From: Actinospica acidithermotolerans | GTDB taxonomy: Bacteria; Actinomycetota; Actinomycetes; Streptomycetales; Catenulisporaceae | Direction: 5' to 3' | DNA: 44,367 nucleotides | Assembly (NCBI RefSeq): GCF_018139625.1 | Contig: NZ_JAGSOH010000060.1 | Span: 1-44,367, forward strand | In this document: one piece after another, positions 1 through 44,367 of the stretch | Numbering within the stretch: position 1 is the stretch's first letter | Layout: the number at the start of each line of letters is the position of its first letter | Translations under genes and position numbers: made by a program | Notes under the pieces: model-generated | Databases searched by the model: none | Told to the model about the DNA's origin: nothing | Seen by the model: the letters and a program-made list of their open reading frames with translations, nothing else

Positions 1-1
1 C

Positions 2-367
2 ATCGACTCCGTCGCCGACGCCGCGAACACCATCGAGTTCTTCGTCCACCTCGAAGACGTCCGCCGCGCCACCCCCGACTGGAAGCCGCGCGAGCTCGAC
101 CCCGAACTCGACGACGAGATCTGGCGCCGCCTCCGCGCCGGCGTGAAGCTGCTCTTCCGCAAGGTCCCGGTGGGCGTGACCCTCGTCCGCGCCCCCCAGC
201 AGCTGACCGTCGTCGCCAAGGCCGCCACTCCCCAGATGGTCACCGTCACCGGCACCGCCGGCGAACTGACCATGTTCTGCTATGGCCGCAAGGACGCGGC
301 GAAGGTCGAACTGCACGGGGACGCGGCGGCGGTGGAGCGGCTGCATCGGGCTGATCTGGGGGTGTAG
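2..367 (+). CDS. TIGR03085-family metal-binding protein, C-terminal part
   Basis: The reading frame is open from the window edge, so the N-terminus is missing. About 121 residues remain. They read as the C-terminal part of the DinB/mycothiol-dependent maleylpyruvate isomerase-like proteins annotated as TIGR03085: an FFVHLEDVRR stretch near the start, then a PRELD segment and LLFRKVPVGVTL. The remainder is a compact beta-rich domain ending in HRADLGV. In this fold a metal site is normally formed by histidines in the N-terminal helical bundle, which is outside the window. The substrate is unknown. It converges with the aldehyde dehydrogenase gene, with a bidirectional hairpin between them. The family call rests on motif memory. 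Confidence 0.75.
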   Translation: MDSVADAANTIEFFVHLEDVRRATPDWKPRELDPELDDEIWRRLRAGVKLLFRKVPVGVTLVRAPQQLTVVAKAATPQMVTVTGTAGELTMFCYGRKDAAKVELHGDAAAVERLHRADLGV

Positions 368-404
368 ACCCGACGCGGCCCCGGCCCCGGCCCGGGTCAC
401 GGAC

Positions 405-444
405 GCAGGGCCGGCCACATACCGCGGCATGTGATCGGCCCTGC
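405..444. terminator. Bidirectional hairpin between convergent genes
   Basis: Inverted repeat with arms GCAGGGCCG (405-413) and CGGCCCTGC (436-444), plus inner arms CACAT (416-420) and ATGTG (429-433) separated by 2-nt internal loops. That is 14 base pairs in total, with no T-run. It lies between the stop codons of two convergent genes, so it probably terminates both. Confidence 0.65.
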
Positions 445-456
445 CCCTAAGGGGAA

Positions 457-1923
457 CTAGTCCCGCAGCGTCTCCGGCAGCAGCTCGGCAGGGGCGTCCT
501 GGTAGACGACCGGGACGAGCCAGCGGCGGATGGCGGTGGCGCCCACCGAGGTGTGGGCGGGGGCGGTGGTGGCCGGGAACGGGCCGCCGTGGTGCTGGGC
601 GTGGGTTACGGCGACGCCGGTGGGCCAGCCGTTGAAGACGATGCGGCCGGCGATGCGCTCCAATTGGGGCAGCAGGTCGCGGGCGGCGGCGACGTCGGAG
701 GCGTTGTCGGGGTCGAGGTGGATGGTGGAGGTGAGGTGGCCGTCGCCGACGCCCGCGGGCGCAGGGGTCTGGTCGGCGGGGTAGGTGATGATCAGGCCGA
801 CGGGGCCGAAGTGCTCCTCGCGGAGGCGCTCGGCGTTGGCGCGGAAGTCCTGCTCGCTCACCACGTAGACGGCGGGGGTGGGGGCCCAGGGGCCGTCGCC
901 GGGCTTGCCCTCGGCGAGCAGGCGCACCCCGGGGACCCTCGCGAGGTCGTCGAGACCTGCGACGAGGCCGGAGTGGATGCGCTCGGCGAGCATCGGCGCG
1001 CCGACGGTGCCGGAGACGGCCTCGGCGATGGTCTGGAGCAGAACCTCGTCCTCGGGGACGAACATGATGCCGGGGTTGGTGCAGAACTGGCCGGAACCCT
1101 GAGTGAGCGAGCCCGCGTAGCCGCCCGCGATCTCGCTCGCGCGCTTGGCCACCGCGCCGGGGAGCACGAAGACCGGGTTGACGGAGCCGAGCTCGCCGTA
1201 GAACGGGATCGGGGTCGGCCGGTCCGCGCACAGCTTGGCGAGGGCGAGGCCGCCGCGGGTGGAGCCGGTGAAGCCGACGCCGGTGACGGCCGGGTGCTGG
1301 ACCAGGTGCACGCCCGCGGCGAAGCCGAAGACGATGCCGAACACGCCGTCGGGCGCGCCGATGCCGGCCAGCGCCTGCCTGACGAGCTCCGCGGTGCGCA
1401 GCGAGGTGTGCGGGTGCGCCTCGTGCGCCTTGACGATCACCGGGCAGCCCGCGGCGAGCGCGGAGGCGGTGTCGCCGCCGGCGACGGAGAAGGCGAACGG
1501 GAAGTTGGAGGCGGCGAACACGGCGACGGGGCCGAGCGGGCGGTTGACGCGGCGCAGGTCTGGGCGCGGGCCCTCGGCGTGCTCGACGATCGTGTCCTCG
1601 TACGTCCGGTCGCGCAGCACCTGCCCGAACAGGCGCAGCTGCCCGGTCGTGCGCGCCACCTCGCCGGTCAGCCGGGGCACGCCGAGCGCGGTCTCCCGGT
1701 CGGCGAGGGCGACGAGCTCGTCGACGTGCTCGTCGAGGATCGCGGCGACGGCGTCCAGGGCCGCCGCGCGGTCGAAGCCCCGCCACGCCGGGAACGCGGC
1801 CTGTGCGGCGGCGACGAGCCGGTCCACGTCGCCGGTCGGCGTCGCCGGTACGGGCGAGCCCGCGGGCTCGCCGGTGCGCGGGTCGTAGCCCTGGATCAGT
1901 TCCAGCTCAGCAGCAGCAGTCAT
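457..1923 (-). CDS. 2-oxoglutarate-semialdehyde (2,5-dioxovalerate) dehydrogenase, NADP-type
   Basis: This 488-residue aldehyde dehydrogenase would oxidise 2-oxoglutarate semialdehyde to 2-oxoglutarate, the last step of oxidative uronate degradation. Visible active-site elements are Asn140 in AASNFPF, Lys165, the FTGST loop at 218-222, the general base Glu244 in FYGELG and the nucleophile Cys281 in QFCTNPG. The FYGELGSVNPVF and GQFCTNPG stretches are typical of the ketoglutarate-semialdehyde subgroup. The start is supported by an AAGGA about 7 nt upstream. It lies 46 nt downstream of the uronate dehydrogenase gene on the same strand, probably in one transcript with it and the IclR gene. Length is normal for the family. 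The substrate is inferred from subgroup similarity and neighbours. Confidence 0.87.
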   Translation of the reverse strand: MTAAAELELIQGYDPRTGEPAGSPVPATPTGDVDRLVAAAQAAFPAWRGFDRAAALDAVAAILDEHVDELVALADRETALGVPRLTGEVARTTGQLRLFGQVLRDRTYEDTIVEHAEGPRPDLRRVNRPLGPVAVFAASNFPFAFSVAGGDTASALAAGCPVIVKAHEAHPHTSLRTAELVRQALAGIGAPDGVFGIVFGFAAGVHLVQHPAVTGVGFTGSTRGGLALAKLCADRPTPIPFYGELGSVNPVFVLPGAVAKRASEIAGGYAGSLTQGSGQFCTNPGIMFVPEDEVLLQTIAEAVSGTVGAPMLAERIHSGLVAGLDDLARVPGVRLLAEGKPGDGPWAPTPAVYVVSEQDFRANAERLREEHFGPVGLIITYPADQTPAPAGVGDGHLTSTIHLDPDNASDVAAARDLLPQLERIAGRIVFNGWPTGVAVTHAQHHGGPFPATTAPAHTSVGATAIRRWLVPVVYQDAPAELLPETLRD

Positions 1924-1950
1924 CAGTGGTCCTTTGCGGATGTGGGCGGC

Positions 1951-1969
1951 GTCTACAGGTTGTCGGCGT

Positions 1970-1984
<15 letters not shown>
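1951..1984. repeat. 17-bp perfect tandem duplication over the udh stop codon
   Basis: Two identical 17-bp units, 1951-1967 and 1968-1984, abut each other. On the minus strand each unit carries the end of the uronate dehydrogenase gene, coding for Ala-Asp-Asn-Leu-stop, so the last codons and the stop are duplicated just past the real end of the gene. Confidence 0.95.
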
Positions 1985-2773
<789 letters not shown>

Positions 2774-2793
2774 GTCTCGCTCCTTCTCGGGTG

Positions 2794-2825
2794 AGGTGGT
2801 CAGGCGGGGAGGTGGTCAGGCGGCG
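2794..2825. repeat. 16-bp tandem repeat in the iclR-udh gap
   Basis: Two adjacent 16-bp units (2794-2809 and 2810-2825) of the form AGGTGGTCAGGCGGSG differ at one position. They lie between the stop of the IclR gene and the start of udh. No function is apparent. Confidence 0.8.
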
Positions 2826-2867
2826 CGGCGGTCGGGCGGCGCGAAGGCCGTGCTGCCCTCGGGCCCG

Positions 2868-3680
2868 TCATGCCGCGGTGCGCAGCATCGCGCCGAGTTC
2901 CGCTGCGTGCCGGACGACCGCTTCGGCGACGTGCGCGGCGTGATCGGCGTCGGCTAGGCGCGCGTTGGGCACGGAGCAGCTGATCGCCTCGACCGCCGGG
3001 TGCTTGTAGTCGAGCGTCGCGGCGAAGCAGCCGAGGCCCGCCGTGTTCTCGCCGCGCTCGATCGAGTACCCGCGTTCGCGGGTCTCAGCGAGGTCGGCGA
3101 ACAGCGCCGCGCGGTCGGTGATCGTCTTCGGGGTGACGGCGACGAGTTCGGCCGGGAGCAGCGCGTCGACCTCCTCGTCGGTACGGTGCGCGAGCACGGC
3201 CTTGCCGAGCGAGGTGGCGTGCGCGGGCAGCCGCCGGCCGACGCGGGAGGTCAGCCGCAGCTGGTGGGCCGACTCGCGGCTGGCGAGGTAGACGATGTCG
3301 GCACCGTCGAGCCGGGCCAGGTGCACGGTCTCGTTGACCTCGGCGCGCAGGTCCTCCAGCACCCGCGTCGCGGCGCGGATCACCGGGTCGCGGTCCAGGT
3401 ACGAGGTGCCGACCAGCAGTGCGCGCACGCCGATGGAGTAGCCGGTGCCGCGTCGGTCGGTCTCCACCCAGCCGCGGGCCACGAGCGTGCGCAGCAGCAC
3501 GAAGAGGCTGGATTTCGGGTACGCGAGCTCCCGCTGGATTTCGCTGAGCGTCAGCGGTTCACTGGTGCGTGCGAGCAGTTCGAGCAGCTCGATCGTCCGG
3601 TCCGCCGACTTCACGGCGGCGCTCGCGCCCGGCGCCTCGGCCGCCTTGACGTGCTCTGTTCGCCGTTCTAGGGTTCCCAC
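2868..3680 (-). CDS. IclR-family transcriptional regulator of uronate catabolism
   Basis: A 270-residue IclR-type protein is predicted from a GTG start. An N-terminal winged helix-turn-helix spans about residues 22-85 (AVKSADRTIELLELL, then SEIQRELAYPKSSLFVLLRTL). An effector-binding IclR domain follows to the end and contains GRRLPAHATSLGKAVLA and GLGCFAATLDY. The gene diverges from kdgD and heads the udh and semialdehyde dehydrogenase genes. I chose the GTG because it lies 6 nt after a TATGAT -10 box (3692-3687), which would give a leaderless transcript; longer versions run into the operator. A perfect palindrome upstream overlaps the promoter, which fits autoregulation. The ligand is probably a uronate or pathway intermediate, by inference only. 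Confidence 0.85.
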   Translation of the reverse strand: MGTLERRTEHVKAAEAPGASAAVKSADRTIELLELLARTSEPLTLSEIQRELAYPKSSLFVLLRTLVARGWVETDRRGTGYSIGVRALLVGTSYLDRDPVIRAATRVLEDLRAEVNETVHLARLDGADIVYLASRESAHQLRLTSRVGRRLPAHATSLGKAVLAHRTDEEVDALLPAELVAVTPKTITDRAALFADLAETRERGYSIERGENTAGLGCFAATLDYKHPAVEAISCSVPNARLADADHAAHVAEAVVRHAAELGAMLRTAA

Positions 3681-3686
3681 AGGTTC

Positions 3687-3716
3687 ATCATACTGCACCG
3701 TGTTCACGGTTGTGAA
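3687..3716 (-). promoter_or_regulatory. Promoter of the iclR-udh-dehydrogenase transcript
   Basis: On the minus strand a TTCACA (3716-3711) and a TATGAT (3692-3687) are 18 nt apart and resemble -35 and -10 boxes. The -10 ends 6 nt before the GTG start. The -35 lies inside the IclR palindrome. On the plus strand CATACT (3689-3694) could be the -10 of kdgD. Confidence 0.55.
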
Positions 3717-3719
3717 CAC
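3700..3719. promoter_or_regulatory. Probable IclR operator in the iclR-kdgD intergenic region
   Basis: A perfect inverted repeat with 8-bp arms, GTGTTCAC-N4-GTGAACAC. It overlaps the -35/spacer region of the iclR promoter and the expected start point of kdgD transcription. The core GTTCAC-N4-GTGAAC recurs at 9559-9574 before the glucarate dehydratase gene, which supports a shared regulator. Confidence 0.75.
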
Positions 3720-3738
3720 TCCCGAAGGGATCAGCCCC

Positions 3739-4662
3739 GTGCCGCCGAACGCCAGCCCCCGCCGCCTCGACGGCCTGCTGTTCTTCCCCGTCACCGCCTT
3801 CGACGCGGAGGGCCGGTTCGCTCCCGGCGTGTACCGCGAGCACGTCGAGGCGCGGCTCGCCGACGGACCCGGCGCGGTGTTCGCGGCGTGCGGCACCGGC
3901 GAGTTCCCGGCCCTCGCGCCGCAGGAGTACGAGCTGTGCGTGCGCACCGCGGCCGAGGCCGTGGGCTCGCGCGTGCCGGTGATCGGCGGCTGCGGGTACG
4001 GCACGACGCTGGCGAAGGAGTACGCGCGGGCGGCGGCGAACGCGGGAGCGGACGGACTCCTTGTCCTGCCGCCGTACAGCGCGGACGGCGGGCAGGACGG
4101 CCTGCTCCGGCATTACACCGCGCTGGCCGCGTCCACGGACCTCGACCTGATCCTCTACCAGCGCGACACGACGGTCTTCGCGCCGGAGACGGTCGCCGAG
4201 CTGGCGCAGGTGCCGAACATCGTCGGCTTCAAGGACGGCCGCGGCGATCTGGACCTGATGCTGCGGATCGTCAGCGCGGTGCGCACCGCGGGCGAGTCCG
4301 GGTTCCTGTTCTTCAACGGGATGCCGACCGCCGAGATGACGCAGCTCGCGTACCGCGCCGTCGGCGTTCCGCTGTATTCGTCGGCCGTCTTCTGCTTCGC
4401 CCCCGATATCGCGCTCGCCTTCCACCGCGCGATCGACGCCGGAGAGCAGAAGACCGTGGATACACTCATTGACGTGTTCTTCCGTCCGTACGTGCAGTTG
4501 CGCCACAAGCGGCCCGGATACGCCGTCTCGTTGGTGAAGGCGGCGACGCGCGCCGCCGGCCACGAGGTCGGAGCGGTGCGCGCACCGCTGACCGAACCGG
4601 CCCCCGAGCACGTGGCCGAACTCCTCGCGCTGCTCGACCGCACGAGGGCGGCACTCAGATGA
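3739..4662 (+). CDS. kdgD: 5-dehydro-4-deoxyglucarate dehydratase (decarboxylating)
   Basis: This 307-residue class I aldolase-fold enzyme of the DapA/NanA superfamily would convert 5-dehydro-4-deoxy-D-glucarate to 2-oxoglutarate semialdehyde, CO2 and water. The Schiff-base lysine is Lys165 in NIVGFKDGRGDLDLM and the partner tyrosine is Tyr140 in DLILYQRD. GTGEF at 52-56 forms the carboxylate-binding loop. GFKDGRGD is typical of KdgD rather than DapA. The GTG start follows a GAAGGGA site at a normal distance and gives the usual family length; the frame is open further upstream but there it overlaps the divergent promoter and operator. The stop codon overlaps the ATG of the next gene in an ATGA, implying translational coupling. 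Confidence 0.9.
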   Translation: MPPNASPRRLDGLLFFPVTAFDAEGRFAPGVYREHVEARLADGPGAVFAACGTGEFPALAPQEYELCVRTAAEAVGSRVPVIGGCGYGTTLAKEYARAAANAGADGLLVLPPYSADGGQDGLLRHYTALAASTDLDLILYQRDTTVFAPETVAELAQVPNIVGFKDGRGDLDLMLRIVSAVRTAGESGFLFFNGMPTAEMTQLAYRAVGVPLYSSAVFCFAPDIALAFHRAIDAGEQKTVDTLIDVFFRPYVQLRHKRPGYAVSLVKAATRAAGHEVGAVRAPLTEPAPEHVAELLALLDRTRAALR

Positions 4663-5801
4663 GAGGCCTCGGGGTCAATCTCTATCCGTGGGACGTCGCG
4701 GGCGACCCGGATTGCGCCGACCGCATCGCGGATCTGGGCGCCGACCGGGTGACGTTGGCCGCCGCGTATCACACGGTCAGAGCACTGAGCCCGCGTCACC
4801 CGACCCGAAAGGTCGTCACAGCCACCCATTCGGCCGTCTACTACCATCCGGACAGCGCGCACTGGGAGGACTCGCTGCTGCGCCCGGCCGAGGCGGCGTG
4901 GGCGCCCGGGTCGTTCACGGCGGGCGCGAAGGCGCTGCAGTCCGCCGGCCTGAAGGTCTACGCGTGGACGATCCTCGCGCACAACCAGCGGCTCGGGACG
5001 ATGCACCACGAGCACGCGGTCGTCAACGCGTTCGGTGATCCGTACGCGTGGGCGCTGTGCATAAACTCGCCCGAGGTGCGCACGTACTCCGCGCTGCTTG
5101 CTTCGGAGGTGGCGGGTCAGCCCCACATCGACGGCATCGAGCTCGAATCCTGCGGCTGGTACGGCTACGACCACCTGCACGCGCACGACAAGACCGGCGG
5201 CATGGCGTTCGACTCGGCGACGAAGTTCCTGCTGAACCTGTGCTTCTGCGCGGCATGCACGGCTTCTTATGCGGACGCCGGTCTCGACGGGCTGCGGGAC
5301 GTGGTCCGGGCCGCACTCGCCCCGGTCTTCCTCGGCGTCGCCGAGACCGCCACGCTGCCGGCCGATCTGCTGGAAGCCGTCTCGATCCTGCGCGTGAAGC
5401 TCGCCTCCACCTACCAGGCCGAGGTCATCGCCGCGGTACGCGCCACGCGCGCCGATCTCCCGATCCTGCTGCACACCTCGCCCGACGCGCTGGCGGCCGG
5501 CGCGAACCCGGGTGCGGTGCCGGACGGAACCTTCGGCGCGGTGCTGCAGTGCGGCGGCGTGCGTTCCGATGCCGCGCTCGTCGCCCTGCACGCGTACGCC
5601 GACGCGCTCGCCAAGGCGGGAACCCCGCAGCCGCTCGCCGCGACGCTGAACATCGTGGGCGGCATGGGCTGCGACAGCGCGGGGATCGTCGACTGGGCCG
5701 AGCAGGTCCGCGCGGCCGGGGCGGACGAACTGCGGCTCTACCACGCCGGAATCGCTTCGGCGAGCGACCTCACCGCGATCAAGGCCCTGAGCCAACTCTG
5801 A
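4659..5801 (+). CDS. Unrecognised barrel-like protein with a CxCxxC cluster, coupled to kdgD
   Basis: I do not recognise this 380-residue protein. It shows alternating strand and helix segments typical of a (beta/alpha)8 barrel: GVNLYPWDV near the start, KVYAWTILAHN around Trp103, GIELESCGWYGYDH with Glu161 and Glu163, and later ILLHTSP, LNIVGG and ELRLYHAG. A Cys195-x-Cys197-x2-Cys200 cluster resembles the zinc-binding CxCxxC of GH42-type and related glycoside-hydrolase-like barrels. There is no signal peptide, so it is likely cytoplasmic. Its ATG overlaps the kdgD stop (ATGA), so the two are almost certainly made together under the same operator. It may hydrolyse a uronate-containing glycoside or an aldarolactone, but this is speculation from context. 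Confidence 0.7.
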   Translation: MRGLGVNLYPWDVAGDPDCADRIADLGADRVTLAAAYHTVRALSPRHPTRKVVTATHSAVYYHPDSAHWEDSLLRPAEAAWAPGSFTAGAKALQSAGLKVYAWTILAHNQRLGTMHHEHAVVNAFGDPYAWALCINSPEVRTYSALLASEVAGQPHIDGIELESCGWYGYDHLHAHDKTGGMAFDSATKFLLNLCFCAACTASYADAGLDGLRDVVRAALAPVFLGVAETATLPADLLEAVSILRVKLASTYQAEVIAAVRATRADLPILLHTSPDALAAGANPGAVPDGTFGAVLQCGGVRSDAALVALHAYADALAKAGTPQPLAATLNIVGGMGCDSAGIVDWAEQVRAAGADELRLYHAGIASASDLTAIKALSQL

Positions 5802-5836
5802 AGCGCCCCCGAGCCAGGCGGTGCCTTCCAGCGGGG

Positions 5837-5988
5837 CGTCGGATCAGGCCGCGGCGTCTGACGCGCGCGCTCGCAAGGCGCAGGGCCAGGCGCATACTCG
5901 GTCGTCTGCAAACGTCGGATCAGGCCGCGGCGTCGGACGCGCACGCTCGCAAGGCGCAGGGGCAGGCGCATACTCGGTCGTCTGCAAC
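5837..5988. repeat. Tandem 76-bp direct repeat, two units
   Basis: Two adjacent 76-bp units (5837-5912 and 5913-5988) differ at about four positions, and the first bases of a third copy follow. Each unit begins CGTCGGATCAGGCCGCGG and ends near TACTCGGTCGTCTGCAA. It fills most of the 252-bp gap between the unknown barrel gene and the convergent tetR gene. No convincing gene, hairpin terminator or CRISPR structure is seen in the gap. Confidence 0.92.
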
Positions 5989-6053
5989 CGTCCCTGCAAC
6001 GCCGCGAGCATGCGTGGCGGGCGCCGCGGACCCGGCGATGCTGGGGGACGCGG

Positions 6054-6635
6054 CTAGGTGAGGCCGTCGAGGATCAGCGTCCAGACACGCTCGAAGTCCT
6101 CGCCGATCTTCGGGTCGGTCCACTCGTACCGGTGGGCCGGGTGGTGGAAGCGCGTCGTGGCGTGCCAGATCGCGAGTGCGCTGCCCTCGAGGGCCGAGCC
6201 GCGGAACTCGCCTGAGTCGACCCCGTCCTCGAGGATCCGGGCGATCTGGCCGGTCAGCACCCCGACATGCTCGCGGACGAGGGCCGCGTCGTCCTTGTCC
6301 ACCACGGCATGGGCGCCGAACAGCTCCGGGTCCTCGCGGGCGAGGCGCTGCTTGAACTCGATCAGGGCCAGCAGCCAGCGGTGGAGCCGGTCCGCGGCGG
6401 GACCGGACTCCTCCGCGATCGGCAGCAGCTGGGCGGCCTTCTTCTCCAGGCCCTTGCGCACGACCGCGGCCCGCAGCGCCGCCTTCGTCGGGAAATGGCG
6501 GTAGACGGAGCCGTGCGAGACACCGAGGGCCTGGGCGACGTCGACCACGTTCATCTTGGTCGGACCGTACCGCCGCAGCGCCTCCTCGGCCGCCGCGAGA
6601 ACCTGCTCCCGCGTGAGCGGCTCCGCCGCCATCAT
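6054..6635 (-). CDS. TetR-family transcriptional regulator
   Basis: A 193-residue TetR-type regulator. The N-terminal helix-turn-helix covers about residues 8-55, including the recognition region ALGVSHGSVYRHFPTKAALRAAV. The C-terminal region has the conserved look of a TetR ligand and dimerisation domain (LEDGVDSGEFRG, then AIWHATTRFHHP). A GAGAGG lies upstream of the two adjacent ATG codons. It starts 4 nt after the aldo/keto reductase stop on the same strand, so the two form an operon and the regulator probably controls it. A short TGACA-N2-TGTCA palindrome in front of the reductase is a candidate operator. The inducer cannot be told from sequence. Confidence 0.88.
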   Translation of the reverse strand: MMAAEPLTREQVLAAAEEALRRYGPTKMNVVDVAQALGVSHGSVYRHFPTKAALRAAVVRKGLEKKAAQLLPIAEESGPAADRLHRWLLALIEFKQRLAREDPELFGAHAVVDKDDAALVREHVGVLTGQIARILEDGVDSGEFRGSALEGSALAIWHATTRFHHPAHRYEWTDPKIGEDFERVWTLILDGLT

Positions 6636-6639
6636 CCGT

Positions 6640-7647
6640 CTACCTCTCGCTGTCGAGTGACCGCATCTGCTCGGTCGCGTACCGGTCGCCGGCCGCCGCG
6701 TCCTTCGGGATCGCCTTCTCGATCTGCTCCAGGTCGGCCGCCGTGAGCTGCACGTCGAGCGAGCCTAGCGCCTCGGCGAGCCGGTCCCGGCGGCGGGCGC
6801 CGATCAGCGGCACGATGTCCTCGCCCTGGGCCGAGACCCACGCGATCGCGATCTGCGCGACGCTCGCGCCCTTGGCCTCGGCGATCGAGCGCAGCTCCTC
6901 GACGAGCGAGAGGTTGTGCGCCAGGTTCTCGCCCTGGAAGCGCGGGCTGGAATTGCGGAAGTCGCCGACCGCCCCGGCCCGCTCGGCGCTCCAGTGGCCG
7001 CTGATCAGGCCCCGGGAGAGCACCCCGTACGCGGTGATACCGATCCCCAACTCGCGCGTCGTCGGCAGGATCGAGGCCTCCGGGCCGCGCGAGATGAGCG
7101 AGTACTCGATCTGCAGGTCGGTGACCGGGTGCACGGCGTGCGCCCGGCGGATCGTCTCGGCGCCGACCTCGGAAAGGCCGACATGGCGCACGTAGCCTGC
7201 CTCGGTGAGCTCCGAGATCGCGCCGACCGTCTCCTCGATCGGCACCTTCGGGTCGAGCCGCGCGGGCCGGTAGACGTCGATGTACTCGACGCCGAGCCGG
7301 TTGAGCGTGTAGGCGAGCGCGGTCTTCACGGCGGCCGGCCGCGCGTCGTAGCCGAGCCAGGCGCCGTCCGGACCGCGCTGGGCGCCGAACTTCACCGAGA
7401 TCCGCACGGATTCGCGCGGGATCCCCAGCTGCCGCAGCGCGCGGCCGAGCAGCATCTCGTTGTGCCCCATGCCGTAGAAGTCGCCGGTGTCCAGCAGCAC
7501 CATCCCGGCGGCGACGGCGGCCTCGATCGTCGCGATGGACTCGGCCTCCTCCGCGGGCCCGTACATCCCGGACATGCCCATCAGCCCGAGCCCGAGCGCC
7601 CCGGACTCGACCGCGGCGGCGCCCGTCCCCAACGTGCGAGTGATCAT
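6640..7647 (-). CDS. Aldo/keto reductase
   Basis: A 335-residue NADPH-dependent aldo/keto reductase of the larger bacterial group. Conserved active-site residues are Asp53 and Tyr58 in LLDTGDFYG and Lys86 in ISVKFG. The position of the usual catalytic histidine reads DVYRPARLDP, so it is Ala129. This variant is common in one AKR subgroup and may alter activity. The start at ATG 7647 is preferred over the ATG two codons upstream because a GAGGGG at 7654-7659 is then properly spaced. The gene leads a two-gene operon with tetR. Substrate unknown. It is not clearly part of uronate breakdown although it lies between pathway genes. Confidence 0.88.
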   Translation of the reverse strand: MITRTLGTGAAAVESGALGLGLMGMSGMYGPAEEAESIATIEAAVAAGMVLLDTGDFYGMGHNEMLLGRALRQLGIPRESVRISVKFGAQRGPDGAWLGYDARPAAVKTALAYTLNRLGVEYIDVYRPARLDPKVPIEETVGAISELTEAGYVRHVGLSEVGAETIRRAHAVHPVTDLQIEYSLISRGPEASILPTTRELGIGITAYGVLSRGLISGHWSAERAGAVGDFRNSSPRFQGENLAHNLSLVEELRSIAEAKGASVAQIAIAWVSAQGEDIVPLIGARRRDRLAEALGSLDVQLTAADLEQIEKAIPKDAAAGDRYATEQMRSLDSER

Positions 7648-7693
7648 CGTCATCCCCTCGTCGTATGCGTTGGCTCAAGCTTGGACTTTGGAA

Positions 7694-7705
7694 TGACAGA
7701 TGTCA
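7694..7705. promoter_or_regulatory. Candidate TetR operator before the aldo/keto reductase
   Basis: A TGACA-N2-TGTCA inverted repeat about 47 bp upstream of the reductase start, with a further TGTCA half site at 7711-7715. On the minus strand the right arm reads TTGACA and could serve as a -35 box. Its place fits operator control by the co-transcribed TetR protein, but this is inference. Confidence 0.45.
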
Positions 7706-7761
7706 ATATTTGTCAGCCGCATGAGGCGGGGCCGGCGCGAGGCCGGCCCCGGGGCGGCGGG

Positions 7762-8139
7762 CTACGCCGTGACGATGGACCCCTTGAGCGACAGGACCGT
7801 CGAGGTCACCGCGTCGATGATGTCCACCGGGACGTGCAATTTCCACAGCACCGAGAGGAGGTAGTCGCGCACCAGCAGGAACTGGCGCTCCGTGATCCCC
7901 AGTCCGGCGTGCGCGTCGACCATGTCCCGGCCCGCGTACGCGCTCGGGCCGCCCAGGACGCTGGCGAGCAGCGCCGCCTGGTGCTTCTTCAGCTGCGCCA
8001 GGTCCGTCTCGGCGAAGAAGCCCTTGAGCTCCTCGTCGGCGAGCACGAGTTCGTAGAACTCGCCCACCGCCAGTTGCAGCGCGGGACCGCCGCCGATCCG
8101 CTCGTAGAACGACGCCGTCGCCAGCTGCCCAGTCTCCAT
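7762..8139 (-). CDS. glbN: Group I (N-type) truncated haemoglobin
   Basis: A 125-residue truncated haemoglobin. Aligning by eye with mycobacterial trHbN at a constant offset of four residues places Tyr29 at B10, Phe42 at CD1, Leu50 at E7, Gln54 at E11 and His77 at F8, the proximal haem ligand (DAHAGLGI). The Tyr-B10/Gln-E11 pair is the distal set linked to tight O2 binding and nitric-oxide dioxygenation in trHbN. The ATG has a GGGAG about 8 nt upstream; the frame is open further but without similarity. It lies downstream of glucarate dehydratase on the same strand with a gap of about 115 nt and has no evident link to that pathway. Confidence 0.9.
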   Translation of the reverse strand: METGQLATASFYERIGGGPALQLAVGEFYELVLADEELKGFFAETDLAQLKKHQAALLASVLGGPSAYAGRDMVDAHAGLGITERQFLLVRDYLLSVLWKLHVPVDIIDAVTSTVLSLKGSIVTA

Positions 8140-8255
8140 CGCCCTGCTCCCATCCGCTCTCTCGGCCGCAATCGCGTTCGCAGAGATCTGATCGCGGCCG
8201 TGATTCGACCGTGAGGGCGGGAGGTAAAGGGGCTCGAAACATCCCCTCTCAGCCG

Positions 8256-9545
8256 TCAGAAGCGCGGTGTGCGCAGCTCCCAACCTGGCTCGGCCAGCCG
8301 CATCGCGGAGGCGTCGTCGCGCACCCGGACGCCGCAGTCCTCGTACTGGCGGTTGAGCCTTTCGAGGGCGTCGTAGTCCAGTTCGACGCCGAGGCCCGCG
8401 CCGCCCGGCACGAGGAGCGAGCCGGTCGCGGTGTTCCATTCGAGGGCGCCGGGACGCACGACGTCCTCGCGGGTCCACGGGGAATGCGTGTCGCAGGCGT
8501 AGTTCAGGTTCGGCACGGCCGCGGCCAGGTGCGTCATCGCGGCGAGCGAGATGCCCAGGTGCGTGTTTGAGTGCATCGACAACCCCCAGCCGAAGGTCTC
8601 GCAGATCCCCGCGAGCTTCAGCGAGGCGCGGAAGCCGCCCCAGTAGTGGTGGTCGGAGAGCACGACCCTGACCGAGTCCAGGGCCACCGCCTCGGGGATC
8701 TCCTGGAACGCGGTGACGCACATGTTGGTCGCCAGCGGGAGCGACGTGGCCCTGGCGACCTCGCCCATCCCGGGGTTGCCGCCGGTCGGGTCCTCCAGGT
8801 ACTCCAGCAGGCCTTCGAGCCGCTTCGCGATGCGCTTGGAGGTCTCGACCGACCAGTTCGCGTTCGGATCCAGCCGCAGCGGGTGGCCGGGGAACGCGGC
8901 GCGCAGCGCCTCGATCGCGTCGGCCTCGGCATCCGGGTCGAACACGCCGCCCTTGAGCTTGAGCGAGGCGAAGCCGTAGGTGTCGACCATGCGCTGAGCC
9001 TGCGCGACGATGCCGGCCGGGTCGAGCGCGTCGCCCCAGTCGTCGTCCTCGTAGTCGGGGCCGGTGGCGCCGGCCGGGTGCTTGGCCCAGCGGTAGAACA
9101 GGTACGCGCTGTACGGCACCTCCTCGCGGACCGCCCCGCCGAGCAGGTCGCACACGCGCAGGCCGGTCGCCTTGCCCTGCGCGTCGAAGCAGGCCACTTC
9201 GAAAGCGCCGATCGCCTGGCCGACCGTCTTCTGCAGCGAGGCCTTGCCGACCAGGTCGGTGAGCGTACTCGGCGTCACCCCGGCGAGCGTGACCGCGACA
9301 CGCTGCGTCAGGCCATTGAGGTCGAACACACTCAGCCCGATGAGCGAGGGCGCGGCCTTGCGCAGGTTGTTCAGCGTCGGGGTGTCGCCGTACGCCTCGG
9401 ACAGGCCGACCACGCCCTCGTCCGTGCGCAGCTCGATGACGGCGCGAAGCTGGTAGGGCTCGTGCACGCCCGAGGCGTTGAGCAGCGGCGGGTCGAGTAC
9501 CGCCACCGGAGTCACGACGACATCGGTGATCTTCGGTGCGCTCAT
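8256..9545 (-). CDS. gudD: Glucarate dehydratase (enolase superfamily)
   Basis: A 429-residue enolase-superfamily enzyme that would dehydrate D-glucarate to 5-dehydro-4-deoxyglucarate, the substrate of KdgD. The KxK motif is Lys196 and Lys198 (SLKLKGG). Metal ligands are Asp226 (LDPNANW), Glu251 (YLEDPTGG) and Asn274, with Asp298 and the general base His325 (SMHSNTHLGIS) following. These match the glucarate dehydratase subgroup well. The start at ATG 9545 is chosen because GGGAGG sits 5 nt upstream; an ATG four codons earlier would abut the operator. The GTTCAC-N4-GTGAAC palindrome just upstream matches the one by kdgD, tying this separate transcript to the same IclR regulon. Confidence 0.92.
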   Translation of the reverse strand: MSAPKITDVVVTPVAVLDPPLLNASGVHEPYQLRAVIELRTDEGVVGLSEAYGDTPTLNNLRKAAPSLIGLSVFDLNGLTQRVAVTLAGVTPSTLTDLVGKASLQKTVGQAIGAFEVACFDAQGKATGLRVCDLLGGAVREEVPYSAYLFYRWAKHPAGATGPDYEDDDWGDALDPAGIVAQAQRMVDTYGFASLKLKGGVFDPDAEADAIEALRAAFPGHPLRLDPNANWSVETSKRIAKRLEGLLEYLEDPTGGNPGMGEVARATSLPLATNMCVTAFQEIPEAVALDSVRVVLSDHHYWGGFRASLKLAGICETFGWGLSMHSNTHLGISLAAMTHLAAAVPNLNYACDTHSPWTREDVVRPGALEWNTATGSLLVPGGAGLGVELDYDALERLNRQYEDCGVRVRDDASAMRLAEPGWELRTPRF

Positions 9546-9558
9546 GACGCCTCCCATT

Positions 9559-9574
9559 GTTCACATACGTGAAC
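9559..9574. promoter_or_regulatory. Probable IclR operator before gudD
   Basis: Perfect palindrome GTTCAC-N4-GTGAAC located 14 bp upstream of the gudD start. Upstream on the minus strand are TTGCGG and CATTAT 16 nt apart, which could be the -35 and -10, so the palindrome would lie at the transcription start. The same core occurs at 3702-3717. Confidence 0.72.
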
Positions 9575-9653
9575 GCTATGCATAATGCTGAACGGCTTGG
9601 CTACCGCAACATATGCCGTGGGATCAGGGGCGTCAAGCGCGTCCGGGCGTGAC

Positions 9654-10424
9654 TCAGCGCACCGGGTGGCCGGCCTCGCGCAGGGCGTCCTTGACCTGAC
9701 CGATGCTCAGATCGCCGAAGTGGAAGACCGACGCGGCCAGCACCGCGTCCGCGCCCGCGGCCACGGCCGGGGCGAAGTCCTCGACCCGGCCGGCGCCGCC
9801 CGAGGCGATCACCGGGATCCTCACCTCGGCGCGCACCAGCCGGATCAGCTCCAGGTCGTAGCCGTCCTTGGTGCCGTCGGCGTCCATCGAGTTCAGCAGG
9901 ATCTCGCCGGCGCCGAGCTCGGCGGCCCGGGCGGTCCACTCGACGGCGTCGATGCCCGTCGAGGTGCGCCCGCCGTGCGTGGTGACCTCGAAGCCCGACC
10001 CGGTGCTCACGCCCTCGGGGCAGCGGCGCACGTCGGCCGAGAGCACCAGGACCTGGCTGCCGAAGCGGTGCGCGATCTCGGAGATCAGCTCGGGACGCGC
10101 GATGGCGGCGGTGTTCACGCCCACCTTGTCGGCGCCCGCGCGCAGCAGCCGGTCCACGTCGTCCGGGGTGCGCACTCCCCCGCCGACGGTCAGCGGGATG
10201 AAGACCTGCTCGGCCGTGCGGCGGACCAGGTCGTAGGTCGTCTCGCGGTCCCCGCTCGAGGCGGTGACGTCCAGGAAGGTCAGCTCGTCCGCCCCGGCGG
10301 CGTCGTAGGCGCGGGCCAGCTCGACCGGGTCGCCCGCGTCGCGCAGGTCGGCGAAGTTCACGCCCTTGACCACGCGGCCGGCGTCCACGTCGAGGCAGGG
10401 GATGACGCGAACAGCCAGGGTCAT
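9654..10424 (-). CDS. hisF: Imidazole glycerol phosphate synthase cyclase subunit HisF
   Basis: A 256-residue (beta/alpha)8-barrel cyclase that uses ammonia from HisH to turn PRFAR into imidazole glycerol phosphate and AICAR. The catalytic aspartates are Asp12 ([15 protein letters not shown]) and Asp131 (LSADVRR). Phosphate-binding motifs VGGGVRT and ASGGAGR are present. Length is normal. Its ATG overlaps the stop of the ridA-like gene (ATGA). It is the last gene of the histidine operon. The gap between its stop and gudD holds the gudD promoter, and no strong terminator is evident. Confidence 0.97.
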
Positions 10425-10813
10425 GTCGATCCGTCCCGGTAGGCGTCGATCTCGACTTCGACCAGCATCTGCGGGTCGATCAGCTTGGACACGACGACCA
10501 TCGTGGCCGCCGGGCGCACCGCGTCGAACAGCTCCTTGTGCGCACGGCCGACCGGCGCCATGTCGCGCGTGTGCGTGACGTACATCCGGGTGCGCACGAC
10601 GTGCTCCAGGCCGAAACCGCCCTGCTTGAGCGCGGCCAGCGCGATGCCGAAGGCCTTGATCGCCTGCTGAAAGGGATCGCCCTCGTGGTGCACCACGCCG
10701 TCCTCGACCGCGGTGCAGCCGGAGACGTAGGCGTTGGGGCCGGCGATCACGGCCCGGCTGTAACCGAAGGCGTCCTCCCAGGGACCGCCCGACGCGATAC
10801 GAACCACACTCAA
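10421..10813 (-). CDS. RidA-family protein inside the his operon
   Basis: A 130-residue protein of the RidA/YjgF/UK114 family, whose founding members hydrolyse reactive enamine/imine intermediates. Visible family features are [18 protein letters not shown], the arginine in [11 protein letters not shown] and the C-terminal LVEVEIDAY. The start TTG overlaps the hisA stop (TTGA) and has GGAGG about 10 nt upstream; a GTG two codons later is an alternative. Its own stop overlaps the hisF start. Such tight coupling suggests a role alongside histidine synthesis, but its substrate is not known. Confidence 0.88.
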
Positions 10814-11547
10814 CGGGACACAGCCTCCAAGGCCTGCTCGAGGGTGAACGCGCCCGCGTACAGCGCCTTGCCCACGATAGCCCCCTCGACGCCCAGCGGC
10901 ACGAGCCCGGCGAGCGCCCTGAGATCGTCGAGGCTTGACACGCCGCCGCTGGCCACCACCGGCCGGTCGGTGGCCGCGCACACCTCGCGGTAGAGCTGCA
11001 CGTTCGGCCCGGCCAGCATGCCGTCCTTGTTCACGTCGGTGATGACGTAGCGCGCGCAGCCCTCCGCGTCGAGCCGGGCCATCGCCTCGAACAGCTCGCC
11101 GCCGTCGGTGGTCCAGCCGCGGCCGCGCAGCCGCCAGGAGCCGTCCTCCAGCTTGCAGTCCAGGCCCACCGCGATCCGGTCGCCGTACTCGGCGATGGCC
11201 TTGGCGACCCACTCGGGCTGCTCCATCGCCGCGGTGCCCAGGTTGACCCGGGTGCAGCCGGTGGCGAGGGCCGCGCGCAGCGACTCGTCGTCCCTGATGC
11301 CGCCGGACAGCTCGACCTTGACGTCCAGCGCGGCGACGACGGAGGCGAGCAGCTCCCGGTTGGAGCCGCGTCCGAAGGCGGCGTCGAGGTCGACCAGGTG
11401 CACCCACTCGGCTCCCGCGGACTGCCAGGCCAGCGCGGCCTCCAGGGGCGCGCCGTACGACGTGGCGGTGCCCGCCTCGCCGCGCACCAGCCGGACCGCC
11501 GCTCCGCCCTCGACGTCCACGGCGGGCAGGAGTTCGAGCTTCGACAT
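10810..11547 (-). CDS. priA: Bifunctional HisA/TrpF isomerase PriA
   Basis: A 245-residue barrel isomerase. In actinobacteria lacking trpF, PriA isomerises both ProFAR in histidine synthesis and phosphoribosyl anthranilate in tryptophan synthesis. Key residues fall at the positions known from mycobacterial PriA: Asp11 (LPAVDVEGG), Arg19, Thr170 and Asp175 (VITDVNKDG). [13 protein letters not shown] and [13 protein letters not shown] are the phosphate-binding loops. An AAGGAA site lies about 8 nt before the ATG. There is a 39-nt gap after hisH. Whether it really serves both pathways depends on the absence of trpF elsewhere, which this window cannot show. Confidence 0.93.
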
Positions 11548-11586
11548 GCCGGGGGTTCCTTCGCTAAATCAGGCTGAATCTGGGTG

Positions 11587-12219
11587 TCAGAGCGTCTTGA
11601 TCCAGTTGGCGAGCAGCTGGGCGCCCGCGTCGCCGGACTTCTCCGGGTGGAACTGGGCGGCCCACAGCGGGCCGTTCTCCACGGCGGCGACGAACGGCCG
11701 CGCGCCGTAGTCGCACCAGGCGACCTTCGGCGTGGCCAGCGCGCCGGTGTCGTTCAGGTGCCACTCCTGCGCCGCGTAGGAGTGCACGAAGTAGAACCGG
11801 GTGCCTTCGTCGAGCCCTGCGAACATGGTGCTGTCCTCGGGGACGGTCACCGAGTTCCAGCCCATGTGCGGCACGACGGGCGCCTCGAGCCGGGCGATCG
11901 TCCCCGGCCACTCGCCGCAGCCCTCGGTCTCCACGCCGTGCTCGATGCCGCGCTCGAACAGGATCTGCATGCCGACGCAGACGCCGATGACCGGTCGCCC
12001 GCCGGCCAGCCGGCGCCCGATGATCCGGTGGCCGAGCACCCCGCGAAGCCCCTCCATGCAGGCCGCGTAGGCGCCGACGCCGGGCACGAACAGCCCGTCC
12101 GCGTTGACGCAGGTGTCGAAGTCGGAGGTCACGGTGACGTCCACGCCGTGCCGGGCCACCGCTCGTTCGGCCGAGCGGATGTTGCCTGAGCCGTAGTCGA
12201 GGATCGCGACCGTCGTCAT
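11587..12219 (-). CDS. hisH: Imidazole glycerol phosphate synthase glutaminase subunit HisH
   Basis: A 210-residue class I glutamine amidotransferase that supplies ammonia to HisF. The catalytic triad is Cys81 in [11 protein letters not shown] with His191 and Glu193 in QFHPEKS. The oxyanion strand PGVGAY and the N-terminal [12 protein letters not shown] are typical of HisH. The ATG overlaps the stop of the upstream small membrane gene in an ATGA, so it is translationally coupled. Length is normal for the family. Confidence 0.96.
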
Positions 12220-12377
12220 TTCCACCTCATGACACCGGAGGCGATGGCGAGCGCACTGCACACCGCGAGCATCCCGATGACGGTCTTCGGCAGCCCCTGC
12301 TTGACGAACGAGATCACCCCGCCGAGCAGGAACAGACCGAGCAGAATGAGCAGCGCCGCGCTGTAGCTGTTGGTCAC
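12216..12377 (-). CDS. 53-residue membrane protein within the his operon
   Basis: A short gene of 53 residues. It starts at a GTG overlapping the hisB stop (GTGA) and ends with a TGA overlapping the hisH start (ATGA). Two hydrophobic stretches are visible: about residues 8-25 ([18 protein letters not shown]) and about 33-50 ([18 protein letters not shown]), separated by KQGLPK, with a C-terminal MRWK. It should be a two-helix inner-membrane protein. Overlap on both sides with real genes argues strongly that it is translated. I recall similar small unnamed proteins at this place in other actinobacterial his operons, but no function is known to me. Confidence 0.82.
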
Positions 12378-12979
12378 AGGACACCCTTCGTGGACGGGAC
12401 GCCGGTCACCCTCGGGTCGAGCGCGCAGGCGTCCCGCAGCGCCCGCGCCACCGCCTTGAACTGGGCTTCGACGATGTGGTGCGCGTTGCGCCCGTAGGGC
12501 ACGCGCACGTGCAGGCAGATCTGGGCCTGGGCGATGAAGGACTCGAAGATGTGCCGGGTCAGGGTCGTGTCGTACGCCCCGATCATCGGCGCCATCCGCT
12601 CGGGCTCCTCGTGCACCAGGTACGGCCGGCCGGACAGGTCGACGACGGCCTCGGCCAGCGTCTCGTCCAGCGGCACGGACGCGTTGGCGAAGCGGCGGAT
12701 CCCGGCCTTGTCCCCCAAGGCCTCCCGGAAGGCGCCGCCGAGCGCGAGCGCGGTGTCCTCGACCGTGTGGTGCGAGTCCACGTGCAGGTCGCCGGTGGTC
12801 TTCACGAGCAGGTCGAACAGGCCGTGCTTGGCCAGCTGGGCGAGCATGTGGTCGTAGAAGCCGACGCCCGTGTCGATGTCCGCGACGCCGGTGCCGTCGA
12901 GGTCGACCTCGACCAGGACGCTGGACTCCTTCGTGGTCCGGGCGACCCGGCCGTAACGCCGGTGACGGGTCTCGCTCAC
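12374..12979 (-). CDS. hisB: Imidazoleglycerol-phosphate dehydratase
   Basis: A 201-residue monofunctional dehydratase that converts imidazole glycerol phosphate to imidazole acetol phosphate. The manganese-binding histidine motifs are present as [11 protein letters not shown] in the first half and [14 protein letters not shown] in the second. [10 protein letters not shown] also matches the family. The GTG start overlaps the hisC stop (GTGA), and the stop overlaps the next small gene. No phosphatase domain is fused, as expected in actinobacteria. Confidence 0.97.
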
Positions 12980-14076
12980 GAATTCTCCTCGGTCAAGATC
13001 TCCCGGAGGCCATCCAGGAACGCGGTGGTCTCTTCGACGGTGCCCGCCGTCACGCGCAGCTTATTGGGCAGCAGTCCCTCGCGGACGAGCACCCCCCGGT
13101 CCAGCAGCGCCTGCCAGACCGCGTGGGCGTCCGGGAAGTCCCCGAACGCGACGAAGTTCGCGTCGGAGGGGACGACGTCCAGGCCGAGCGCGGTCAGCTC
13201 CGCGACGATCCGGTCGCGCTGGGCCTTCACCGCGTCGACCGTCCCGAGCAGCTCGGCGGTGTGCGCGAGCGCAGTGCGCGCGACGGCCTGGGTGAACGCG
13301 GACAGGTGGTACGGCAGGCGCACCAGCAGCAGCGCGTCGATCACGGCCGGGTCGGCGGCGAGGTAGCCGATCCGCGCGCCGGCCATGGCGAAGGCCTTCG
13401 ACATGGTGCGGGTCACGATCAGCCGCGGGCGGCCCGGGAGCAGCGTGAGCGCGGAGGGCGTGCCCGGCCGGAAGAACTCGGCGTACGCCTCGTCGATCAC
13501 GACCATGCCGGGCGCCGCATCGACGACGGCCTCGACCAGCTCCATCGGCGCGGCGGTGCCGGTCGGGTTGTTCGGCGAGGTGAGGAACACGATGTCCGGC
13601 CGGTGGCGCTCGATCGCGGCCGCCGCGGCGGCCGGGTCCAGCGTGAAGTCGGCCGAGCGCGGCTCGGAGATCCAGGTCGTCCCGGTGGCCAGCGCGATCA
13701 GCCGGTGCATCGAGTAGGAGGGCTCGAAGCCCAGCGCGCTGCGGCCGGAGCCGCCGAAGCACTGCAGGATCTGCTGGATGATCTCGTTCGACCCGTTGGC
13801 GGCCCACAGGTTCCCGCCGACCAGGCCGTGCCCGAGGTACTGGGCGAGGTCCTTGCGCAGCTCCTCGGCGTCCCGGTCCGGGTAGCGGTTCGCCCCGGCG
13901 GCGGCGTGCGCGGCGGCCTCGGCGAGGTCGGCCACCAGCGCGGCGGACGGCGGGTACGGGTTCTCGTTCGTGTTCAGCAGGTACGGCACGTCCAGCTGCG
14001 GCGCGCCGTAGGGCGACAGGCCGCGCAGGTCGTCCCGGATCGGCAGGTCCCGCCAGGTGAGCACGGGCTCGGACAC
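12976..14076 (-). CDS. hisC: Histidinol-phosphate aminotransferase
   Basis: A 366-residue class I/II PLP-dependent aminotransferase acting on imidazole acetol phosphate. The PLP lysine is Lys227 in [18 protein letters not shown], and Asn170/Asp195-type contacts are seen in LTSPNNPTG and [21 protein letters not shown] at the N-terminus is typical of HisC. The GTG start abuts the hisD stop directly (TGAGTG). Length and layout are normal. Confidence 0.96.
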
Positions 14077-15486
14077 TCAGTCCTCCAGGGGCTGGTCGAC
14101 GGGGTCGGTGCGCGGAGGCTCGACGGCGTCGGCGGCCTCCGGCCGGGCCGCGGCCGGAGCAGGCTGCTCCGGCTGGCGGCGGGCGAGCACGGCCTCGCCG
14201 TGCGCGGGCAGGTCCTCGGCGTTCGCGAGGGTGACGACGTGCGGCGCGACCTCGGCCAGCGCGGGCTCGTTGTACTCCACGATGTGGATGCCCTTGAGGA
14301 AGCTCTGCACCGACAGGCCGGAGCTGTGGCAGGCGCAGCCGCCGGTGGGCAGCACGTGGTTGGAGCCGGCGCAGTAGTCGCCGAGCGAGACCGGCGAGTA
14401 GGGGCCGACGAAGATGGCGCCGGCGTTGCGCACCCGTCCGGCCCAGACGCGGGCGTTCGAGGTCTGGATCTCCAGGTGCTCGGCCGCGTAGCCGTCCACC
14501 ACGGCCAGGCCCGCCTCCAGGTCGTCCACCAGGATCAGCGCGGACTGCCGGCCGCCGAGCGCCTGGGTGATCCGCTCCCGGTGCTTGGTCGCCGCGACCC
14601 GGTTCTCCAGCTCCAGGTCGACGGCCTCGATCAGCGCGGGCGAGTCGGTGACCAGCACGGCCGCGGCCATCGGGTCGTGCTCGGCCTGGCTGATCAGGTC
14701 GGCCGCGACGTGGCCCGGGTCGGCGGACAGGTCGGCGAGGATCGCGATCTCGGTCGGGCCGGCCTCGGTGTCGATGCCGATCCGCCCCTTGAGCAGCCGC
14801 TTGGCCGCGGCGACGTAGATGTTTCCCGGCCCGGTGACGATGTCGACCGGGCGGCAGCCGGTCTCGCCCGGCCCCGACCCGTACGCGAACATGGCGATCG
14901 CCTGCGCGCCGCCGACCGCGTAGACCTCCTCGACGCCGAGCAGCGCGCACGCCGCCAGGATCGTCGGGTGCGGCAGGCCGCCGAACTCGCGCTGCGGCGG
15001 CGAGGCGACCGCGATCTGCTCCACGCCCGCGACCTGCGCCGGGATCACGTTCATCACCACCGAGGAGGGCAGCACCGCGAGGCCGCCGGGCACGTACAGG
15101 CCCGCGCGCCGGATCGGCACCCAGCGCTCCGTGACCATTCCGCCGGGCACCACGACCGTCTGCACGTCGCGCCGCTTCTGGTCGGTGTGCACCTTGCGGG
15201 CGCGCCGGATGGACTCCTCGAGCGCGGCCCTGATCTGCGGGTCGAGCCCGGTCAGCGCCTGCGCGATGGCGTCCGCGGACACCCGCAGCGAGCGCAGCCG
15301 CACGCCGTCGAACCGCTCGCCGTATTCGATCAGCGCCGCCTCGCCGCGATGGCGGACGTCTTCGCAGATCGGCCGGACGGTCTCGACGGCCGCCTCGATG
15401 TCGAACTCGGCCCGCGGCACCAGCGTGCGCACGTCGAGGTTCGCCGAACGCAGGTCCATTCCACGCAAATCGATACGGTTGATCAC
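14077..15486 (-). CDS. hisD: Histidinol dehydrogenase
   Basis: A 469-residue enzyme for the last two oxidations, histidinol to histidine. Family signatures are [23 protein letters not shown], the zinc-site residues in SQAEHDP, and [13 protein letters not shown]. About 35 C-terminal residues rich in Pro, Ala and Glu extend past the conserved core. The GTG start (GTG ATC AAC CGT, i.e. V-I-N-R-I-D-L-R-G) matches the usual N-terminus. It has no Shine-Dalgarno site but lies 6 nt after a TACACT box, so the mRNA is probably leaderless. It is the first gene of the his operon and diverges from the LON-domain gene. Confidence 0.96.
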
Positions 15487-15492
15487 ACAACC

Positions 15493-15498
15493 AGTGTA
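15493..15498 (-). promoter_or_regulatory. -10 box of the his operon, leaderless arrangement
   Basis: TACACT on the minus strand is followed by 6 nt and then the hisD GTG. There is no ribosome-binding site. This matches the TANNNT-N6/7-RTG pattern of actinobacterial leaderless transcripts. No good -35 is visible. Confidence 0.55.
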
Positions 15499-15607
15499 GA
15501 TGCCTCTCACCCGCTGCTTGCGCGGATATCCATATGGTGAGCGAGGCGTCGGCGCCGCGGCCCGAAGGGGTTCGCCGAGCCGTGCGGATTCCCGGCTCCG
15601 CACGCCT

Positions 15608-15613
15608 TACGCT
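15608..15613 (+). promoter_or_regulatory. -10 box of the LON-domain gene, leaderless arrangement
   Basis: TACGCT is followed by 6 nt and the ATG at 15620. No Shine-Dalgarno site is seen. It is the divergent counterpart of the hisD promoter. Confidence 0.5.
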
Positions 15614-15619
15614 ATGGGC

Positions 15620-16282
15620 ATGCCGACGACGCTGCCCCTGTTCCCGCTCGGCTCGGTGCTCTTCCCCGGAGTGGTCATGCCGCTCCGCGTCTTCGAACCC
15701 AGGTACCGCCAGCTGGTCGAGGACCTGCAGGCGCTGCCCGAGGGCGCGGACCAGCGCTTCGGCGTCGTCGCCATCAAGGACGGCCGAGAGGTCGGCGAAG
15801 GCAGCGTCCGCAGCGTCTACGAGTACGGCTGCTCCGCCCAGATCTCCGCCGTCGACGCCGCCGACGACGGCTCGTACTCGCTGGTCACGACGGGAGTGGA
15901 GCGCTTCCGCGTGCTCTCCGCCGACCTGGCCGGCGCCCCGTACCCCACCGGCGAGGTCGAGTTCCTCGACGACGTCCCCGGCGAGGACGCCGACTCCCTG
16001 CGCACCCCCGCCACCGCCCAGTTCCTCGCCTACCAGCGCGCCCTCTCCGGCCTGCGCGGCGTGCGGGTGGGCCCGCTCCCCCAGCTCCCCGACGACGCGA
16101 CGGTGCTCTCGTACCTGATCGCCGCCACCATGATCATCGACGTCCGCGAGAAGCACTCCCTCCTCGCCGCCGCCGACACCGCCACCCGCCTGCGCCGCGA
16201 GCAGGCCCTGCTCCGCCGCGAGGCCCTGCTGATCCAGGAGCTGCGCTCCCTGCCGGCGGTGGACCTGCTGAAGCGGGACTGA
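15620..16282 (+). CDS. LON peptidase substrate-binding-domain protein
   Basis: A 220-residue protein consisting of a LON N-terminal (PUA-like) substrate-binding domain. TLPLFPLGSVLFPGVVMPLRVFEPRYRQLVEDL is the signature start, and the C-terminal third is helical (TMIIDVREKHSLLAAADTATRLRREQALLRRE). There is no ATPase or protease domain, so it is not Lon itself. Such stand-alone proteins are common in actinobacteria and their role is unclear. I chose ATG 15620 because homologous residues begin there and a TACGCT box lies 6 nt upstream; an ATG two codons earlier would fall directly on the -10. Confidence 0.88.
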   Translation: MPTTLPLFPLGSVLFPGVVMPLRVFEPRYRQLVEDLQALPEGADQRFGVVAIKDGREVGEGSVRSVYEYGCSAQISAVDAADDGSYSLVTTGVERFRVLSADLAGAPYPTGEVEFLDDVPGEDADSLRTPATAQFLAYQRALSGLRGVRVGPLPQLPDDATVLSYLIAATMIIDVREKHSLLAAADTATRLRREQALLRREALLIQELRSLPAVDLLKRD

Positions 16283-16376
16283 GGTCGCTTTAGTCGGTAG
16301 GCGGGGCCGGTAGCTGACGAACGACGACCGCGCTGGAACCGCGACCGACGCGAACGACTCCGCCGGTGATGTCGCC

Positions 16377-16886
16377 CTAGCCCCGCCCGATCGGCGCCGT
16401 CACCGCGGCCGTGAGCCGGACCAGGTCCGCCGGGGCGAGCTCGATCTCGAAGCCGCGGCGGCCGCCGGAGCAGTAGACGGCCTCGTGCTCGAGCGCCGAG
16501 TCGTCGACGACGGTGCGCAACTGCTTGCGCTGGCCCAGCGGCGAGATGCCGCCGAGGACGTAGCCGGTGGAGCGTTCGGCGGCGGCGGGGTCGGCCATGG
16601 CGGCCTTCTTGCCGCCTACCGCGGTGGCCAGGGCCTTGAGGTCGAGGGAGCCGGAGACCGGGACCACGGCGACCGTCAGCTTGCCGTCGACGTCGGCGAG
16701 CAGGGTTTTGAAGACGCGCTCGGGGACGACGCCCATCGCTTCGGCGGCCTCGGTGCCGAAGTTGCCGTTGGCGGGGTCGTGCTCGTAGCTGTGCGTCTCG
16801 AAGGGGACGCCGGCCTTCGTCAGCGCCACCGTCGCCGGGGTGCCCGCGCCCGCTGTCCTGTTCGCCGCCTTGCCGTTCTTCGCCAC
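16377..16886 (-). CDS. ybaK: YbaK/EbsC-type Cys-tRNA(Pro) deacylase
   Basis: A 169-residue editing protein of the YbaK/ProX superfamily, which hydrolyses mischarged Cys-tRNA(Pro). The conserved lysine is Lys60 in ERVFKTLLADV. LTVAVVPVSGSLDLKALA, the GYVLGGISPLGQRK glycine-rich loop and the C-terminal GRRGFEIELAPADLVRLT are family features. A basic, Ala-rich N-terminus of about 15 residues precedes the domain. The GTG start lacks a ribosome-binding site and lies 7 nt after a TAATCT box (16899-16894), suggesting a leaderless transcript. It is convergent with the LON-domain gene. Confidence 0.92.
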   Translation of the reverse strand: MAKNGKAANRTAGAGTPATVALTKAGVPFETHSYEHDPANGNFGTEAAEAMGVVPERVFKTLLADVDGKLTVAVVPVSGSLDLKALATAVGGKKAAMADPAAAERSTGYVLGGISPLGQRKQLRTVVDDSALEHEAVYCSGGRRGFEIELAPADLVRLTAAVTAPIGRG

Positions 16887-16934
16887 GGCCGCAAGATTAC
16901 CGGCCGCCGCGACGGCCGCTCGCCGGACGCCGCG

Positions 16935-17585
16935 TCACCGCGCCGCCGGGTCCTCCGGACCTGGCGCGGTCAGGTCGACCGGGTCGGCCCAGCCGGGGAA
17001 GGACTCCGGCTGCTGCGGCTCGGGGTCGGCCGGGCCGAAGATGAGCATCAGCAGGAAGTACAGGCCGACGGCGACAGCCGGCCAGAGCCAGATGACGCCG
17101 GTCGCGCTCAGTTGCAGCGGGAGGTCGAAGGTGCCGTTGTTGGGGATGTTCTCCGCCGCCTTGACGATGGAGCCGCGGCCGGGGCCGAGCCAGGTGCCGA
17201 ACCAGGCGGCGAAGTAGGCGGCGCCGATGCCGGCTCCGGCGAGGGCGAGGGCGGCGCCGACGGGGCCGCGGCGGCGGAACCAGGTGAAGGCGACGATCGC
17301 GAGCAGGATGCCGGCGACGGCGGCGCAGATGCCGAAGGTGCCGTCCTGGCCGACGAAGCCCTTGGTCTCGGCGTTCGCGTAGTAGGCGGACTTCTCTCCG
17401 TTCGAGATGCTCACCACGCCCTGCACCGTCGGCGCGATCGCGCGCCAGATCACGGCTACCAGGACCCCGGCGACCATGGACAGCGCGCCCAGCAGCAGCG
17501 CGCTCCACACCTCGCCGCGCCACCAGGGCTTCCCGGTCTCGAACGCGGGCGACGTGGGCGCTATCTCGGTACTCATCGACGACAC
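16935..17585 (-). CDS. DUF2567-like four-helix membrane protein
   Basis: A 216-residue integral membrane protein with four predicted transmembrane segments at about 26-48, 82-102, 107-134 and 158-184. The pattern, with WRAIAPTVQ after the first helix, an extracytoplasmic stretch ending in a DGTFGI motif, then RRRGPVGAALALAGAGIGA and GTWLGPGRG, resembles the actinobacterial DUF2567 family. Function is unknown. The start is ambiguous between GTG 17585 and ATG 17576; neither has a clear ribosome-binding site. The C-terminal 30 residues are Pro- and Glu-rich and likely cytoplasmic. Confidence 0.75.
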   Translation of the reverse strand: MSSMSTEIAPTSPAFETGKPWWRGEVWSALLLGALSMVAGVLVAVIWRAIAPTVQGVVSISNGEKSAYYANAETKGFVGQDGTFGICAAVAGILLAIVAFTWFRRRGPVGAALALAGAGIGAAYFAAWFGTWLGPGRGSIVKAAENIPNNGTFDLPLQLSATGVIWLWPAVAVGLYFLLMLIFGPADPEPQQPESFPGWADPVDLTAPGPEDPAAR

Positions 17586-17651
17586 TGTTTCACAGCTGTC
17601 TTGCGGTGTCGCGCCGGGGCGAACGAAAGAGCGAACGCCGCTCTGACGCGG

Positions 17652-17918
17652 TTACAGGTCGCGCCAGCGCTCGCGGGAATCGCGCGAGTCGGCCGGGGAC
17701 TCGCTGAAGGCGTGCTGGGTGCGGCGCGCCCGGGTGCTCTGGGCGGCGAGCGACTCGTTGAGGCCGGAGTAGGCGGGCACGCCGGGGAGGTGGTGCCGGG
17801 TCTCGCGCAGCACCAGGGCGCGGACGTACTGCGAGACGCTCTGCCCGGCGGCGAAGGCCAGCCGCTCGAGTGCCTCGTACGTGTCCTCGCTCAGGTCCGG
17901 GATCTCGATACTCGGCAT
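17652..17918 (-). CDS. Orphan ribbon-helix-helix (FitA/VapB-type antitoxin-like) protein
   Basis: An 88-residue protein. Residues 1-40 (IEIPDLSEDTYEALERLA, then GQSVSQYVRALVLRE) match a ribbon-helix-helix DNA-binding fold like FitA-type antitoxins. The C-terminal half is polar and probably flexible, as in antitoxins that wrap a toxin. No PIN-domain or other toxin gene is adjacent: neighbours are a membrane protein and an oxidoreductase. It may be an orphan antitoxin or a small regulator. The ATG is preceded by GATAGT 7 nt upstream, which might be a -10 of a leaderless transcript. Confidence 0.72.
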   Translation of the reverse strand: MPSIEIPDLSEDTYEALERLAFAAGQSVSQYVRALVLRETRHHLPGVPAYSGLNESLAAQSTRARRTQHAFSESPADSRDSRERWRDL

Positions 17919-17997
17919 GGGAAGGACTATCGTCCCGGGCCCGCGAACGCCGCAAGGCCCGGGAGGTGAAATCTTCCGCAGTGCGCCGGACGGCAGG

Positions 17998-19002
17998 TCA
18001 GAGACGGATCAGCATCTTGCCGGTGTTGGCGCCGCGGAGCAGGCCGAGGAACGCGTCGACGGCGTGGTCCACGCCGTCCACGACCGTCTCCTCGGCGCGC
18101 AGCTCGCCGTCCGCGAGCCACCGCGCGGCCTGCGGCACCCAGGTCGGGGCGAGGTGCATGTGGTCCATGACGATGAAGCCCTTGAGCGTGAGCCGCTTGC
18201 CGATCGCCTGGGCCAGGTTGTCCGGTCCCGGCACCGGCGTGGTCGCGTTGTACTGCGAGATGGCGCCGCACAGCGCGATCCGGCCGCCGACGTTCGACCG
18301 GGCGATCGCCGCGCGCAGGTGGTCGCCGCCGACGTTGTCGAAGTACACGTCGACGCCCTCCGGCGCCGCCGCCTTGAGCTGGGCCTCGAGGTTGCCGAGC
18401 CGGTAGTCGATCGCGGCGTCGAAGCCGTACTCGTCGGTCAGCTTCTTGGCCTTCTCCGGGCCGCCCGCGGAGCCGATCACCTTGGACGCGCCGAGCTTCC
18501 TGGCGATCTGGCCGGCCACCGAGCCGACCGCGCCCGCGGCGCCGGAGACGAACACGACGTCGCCCTCCTTGACCGGGGCGACCTCGACCAGGCCCGCGTA
18601 CGCGGTCAGGCCGGTGGTGCCGAGCACGCCGAGGTAGGCCTGCGCCGGGGCGATCTCGGTGTCCACGATCTGCGCGTGCTTCGCGGGGATGCTCGCGTAC
18701 TCGCGCCAGCCGGCCATGTGCAGCACGGTCGCGCCGACCGGGATCGACTCGTCCGCGGACTCGACGACGGTGCCGACCGCGCCGCCCTCCATCGGGGCGC
18801 CGAGCTGGAACGGCGGAACGTACGACTTCACGTCGTTCATCCGGCCCCGCATGTACGGGTCCACCGAGAGCCACTCGTTGCGGATCAGCACCCGGCCGGG
18901 CTCGGGGGCGCCGACGGTGGTCTCGACGAGGGAGAAGTCGTCCTGAACCGGTTCGCCGTGCGGTCGGCGGACGAGGTGGACTTCGCGGCTGACGGTGCTC
19001 AT
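17998..19002 (-). CDS. MDR-family NADP-dependent oxidoreductase (leukotriene B4 dehydrogenase-like)
   Basis: A 334-residue zinc-independent medium-chain reductase. The N-terminus (REVHLVRRPHGEP, SVDPYMRGRM) is typical of the prostaglandin reductase/CurA group. The Rossmann motif VFVSGAAGAVGSVAGQIA lies near residue 150, and YFDNVGGDHL and MDHMHLAP are further family stretches. It would reduce the C=C bond of an unknown alpha,beta-unsaturated ketone or aldehyde. AAGGAG stands 9-10 nt before the ATG. It is on the same strand as rluD but separated by about 90 nt. Confidence 0.9.
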   Translation of the reverse strand: MSTVSREVHLVRRPHGEPVQDDFSLVETTVGAPEPGRVLIRNEWLSVDPYMRGRMNDVKSYVPPFQLGAPMEGGAVGTVVESADESIPVGATVLHMAGWREYASIPAKHAQIVDTEIAPAQAYLGVLGTTGLTAYAGLVEVAPVKEGDVVFVSGAAGAVGSVAGQIARKLGASKVIGSAGGPEKAKKLTDEYGFDAAIDYRLGNLEAQLKAAAPEGVDVYFDNVGGDHLRAAIARSNVGGRIALCGAISQYNATTPVPGPDNLAQAIGKRLTLKGFIVMDHMHLAPTWVPQAARWLADGELRAEETVVDGVDHAVDAFLGLLRGANTGKMLIRL

Positions 19003-19094
19003 GGCGGGGACGCTCCTTCGGGAGGGTGCGGCGGACGGGCGGGACGTTGTTCGTGCCGAGGCGGTGATGGTGGCGACGCGGGCGACGGCCGGGA

Positions 19095-20042
19095 TCAGCT
19101 CTCGGCGGCGATCAGATCGAGGGCGTGCTGCAGATCCTCGGGATACGGCGAGGCGAACTCGACCCGGTCGCCGGTGGCCGGGTGCGCGAAGGCGAGCCGG
19201 GCGGCGTGCAGCCACTGCCGGTTGAGCCCGAGGTGCTGGGCGAGCTTGGGGTCGGCGCCGTAGGTGAGGTCGCCTACACAGGGGTGGTGCAGCGCCGACA
19301 TGTGCACGCGGATCTGGTGCGTGCGGCCGGTCTCCAGCTTGATGTCCAGCAGCGTGGCCCGGCGGTACGCCTCGATCGTGTCGTAATGGGTGACCGAGTC
19401 CTTGCCGTCGGCCGTGACCGCCCACTTGTAGTCGAGCTTCGGGTGCCGGCCGATCGGGGCGTCGACGGTGCCGCTCATCGGGTCCGGGTAGCCCTGGACC
19501 AGCGCGTTGTACCGCTTGTCCACGGTGCGCTCGCGGAACGCGTCCTTCAGCACCGAGTAGGCGTGCTCCGACTTGGCGACGACCATCAGGCCGGAGGTGC
19601 CGACGTCCAGCCGGTGCACGACGCCCTGGCGCTCGGCCGCACCGGACGTGGAGATCCGGTAGCCCGCGGCGGCCAGCCCGCCGACGACGGTGGGCCCGAG
19701 CCAGCCCGGACTCGGATGCGCGGCGACCCCCACCGGCTTGTCCACGACCACGATGTCGTCGTCGTCGTGCACGATGCGCATCCCGGGGACCGGCTCGGCG
19801 ACGGCGGCCGCGTCGAAGTCCTCGGCGCCGGGCGGGGGCGGGAGCTCGACCTCGAGCCACGCGCCGCCGCGCACCTTGTCGGACTTGCCCACGGACTTGA
19901 AGTCGATGGCCACCAGGCCCTGCTCGGCGAGCTCGGCGGCCTTCGTCCGGGAGAGCCCGAACATCCGGGCCAGCGCGGCGTCGACCCGTTCGCCGTGCAG
20001 GCCGTCGGGGATGGGCAGGGAGCGGGACTGGCTGGAGGTCAC
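19095..20042 (-). CDS. rluD: 23S rRNA pseudouridine synthase, RluD family
   Basis: A 315-residue pseudouridine synthase. An N-terminal S4-like RNA-binding region ([28 protein letters not shown]) is followed by the catalytic domain with Asp146 in [14 protein letters not shown], and then [10 protein letters not shown]. RluD modifies 23S rRNA helix 69 in other bacteria. It follows lspA with a 45-nt gap, the usual actinobacterial pairing. The GTG start lies 6 nt after a TATCCT box (20054-20049). The intervening GAGGG is too close to be a good ribosome-binding site, so a leaderless transcript is possible in addition to read-through from lspA. Confidence 0.93.
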
Positions 20043-20087
20043 GCCCTCAGGATACCGGTAGGTAAGCGATCGCTCAGCCGCGTCGCG

Positions 20088-20726
20088 TCACTCCGGCGCG
20101 GACGGGGAGTCCGCCGGAGCGTCGGCGGGCGGGTCGGCCGGCGGCTGCGCACGGCGCTCGTCGGTGCCGTCCGGGTGCAGGCCGCGGAAGGCGAGCAGCA
20201 CCATCAGCACGCCGCCGCAGGTGATCCCGGCGTCGGCCACGTTGAAGATCGCGAAGTGCGGGAACTGGATGAAGTCGACGACCCAGCCGCGGAACAGGCC
20301 GGGGGCGCGGGCGATCCGGTCGGTCAGGTTGCCGATCGCGCCGCCGAGCAGCAGGCCGAGGGCGACCGCCCAGGGCGCGCTGTACAGGCGCCGGGCCAGG
20401 CGCAGGATGACGAAGACGACGCCCATCGCGATGAGCGAGAAGACCGCGGTGTATCCCCAGCCGATGGAGAAGGCCGCGCCGGAGTTGCGCGTGTAGGTCA
20501 GCTGCAGGAAGGAGCCGAGCACGTGCACCGGCTGGCCCGGGGTGAGCTTGGCCACCACCAGGTACTTCGTGATCACGTCGAGGACGTAGACGATCCCGGC
20601 GACGGTCAGGAGTATGCCGACCCGGCGCCGGCGCGGGCCCGTCGCGGCCGCCTCGACCTCGGCGGACGAGGGCGTCCGCTGCTCGCCGTGGGACGCGCGG
20701 TCTGCGTCCTCCTGTGCTGTTTCCAC
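20088..20726 (-). CDS. lspA: Lipoprotein signal peptidase (signal peptidase II)
   Basis: A 212-residue aspartic membrane protease that cleaves prolipoprotein signal peptides. Four transmembrane helices are expected at about 36-56, 90-109, 118-132 and 165-181. The catalytic aspartates are Asp136 in GGAIGNLTDRI and Asp165 in IFNVADAGI. TRNSGAAFSI is a conserved family stretch. It has a charged N-terminal tail of about 35 residues and a Pro/Ala-rich tail, both longer than in E. coli but common in actinobacteria. The GTG start lies 6 nt after a TAAGGT box (20738-20733), without a ribosome-binding site. Confidence 0.95.
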   Translation of the reverse strand: METAQEDADRASHGEQRTPSSAEVEAAATGPRRRRVGILLTVAGIVYVLDVITKYLVVAKLTPGQPVHVLGSFLQLTYTRNSGAAFSIGWGYTAVFSLIAMGVVFVILRLARRLYSAPWAVALGLLLGGAIGNLTDRIARAPGLFRGWVVDFIQFPHFAIFNVADAGITCGGVLMVLLAFRGLHPDGTDERRAQPPADPPADAPADSPSAPE

Positions 20727-20834
20727 CCGGCGACCTTAACAGTACAAACGTGCGCGCGTTGACCGTGTCTTGACGTGGACCGCGTCGTGACGCGGCCGGG
20801 CACCTGCGACGGGCACCCGGCCCCCCGGCCTCGG

Positions 20835-21395
20835 CTAGCGCCGCTCCTGCTTCTCCTTGCAGTCCTTGCACAGCGTCGCGCGCGGGAACACCTGCAGACG
20901 GGCCTTGCCGACGCCCTCGCCGCAGGACTCGCACACGCCGTAGGTGCCGGCCGCGATGCGCGCGAGGGCGCGCTCGGACTGCACCAGCATGTCGCGGGCG
21001 TTGTTGACGATGGACATCTCGTGCTCGCGCTCGAAGTTCTTCGAGCTGGTGTCGGCCTGGTCGTCGCCGGCCCCGGTGCCCGCGTCGCGCAGCAGGTCGC
21101 CGAGCGCCTGGTCGGCGGAGGCGACGTCGGCGCGCAGCCGGTCGACCTCGGCCCGCAGGTCGCCCTCGACCTCGGCGATCTCCTCGGCGGTCCACGGGTC
21201 CTCGCCGGGGCGTACCGGCAGCGACTCGAGGTCGGCCCTGGGCTTCACGGTGCGAGCGGGGGTGCGCGGGGCGCGGGCGGCGGGCGCCTTGGTCGCCGGG
21301 CGCGCGGCGGGCTTGGCCGCGGGCGCCTTCTTCGCGGTCTTGGCTGCGGGCGACGAGGCCGCCGGGGTGGCGGTGGTACGCGCGGTGGTGCTCAA
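20835..21395 (-). CDS. DksA/TraR C4 zinc-finger protein with Ala/Lys/Pro-rich N-terminus
   Basis: A 186-residue protein ending in a DksA/TraR-type C4 zinc finger: Cys155-x2-Cys158 (VCESCGEG) and Cys176-x2-Cys179 (LCKDCKEK). A coiled-coil-like helical part at about 75-140 precedes it. The N-terminal ~50 residues are Ala/Lys/Pro-rich with AAKPAARPA-like repeats, resembling histone H1 tails. DksA-like proteins act in the RNA polymerase secondary channel; whether this one does is not known. I prefer the TTG at 21395 because GAGGG (21407-21403) is 7 nt upstream; another TTG ten codons earlier lacks such a site. It lies upstream of lspA on the same strand. Confidence 0.85.
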   Translation of the reverse strand: MSTTARTTATPAASSPAAKTAKKAPAAKPAARPATKAPAARAPRTPARTVKPRADLESLPVRPGEDPWTAEEIAEVEGDLRAEVDRLRADVASADQALGDLLRDAGTGAGDDQADTSSKNFEREHEMSIVNNARDMLVQSERALARIAAGTYGVCESCGEGVGKARLQVFPRATLCKDCKEKQERR

Positions 21396-21507
21396 GGTGC
21401 ATCCCTCGCTCTCGGATCGGATCAAAAGGACCGGTCACCACCTGCGAGTGCGCGGTGGGCCGGCCGGGCTGCGGGCGGGCCGGCGCGGTCCGCGCCGTTC
21501 ACCCATT

Positions 21508-21527
21508 CCGCATAACGGGTTACGCGG
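21508..21527. promoter_or_regulatory. Imperfect palindrome upstream of the zinc-finger gene
   Basis: CCGCATAAC and GTTACGCGG are 9-bp inverted arms with one mismatch and a 2-bp spacer. It is the clearest symmetrical element in the gene-free stretch 21396-21655, about 110 bp before the zinc-finger gene start, and could be an operator. Low certainty. Confidence 0.35.
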
Positions 21528-21620
21528 CAGATTGGTGCCCGGTCGGCCGAATCGCTAATCACGGAACGATGAAGATCTTTTTCGCCGGAACGCTGGGCCG
21601 ACCGGCTGACGTTACGCTCG

Positions 21621-21646
21621 GCGACCATGCGGTTTCGCATGGTCGC
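21621..21646 (-). terminator. Hairpin terminator after the DUF167 gene
   Basis: A perfect 11-bp inverted repeat, GCGACCATGCG-N4-CGCATGGTCGC, starts about 10 bp downstream of the DUF167 stop codon. No U-tract follows, as is usual in high-GC actinobacteria. Confidence 0.75.
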
Positions 21647-21655
21647 GTCCCTAGT

Positions 21656-21994
21656 TCAACCCCGAAGCGCCGCGAGCCGGTCCGCCAGATCGGCCGGCGG
21701 ATCCCGGACCAGCAGCACCTTGTCCCTGCTCGCGGCGCCGGTGTGCAGCGTGACGGCCGACTTGGGCAGCCCGAGCGCGGCCGCCACCGCCTCGACCGCG
21801 GCGGCCGTCGCGCGCCCGTCCACCGCGCGCTCCGTCACTGCCACGACGAGCGCCCCCGCGTCTCCGTACGACCCGCCCACTCTGGCGCGCGCCGAGCCCG
21901 AGAGGCTGACGGTCACGGCGCCCGGCTGGCCGGCCCGGCCACGCGGCGACCAGCCGGGCTTGACCCGGATGGCGATCTTCACGGCGGCTTCCAT
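21656..21994 (-). CDS. DUF167 (YggU-type) protein
   Basis: A 112-residue protein of the DUF167/YggU family. It shows the start IAIRVKPGWSPRG, then AVTERAVDGRATAAAVEAVAAALGLPKSAVTL, then TGAASRDKVLLV, the family's alpha/beta pattern with a conserved AVDG and SRxK. Function is not established for the family. The ATG lies 6 nt after a TAGATT box (22006-22001) and has no ribosome-binding site, so it is probably leaderless. It diverges from the ileS leader promoter and is closed by a strong hairpin. Confidence 0.88.
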   Translation of the reverse strand: MEAAVKIAIRVKPGWSPRGRAGQPGAVTVSLSGSARARVGGSYGDAGALVVAVTERAVDGRATAAAVEAVAAALGLPKSAVTLHTGAASRDKVLLVRDPPADLADRLAALRG

Positions 21995-22034
21995 GCGGAA
22001 AATCTAATCGCGCGAGAAGCGTTCCACGAGGCCG

Positions 22035-22040
22035 TACACT
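22035..22040 (+). promoter_or_regulatory. -10 box of the ileS leader transcript
   Basis: TACACT would start transcription at about 22047, just before the T-box stem I. No clear -35 is seen at the expected distance. The DUF167 promoter lies divergently about 30 bp away. Confidence 0.5.
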
Positions 22041-22044
22041 GGAG

Positions 22045-22289
22045 CCCTGCGGATCGCGACGGCGACGACGGGGCCATCACCCCCGAGCCGCCGGAAGAAC
22101 GGGAGCCTTGCCGGGCTCCTCAGTAGAACCGGCCTTTCCGCGAGTTGAGTGGGCGCGGAAGCCGGGCACGGCCGCCGCGCCAAGGAGGGTGGTACCGCGG
22201 GACGCCGTCTGCAGGACGCGCGCTCGTCCCTTCGTGACCGATGCTGCGAAAGCCTCGCAGCACGCGACGAGCCGCGGAGGGGCCCGCCC
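22045..22289 (+). promoter_or_regulatory. T-box riboswitch leader of ileS
   Basis: The T-box core AGGGTGGTACCGCG (22186-22199) is unmistakable. Its UGGU (22190-22193) would pair with the ACCA end of uncharged tRNA(Ile). CGTCCCTT (22225-22232) supplies the other side of the antisequester helix. A short hairpin CGGGG/CCCCG (22069-22073/22081-22085) presents ATC (22076-22078), the likely isoleucine specifier. GGAGCC/GGCTCC further on forms stem III-like. The short stem I and the lack of a terminator resemble the translational ileS T-boxes of actinobacteria. A hairpin TGCTGCG/CGCAGCA (22242-22248/22256-22262) sits just before the ribosome-binding site (22276-22280), and CCTC at 22253-22256 could mask it. 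Confidence 0.93.
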
Positions 22290-25445
<3,156 letters not shown>

Positions 25446-25464
25446 TTCGGCGGCCTGATCGCAA

Positions 25465-25507
25465 CGCCGCCTGTCGGCTCGGCTCTCAGCCGGCCCGGCA
25501 GGCGGCG
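25465..25507. terminator. Hairpin between convergent ileS and kinase genes
   Basis: Arms CGCCGCCTG (25465-25473) and CAGGCGGCG (25499-25507) enclose inner arms CGGCT (25475-25479) and AGCCG (25488-25492). It starts about 20 bp after the ileS stop and overlaps the kinase 3' end. Confidence 0.7.
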
Positions 25508-27180
25508 GAGACCGAGGAGGCGGTCACATGGTTCTGATCGCCGTTGATCACGCTGATGTCGGTCAGCGTCAGCCGGATCACTCCGTCGGGCGCACTCAGG
25601 TTCTCGAGGTCCGCGTTGGCCACGAACGCGCCCTTGTTCTCCGCCTGGTCGATCCGGAAGCGGTTCTCCGAGCCTCCCGCCGCGATCTGGTAGACCGCGA
25701 AGCCGGACGAGGGATCGGCGTTCGCGATGTAGATCTTCAGCGTGCAGGTCACCGGCCGTTTGAAGTCGAAGGACCAGTCGGCGCTCGACCCGGATTTCGC
25801 GCTTTTGCCCGATTTGCGAAAAGCGTCCGCCGCGCCGCCGCACGCCGGATCGCCGCCGTGGACGTCGGTCTCCAAACTGCCGGATGTGACGGAAAACACA
25901 GCCCATTTCGTGCTCGGGCACCCCACTCCGGCCACGACGGTGCCCCCGGCGAACGCCGTCGCGCCCGCGGACTGCTTCGCCGAGGACGTGGTTCCGGCCG
26001 TGGCCGGCAGCGTCGCGGAACCGGACGCGGTGTGCTCGGGCCGGCCGAACGCCTCGACGGCGAACCAGCTGCTCACACCCAGCGCGGCGGCGAGTAGGGC
26101 CGCGAGGATGCCGATCGCGCGCCGCCGCCGTCGAAGGACCGGAAGGCGATCACCGGTCGGGGCGGCGGAACGTCGGGCGGGTTCGGATGTGCGCCCGGGC
26201 TCGGGAAGCGACGGCGTGACGACGGTCTGGGCCGCGGCCGAGACGGGGTCCGGCAGGATCGGCTCGGCCGGCGGGACCGTCCCGCGTCGGGTGAGGCGGT
26301 CGACGATGCGCAGGCCCGCGGCGGCCACCGCCTCGGGGCGGGGTCGGTCCGCGGGGTTCCGCGCCAGGCAGTCGGCGACGAGTTCGCGCAGTTCGCCCGG
26401 CACGCCGTCGAGGTTCGGCTCGCCGTGCACGATCCGGTAGACGACCGATGCCGGGTCGCCGCCGGAGTACGGCGAGAGGCCGCAGGTCGCGAAGACCAGC
26501 ACCGCGCCGAGCGCGAAGACGTCCACGGCCGGGCCGACCGTGCGCGGATCGACGATCTGCTCGGGGGCCATGTAGCCGGGCGTGCCCATGGTCCAGCCGG
26601 TCACGCTCAGGGTGGTGGAGTCGGCGGTGCGGGCGATGCCGAAGTCGACGACGCGCGGGCCGTCGGGGGCCAGGATGATGTTCGCGGGCTTCAGGTCGCG
26701 GTGCACGACGCCCGCGGCGTGGATCGTGGCGAGGGCGCCGGCCACGCCGACCGCGAGCCCGGCGGCCGCATGGGCCGGGAACGGGCCGCGCTGGGCCACC
26801 AGGCGATCCAGCGTCGGGCCCTCGATGTACTCGGTGACCAGCCAGGGCGGGTCGGCGTCCGGGTCCCCGTCGAGCACCCGGGCCGTTCCCTCGCCCTCGA
26901 CCCTGCGCGCGGCGGCCAGTTCGCGCCGGAACCTCGCGCGCGCCGTGGCGTCGTCGGTGTGCGAGAGCACCTTGAGGGCGACCGGCTGGGCGCCCTGCGC
27001 GGCCCTGTGGCGGGCCAGGAACACCCGGCCCATGCCGCCCTGCCCGAGTACCGCCTCGACGCGGTACGGGCCCACCGCCGCCGGATCGCTCTCCCGCGGC
27101 TCCCGTAGCGCGGACGCCGCGTAGCCCGCGCTCGCCGCCGCGAGCGCCGCCCGCCAGTCCGCGGCCGTCTCCTGACCCAC
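25486..27180 (-). CDS. Membrane Ser/Thr protein kinase (PknB-like) with a Cys-containing sensor domain
   Basis: A 564-residue Hanks-type kinase. The catalytic domain spans about residues 39-295: glycine loop GQGGMGRVFLARH, Lys70 (VALKVL), His160-Arg161-Asp162 (VVHRDLKPAN) and Asp179-Phe-Gly (VVDFGIA), with a Thr/Ser-rich activation loop. A Pro-rich juxtamembrane segment follows, then one transmembrane helix at about 354-376. An extracytoplasmic domain of about 165 residues holds four cysteines (421, 447, 479, 561), possibly two disulfides; it has no PASTA repeats. The GTG start has no obvious ribosome-binding site. Its position beside the dcw cluster is suggestive, but the substrate is unknown. 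Confidence 0.9.
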   Translation of the reverse strand: MGQETAADWRAALAAASAGYAASALREPRESDPAAVGPYRVEAVLGQGGMGRVFLARHRAAQGAQPVALKVLSHTDDATARARFRRELAAARRVEGEGTARVLDGDPDADPPWLVTEYIEGPTLDRLVAQRGPFPAHAAAGLAVGVAGALATIHAAGVVHRDLKPANIILAPDGPRVVDFGIARTADSTTLSVTGWTMGTPGYMAPEQIVDPRTVGPAVDVFALGAVLVFATCGLSPYSGGDPASVVYRIVHGEPNLDGVPGELRELVADCLARNPADRPRPEAVAAAGLRIVDRLTRRGTVPPAEPILPDPVSAAAQTVVTPSLPEPGRTSEPARRSAAPTGDRLPVLRRRRRAIGILAALLAAALGVSSWFAVEAFGRPEHTASGSATLPATAGTTSSAKQSAGATAFAGGTVVAGVGCPSTKWAVFSVTSGSLETDVHGGDPACGGAADAFRKSGKSAKSGSSADWSFDFKRPVTCTLKIYIANADPSSGFAVYQIAAGGSENRFRIDQAENKGAFVANADLENLSAPDGVIRLTLTDISVINGDQNHVTASSVSAACRAG

Positions 27181-27295
27181 AGGGGCAGTGAAGCAGCCGT
27201 ACGGGGCGGTGCGCCAGAGCGCACTTTCTGTGAGAGCATGAATACGGCTAGTATTGACGCCGGGTCAGGAACCGCGTGCGGGGCCGTATACCCGT

Positions 27296-27364
27296 CATTC
27301 GGCGAGCCCTCCGGGAGCCGCGGTACCACGCCGGACCGCGAGCCCCCGGAGCGTGCGCCGAATG
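27296..27364. terminator. Long nested hairpin at the end of the dcw cluster
   Basis: Three paired blocks form one 69-bp structure: CATTCGGCG/CGCCGAATG (outer 9 bp), CTCCGGG/CCCGGAG (7 bp) and CGCGGT/ACCGCG (6 bp), separated by 3- to 4-nt internal loops around a 10-nt loop. It lies about 50 bp past the divIVA stop and before the kinase gene. It probably terminates the dcw transcript. The rest of the 27181-27414 gap shows only a small AATAC-N5-GTATT repeat at 27241-27255. Confidence 0.7.
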
Positions 27365-27414
27365 CCGAGGGGTGAATCAGGTGGATCAGGTGGAGCCGGC
27401 CGGGAGCCGAGCCG

Positions 27415-28527
27415 TCAGCTGTCGGGGTCCTCGTCGATGAGGAAGCCGCGCATCGGGGAGGGCGCCTGCGGGATGCCCGGGTTCGGCTGCGGCGGGACGC
27501 CGGGCCGGATCGGGGCCATCGTCTGGGTCATCTGGCTCATCGAGCCGGCCATGGCGGGAGCCGGACCGGGCATGCCCGGGTTCGGCACGGCCGCGGCGTA
27601 GCTCGGCTGCGGGCCGGACTGGCCGAGGCCGGGCATCATGCCCACGCCGGAGGAGCCGAGGCCGCCCATCCCGGGAACGGGCTGCGGCTGCGGGACCTGC
27701 GGGGCCTGGACCGGCGGGGCGGACTGGGCCGCCGCCGAGGTGCCCGGGCCGAGCTGCGGCACGCCGCCGCCGAACGAGGAGCTCGAGCTGCGCGCCAGGG
27801 CGGAGTCGTCGCTGCTGTTCGACTCGAGCTGCCGCATCTGGCTCTCCAGGTACGACTTGAGCCGCTGCCGGTACTCGCGCTCGAAGGCGCGCAGGTCCTC
27901 GACCTTGCGCTCCAGCGAGGCGCGGGCCTGCTCCAGCGTGCCCATCGCGACGCGGTGCTTCTCCTGCGCGTCCCGCTCCAGCGCCTCGGCCTTGCTGCGG
28001 GCCTCGCGCTCGAGACCGTCGGCCCGGGTGCGGGCCTCGCCGACGATCTTGTTGGCCTCGTTGCGCGCCTCGGCGATCGCCTGGTCGGCCGTCTGCTGCG
28101 CCAGCGCCAGCACGCGCGCGGCGGAGTCGCCGCCCGGCGCCTGCGGGAACTGGGGCTGCTGCGGCACCGCCATGGCCATCGGCATCGGGGCGGGCAGCTG
28201 CGGAGGTATGGGCTGCGGCTCGCGACGCTGCGGCATCCGGTCCATGGGCACCGGGGAGCGGTCCATCGGGCCAGGCCCACCCCGATCCATCGGACCGGAT
28301 TGCTGCGCGGCCTGCTGCTGGGCCTGCTGCGCCTGTTGCTGGGCCTGGGCCGCGGCACGGGTCGCCGCTGCCAGCTTGGCGCGCAGCTCCTCGTTCTCCC
28401 GCAGCAGACGGGTCAGCTCCGCCTCCACCTCGTCCAGGAAGGCATCGACTTCTTCCTCGTCGTAGCCCTCGCGGAGGCGGACTGTAGTGAACTGCTTGTT
28501 GTGCACATCCTCGGGGGTCAACGGCAT
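27415..28527 (-). CDS. divIVA: DivIVA/Wag31 polar growth and division protein
   Basis: A 370-residue coiled-coil protein that marks curved membranes at cell poles and septa. It begins with the conserved DivIVA lipid-binding N-terminus (MPLTPEDVHNKQF, GYDEEEVDAFLDEV) and a first coiled coil to about residue 75. A Gln/Pro/Met-rich linker follows with three PMDR repeats. A second long coiled coil runs at about 135-235, and a Pro/Gly/Met-rich tail ends in FLIDEDPDS. An AGGTGA lies shortly before the ATG. It is the last gene of the dcw cluster and is closed by a long hairpin. Streptomyces DivIVA has the same layout. Confidence 0.96.
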   Translation of the reverse strand: MPLTPEDVHNKQFTTVRLREGYDEEEVDAFLDEVEAELTRLLRENEELRAKLAAATRAAAQAQQQAQQAQQQAAQQSGPMDRGGPGPMDRSPVPMDRMPQRREPQPIPPQLPAPMPMAMAVPQQPQFPQAPGGDSAARVLALAQQTADQAIAEARNEANKIVGEARTRADGLEREARSKAEALERDAQEKHRVAMGTLEQARASLERKVEDLRAFEREYRQRLKSYLESQMRQLESNSSDDSALARSSSSSFGGGVPQLGPGTSAAAQSAPPVQAPQVPQPQPVPGMGGLGSSGVGMMPGLGQSGPQPSYAAAVPNPGMPGPAPAMAGSMSQMTQTMAPIRPGVPPQPNPGIPQAPSPMRGFLIDEDPDS

Positions 28528-28596
28528 CTCTTCACCTCGGCGTGGTCGTCGGCGTACCGGACAGACAATATCTCGTGTCCTGGCTGTTATGTATCG

Positions 28597-28620
28597 TCAG
28601 ATCGTCCCTCAGATCGTCCC
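28597..28620. repeat. 12-bp perfect tandem duplication over the yggT stop codon
   Basis: Two identical 12-bp units (28597-28608, 28609-28620) abut. On the minus strand each reads GGGACGATCTGA, so the final Gly-Thr-Ile-stop of yggT is repeated in frame and gives a second stop codon. Confidence 0.95.
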
Positions 28621-28905
28621 CACGAACTGGATCGCCAGGAACAGGATGATCACCAACAGCAAGAACGCCAGGTCGAGCGCCAGACCGCCGATCCGCAACG
28701 GCGGGATGTACCGCCGCAGAAACTTCAGCGGCGGATCGGTGGCGGTATAGGCGGACTCCACGGCAACCAGCATGACACCGTGCGGATCGTAAGAGCGGGC
28801 GAATTGGAAAACCCACGTCATCACGAGCCGGAACATGAGCAGGATCCAGTAGACCCAGAGCACCACCGTGACCACCTGGATCGCCACGTGCCCCATCTCC
28901 CGCAC
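28609..28905 (-). CDS. yggT: YggT-family membrane protein
   Basis: A 98-residue membrane protein with two hydrophobic segments at about 8-32 and 75-97. The TDPPLKFLRRYIPPLRIGGLALDLAFLLL stretch is the YggT signature. It sits between sepF and divIVA as in most Gram-positive genomes. The family is linked to division and osmotic tolerance but has no defined activity. The GTG at 28905 has GAAGGA very close upstream; an ATG three codons later is an alternative without a well-spaced site. A 12-bp tandem repeat duplicates its stop codon. Confidence 0.93.
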   Translation of the reverse strand: MREMGHVAIQVVTVVLWVYWILLMFRLVMTWVFQFARSYDPHGVMLVAVESAYTATDPPLKFLRRYIPPLRIGGLALDLAFLLLVIILFLAIQFVGTI

Positions 28906-28955
28906 CGTTCCTTCCGGACCGCCGTCACCCGCGGCGCCCGTCCGGACACCGTCGG

Positions 28956-29606
28956 TCAGCTCTGGTTGAAGAACCCGCCCTCTGCGATGCGGGCCTTGTC
29001 CTCGGCCGTCACATCGACGTTAGCAGGTGAGAGCAGAAACACCTTCTGCGTCACCCTCTCGATGCTTCCCCGCAGGCCGAAGACCAAGCCCGCCGCGAAG
29101 TCGACCAGGCGCTTCGCGTCCGGGTCGCCCATCTCGCTGAGGTTCATGATCACCGGGGTGCCGTCGCGGAAGTGCTCGCCGATGGTGCGCGCGTCGTCGT
29201 AGCGCTGCGGGTGCAGGGTGGTGATCCGGTAGGGCTCCCCGCCGCCGGATCCGTTGCGCTCGTAGGAGTCCGGCAGCACCGCGACCGTGGTCGGCCGGAT
29301 CGAGGAGGCGGACGGGCGGGCCGGCACCGGGACCGCGTTGCGCCGCGGCTGCTCGGCCAGGAACAGCGGTCGCACCTCCTGCTCGGCGGCGGAGGACTGC
29401 GCCTGGCGCGGCGTCGCGGACTCGCTGTAGCGCGGCGGCTGCTGGGCGAAGCGCGGGACGAACTCCTCCTCGCGCTCCTCCGGCGCCGACTCGGCGTGCG
29501 GCTGCTCGGGCTCGGCCGACTCGTAGTCGTCCTCGTCGTACGCGTAGGGGTCCTCCCCCTCGGACAGACCGAGGTAGACGGCCGTCTTCTTGATGAATCC
29601 GGGCAT
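28956..29606 (-). CDS. sepF: SepF cell-division protein
   Basis: A 216-residue SepF, which anchors FtsZ to the membrane. The N-terminal [14 protein letters not shown] is the amphipathic anchor helix. An acidic, Pro- and Gln-rich linker follows to about residue 125, and the dimerising core contains [31 protein letters not shown] and [26 protein letters not shown]. The start at ATG 29606 is chosen for AAGGA 7 nt upstream and the conserved N-terminus; the frame is open further upstream. It lies between yggS and yggT as usual in Gram-positives. Confidence 0.95.
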
Positions 29607-29709
29607 TGACCCGTCCTTCCGTCTCATCCTGGTCGTCGCGCCGACTAGGTTCGGTGTGCCAGTCAGCGGGTGATCGGCTTTACCCAAGAAACCGTCTCAA
29701 ATCACGACG

Positions 29710-30456
29710 TTACCGCAGTCGCGGCCTGCCGCCGAGCAACGCGGTCCCGATCCGGACGTGTGTCGCACCCGCCGCGACCGCGGCCTCGAGATCGCCGCTC
29801 ATCCCTGCCGAGAGTGACACGGCGTCAGGGTGGGCGCCACGCAGTTCCCCCGCGAGGGCGGCGAGACGCTCGAACGCCGGTTCCGGCGGCGACCCGAGCG
29901 GGGCCACGGCCATGAGCCCGGCCAGGCGCAACGCATCGGTTCCGGCCACCGCGTCGGCCAGCTCGAGCACCTCCTCCGGATGCGCGCCGCCCCGGCCCGA
30001 GCCGTCGCGTACCGCCTCCGGATCCAGGTTGACCTGCACGAACGCGCGGATCTCGCGCTGCGCCCGAACCGCCGCCTTATCCAGCGCGGCGACCAGAGAG
30101 AGCCGATCGACCGACTCGACGACGTCGGCGTAGGAGACGACTGATTTGACCTTGTTGGTCTGGAGTTGACCGATGAAATGCCATTCGGGCGCGGGAATCG
30201 ACGCCACGTCGGCAAAATCCGACACCAGCGCCTCGGCCACCTCCTTCGCCTTCGCCGACGCCTCCTGGTCCCGGTTCTCGCCGAGCACGCGCTGCCCGAG
30301 CCGCAGCAACTCGAGAACATCAGAGGCCGGACGGAACTTGGTGACGGCGACGAGCGTCACCTCCTCGGCGCCGCGCCCGGCCGCGGCGCACGCGGCGGCG
30401 ATCCGCTCGCGGACGGCGGCGAGGTTCGCGGCGATCTCGGCGGCCCGATCCGCCAT
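29710..30456 (-). CDS. yggS: YggS/PLPBP-family PLP homeostasis protein
   Basis: A 248-residue PLP-binding barrel protein that buffers pyridoxal phosphate and affects amino-acid pools. The PLP lysine is Lys40 in LVAVTKFRPAS. EWHFIGQLQTNKVK and the C-terminal LSAGMSGDLEAAVAAGATHVRIGTALLG are hallmarks. The ATG shares one base with the pgeF stop codon (TGATG), so the two are coupled. No enzymatic activity is expected. Confidence 0.95.
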   Translation of the reverse strand: MADRAAEIAANLAAVRERIAAACAAAGRGAEEVTLVAVTKFRPASDVLELLRLGQRVLGENRDQEASAKAKEVAEALVSDFADVASIPAPEWHFIGQLQTNKVKSVVSYADVVESVDRLSLVAALDKAAVRAQREIRAFVQVNLDPEAVRDGSGRGGAHPEEVLELADAVAGTDALRLAGLMAVAPLGSPPEPAFERLAALAGELRGAHPDAVSLSAGMSGDLEAAVAAGATHVRIGTALLGGRPRLR

Positions 30457-31202
30457 CAGGCGGCGTCCGCGGCGTCGGCCAGCCAGACGAATCCGGCGAA
30501 CCGGCCGGTCGCGCCCTCGCGCCGGTAGGAGTAGTGGTCCTTGGACTCCATCGCGCAGATCTCCGAGCGGTGGCCGTGCTCCGGGGCGATTCCGGCGGCG
30601 GCCAGCTGCGCCCAGACCCCGCCGGGCACGTCCACCGCGGGGGTTCCCCAGCTCGTGGTGGCGAAGGACTCCGGCACCCGGGCCGCGACGTCGGCGCGCA
30701 TCGCCTCCGGCACTTCGTAGCAGGACCCGCACACGGCCGGTCCGGTGTACGCGATGATCCGGGCGGGTTCGGCGCCCAGCGAGACCATCCTCGCGACGGT
30801 CGCGGGGACCACGCCGGCGGCCATCCCGGGGCGGCCCGCGTGCGCGGTGGCGACGATCCCGGCCTCCGGATCGGCCAGCAGCACGGGAGTGCAGTCGGCG
30901 ACCATGATGGCCAGGCCGAGCCCCGGCACGGCGGTGACGCTGGCGTCCGCCTCGGGCCGCTCGGCGTCCGCCCACGGCTCCTCGGCCACGGCGACCTCGG
31001 CGCCGTGAACCTGCGTCAGATACAGCACGCGCTCGGGATCGAGCCCGAGCCCGGTCGCGGCGAGCCCGCGGTTGCGCAGCACCGCCGCCGGATCGTCGCC
31101 GACGTGGTCGGCGAGATTGAGCGAACCGTAGGGCGCCGCGCTGACGCCGCCGTGCCGGTCCGAGAAGGCGAAGCGGACCCGGCCGTGCTCGTAGATCTCC
31201 AC
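30456..31202 (-). CDS. pgeF: PgeF/LACC1-type multicopper-like purine nucleoside phosphorylase-family protein
   Basis: A 248-residue protein of the former DUF152 (YfiH, polyphenol oxidase) family. Members act on purine nucleosides, and E. coli PgeF corrects peptidoglycan precursors carrying serine. Zinc-site residues are His66 (TQVHGAE), Cys104 (VADCTPVLL) and His121 (TAHAGRPG). The GTG start lies 7 nt after a TAGGCT box (31215-31210) with no ribosome-binding site, pointing to a leaderless transcript inside the cluster. A degenerate copy of its first codons lies just upstream at 31253-31299. It stands between ftsZ and yggS as in other actinobacteria. Confidence 0.92.
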   Translation of the reverse strand: MEIYEHGRVRFAFSDRHGGVSAAPYGSLNLADHVGDDPAAVLRNRGLAATGLGLDPERVLYLTQVHGAEVAVAEEPWADAERPEADASVTAVPGLGLAIMVADCTPVLLADPEAGIVATAHAGRPGMAAGVVPATVARMVSLGAEPARIIAYTGPAVCGSCYEVPEAMRADVAARVPESFATTSWGTPAVDVPGGVWAQLAAAGIAPEHGHRSEICAMESKDHYSYRREGATGRFAGFVWLADAADAA

Positions 31203-31299
31203 GGAACCGAGCCTATCCGCTCGCCCGTGCCGCCGCCGCCCCGCACGTCGTGAAACGGAACCGGCCGTGCTCGAAGACGCTCTGGACCTCCACGGAGCC
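31171..31299. repeat. Degenerate direct repeat of the pgeF 5' end
   Basis: The stretch 31253-31299 resembles 31171-31208, the start of pgeF, with a 9-bp difference in length. On the minus strand both contain CCGTGGAG and GAGCACGGCCGG, so the copy would read VEVQSVFEHGRFRF beside the true MEIYEHGRVRF. The copy lies between the ftsZ stop and the pgeF start. Confidence 0.75.
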
Positions 31300-31316
31300 G
31301 GCCCGAAGCGCGGCTA

Positions 31317-32468
31317 CTAGTTGATGTTCTTCAGGAAATCGGGGATGTCGATGTCGTCCTCGGCCCGGGTCGGCGGGATCGTCGGCAGCTGCGCGGTGCT
31401 GGCGTTCTCGTCGTGCTCCGGCGCCCCCTTCGTGGTGCCGAGCATCCCGTCGTGCACGTTCGTCGACCCCGGCTCGACCTTCTCGGCGTGCGTGATCACC
31501 GGCTCGCGGCGCTTGGTCGGCTGGCCGCCGTCGAAGCCCGCGGCGATCACGGTGACCCGCACCTCGTCGGCGAGCCCGTCGTCGATCACGGCGCCGAAGA
31601 TGATGTTCGCGTCCTGGTGCGCCGCCTCGGAGACCAGCTGCGCGGCCTCGTTGATCTCGAACAGGCCCAGGTCGGAGCCGCCGGAGATGGACAGCAGCAC
31701 GCCGCGCGCGCCGTCGATCGAGGCCTCGAGCAGCGGCGAGGAGATCGCCATCTCGGCCGCGGCCGTCGCCCGGTTCTCGCCGCGGGCCGAGCCGATGCCC
31801 ATCAGCGCGGAGCCGGCCTCGGACATGACGGACTTGACGTCGGCGAAGTCCAGGTTGATCAGGCCCGGCGTGGTGATCAGGTCCGTGATGCCCTGGACGC
31901 CGCTGAGCAGCACCTGGTCGGCGGACTTGAAGGCGTCCAGCACGGTGGCGCCCGGCGCGGAGATGGACAGCAGCCGGTCGTTCGGGATGACGATGAGGGT
32001 GTCGACCTCCTCGCGCAGCGCGGCGATGCCCTCCTCGGCCTGCGTCGCGCGGCGGCGGCCCTCGAAGGTGAACGGCCGGGTCACCACGCCGATGGTGAGC
32101 GCGCCGAGCGAACGCGCGATGCGGGCCACCACCGGCGCGCCGCCGGTGCCGGTGCCGCCGCCCTCGCCGGCCGTCACGAACACCATGTCGGCGCCCTTGA
32201 TGACCTCTTCGATCTCCTCGGCGTGGTCCTCGGCGGCCTTCTTGCCCACCTCGGGATTGGCGCCCGCGCCCAGCCCGCGCGTCAGTTCGCGCCCGACGTC
32301 GAGCTTGACGTCCGCGTCGCTCATCAGCAGCGCCTGCGCGTCGGTGTTGATCGCGATGAACTCGACACCCTTGAGTCCGACCTCGATCATCCGGTTGATC
32401 GCGTTGACGCCGCCGCCGCCGATGCCCACGACTTTGATGACGGCGAGGTAGTTCTGGGGTGCACCCAC
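31317..32468 (-). CDS. ftsZ: Cell-division GTPase FtsZ
   Basis: A 383-residue tubulin homologue that forms the division ring. GTP-binding signature GGGTGTGG is at residues 103-110; the T7 catalytic loop [12 protein letters not shown] follows near 205. The N-terminus [18 protein letters not shown] and the C-terminal partner-binding peptide [12 protein letters not shown] are intact, joined by a short linker. The GTG start is chosen from conservation and has a GAGAGG about 11 nt upstream; the frame stays open 25 codons further. The gap before it holds possible promoters, suggesting separate ftsZ transcription in addition to read-through. Confidence 0.98.
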
Positions 32469-32545
32469 GATTCGAAGGCCTCTCGCGCTGGTGAGTTGTT
32501 CGCCGCGGCGCGCGGTCAGCGGCCGCGCACACGGTCCAGTCAAGA

Positions 32546-32585
32546 ACTGTATCGCCCCTGACGGCCGTCAACATCATCTAGATGA
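32546..32585 (-). promoter_or_regulatory. ftsZ upstream region with a 12-bp perfect palindrome
   Basis: The 234-bp gap between ftsQ and ftsZ holds a perfect palindrome TCATCTAGATGA (32574-32585). Next to it on the minus strand are TTGACG (32571-32566) and TACAGT (32551-32546), which could be a promoter although the 14-nt spacing is short. AT-rich sequence lies near the ftsQ stop. Confidence 0.4.
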
Positions 32586-32702
32586 CTCGATCGACGAAAC
32601 GACAGTAGGTCGGACAGTGCTCACCCCGCAACGAACACGCCGAAACTCACCCCACCGCAGTTTCGCTGATTCCTTGACGCTTCAACGCATTATCAGCTTA
32701 TT

Positions 32703-33443
32703 TTATGACATTGCCGGAGCATCAGGTGCGCTCACATCGTAGTGCCTGCCGCCGCCGATGCGCAGCAGCGCCACGAGATCCCGCGCTTTGTCGACGGCGT
32801 CGTCACCACCGCCCCAATTCACCGTCGCGCCGTCGGTGAATCGCAGCGTGATGGCATACGGATCAGACGCCGTGATCGCGGAGATCTGCTTCGAGACGCC
32901 CGACGGCAGGGCCCGCAGCGCGGCGAGCGCGCCGGGGACGACGTCGGCCGCCTTCGCCGGGGCCGAGACCGTGATGACCGGCAGGCCCTTCGACGGCTTC
33001 GCCACCTGCCCGAACACGACGCCGCCGCTGTCGACGACCTGATATCCCCGCGCGTCGGGAACGAGCGCGGCGGGCTGCCTCTCGGTGACCGTGATGACGA
33101 CCGTTCCCGGCCAGTCCTTGCGCACATTCGCGGAGGCGACCTGCGGAATCCGCTCGATGCGGGCGGCCGCCGCGGCGGTGTTCAATGCGGCCATCGGGCC
33201 GCCGCTGCCGATCTGAGCCGCCGTCAATACCTGCGCGGCGGTAATACTTTTCACTCCGGCCACTTTGATACCGCGCACGGCGATCAGCGAAGTGTGCCAG
33301 AGCAGCAGATAGCCGATCAGGGCGAGCAGGCACGCGGCCACCGTGAGCGTCACCGAAAGCCGGCGCCAGCGGGCGCGCGCCCGCAGCCGGGCGGCGTAAA
33401 GCCGGGCCGGCAGATCGGAGACGCGCTGCGCGCCCTCGGTCAA
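32703..33443 (-). CDS. ftsQ: Divisome protein FtsQ (POTRA domain)
   Basis: A 246-residue bitopic membrane protein. A basic cytoplasmic tail of about 30 residues, one transmembrane helix at about 31-49 and an extracytoplasmic POTRA domain (LIAVRGIKVAGVKSITAAQVLTAA) are followed by the FtsQ beta domain (PGTVVITVTERQPAALV). FtsQ links early and late divisome proteins. A TTG start is inferred, 2 nt after the murC stop; it gives an appropriate N-terminus. Confidence 0.92.
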   Translation of the reverse strand: MTEGAQRVSDLPARLYAARLRARARWRRLSVTLTVAACLLALIGYLLLWHTSLIAVRGIKVAGVKSITAAQVLTAAQIGSGGPMAALNTAAAAARIERIPQVASANVRKDWPGTVVITVTERQPAALVPDARGYQVVDSGGVVFGQVAKPSKGLPVITVSAPAKAADVVPGALAALRALPSGVSKQISAITASDPYAITLRFTDGATVNWGGGDDAVDKARDLVALLRIGGGRHYDVSAPDAPAMS

Positions 33444-33445
33444 AG

Positions 33446-34879
33446 CTAACCCCGGTTCTCGGCGCGGGCGCGCAGCAGGTCGAGCAGCTTCGGGCCCACG
33501 GTGGTGATGTTGCCCGCGCCGCCGGTCACGACCAGGTCGCCCGGCCGCGCCCAGCCGGCCAGCAGCGCGGGGACGTTCGCCGTCTCCGGCTCGAAGACGA
33601 CCTGCTCGGCGGGCAGCGGCACGTCCTGCGCGATGACCGAGCCGGTCACGCCCGGGATCGGGTCCTCGCCGGAGCCCGGGTAGACCTCGAGCACCGCGAC
33701 CAGGTCCGCGGCACCGAGCGGGGCGCCGTACTCGCGCAGGAACGCCCGCGCGCGGGAGTAGCGCTGCGGCTGGAACGCGACGATCAGCCGGCCGTCCCCG
33801 GCCAGCTCGCGATACGCGGCGAGGGTGGCGGCGATCTCGGTCGGGTGGTGCATGTAGTCGTCGTAGACGCGCACTCCCCCGGCCTCGCCGATCAGCTCCA
33901 TCCGGCGGCGCGCGCCGGTGAAGTGGGCGAGCGCCTTGGCGGCGGAGGCGCGCTCGACGAACGCGGACAGAACGGTCACGGCCGCCGCCGCGTTTTCCAC
34001 GTTGTGACGGCCCGTCATGTTCAGGTCGAGTTCCGTGTCACCCGCGAGACGCGCCTTCGAGCTACCGCTCGCCAGGGTGACGTCCGTGATGCGCACATCC
34101 GCGTTCTCCGCGACGCCGTAGGTGAGCACCTTGATCCCCTTGGCGCGGGCGTGCTCGATCGAGATCCGGGCGCCGGCGTCGTCGACGCAGGCCACGAGCG
34201 TGCCACCGGGCTTGATCTTGTCGACGAAGCCCTTGAAAGCCTCGTACACGGCATCGACGGACTCGAAGTAGTCCGGGTGGTCAAGCTCGACGTTCGTGAT
34301 GACGGCGATGTCCGGCTCGTAGTGCGTGAACGTGCCGTCCGACTCGTCCGCCTCCGCGACGAAGACCTCGCCCTTGCCCGCGTGCCCGCTGACGCCGGTC
34401 GCGCCGATCTCGCCGCCGATGATGTACGAGGGGTCGAGACCGAGCTCGGCCAGCGCGACGGCGAGCATGGAGGTCGTCGTCGTCTTGCCGTGCGTGCCCG
34501 CGACGAGCACCGAGGTGCGGCCGACCATCAGCGAGCCGAGCGCCGTGGCCCGGTGGATGACGCGCAGGCCGCGCTCCTTGGCCGCGAGGACCTCGACGTT
34601 GTCCGCGCGCAGGCCGGTCGAGACGACGACGGTGTCCACGCCGTCGAGGTTCTCGGGGCGCTGGCCGATCGTGACGAGCGCGCCGTCGCGCTCGAGCTCG
34701 TCGAGGGGCACCGTGCGCTTGATGTCGCTGCCGGAGACGGGCAGGCCGCGCTCCAGCGCGACGCGCGCGACCGGCGCCATGCCGACGCCGCCGATGCCGA
34801 CGAAGTGGATCCGCCCCAGCTCCTCGGCCGGGGGCAGCGGGTCGAGCAGCTGGTGGTAGAGGTCGTGGATGTTGCTCAC
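33446..34879 (-). CDS. murC: UDP-N-acetylmuramate--L-alanine ligase
   Basis: A 477-residue Mur ligase that adds L-alanine to UDP-MurNAc. The N-terminal nucleotide-sugar motif FVGIGGVGMAPVA and the P-loop GTHGKTTTT (residues 128-136) are present, as are EADESDGTF and NVELDHPDYF. The GTG start overlaps the murG stop (GTGA). Length is normal. No ddl gene follows, as usual in actinobacteria. Confidence 0.97.
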   Translation of the reverse strand: MSNIHDLYHQLLDPLPPAEELGRIHFVGIGGVGMAPVARVALERGLPVSGSDIKRTVPLDELERDGALVTIGQRPENLDGVDTVVVSTGLRADNVEVLAAKERGLRVIHRATALGSLMVGRTSVLVAGTHGKTTTTSMLAVALAELGLDPSYIIGGEIGATGVSGHAGKGEVFVAEADESDGTFTHYEPDIAVITNVELDHPDYFESVDAVYEAFKGFVDKIKPGGTLVACVDDAGARISIEHARAKGIKVLTYGVAENADVRITDVTLASGSSKARLAGDTELDLNMTGRHNVENAAAAVTVLSAFVERASAAKALAHFTGARRRMELIGEAGGVRVYDDYMHHPTEIAATLAAYRELAGDGRLIVAFQPQRYSRARAFLREYGAPLGAADLVAVLEVYPGSGEDPIPGVTGSVIAQDVPLPAEQVVFEPETANVPALLAGWARPGDLVVTGGAGNITTVGPKLLDLLRARAENRG

Positions 34880-36045
34880 TGGTCCGCCTCCGCAGTCACG
34901 GTCGCTTCCGCCGCCACCATCGCCTCCGCCATCTCCGCAGCGCCGCCGCGCACCGCCTCGTACACCAGGTCCACCAACGCCTCGTCACCGTTCCGCCGCC
35001 CGAACTCGGCGGCGGCCTTACCCATCTCGTCCAGCTTCTCGCGATCGGCGAGCAGCGGCAGCAGATTCGCCGCCAGCCACGCCGGCGTGAGCTCCTCGTC
35101 CTCCACCAGCAGCCCGCCGCCCGCGCGCACCACCGGCGCCGCGTTCAGCCGCTGCTCGCCGTTGCCGATCGGCAGCGGCACGTACACCGCGGGCAGGCCG
35201 ACCGCCGCGAGCTCGGAGCAGGTCATCATGCCGCCGCGGCAGAGCATCGCGTCCGCCGCCGCGTACGCCAGATCCATCCGATCCAGGTACGGTACGCGCA
35301 CGTACGGCGCCCCGCTCACCGGGAACTCGACGTCGTCGCGCCACGCGCCGCGGCCGAGCGCGTGCAGGATCTGCACCCCGGCCGCGGAGAACTGCTCGGC
35401 CGCGTCCTCGATCGCCTCGTTGAGCCGCCGCGCGCCGAGCGAGCCGCCGGAGACCAGCAGCGTCACCGCGTCCTTGCGCAGCCCGAAGAACTCGATCGCC
35501 TCCTCGCGCCGGGCCCGCCGGTCGAGCTCGGAGATCATCCGGCGCAGCGGCACGCCCAGGTACCGTCCGCCGCTCAGCCGGCAGTCCGGCGAGCCCGTCG
35601 CGATCCACTCCGTCATCCGGGCGCCGATCCGGTTGGCGAGCCCCGGACGCACGTTCGCCTCGTGCACCACGATCGGCACCGAGCGGCGCCGCGCGGCGAA
35701 GTAGGCGGGCAGCGCGACGTGGCCGCCGAAGCCGACGACGATGTCCGCACGCGCCTTGTCCAGCACATCGACCGTCCGGCGTACCGTCCCGGCCAGCCGC
35801 GAGGGGACGGTGAACACGTCGATCGTCGGCTTGCGCGGCATCGGCACGGCCGGGATCAGCTCGAGCGGATAGCCGCGTGCCGGGATCAGCCTGGTGTCCA
35901 GGCCGCCGCGGGTGGTGCCGATGCAGGTGATCTCGTTCCGGGCGTCCCGGCGGCACAGGGCGTCGGCGAGCGCGAGAGCCGGCTCGATATGCCCGGCGGA
36001 GCCGCCGCCGGCCAGCACCACGTGCAGCGGAGCGTCTTCGGTCAC
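34876..36045 (-). CDS. murG: UDP-GlcNAc transferase MurG (lipid II synthesis)
   Basis: A 389-residue GT-B glycosyltransferase that adds GlcNAc to lipid I at the inner face of the membrane. It carries GGGSAGHIEPAL (13-24), VGFGGHVALPAY, the donor-side loop SGGSLGARRLNEAI and CRGGMMTCSELAAVGLPAVYVPLP. The common TGGTAGH loop begins GGGSAGH here, a normal variation. The C-terminus has an extra Ala/Glu-rich tail of about 20 residues. The GTG start overlaps the ftsW stop (GTGA). Confidence 0.96.
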   Translation of the reverse strand: MTEDAPLHVVLAGGGSAGHIEPALALADALCRRDARNEITCIGTTRGGLDTRLIPARGYPLELIPAVPMPRKPTIDVFTVPSRLAGTVRRTVDVLDKARADIVVGFGGHVALPAYFAARRRSVPIVVHEANVRPGLANRIGARMTEWIATGSPDCRLSGGRYLGVPLRRMISELDRRARREEAIEFFGLRKDAVTLLVSGGSLGARRLNEAIEDAAEQFSAAGVQILHALGRGAWRDDVEFPVSGAPYVRVPYLDRMDLAYAAADAMLCRGGMMTCSELAAVGLPAVYVPLPIGNGEQRLNAAPVVRAGGGLLVEDEELTPAWLAANLLPLLADREKLDEMGKAAAEFGRRNGDEALVDLVYEAVRGGAAEMAEAMVAAEATVTAEADQ

Positions 36046-37385
36046 AAGGTGTTTCCCAACTTCTCGGCGGCGCGAGCGCGGGCCTTCGGAGTGCGCGAGC
36101 CGAGCTTAGCGGGTGCCGACGCGTCGGAGGAGGGGCCATCGGAGGGGCCGTCCCTCAGGTCCTCGACCTCCCCGTTGCGGTACTGCGTGCGGGCGAAGGA
36201 GAGCAGCATGCCGACGGCGGCCAGGGAGGGAAGCAGCGACGAGCCGCCGTAGGAGACGAAGGGCAGCGGCACGCCCGCGATCGGCAGCACGCCGAGCACC
36301 GCGCCGAGGTTGATCAGCGTCTGCGCCATCAGCCAGCCGGTCACGGCGGCCGAGGCGAGCCGGATGAACCCGTCCTGCGCACTGACCGCTATCCGCAGCC
36401 CGGAGTACCCGACGACGACGAACAGCGAGAGCACGGCCAGCGCCCCGAACAGCCCCATCTCCTCGCCGACGATCGCGAAGATGAAGTCGGTCTGCGCCTC
36501 GGGCAGCTGCCCCCACTTCTCCCGGCTGGCGCCGAGCCCGACCCCGAACCACCCGCCGGAGGACAGCGCGCTGAACCCCTGCGCCGCCTGGTACCCGGTA
36601 CCGGAGGGGTCGGCGGAGGAACTCGACAGGAACTCCGTGAACCGCCGCACCCGGCTGGGCCGGATCAGCACCGCGAGCGTCGCCAGCCCCGCCGCGCCGC
36701 CGGTCAGAATGGTGAAGAGGCGAGCTGGCGCCCCGACCACGAACAGCAGGCTGAACGCGATGGCCCCGATGACCATCGACGTACCCATGTCGCCGCCGAG
36801 CATGACCAGTCCGATGATCAGCCCGCACATCGGCAGCAGCGGCACGATCAGGTGGTCCCACGTCGTGAGCCGCTTCTGCTTGCGGTCCAGCAGATCCGCG
36901 CCCCAGAGCACGAGCGCGAACTTCGCGAACTCGCTCGGCTGCAGCGTCAGCGGCCCGAGCACCAGCCAGTTCTGGTTGCCGCCGGTCGACACCTGCCCGA
37001 ACGCGAGCACCGCGACCAGCAGCAGCAGCGTGACGATCAGCAGCGGATACGCCATCAGCCGGTACACCCGCACCGGCAGCCGCGCCGCCACGATCAGCAG
37101 CGGCACCCCGATCGCCGCCGAAGCCGCCTGCTTCGCGATCGTCCCCAGCTCCGGCTTCCCGGTGACCAGGTTGTTGGTGGTCGACGCCGAGTAGACCTCG
37201 ATCAGCCCGATCCCCACCAGCAGCGTCGTGGCCCCGATGAGCATGAAGTACGGCGCCATCGGGTGTCGCAGCCACTGCCGGGCCTGCCCCAGCCCGGTGC
37301 GCGCCCACACCACCACACCCATGCCTGCGCCGCCCAACCTTTCCACCGCCCCTGACCTTCGCGAGGTTAGCGCATCACCCCGCAC
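36042..37385 (-). CDS. ftsW: SEDS-family septal glycosyltransferase FtsW
   Basis: A polytopic SEDS protein of up to 447 residues with about ten transmembrane helices, which polymerises lipid II at the septum with its partner FtsI. Family motifs include IEVYSAS, GNQNWLVLGPLTLQPSEFAKFALV, GGDMGTSMV, EAQTDFIFAIVGEEMGL and PLPFVSYGGSSLL. The start is uncertain: GTG 37385 is the longest form, while GTG 37346 and ATG 37322 are plausible, because a TAACCT box (37369-37364) lies inside the longest version. Upstream is the foreign-looking nuclease-like gene rather than murD. A cytoplasmic basic tail ends the protein. Confidence 0.94.
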   Translation of the reverse strand: MRGDALTSRRSGAVERLGGAGMGVVVWARTGLGQARQWLRHPMAPYFMLIGATTLLVGIGLIEVYSASTTNNLVTGKPELGTIAKQAASAAIGVPLLIVAARLPVRVYRLMAYPLLIVTLLLLVAVLAFGQVSTGGNQNWLVLGPLTLQPSEFAKFALVLWGADLLDRKQKRLTTWDHLIVPLLPMCGLIIGLVMLGGDMGTSMVIGAIAFSLLFVVGAPARLFTILTGGAAGLATLAVLIRPSRVRRFTEFLSSSSADPSGTGYQAAQGFSALSSGGWFGVGLGASREKWGQLPEAQTDFIFAIVGEEMGLFGALAVLSLFVVVGYSGLRIAVSAQDGFIRLASAAVTGWLMAQTLINLGAVLGVLPIAGVPLPFVSYGGSSLLPSLAAVGMLLSFARTQYRNGEVEDLRDGPSDGPSSDASAPAKLGSRTPKARARAAEKLGNTL

Positions 37386-37387
37386 AG

Positions 37388-37425
37388 AGCGGTCACCGCC
37401 ACGGGATTCCGCGACGGCGACCGCT
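37388..37425 (-). terminator. Hairpin between the nuclease-like gene and ftsW
   Basis: Arms AGCGGT (37388-37393) and ACCGCT (37420-37425) with inner CGCC (37397-37400) and GGCG (37416-37419) lie about 30 bp after the stop of the nuclease-like gene and directly before ftsW. It may terminate that gene's transcript and reduce read-through into ftsW. Confidence 0.45.
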
Positions 37426-37453
37426 CCGAGGCAGCCACGAAGGTGAGGCGGCG

Positions 37454-38344
37454 TCAGCCGAACAGCTCGTCCGCGGCGCTGACATGCAGCGCCATCCGCA
37501 GCCAGCGGCGCAGCAGCTCCCGGTCGTGGACTGCGAGGATCCGCTCGCGCTGCGCGTCGGTGACCTCGATCTCCCGGTCCTCGAGCACGATGAGGATGGA
37601 CTCGGCTTCGCCCTTGGCCTCGGCCGCGTCCTCGACCTTCCGCAGCACCTCGCCGAAGACCGGGTTCGCGCGCATGCTCTCTTCATCGGTCGTCATGAGC
37701 AGCATGAGTTCTTTCCACTTCTGTGCGAGTACCGGCTCGATGAGCGCGGACTGGATCTCCAGGGCGAGTTTGGTGCGCATTTCCTCGTCGGTCTGGTGGA
37801 CCGCTTTCGCCAGCGGCTCCAGTATGCCAAGGATGCTCCGGTCCCTGCCATGCGTGATGACGCCGAACACGGCGAGCATCAGGTCCGCGTCGCTGATCGG
37901 ACCTTTCAGCACCGGGACCTCGTCCGGACCGAGCACGAGAGGACGGACCACGCAGGTCTGCCAGAACTCCGTCCTGATCGTGATCGGACGTGCGGCCCAG
38001 TCCGCCGTAGCGCGATCGTTGCAGACGATGACGAGGACGACCGGCATCTCGTGGCGGTCGTGCAGGCTGGTGACGTACTGCGGCCACCGGATTCGCTTCT
38101 CCTCTGGCCGTCCCTGCTGAGCCTCGAATATGAGGACGAACTCGTCGCCCTCCTTCGTTCGCGCCTTCACCACCGAGTCCGCTTGGCGCGGAACCGGATC
38201 GAGCATCGTGACGTCCCCGGAGAGATCCTCGGTCGCCACGATGTCGGGGAACGTGGTGAACCCGACAGCGCGGAAGAGCTGATCGATGCTCTCCGGTCGG
38301 TCACGGAAGTAGTGATGCATCGCTTCATGCGATGGGGTAACCAT
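37454..38344 (-). CDS. Rpn/PD-(D/E)XK nuclease-like protein inserted in the dcw cluster
   Basis: A 296-residue protein resembling the multi-copy Streptomyces proteins related to Rpn/YhgA-type PD-(D/E)XK nucleases. The probable core is Asp56 (RQADSVVKA) and Glu74-Ala-Gln76 (LIFEAQQGRP), followed by RWPQYVTSLHDRH, VVLVIVCNDRATADWAARPI and LVLGPDEVPVL. The C-terminal half is helical with many charged residues. ATG 38344 gives the usual start MVTPSHEAMHHYF; no ribosome-binding site is visible. It separates murD from ftsW, which normally adjoin, with gaps on both sides. Base composition in the upstream gap is less GC-rich. The role may be DNA cleavage or recombination, by family only. Confidence 0.78.
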   Translation of the reverse strand: MVTPSHEAMHHYFRDRPESIDQLFRAVGFTTFPDIVATEDLSGDVTMLDPVPRQADSVVKARTKEGDEFVLIFEAQQGRPEEKRIRWPQYVTSLHDRHEMPVVLVIVCNDRATADWAARPITIRTEFWQTCVVRPLVLGPDEVPVLKGPISDADLMLAVFGVITHGRDRSILGILEPLAKAVHQTDEEMRTKLALEIQSALIEPVLAQKWKELMLLMTTDEESMRANPVFGEVLRKVEDAAEAKGEAESILIVLEDREIEVTDAQRERILAVHDRELLRRWLRMALHVSAADELFG

Positions 38345-38473
38345 GCGCCAGACCGTAAGAGCGGTTTTTGACCTTCGCCTTTTCGGCGCCGGGCACTTCC
38401 GTGACGCACTTCCTCTTGAGTTATTCGTGCGACGCATGTGACTTCGGTTGTGATCAGACCGCAACCTGCGAGG

Positions 38474-39973
38474 TCAGCCCTGCGCGGCCTTTCTGGCCTT
38501 GACCGCGGCGGCGAACAGGTCGCCGCGCTGGTTGTAGGAGACGAACATGTCCATCGAGGCGCAGGCGGGGGCCAGCAGAACGGTGTCGCCCTTGTGGGCC
38601 AGGTCGGCGGCGGCGTCGAGGATGAGGTCGATCGCGGCGGGGCCGTCGAGGCCGGTGTCGGCGCCGCCGATGTCGCGGATGGGGACGTCGGGGGCCTTTT
38701 CGCGCAGGGCTTCGGCGATGACGGCGCGGTCCTGGCCGAGGAGGACCACGCCGCGCAGGCGCTTGGCGGACTTCTCGACCAGGTCGTCGAACTCGGCGCC
38801 CTTGGCCAGGCCGCCGGCGATCCAGACGATGTGCTCGTAGGACGCCAGGGAGGCGGCGGCGGCGTGGGTGTTGGTGGCCTTCGAGTCGTCGACGTAGTCG
38901 ACACCGTCGAGTACCGCCACGAACTCGATGCGGTGGGGGTCCGGACGGAAGTTGCGCAGCCCGTCGCGGACCGCCTCGACGGGGGCCCCGTAGGCGCGGG
39001 CCAGGGCGCCGGCGGCCAGGGCGTTGGCGATGTTGTGGGGGGCGTGCGGCTCGACGTCGTAGATCGTGCCGAGCTCGGCGGCGGAGGTGCGGCGGTCCTC
39101 GATGAACGCGCGGTCGGCGAGGATTCCGTCGACGACGCCGAGCATCGACAGGCCGGGGGCGCCGAGGGTGAAGCCGATGGCCCGGCAGCCTTCGACGACG
39201 TCGGCCTCCTCGACCATGCGCTCGGTGATCTTGTCGGCGACGTTGTAGACGCACGCGACGCGGCAGCGCTCGTAGATCTTCGCCTTGGCCGCGATGTACT
39301 GCTCCATCGAGCCGTGCCAGTCGAGGTGGTCCGGCGCGACGTTCAGGACGGCGGCGGCGTGCAGGCTCAGCGACTCGGACCAGTGCAGCTGGTAGCTGGA
39401 GAGTTCGATCGCGAGGACTTCGTAGGGCTCCTCGGCCAGGACGGCGTCTACCAGCGGGAATCCGACGTTCCCGCACGCGACCGCACGCTTGCCGCCCGCC
39501 TCGAGCATCGCGGCGAGCATGCGCACGGCGGTGGTCTTGCCGTTGGTGCCGGTCAGGCCGAGCCAGGGCGCGAAGGAGCCGTCCGGCAGCGGCTTGCGCA
39601 GCCGCCACGCGAGTTCCGCGTCTCCCCAGACCGGGATGCCGGCCTCCCGGGCGGCGGCGACGATCGGGGCGCTCGGCGGGATGCCGGGGACCACGACCAG
39701 CAGGTCGCAGCCCTCCGGCAGCGTCTTGTCGTCGCCGAGCCGGAGCGTGGCGCCGCGCTCGGCGACCGGGGCCGAGCGCTCCGCGGTCTCGGCGTCGTCG
39801 TAGCGGTCGCACAGCAGCACGTCCGCGCCGAGGTCCAGCAGCGCGTACGCGGCCGAGATGCCGACGACGCGCGCGCCCACGACGCACACCCGCAGGCCTT
39901 CCCAGGGAACCGATGCGACGCCGTACGGGTCGGGCTGACGCCAGTCGATCGCGTCCACGCTCTGGTCACTCAT
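38474..39973 (-). CDS. murD: UDP-MurNAc-L-alanine--D-glutamate ligase
   Basis: A 499-residue Mur ligase that adds D-glutamate. The ATP loop [12 protein letters not shown] has Lys146. [29 protein letters not shown] and the C-terminal [15 protein letters not shown] are MurD signatures. It is somewhat longer than E. coli MurD because of an N-terminal extension of about 25 residues. The ATG overlaps the mraY stop (ATGA). Downstream, a gap of about 130 nt leads to the nuclease-like gene instead of ftsW. Confidence 0.97.
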
Positions 39974-41037
39974 TTCGTCGCTGCGAATCCGCCGTAGAAC
40001 ACGCCCAGGCTGAGCGCCACGCACAGGCCGGCGATGATCCAGAATCTGATGACGACGTTGACCTCGGGCCAGCCGAGCATCTCGAAGTGATGGTGCAACG
40101 GCGCCATCTTGAAGACGCGTTTGCCCTTGCTGGCCTTGAAGTAGCCGACCTGGATGATGACCGAGAACATCTCCAGTAGGAACAGGCCGCCGATGACCAC
40201 CGCGAGCAGCTCGGTGCGCGAGCAGATCGCCAGGCCGGCGAAGGCGCCGCCGAGGGCCAGCGAGCCGGTGTCGCCCATGTAGATCTTGGCCGGCGCCGCG
40301 TTCCACCAGAGGAATCCGAAGCACGCGCCCATCAGCGACGCGGCCACGATCGCCAGGTCCAGCGGGTCGCGCACCTCGTAGCAGCCCTTGCTGGGCGAGG
40401 AACCGCAGCTCTGGCCGTACTGCCACACGCCGATGACGACGTACGCGGAGAAGGCCATCACCGACGCGCCGGCCGCCAGGCCGTCCAGGCCGTCGGTCAG
40501 GTTCACCGCGTTCGACCAGCCCGCGATGAGCAGGTAGGCGAAGACCACGAACAGCACCGGGCCCAGGCCCAGCCAGCCGATGTCGTAGAGGAACGAGACG
40601 TGGTCGCTCGCCGGGGTCAGGCCCATCGAGTTCGGGAAGTGCAGCACCAGCACCGCGAACGCGACCGTCACGATCGACTGGCCGACGAGTTTCGCCTTGG
40701 CGCGCAGGCCGAGCGAGCGCTGCTTGAAGATCTTGATGAAGTCGTCGACGAAGCCGACCGCGCCGAGGCCCGTCATCAGGAACAGCACCAGCAGCGCCGA
40801 GTCCGTCGGCCACTTGCCGGTGGCCAGCTTGGTGACGAAGTAGCCGATCAGCGTGGAGAGCACGATGACGGTGCCGCCCATGGTGGGCGTGCCGCGCTTG
40901 ACCTGGTGGGTCTGCGGCCCGTCCTCGCGGATCTCCTGGCCGTAGCCGCGCCGCGCGAAGAACTTCACCGCCATCGGGGTGCCGATCAGGGAGCACACCA
41001 GCGCGATCACGCTGGCGTACAGAACCGCTCTCATCAT
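39970..41037 (-). CDS. mraY: Phospho-MurNAc-pentapeptide translocase (lipid I synthase)
   Basis: A 355-residue polytopic enzyme with about ten transmembrane helices that transfers phospho-MurNAc-pentapeptide to undecaprenyl phosphate. Catalytic motifs are [41 protein letters not shown] and the magnesium-site [13 protein letters not shown]. The first ATG overlaps the murF stop in ATGATG; the second ATG is one codon later. Length is normal. Confidence 0.97.
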
Positions 41038-42428
41038 CGTGCGTCCTCCAGCAGGGCACGGGCCACCCGCCGCAGGCCGACGGAGTTGGAGGCCTTCACC
41101 AGGACGACGTCGCCGGGGCGCAGTTCCCCGCGCAGCACGGCGATCGCCTCGTCGGCGTCGGCCACGGTCGCGGACTCCTGTCCGCCGGAGCCTTCATGCA
41201 GCGCGCCGGCGTGGATCATCCGGGCGTCGGGACCCACGGCCAGCAGCCGGTCCACCCGCAGCCGCACGGCCAGCCGGCCGAGCGCGTCGTGCGCCTCCGC
41301 CGAGCTTTCGCCCAGCTCGGCCATGTGCCCGAGCACGGCCCAGGACCGGCCCTCGGGGCGCGAGCGGGCGAGCGTGACCAGGGCCTTGAGCCCGGCGCGC
41401 ATGGACTCGGGGTTAGCGTTGTACGCGTCGTCGATCACCACGACGCCGTCGGCGCGGTGCGTGACGGTCATCCGGCCGCCGCTGAGCGGTTCGGCCGCGT
41501 CGATCGCGGCGGCGATCGCGGGTACCGGCATTCCGACTCCCACGCAGACCGCGGCGGCGGCCAGGGCGTTGGAGACGTGGTGCTCGCCGACGAAGCGCAG
41601 GCGCACCGGCGCCTCGACACCGTCGGCGGTCAAGGTGAAACCCGCACACCCGTTCTCGTCGATCTCGACGTCCTCGGCGCGCACTCGCGCCGACGGCTGC
41701 TCGCCGAACCAGACGACGGGGGCCTGGGTGCGCGAGGCCATCCGGGCGACGTAGTCGTCGTCGGCGTTCAGCACCGCGAAGCCGTCGCCCGGCAGCGCCT
41801 CGATCAGCTCGCCCTTGGCCTGCGCGGTCATCTCCTTGGAGCCGAACTCGCCGACGTGCGCGGTGCCGATGTTGAGCACCAGGCCGACCTTCGGCGGTGC
41901 GAGCTCGCACAGCTGCTTGATGTGGCCGACGCCGCGCGCGCCCATCTCCAGCAGCAGGAAGCGGGTGTCCGCGTCGGCGCGCAGCACGGTCAGCGGCAGG
42001 CCGATCTCGTTGTTGAACGAGCCCTCGGTGAAGACGGTCGGCGCGTGCGCGGACAGCAGTTGGCCGAGCAGGTCCTTGGTGGAGGTCTTGCCGGAGGAGC
42101 CGGTCAGCGCGATCACGGTGACGTCCGGCAGCCGCCGCAGCAGCTCATGGGCCAGCTGGCCGAGCGCGGCCTCCACGTCCGGGACGATCACGGCGGGCAC
42201 GCCGACGTCCCGGCTGCCGAGCATCGCGGCGGCCCCGGCCGCGACCGCCGCGGCCGCGAAGTCATGGCCGTCCGCGTTCGCGCCGTCGAAGGCGGCGAAC
42301 AGGCCGCCGGGCACCGGCTTGCGGGAGTCCAGGAACGCGGGGCCGTCGACCACCAGCGCGGGATCCGCGCCGGTCGCCAGTTCGCCGTCCACGATCCCGG
42401 CGATCTCGCCGAGCGTGAGCGCGATCAC
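41034..42428 (-). CDS. murF: UDP-MurNAc-tripeptide--D-Ala-D-Ala ligase
   Basis: A 464-residue Mur ligase that adds D-alanyl-D-alanine. The ATP loop [10 protein letters not shown] is at residues 110-119. [23 protein letters not shown] and [19 protein letters not shown] are typical of MurF. The GTG start overlaps the murE stop (GTGA). Domain order and length are normal. Confidence 0.97.
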
Positions 42429-44023
42429 CCGGTTACCTCCGGCCGGGCCGCGGCGTGCTGGATCGCGGCGCGCAGGACCGCCGCGTCGTCGAAGGGGTGG
42501 ATCACTCCGGCGATCTCCTGACCTTGTTCGTGTCCCTTCCCGGCCACCACCACGGTGTCCCCGGGTTCGCTGCGCCCGACCGCGCGGGCGATGGCCTCGG
42601 CGCGGTCCGCACAGACCTCCACCTCGGCGCTCGCGCCCGCCGCCACCGCGTCCCGCGCCCCGGCCTCGGCGGCCGCGAGGATCTGCAGCGGATCCTCGGA
42701 GCGGGGGTTGTCGTTGGTGAGGACGACTTCGTCGGCGCCTCGGGCGGCGGCCGCACCCATCAGGGGCCGCTTCGCCCGATCACGGTCGCCCCCGCAGCCT
42801 ACGACAATCCGCAACCTGCCACGTGTCACCGGCCGGAGCGAGGCGAGCAGCGTGCTGATGGCGTCGGGGGTGTGCGCGTAGTCCACGATGGCGAGGAAGT
42901 CCTGCCCGGCGTCGATCGGCTGGATCCGCCCGGGCACGCCCGCCACCCCGGCCACCCCGGCGACGGCCGCCTCGGGGTCCACTCCGGCACCGATCAGGCT
43001 GACCACGGCGGTCAAGGCATTGGCGACGTTGAAGGCGCCGGGCAGCCGTACGCCGGCCCGGCGGCGGGTGCCGTCCGGACCGACCAGATCGAAGCCCGAG
43101 CCGTCCGGCCCGAGGTCGGTGTTCTCGGCCCGCCAGTCGGCGTCGGCGGCGCCGGAAGGTGAGATTGTCCACACTCGCACGCCGAGCGACGCGGCGCGCT
43201 CGGCGATGCGCCGGCCGTAGGGATCGTCCGTGTTCACGACCGCGAGCGCGGTGTAGCCCGGCGTGAACAGCTTCGCCTTGGCCTCGAAGTAATCCTCGAA
43301 ATCGGCGTGGAAGTCCAGGTGGTCCTGCGTCAGGTTGGTGAACGCCGCGACCTTGTACCGGATGCCCGCGGTACGGCCGTACGCGAGCGCGTGGCTGGAG
43401 ACCTCCATCGCCACGGCCTCGACCGAGTCCCGGCGCATGGCCTCGAGCAGCGCCTGCAGGTCGGGGGCCTCGGGCGTGGTGCGCACCGACTTGACCGCCT
43501 GGTCGCCGACCCTGGTGCCGGTGGTGCCGATGATGCCGGAGTGCAGGCCCGCGGCGCGCAGCCCGCCCTCCATCAGGAAACTCGTGGTCGTCTTGCCGTT
43601 CGTGCCGGTGATGCCGAGCATCGTCATCGCCTCGGCCGGGTGGCCGTAGAGCGCGGCGCCGATCCGGCCGAGCACCGGGCGCACCTCGGGCACGACCACC
43701 AGCGGCAGGCCGGAGTCGACGGCGGTCTTGGCGCCCTGCTCGTCGGTCAGCACGGCGACGGCGCCGAGCCGGGCCGCATCCGCCGCGAACTGGGCCCCGT
43801 GCACCGAGGCGCCGGGCACCGCGGCGTACAGGTCGCCGGGTCTCACCGCGCGCGAATCCATGGTGAATCCGCTGATCGCCAACGTGCGATTGGCCTCCGG
43901 GCCGAGGATCCGCACCTGCTCGAGCGAAGCGACGAGTTCGCCCAGGGGACGGGCCGGAACGGCACGCGGACGCGGGTCGATCTCGGACACGGGGGTGGTT
44001 TCGACACTGGACGGCTTGGGCAC
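42425..44023 (-). CDS. murE: UDP-MurNAc-tripeptide synthetase (diaminopimelate-adding)
   Basis: A 532-residue Mur ligase that adds diaminopimelate to UDP-MurNAc-L-Ala-D-Glu. The ATP loop GTNGKTTTS is at residues 140-148. Asp438-Asn-Pro-Arg441 (LTNDNPRSEDP) is the diaminopimelate-recognition motif and argues against a lysine-adding enzyme. A short VAGVAGVAGV repeat lies near residue 355. The GTG start lies 6 nt after a TAGCCT box (44035-44030) and has no ribosome-binding site, so a leaderless internal transcript may begin here. The gap of about 95 nt after ftsI fits a separate promoter. Confidence 0.96.
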   Translation of the reverse strand: MPKPSSVETTPVSEIDPRPRAVPARPLGELVASLEQVRILGPEANRTLAISGFTMDSRAVRPGDLYAAVPGASVHGAQFAADAARLGAVAVLTDEQGAKTAVDSGLPLVVVPEVRPVLGRIGAALYGHPAEAMTMLGITGTNGKTTTSFLMEGGLRAAGLHSGIIGTTGTRVGDQAVKSVRTTPEAPDLQALLEAMRRDSVEAVAMEVSSHALAYGRTAGIRYKVAAFTNLTQDHLDFHADFEDYFEAKAKLFTPGYTALAVVNTDDPYGRRIAERAASLGVRVWTISPSGAADADWRAENTDLGPDGSGFDLVGPDGTRRRAGVRLPGAFNVANALTAVVSLIGAGVDPEAAVAGVAGVAGVPGRIQPIDAGQDFLAIVDYAHTPDAISTLLASLRPVTRGRLRIVVGCGGDRDRAKRPLMGAAAARGADEVVLTNDNPRSEDPLQILAAAEAGARDAVAAGASAEVEVCADRAEAIARAVGRSEPGDTVVVAGKGHEQGQEIAGVIHPFDDAAVLRAAIQHAAARPEVTG

Positions 44024-44118
44024 GTCGGCAGGCTACCGCTTAATGAGCCCCACGCGTGCCACGCCCCACGCCGGGTCCGCGCGCCGCGGCGAGTGGTTAC
44101 CGTTCTATGACCAAGCCG

Positions 44119-44367
44119 TCACCAGGTGATCGGCAGATCCGGGGATTTCGCGCCGGTGGGGGCGACACCCTGTTCCTGCAATGCGAAAGACATCACTTTT
44201 TGGAAGACCGGCGCGGAGACCGTTCCGCCGAAGTGGTCGGCGCCCTGCGGCCCTTCCACGAAGACCCCTATCACCAACTGCGGATTGTCCGCGGGCGCGT
44301 ATCCGATGAACGAGGCGGTGTATCCGCAGTATCCGCCGCAGCTGGCCACGTAGCGGTTCGCGGTGCC
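44119..44367 (-). CDS. ftsI: Septal transpeptidase FtsI (PBP3), C-terminal fragment
   Basis: The frame is open to the window edge, so only the last ~82 residues are present. They start in the KTG-T motif of the penicillin-binding active site (GTANRY, with Lys-Thr lying outside), followed by GYTASFIGYAPADNPQLVIGVFVEGP and GGTVSAPVFQKVM, which are typical of class B transpeptidase ends. It crosslinks septal peptidoglycan as partner of FtsW. Its place directly before murE confirms the standard dcw order. Two cysteines in SCGGYCGY are notable and lie just after the active-site motif. Confidence 0.93.
   Translation of the reverse strand, partial: GTANRYVASCGGYCGYTASFIGYAPADNPQLVIGVFVEGPQGADHFGGTVSAPVFQKVMSFALQEQGVAPTGAKSPDLPITW

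Follow-up and report, generated by a model that had tools for sequence, protein, structure and literature searches.

In the retaining glycosidases of the GH-A clan, the acid/base glutamate ends strand β4 of the barrel and the nucleophile glutamate ends strand β7. The GH42 β-galactosidases carry, in addition, a cysteine cluster of the CxCxxC type, and Pfam lists GHL6 (PF14871) and GHL10 (PF02638) as families of hypothetical glycosyl hydrolases. Enzymes of the lactone step in the oxidative hexuronate pathway include Gci, a member of the enolase superfamily, and UxuL, which is SMP-30-like. According to a review, uronate dehydrogenase (Udh) yields lactones, proteobacteria use the lactonases UxuL and UxuF or the isomerase Gli at the lactone step, and the lactone shift 'appeared to be spontaneous'; a title cited there places Gli in the amidohydrolase superfamily (PMC6353982).

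The window analyzed here is a stretch of 44,367 nucleotides from Actinospica acidithermotolerans. It contains genes of this pathway and an ATG-initiated gene encoding a protein of 380 residues, referred to below as FAM (Table 1). A previous sequence-only reading could place this protein in no known family, and systematic searches agree: the window protein has no match in Pfam at E ≤ 1, in NCBIfam at E ≤ 0.1 or, using phmmer, among PDB sequences at E ≤ 1, which excludes a known Pfam or NCBIfam family. FAM was matched at E ≤ 1e-3 in 34 of 41 related genomes, the listed matches being free of internal stops, and this conservation rules out a chance open reading frame. One of these matches, a weak one of 82 residues in genome G028, was excluded from the FAM-positive count, leaving 33 of 41. 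A viral origin was also rejected, a query with this one protein returning no close relative among viral contigs. In annotated plasmid records, the homologues are mostly labelled 'hypothetical protein'.

Table 1. Positions of the features discussed, counted from the first letter of the window.
Feature	Position	Strand	Evidence or remark
Aldehyde dehydrogenase	457..1923	-	PF00171
udh, uronate dehydrogenase	1970..2773	-	3ay3, E 8.5e-61; Udh 3rft, E 1.4e-56
IclR-family regulator	2868..3671 (start approximate)	-	PF01614 and PF09339; divergent from kdgD
Perfect inverted repeat GTGTTCAC-GGTT-GTGAACAC, putative operator	3700..3719		Between the IclR-udh-ALDH and kdgD-FAM arms
kdgD, 5-dehydro-4-deoxyglucarate dehydratase	3700..4662	+	NF002958, E 8.7e-123; 4ur7, E 4.1e-69
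ATGA shared by the kdgD stop and the FAM start	4659..4662	+	kdgD TGA at 4660-4662; overlap of 4 nt
FAM, uncharacterized barrel protein, 380 aa	4659..5801	+	ATG-start ORF; conservation; predicted structure
Codon of Glu163, sole acid invariant across the FAM family	5145..5147	+	End of predicted strand β4
Codons of C195-F-C197-A-A-C200	5241..5258	+	CxCxxC
gudD-like glucarate dehydratase, enolase superfamily	8256..9557	-	3vdg 'probable glucarate dehydratase', E 3.2e-157
Second copy of the repeat, TTGTTCACATACGTGAACGC	9557..9576		2 mismatches; at the gudD start

kdgD may start at any of the in-frame GTG codons at 3700, 3712 and 3739. From its context, the aldehyde dehydrogenase is probably a 2,5-dioxopentanoate (KGSA) dehydrogenase; none of the 25 NCBIfam models listed for it reached its cut-off. 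The GudD-like protein scores 252 bits against TIGR03247, below the cut-off of 828.7. The window genome, rated 100% complete, holds a single match to PF08450 (SMP-30/gluconolactonase), which is weak (2e-4) and passes the cut-off when combined with its neighbours in the same frame; good matches are present in genomes G001 (E 6.4e-65) and G002 (2.2e-24) of the same genus and in most Streptomyces.

The ATGA overlap with kdgD pointed out by the sequence-only reading is present and recurs in related loci. Counts at these loci were taken from tblastn because the gene finder calls false antisense genes over some homologues (for example at L148). At least 565 relatives were matched, of which the 80 best were examined, a choice biased toward close ones; in this sample, a kdgD homologue lies directly upstream of FAM at 73 of 80 loci, and an overlap of -4, measured from the start codon closest to the expected FAM start, is kept in 54 of these 73. 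In the same sample, udh accompanies FAM at 72 of 80 loci; where each flank extends for 9.5 kb or more (57 loci), it does so at 56. Across the 41 related genomes, 33 encode both FAM and KdgD, one KdgD alone, none FAM alone and seven neither, with the partial match of G028 uncounted (Fisher p 3.6e-7, without correction for phylogeny).

The arrangement varies around this core. Five loci (L059, L071, L079, L099 and L111) have lost kdgD and keep FAM beside udh, and five others (L106, L107, L109, L110 and L112) show FAM with gudD and neither udh nor kdgD in view. The order gudD then FAM is found in other actinobacteria, and Nonomuraea gathers udh, IclR, kdgD, the aldehyde dehydrogenase gene and a gudD-FAM pair inside about 10 kb. 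In genome G008, the KdgD-GudD-Udh cluster holds just two FAM fragments and an intact gudD-FAM pair lies elsewhere. The gene company befitting an aldarolactonase or lactone isomerase, udh together with an aldarate dehydratase gene or kdgD, was found with the exception of L030, where FAM has full flanks and stands without udh and without a close kdgD. Udh was rejected as the sole partner of FAM: in genomes G016, G019, G027 and G028, a Udh homologue (E ≤ 1e-40) occurs without KdgD or a full FAM, and G016 has GudD as well. Gene order, co-occurrence and shared operator-like sites support the conclusion that FAM belongs with the uronate pathway genes.

Concerning these sites, the window contains four with at most 3 mismatches against 0.11 expected, the best two being those at kdgD and gudD. 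Of the 73 loci with kdgD upstream in the sample of 80 best relatives (out of at least 565), 45 have a site with at most 4 mismatches in front of kdgD, L097 among them being a contig-edge artefact; the control windows gave 38 of 1397. When 18 hand-chosen loci were scanned, 11 of 21 sites fell no farther than about 115 nt from the start of kdgD or gudD, spread over nine loci; the nine others (including L105, L107, L110, L112 and L113) had no site at either gene. The remaining 10 of the 21 lie away from these starts, against 0.9 in the control, which therefore understates the background. The IclR-family regulator may bind the putative operator sites.

The AlphaFold model of FAM is a confident (β/α)8 barrel (pLDDT 93.6, pTM 0.93), and its closest folds in a structure search are glycosidase-like barrels, mostly glycosidases; the barrel suspected from strand motifs is therefore borne out as a predicted fold of glycosidase type. 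The top neighbours are a fucosidase (6tvk, Z 24.6), Cwp19 (24.4), PgaB (24.0) and GH42 (22.7), where rows within one Z unit of one another are ties; VIA-align re-aligns chains ranked by Foldseek alone, and absence from its rows excludes nothing. The first of them, α-L-fucosidase isoenzyme 2 of Paenibacillus thiaminolyticus, superposes with an rmsd of 2.8 over 287 residues; it shares 15% identity with FAM and has 660 residues. To our knowledge it has no link to uronate genes, and our literature search found no paper on it. Cwp19 (5oq2) follows with an rmsd of 3.3 over 286 residues.

The model also has the barrel of the GH-A clan, GH42 and GH35 chains aligning at Z 19.8 to 22.7. The GH42 β-galactosidase 1kwg (Z 22.2, rmsd 3.1 over 299 residues) shares with FAM a glutamate ending β4 and a putatively similar cysteine cluster of the CxCxxC type, whereas FAM has no glutamate ending β7, counts 380 residues and is 10-15% identical to the GH42 rows. 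At the sequence level, GHL6 is matched by 4 of the 16 members of alignment A1 (E ≤ 1) and by 2 of the 81 members of A2 (E ≤ 0.1), the lowest E value being 0.002; the one listed score, 11.9 bits, lies far below the curated cut-off of 35, and the window protein itself is without a match. GHL10 is matched by one of the 16 A1 members (E 0.023), at 14.2 bits against a cut-off of 27.9. Profile searches of the PDB gave Cwp19 as the best hit of A1 (E 0.013) and nothing below 0.28 for A2. FAM differs from GHL6, GHL10 and Cwp19 in its neighbourhood, its own histidine-rich site and its CxCxxC signature.

Conservation was first compiled on 120 rows, 15 of which are near-duplicates (the same genes cut differently), and recounted on 105 distinct actinobacterial genes. 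Glu163, closing the predicted strand 159-163, is present in all 105. Glu161 is kept in just 96, the remainder having Leu, Phe, Asp or Val. The two glutamates noted earlier are thus both present in the window protein, and the barrel is predicted, but their role as a catalytic pair does not hold. The cysteine cluster read at 195-200 was correct: C195, C197 and C200 are invariant, as are a fourth cysteine, C134, and His38, His108, His172, His176 and Tyr361. Measured against the GH-A clan, Glu163 occupies the place of the acid/base residue, without a preceding Asn, and the nucleophile is missing in the 105 actinobacterial genes, which have neither Asp nor Glu at 326-334, around predicted β7 (strand 326-331). 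In two relatives from haloarchaea, an Asp aligns close to 331, at the end of β7, and D12 and D177 are lost in haloarchaeal relatives.

The proposed tie to uronate metabolism holds for close homologues, which mostly lie beside uronate genes. It mostly does not extend to distant haloarchaeal and Rhizobium relatives (24-31% identity), which are sited in other catabolic operons and mostly lack such neighbours in 13 annotated records (14 were hand-picked among 151 plasmid records with a match, the featureless L154 being read by tblastn). Their neighbours are creatininase, RidA, transporters and amino-sugar or inositol genes; in several haloarchaea, genes for an SDR and for a dehydratase of the enolase superfamily adjoin that of the FAM relative. 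Our literature search found no paper joining creatininase, RidA and mandelate racemase.

We tentatively favour FAM as an aldarolactone-processing enzyme, a lactonase or an isomerase, of the oxidative hexuronate pathway, a reading with a real though less than even claim. It is proposed because Udh, GudD, KdgD and the aldehyde dehydrogenase cover the pathway in the window except for lactone opening. The loci where FAM is kept with udh after the loss of kdgD, or with gudD, likewise point to lactone opening, the step joining the Udh product to the GudD substrate. FAM would act in the cytoplasm on the aldarolactone released by Udh, most likely opening the ring as an aldarolactonase or first isomerizing it; the ring-opened glucarate or galactarate would pass to GudD, and the GudD product to KdgD. 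Glu163 at the end of β4, with His38, His108, His172, His176 and Tyr361, might provide general acid-base groups or metal ligands in a glycosidase-like barrel, and C134, C195, C197 and C200 might form a structural metal site. Substrate, reaction, metal and catalytic roles are given here as we infer them. Our confidence is lowered by the strong PF08450 matches in congeners, by the half of the loci devoid of operator-like sites and by L030, devoid of partners. Aldarolactones also open without an enzyme, which counts against the need for such a lactonase. The reading is favoured by the window genome having just the one weak PF08450 match. Distinct from UxuL-type enzymes, FAM shows no PF08450 match. 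Its proposed place between Udh and KdgD is that of UxuL, UxuF, Gli and Gci in proteobacteria (PMC6353982). Literature searches found no paper on uronate dehydrogenase and 5-keto-4-deoxyglucarate in Streptomyces, nor one tying uronate dehydrogenase and KdgD to a 'hypothetical protein'.

A pure lactonase would need another dehydratase in genomes G023 and G034, which have FAM and lack both GudD (E ≤ 1e-60) and the GarD-type domain PF20629; the latter was found in none of the 10 genomes tested, these two included, so that GarD was rejected as the Streptomyces dehydratase. FAM could instead resemble Gci, converting an aldarolactone (or a galactarate) to 5-keto-4-deoxyglucarate by ring opening and dehydration, and in some Streptomyces Udh, FAM, KdgD and the aldehyde dehydrogenase would then form the whole pathway. 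Of the 57 fully flanked loci in the sample of 80 best relatives (out of at least 565), 14 show these four and, as far as the probes reach, no nearby dehydratase of the GudD, other enolase or IlvD type; GudD is present at just 2. Gci itself is described as a direct lactone-to-keto-deoxy-aldarate enzyme in the review (PMC6353982). A GudD homologue nevertheless adjoins FAM or shares its cluster in the window, L105, L108 and Nonomuraea, so that a second dehydratase would be redundant there unless it served another epimer, and G023 and G034 retain talarate/galactarate-dehydratase-like enolases scoring under the curated cut-offs. We regard a Gci-like activity as unlikely.

The sequence-only reading had offered a glycosidase or an aldarolactonase of the uronate pathway; the pathway company stood, and the aldarolactonase fits best. 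The glycosidase option, in which FAM would act in the cytoplasm on imported glycosides to release a uronate, or another sugar in the case of relatives, is weaker because Glu163 is the sole invariant acid and the end of β7 lacks Asp or Glu in the 105 actinobacterial genes. D12 and D177 are lost in haloarchaea, gudD-FAM pairs exist without udh in view, and no sugar transporter was found among the six L106 neighbours scanned. It draws support from the structural neighbours, the weak GHL6 and GHL10 matches, the sugar ABC genes close to some members and the Asp at the β7 end of two haloarchaeal relatives; moreover, Mfuc3, a fucosidase from functional screening, has a GHL6 match (PMC4723247). On balance this, too, appears improbable. 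Were FAM an accessory isomerase of uronates or aldarates (a mutarotase or epimerase) and no lactone enzyme, it would suit the same gene neighbourhood and an acid-base site of Glu, His and Tyr; this reading leaves the gap between Udh and GudD unexplained. We know of no glycosidase-type barrel with a mutarotase- or epimerase-type reaction, which further counts against the reading, and consider it very unlikely.

If FAM is an aldarolactone enzyme, it supplies the missing step that links Udh to GudD/KdgD in actinobacteria, where FAM-bearing genomes are, but for one, the kdgD-bearing genomes (33 of the 41 relatives sampled). It may then find use in making glucarate from uronates, and would represent a glycosidase-like fold performing other chemistry in both bacteria and archaea. 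A wider picture, which we hold to be rather doubtful, is that FAM founds a new family: a barrel of glycosidase type, devoid of the usual nucleophile, would have turned into a lactone-processing enzyme of oxidative sugar-acid catabolism, which in some Streptomyces would lead on its own from the Udh aldarolactone to the KdgD substrate and in haloarchaea and Rhizobium would have adapted to other oxidized sugars.

The sequence-only reading had placed a 380-residue barrel protein, here FAM, directly after kdgD and translationally coupled to it, and the frame and its overlap with kdgD were confirmed (table). The claim that it belongs to no known family was borne out by sequence searches: the window protein alone matched nothing in Pfam at E<=1, in NCBIfam at E<=0.1 or among solved PDB chains at E<=1. 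In the literature covered, mainly freely accessible, no title or abstract opening names it. The genome holding the window measures 7.9 Mb, and the closest named relative, among the best 80 of at least 565, is Actinospica durhamensis (L020, 70% identity), which points to a probable Actinospica-like host.

Features of the window around FAM and the operator-like repeats
Feature	Positions	Strand	Remarks
IclR regulator, udh, aldehyde dehydrogenase (ALDH)		minus	divergent from kdgD-FAM
GTGTTCAC-GGTT-GTGAACAC	3700-3719		perfect 8-bp inverted repeat, before kdgD
kdgD		plus	divergent from IclR-udh-ALDH
FAM	4659-5801	plus	start inside terminal ATGA of kdgD
76-bp unit, 2.1 copies	5837-5992		95% matches, just 3' of FAM
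TetR, aldo/keto reductase, gudD			beyond FAM
Second-best repeat site	9557-9576		2 mismatches, start of gudD

The enzymes surrounding FAM resemble solved structures: Udh matches uronate dehydrogenases (3ay3, E 8.5e-61; 3rft, E 1.4e-56), KdgD the keto-deoxy-galactarate dehydratase 4ur7 (E 4.1e-69) and GudD the probable glucarate dehydratase 3vdg (E 3.2e-157). One Streptomyces Udh, perhaps not one of those counted here, was expressed and proved active on glucuronate and galacturonate (PMC4476818).

Gene neighbourhoods were surveyed in 80 named loci, the best 80 of at least 565 relatives. A KdgD homologue sits immediately before FAM in the same orientation in 73, Udh was found by tblastn in 72 and IlvD is present in 39. 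With the FAM start taken as the codon closest to the expected place, the distance from the kdgD stop is -4 in 54 of the 73 and -1 in four; for the other 15 it ranges from 5 to 77 nt. Seven loci have no directly upstream KdgD, and in one of them (L051) the sequence starts only 46 bases before the FAM match, too little to show one. Of the 57 loci flanked by at least 9.5 kb on either side, 56 contain Udh, 54 a KdgD-like protein (80 bits or more), 32 IlvD, 21 IclR, 18 ALDH and two GudD. Four loci (L059, L071, L079, L099) keep Udh with no KdgD of 150 bits found, as does, similarly, L111, and the fully flanked L030 has neither Udh nor a close KdgD. In some Streptomyces loci (L033, L038, L046, L084 and others), a gene group downstream of FAM comprises GntR, a DHDPS-type protein, an IlvD/EDD dehydratase, ABC permeases, Gfo/Idh and DUF6807.

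Split arrangements are found as well. Genus g2, among the related genomes, offers the order KdgD-GudD-FAM-Udh (L105) and gudD-FAM pairs with no udh or kdgD in view (L106, L107, L109, L110, L112). Genome G008 combines the intact pair at L112 with a KdgD-GudD-Udh cluster (L113) in which FAM is reduced to two fragments; these lie between gudD and udh and match FAM solely at its two ends, as though the middle had dropped out. Genome G038 has IclR and KdgD-GudD-FAM-ALDH (L108), and Nonomuraea has udh, IclR, kdgD and ALDH plus gudD-FAM (L154). FAM is thus paired variously with udh, kdgD and gudD, the pattern expected of an enzyme acting between Udh and KdgD.

Among 41 related genomes, with an 82-residue match in G028 (3.5e-4) scored as absence, FAM and KdgD occur together in 33, KdgD alone in G040 and neither in seven (Fisher p 3.6e-7; 3.0e-5 when restricted to the 26 g4 genomes, taken as Streptomyces; both ignoring shared ancestry). 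In G026, KdgD is located away from FAM, next to GudD. The association with Udh is looser, four genomes (G016, G019, G027, G028) having a Udh homologue (E<=1e-40) without KdgD or a full FAM. Across phylum samples, a protein search detected FAM in 12 of 296 genomes and a profile search in 20 of 396, five of these 20 matching only weakly (4.5e-5 to 8.5e-4).

The window contains four sites of the inverted repeat at up to three mismatches, against 0.11 expected, and those before kdgD and at gudD suggest that both genes share one regulon; we infer that IclR is the binder. Of the 21 sites in 18 hand-picked loci, 11 are no more than about 115 nt away from the start of kdgD or gudD, and these are spread over nine loci that include the gudD-FAM pairs L106 and L109; L105, L107, L110, L112 and L113 have none near such a start. 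Shuffled controls gave 0.6 and 0.9 sites per set, and the real background is higher, since ten of the 21 sites lie away from these starts. At up to four mismatches, a site precedes kdgD in 45 of the 73 loci (one, L097, being an edge artefact), compared with 38 of 1397 control windows taken from these loci, and in 28 none was found. A variant, TTCAC-N4-GTGGACAC, precedes kdgD in many Streptomyces.

The predicted barrel was upheld by a confident AlphaFold2 model (81 sequences, mean pLDDT 93.6, pTM 0.93), least certain in loop 171-180 (block mean 63). Its nearest folds by Foldseek, then VIA-align, are glycosidase-like, Z differences within 1 being ties: fucosidase 6tvk (Z 24.6, rmsd 2.8, 287 aligned), Cwp19 (24.4, 3.3, 286), the PgaB C-terminal domain (24.0, 3.5, 310) and GH42 (22.7, 3.1, 299), followed by a glucosyltransferase, beta-amylases and GH35. 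This fold favours a glycosidase, one of the functions originally proposed, and the fucosidase Mfuc3 has a GHL6 hit (PMC4723247); the conserved residues, however, do not fit. Throughout 105 distinct actinobacterial FAM genes, Y37, H38, W103, H108, N123, C134, E163, H172, H176, C195, C197, C200 and Y361 are invariant. Of the paired glutamates previously proposed, E163 is thus invariant and E161 is kept in 96 of 105; positions 326-334, where beta7 ends, never carry a D or E in these genes. Nine sequences from Actinobacteria, Rhizobium and haloarchaea (24-50% identity to window FAM) keep E163, the four His, Y361 and the four Cys, but D12 and D177 are not retained throughout; an Asp lines up near 331 in both haloarchaeal sequences. 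Because E163 is the sole invariant acid and the end of beta7 is acid-free in the actinobacterial genes, these alignments make a classical two-acid glycosidase unlikely in this branch and leave a His-rich site with a single Glu.

We favour an aldarolactone-processing enzyme, the other original proposal. Among the window's enzymes, Udh accounts for uronate to aldarolactone, GudD for glucarate to keto-deoxyglucarate, and KdgD with ALDH for the way on to 2-oxoglutarate; lactone opening, the step left uncovered, would fall to FAM. Proteobacteria employ Gli, Gci, UxuL or UxuF at this step (PMC6353982). PF08450 finds a single weak match in the window genome (2e-4), above cut-off only when its neighbours in the frame are included; as G001 and G002, of the same genus, have good matches, this lends the lactone reading weak support. 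Two genomes (G023, G034) have no GudD at E<=1e-60 and no GarD-type PF20629, which counts against lactone processing and suits a Gci-like enzyme, as do 14 of the 57 fully flanked loci with Udh, FAM, KdgD and ALDH and no recognised dehydratase; both genomes carry talarate/galactarate-type enolases, below cut-off.

Searched by tblastn, the family extends to 151 plasmid records, 113 from Rhizobium and the remainder mostly haloarchaeal. Among the matches listed, the protein is annotated as 'hypothetical protein', in a few cases as 'family 10 glycosylhydrolase' or as 'putative glycoside hydrolase', or has no annotation. Gene context was collected for 14 records, including nine haloarchaeal and four Rhizobium loci. 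A mandelate racemase/enolase-type gene adjoins FAM in five of the nine haloarchaeal loci (L151, L155, L156, L158, L162), and creatininase (8), SDR (8), RidA (6) and IclR (6) recur; the Halomicrobium locus adds a dihydrodipicolinate-synthase-type gene. Together with L157, these five hold varying sets of FAM homologue, enolase-type dehydratase, creatininase, SDR, RidA, IclR and sugar ABC transporter genes. In Haladaptatus caseinilyticus (L152), the homologue is flanked by serine hydrolase and DUF1343 genes near AnmK, NagZ and GH18, an amino-sugar setting in an archaeon. The expected proximity to uronate genes holds for most close relatives and mostly fails for the distant ones in Rhizobium and haloarchaea; the four Rhizobium loci (L149, L150, L153, L161) have no annotated udh, gudD or kdgD. 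Three of these (L149, L150, L161) group the homologue with AstE-like, RidA, alanine-racemase-like, amidohydrolase and sugar ABC genes. Distant actinobacterial members (L102, L103) adjoin creatininase, a metallo-beta-lactamase-fold protein and Gfo/Idh.

The family at large thus belongs to catabolic operons, and a uronate role is supported for the window's branch only. FAM is a recognisable barrel of a family found undescribed, with a probable role in a known pathway.
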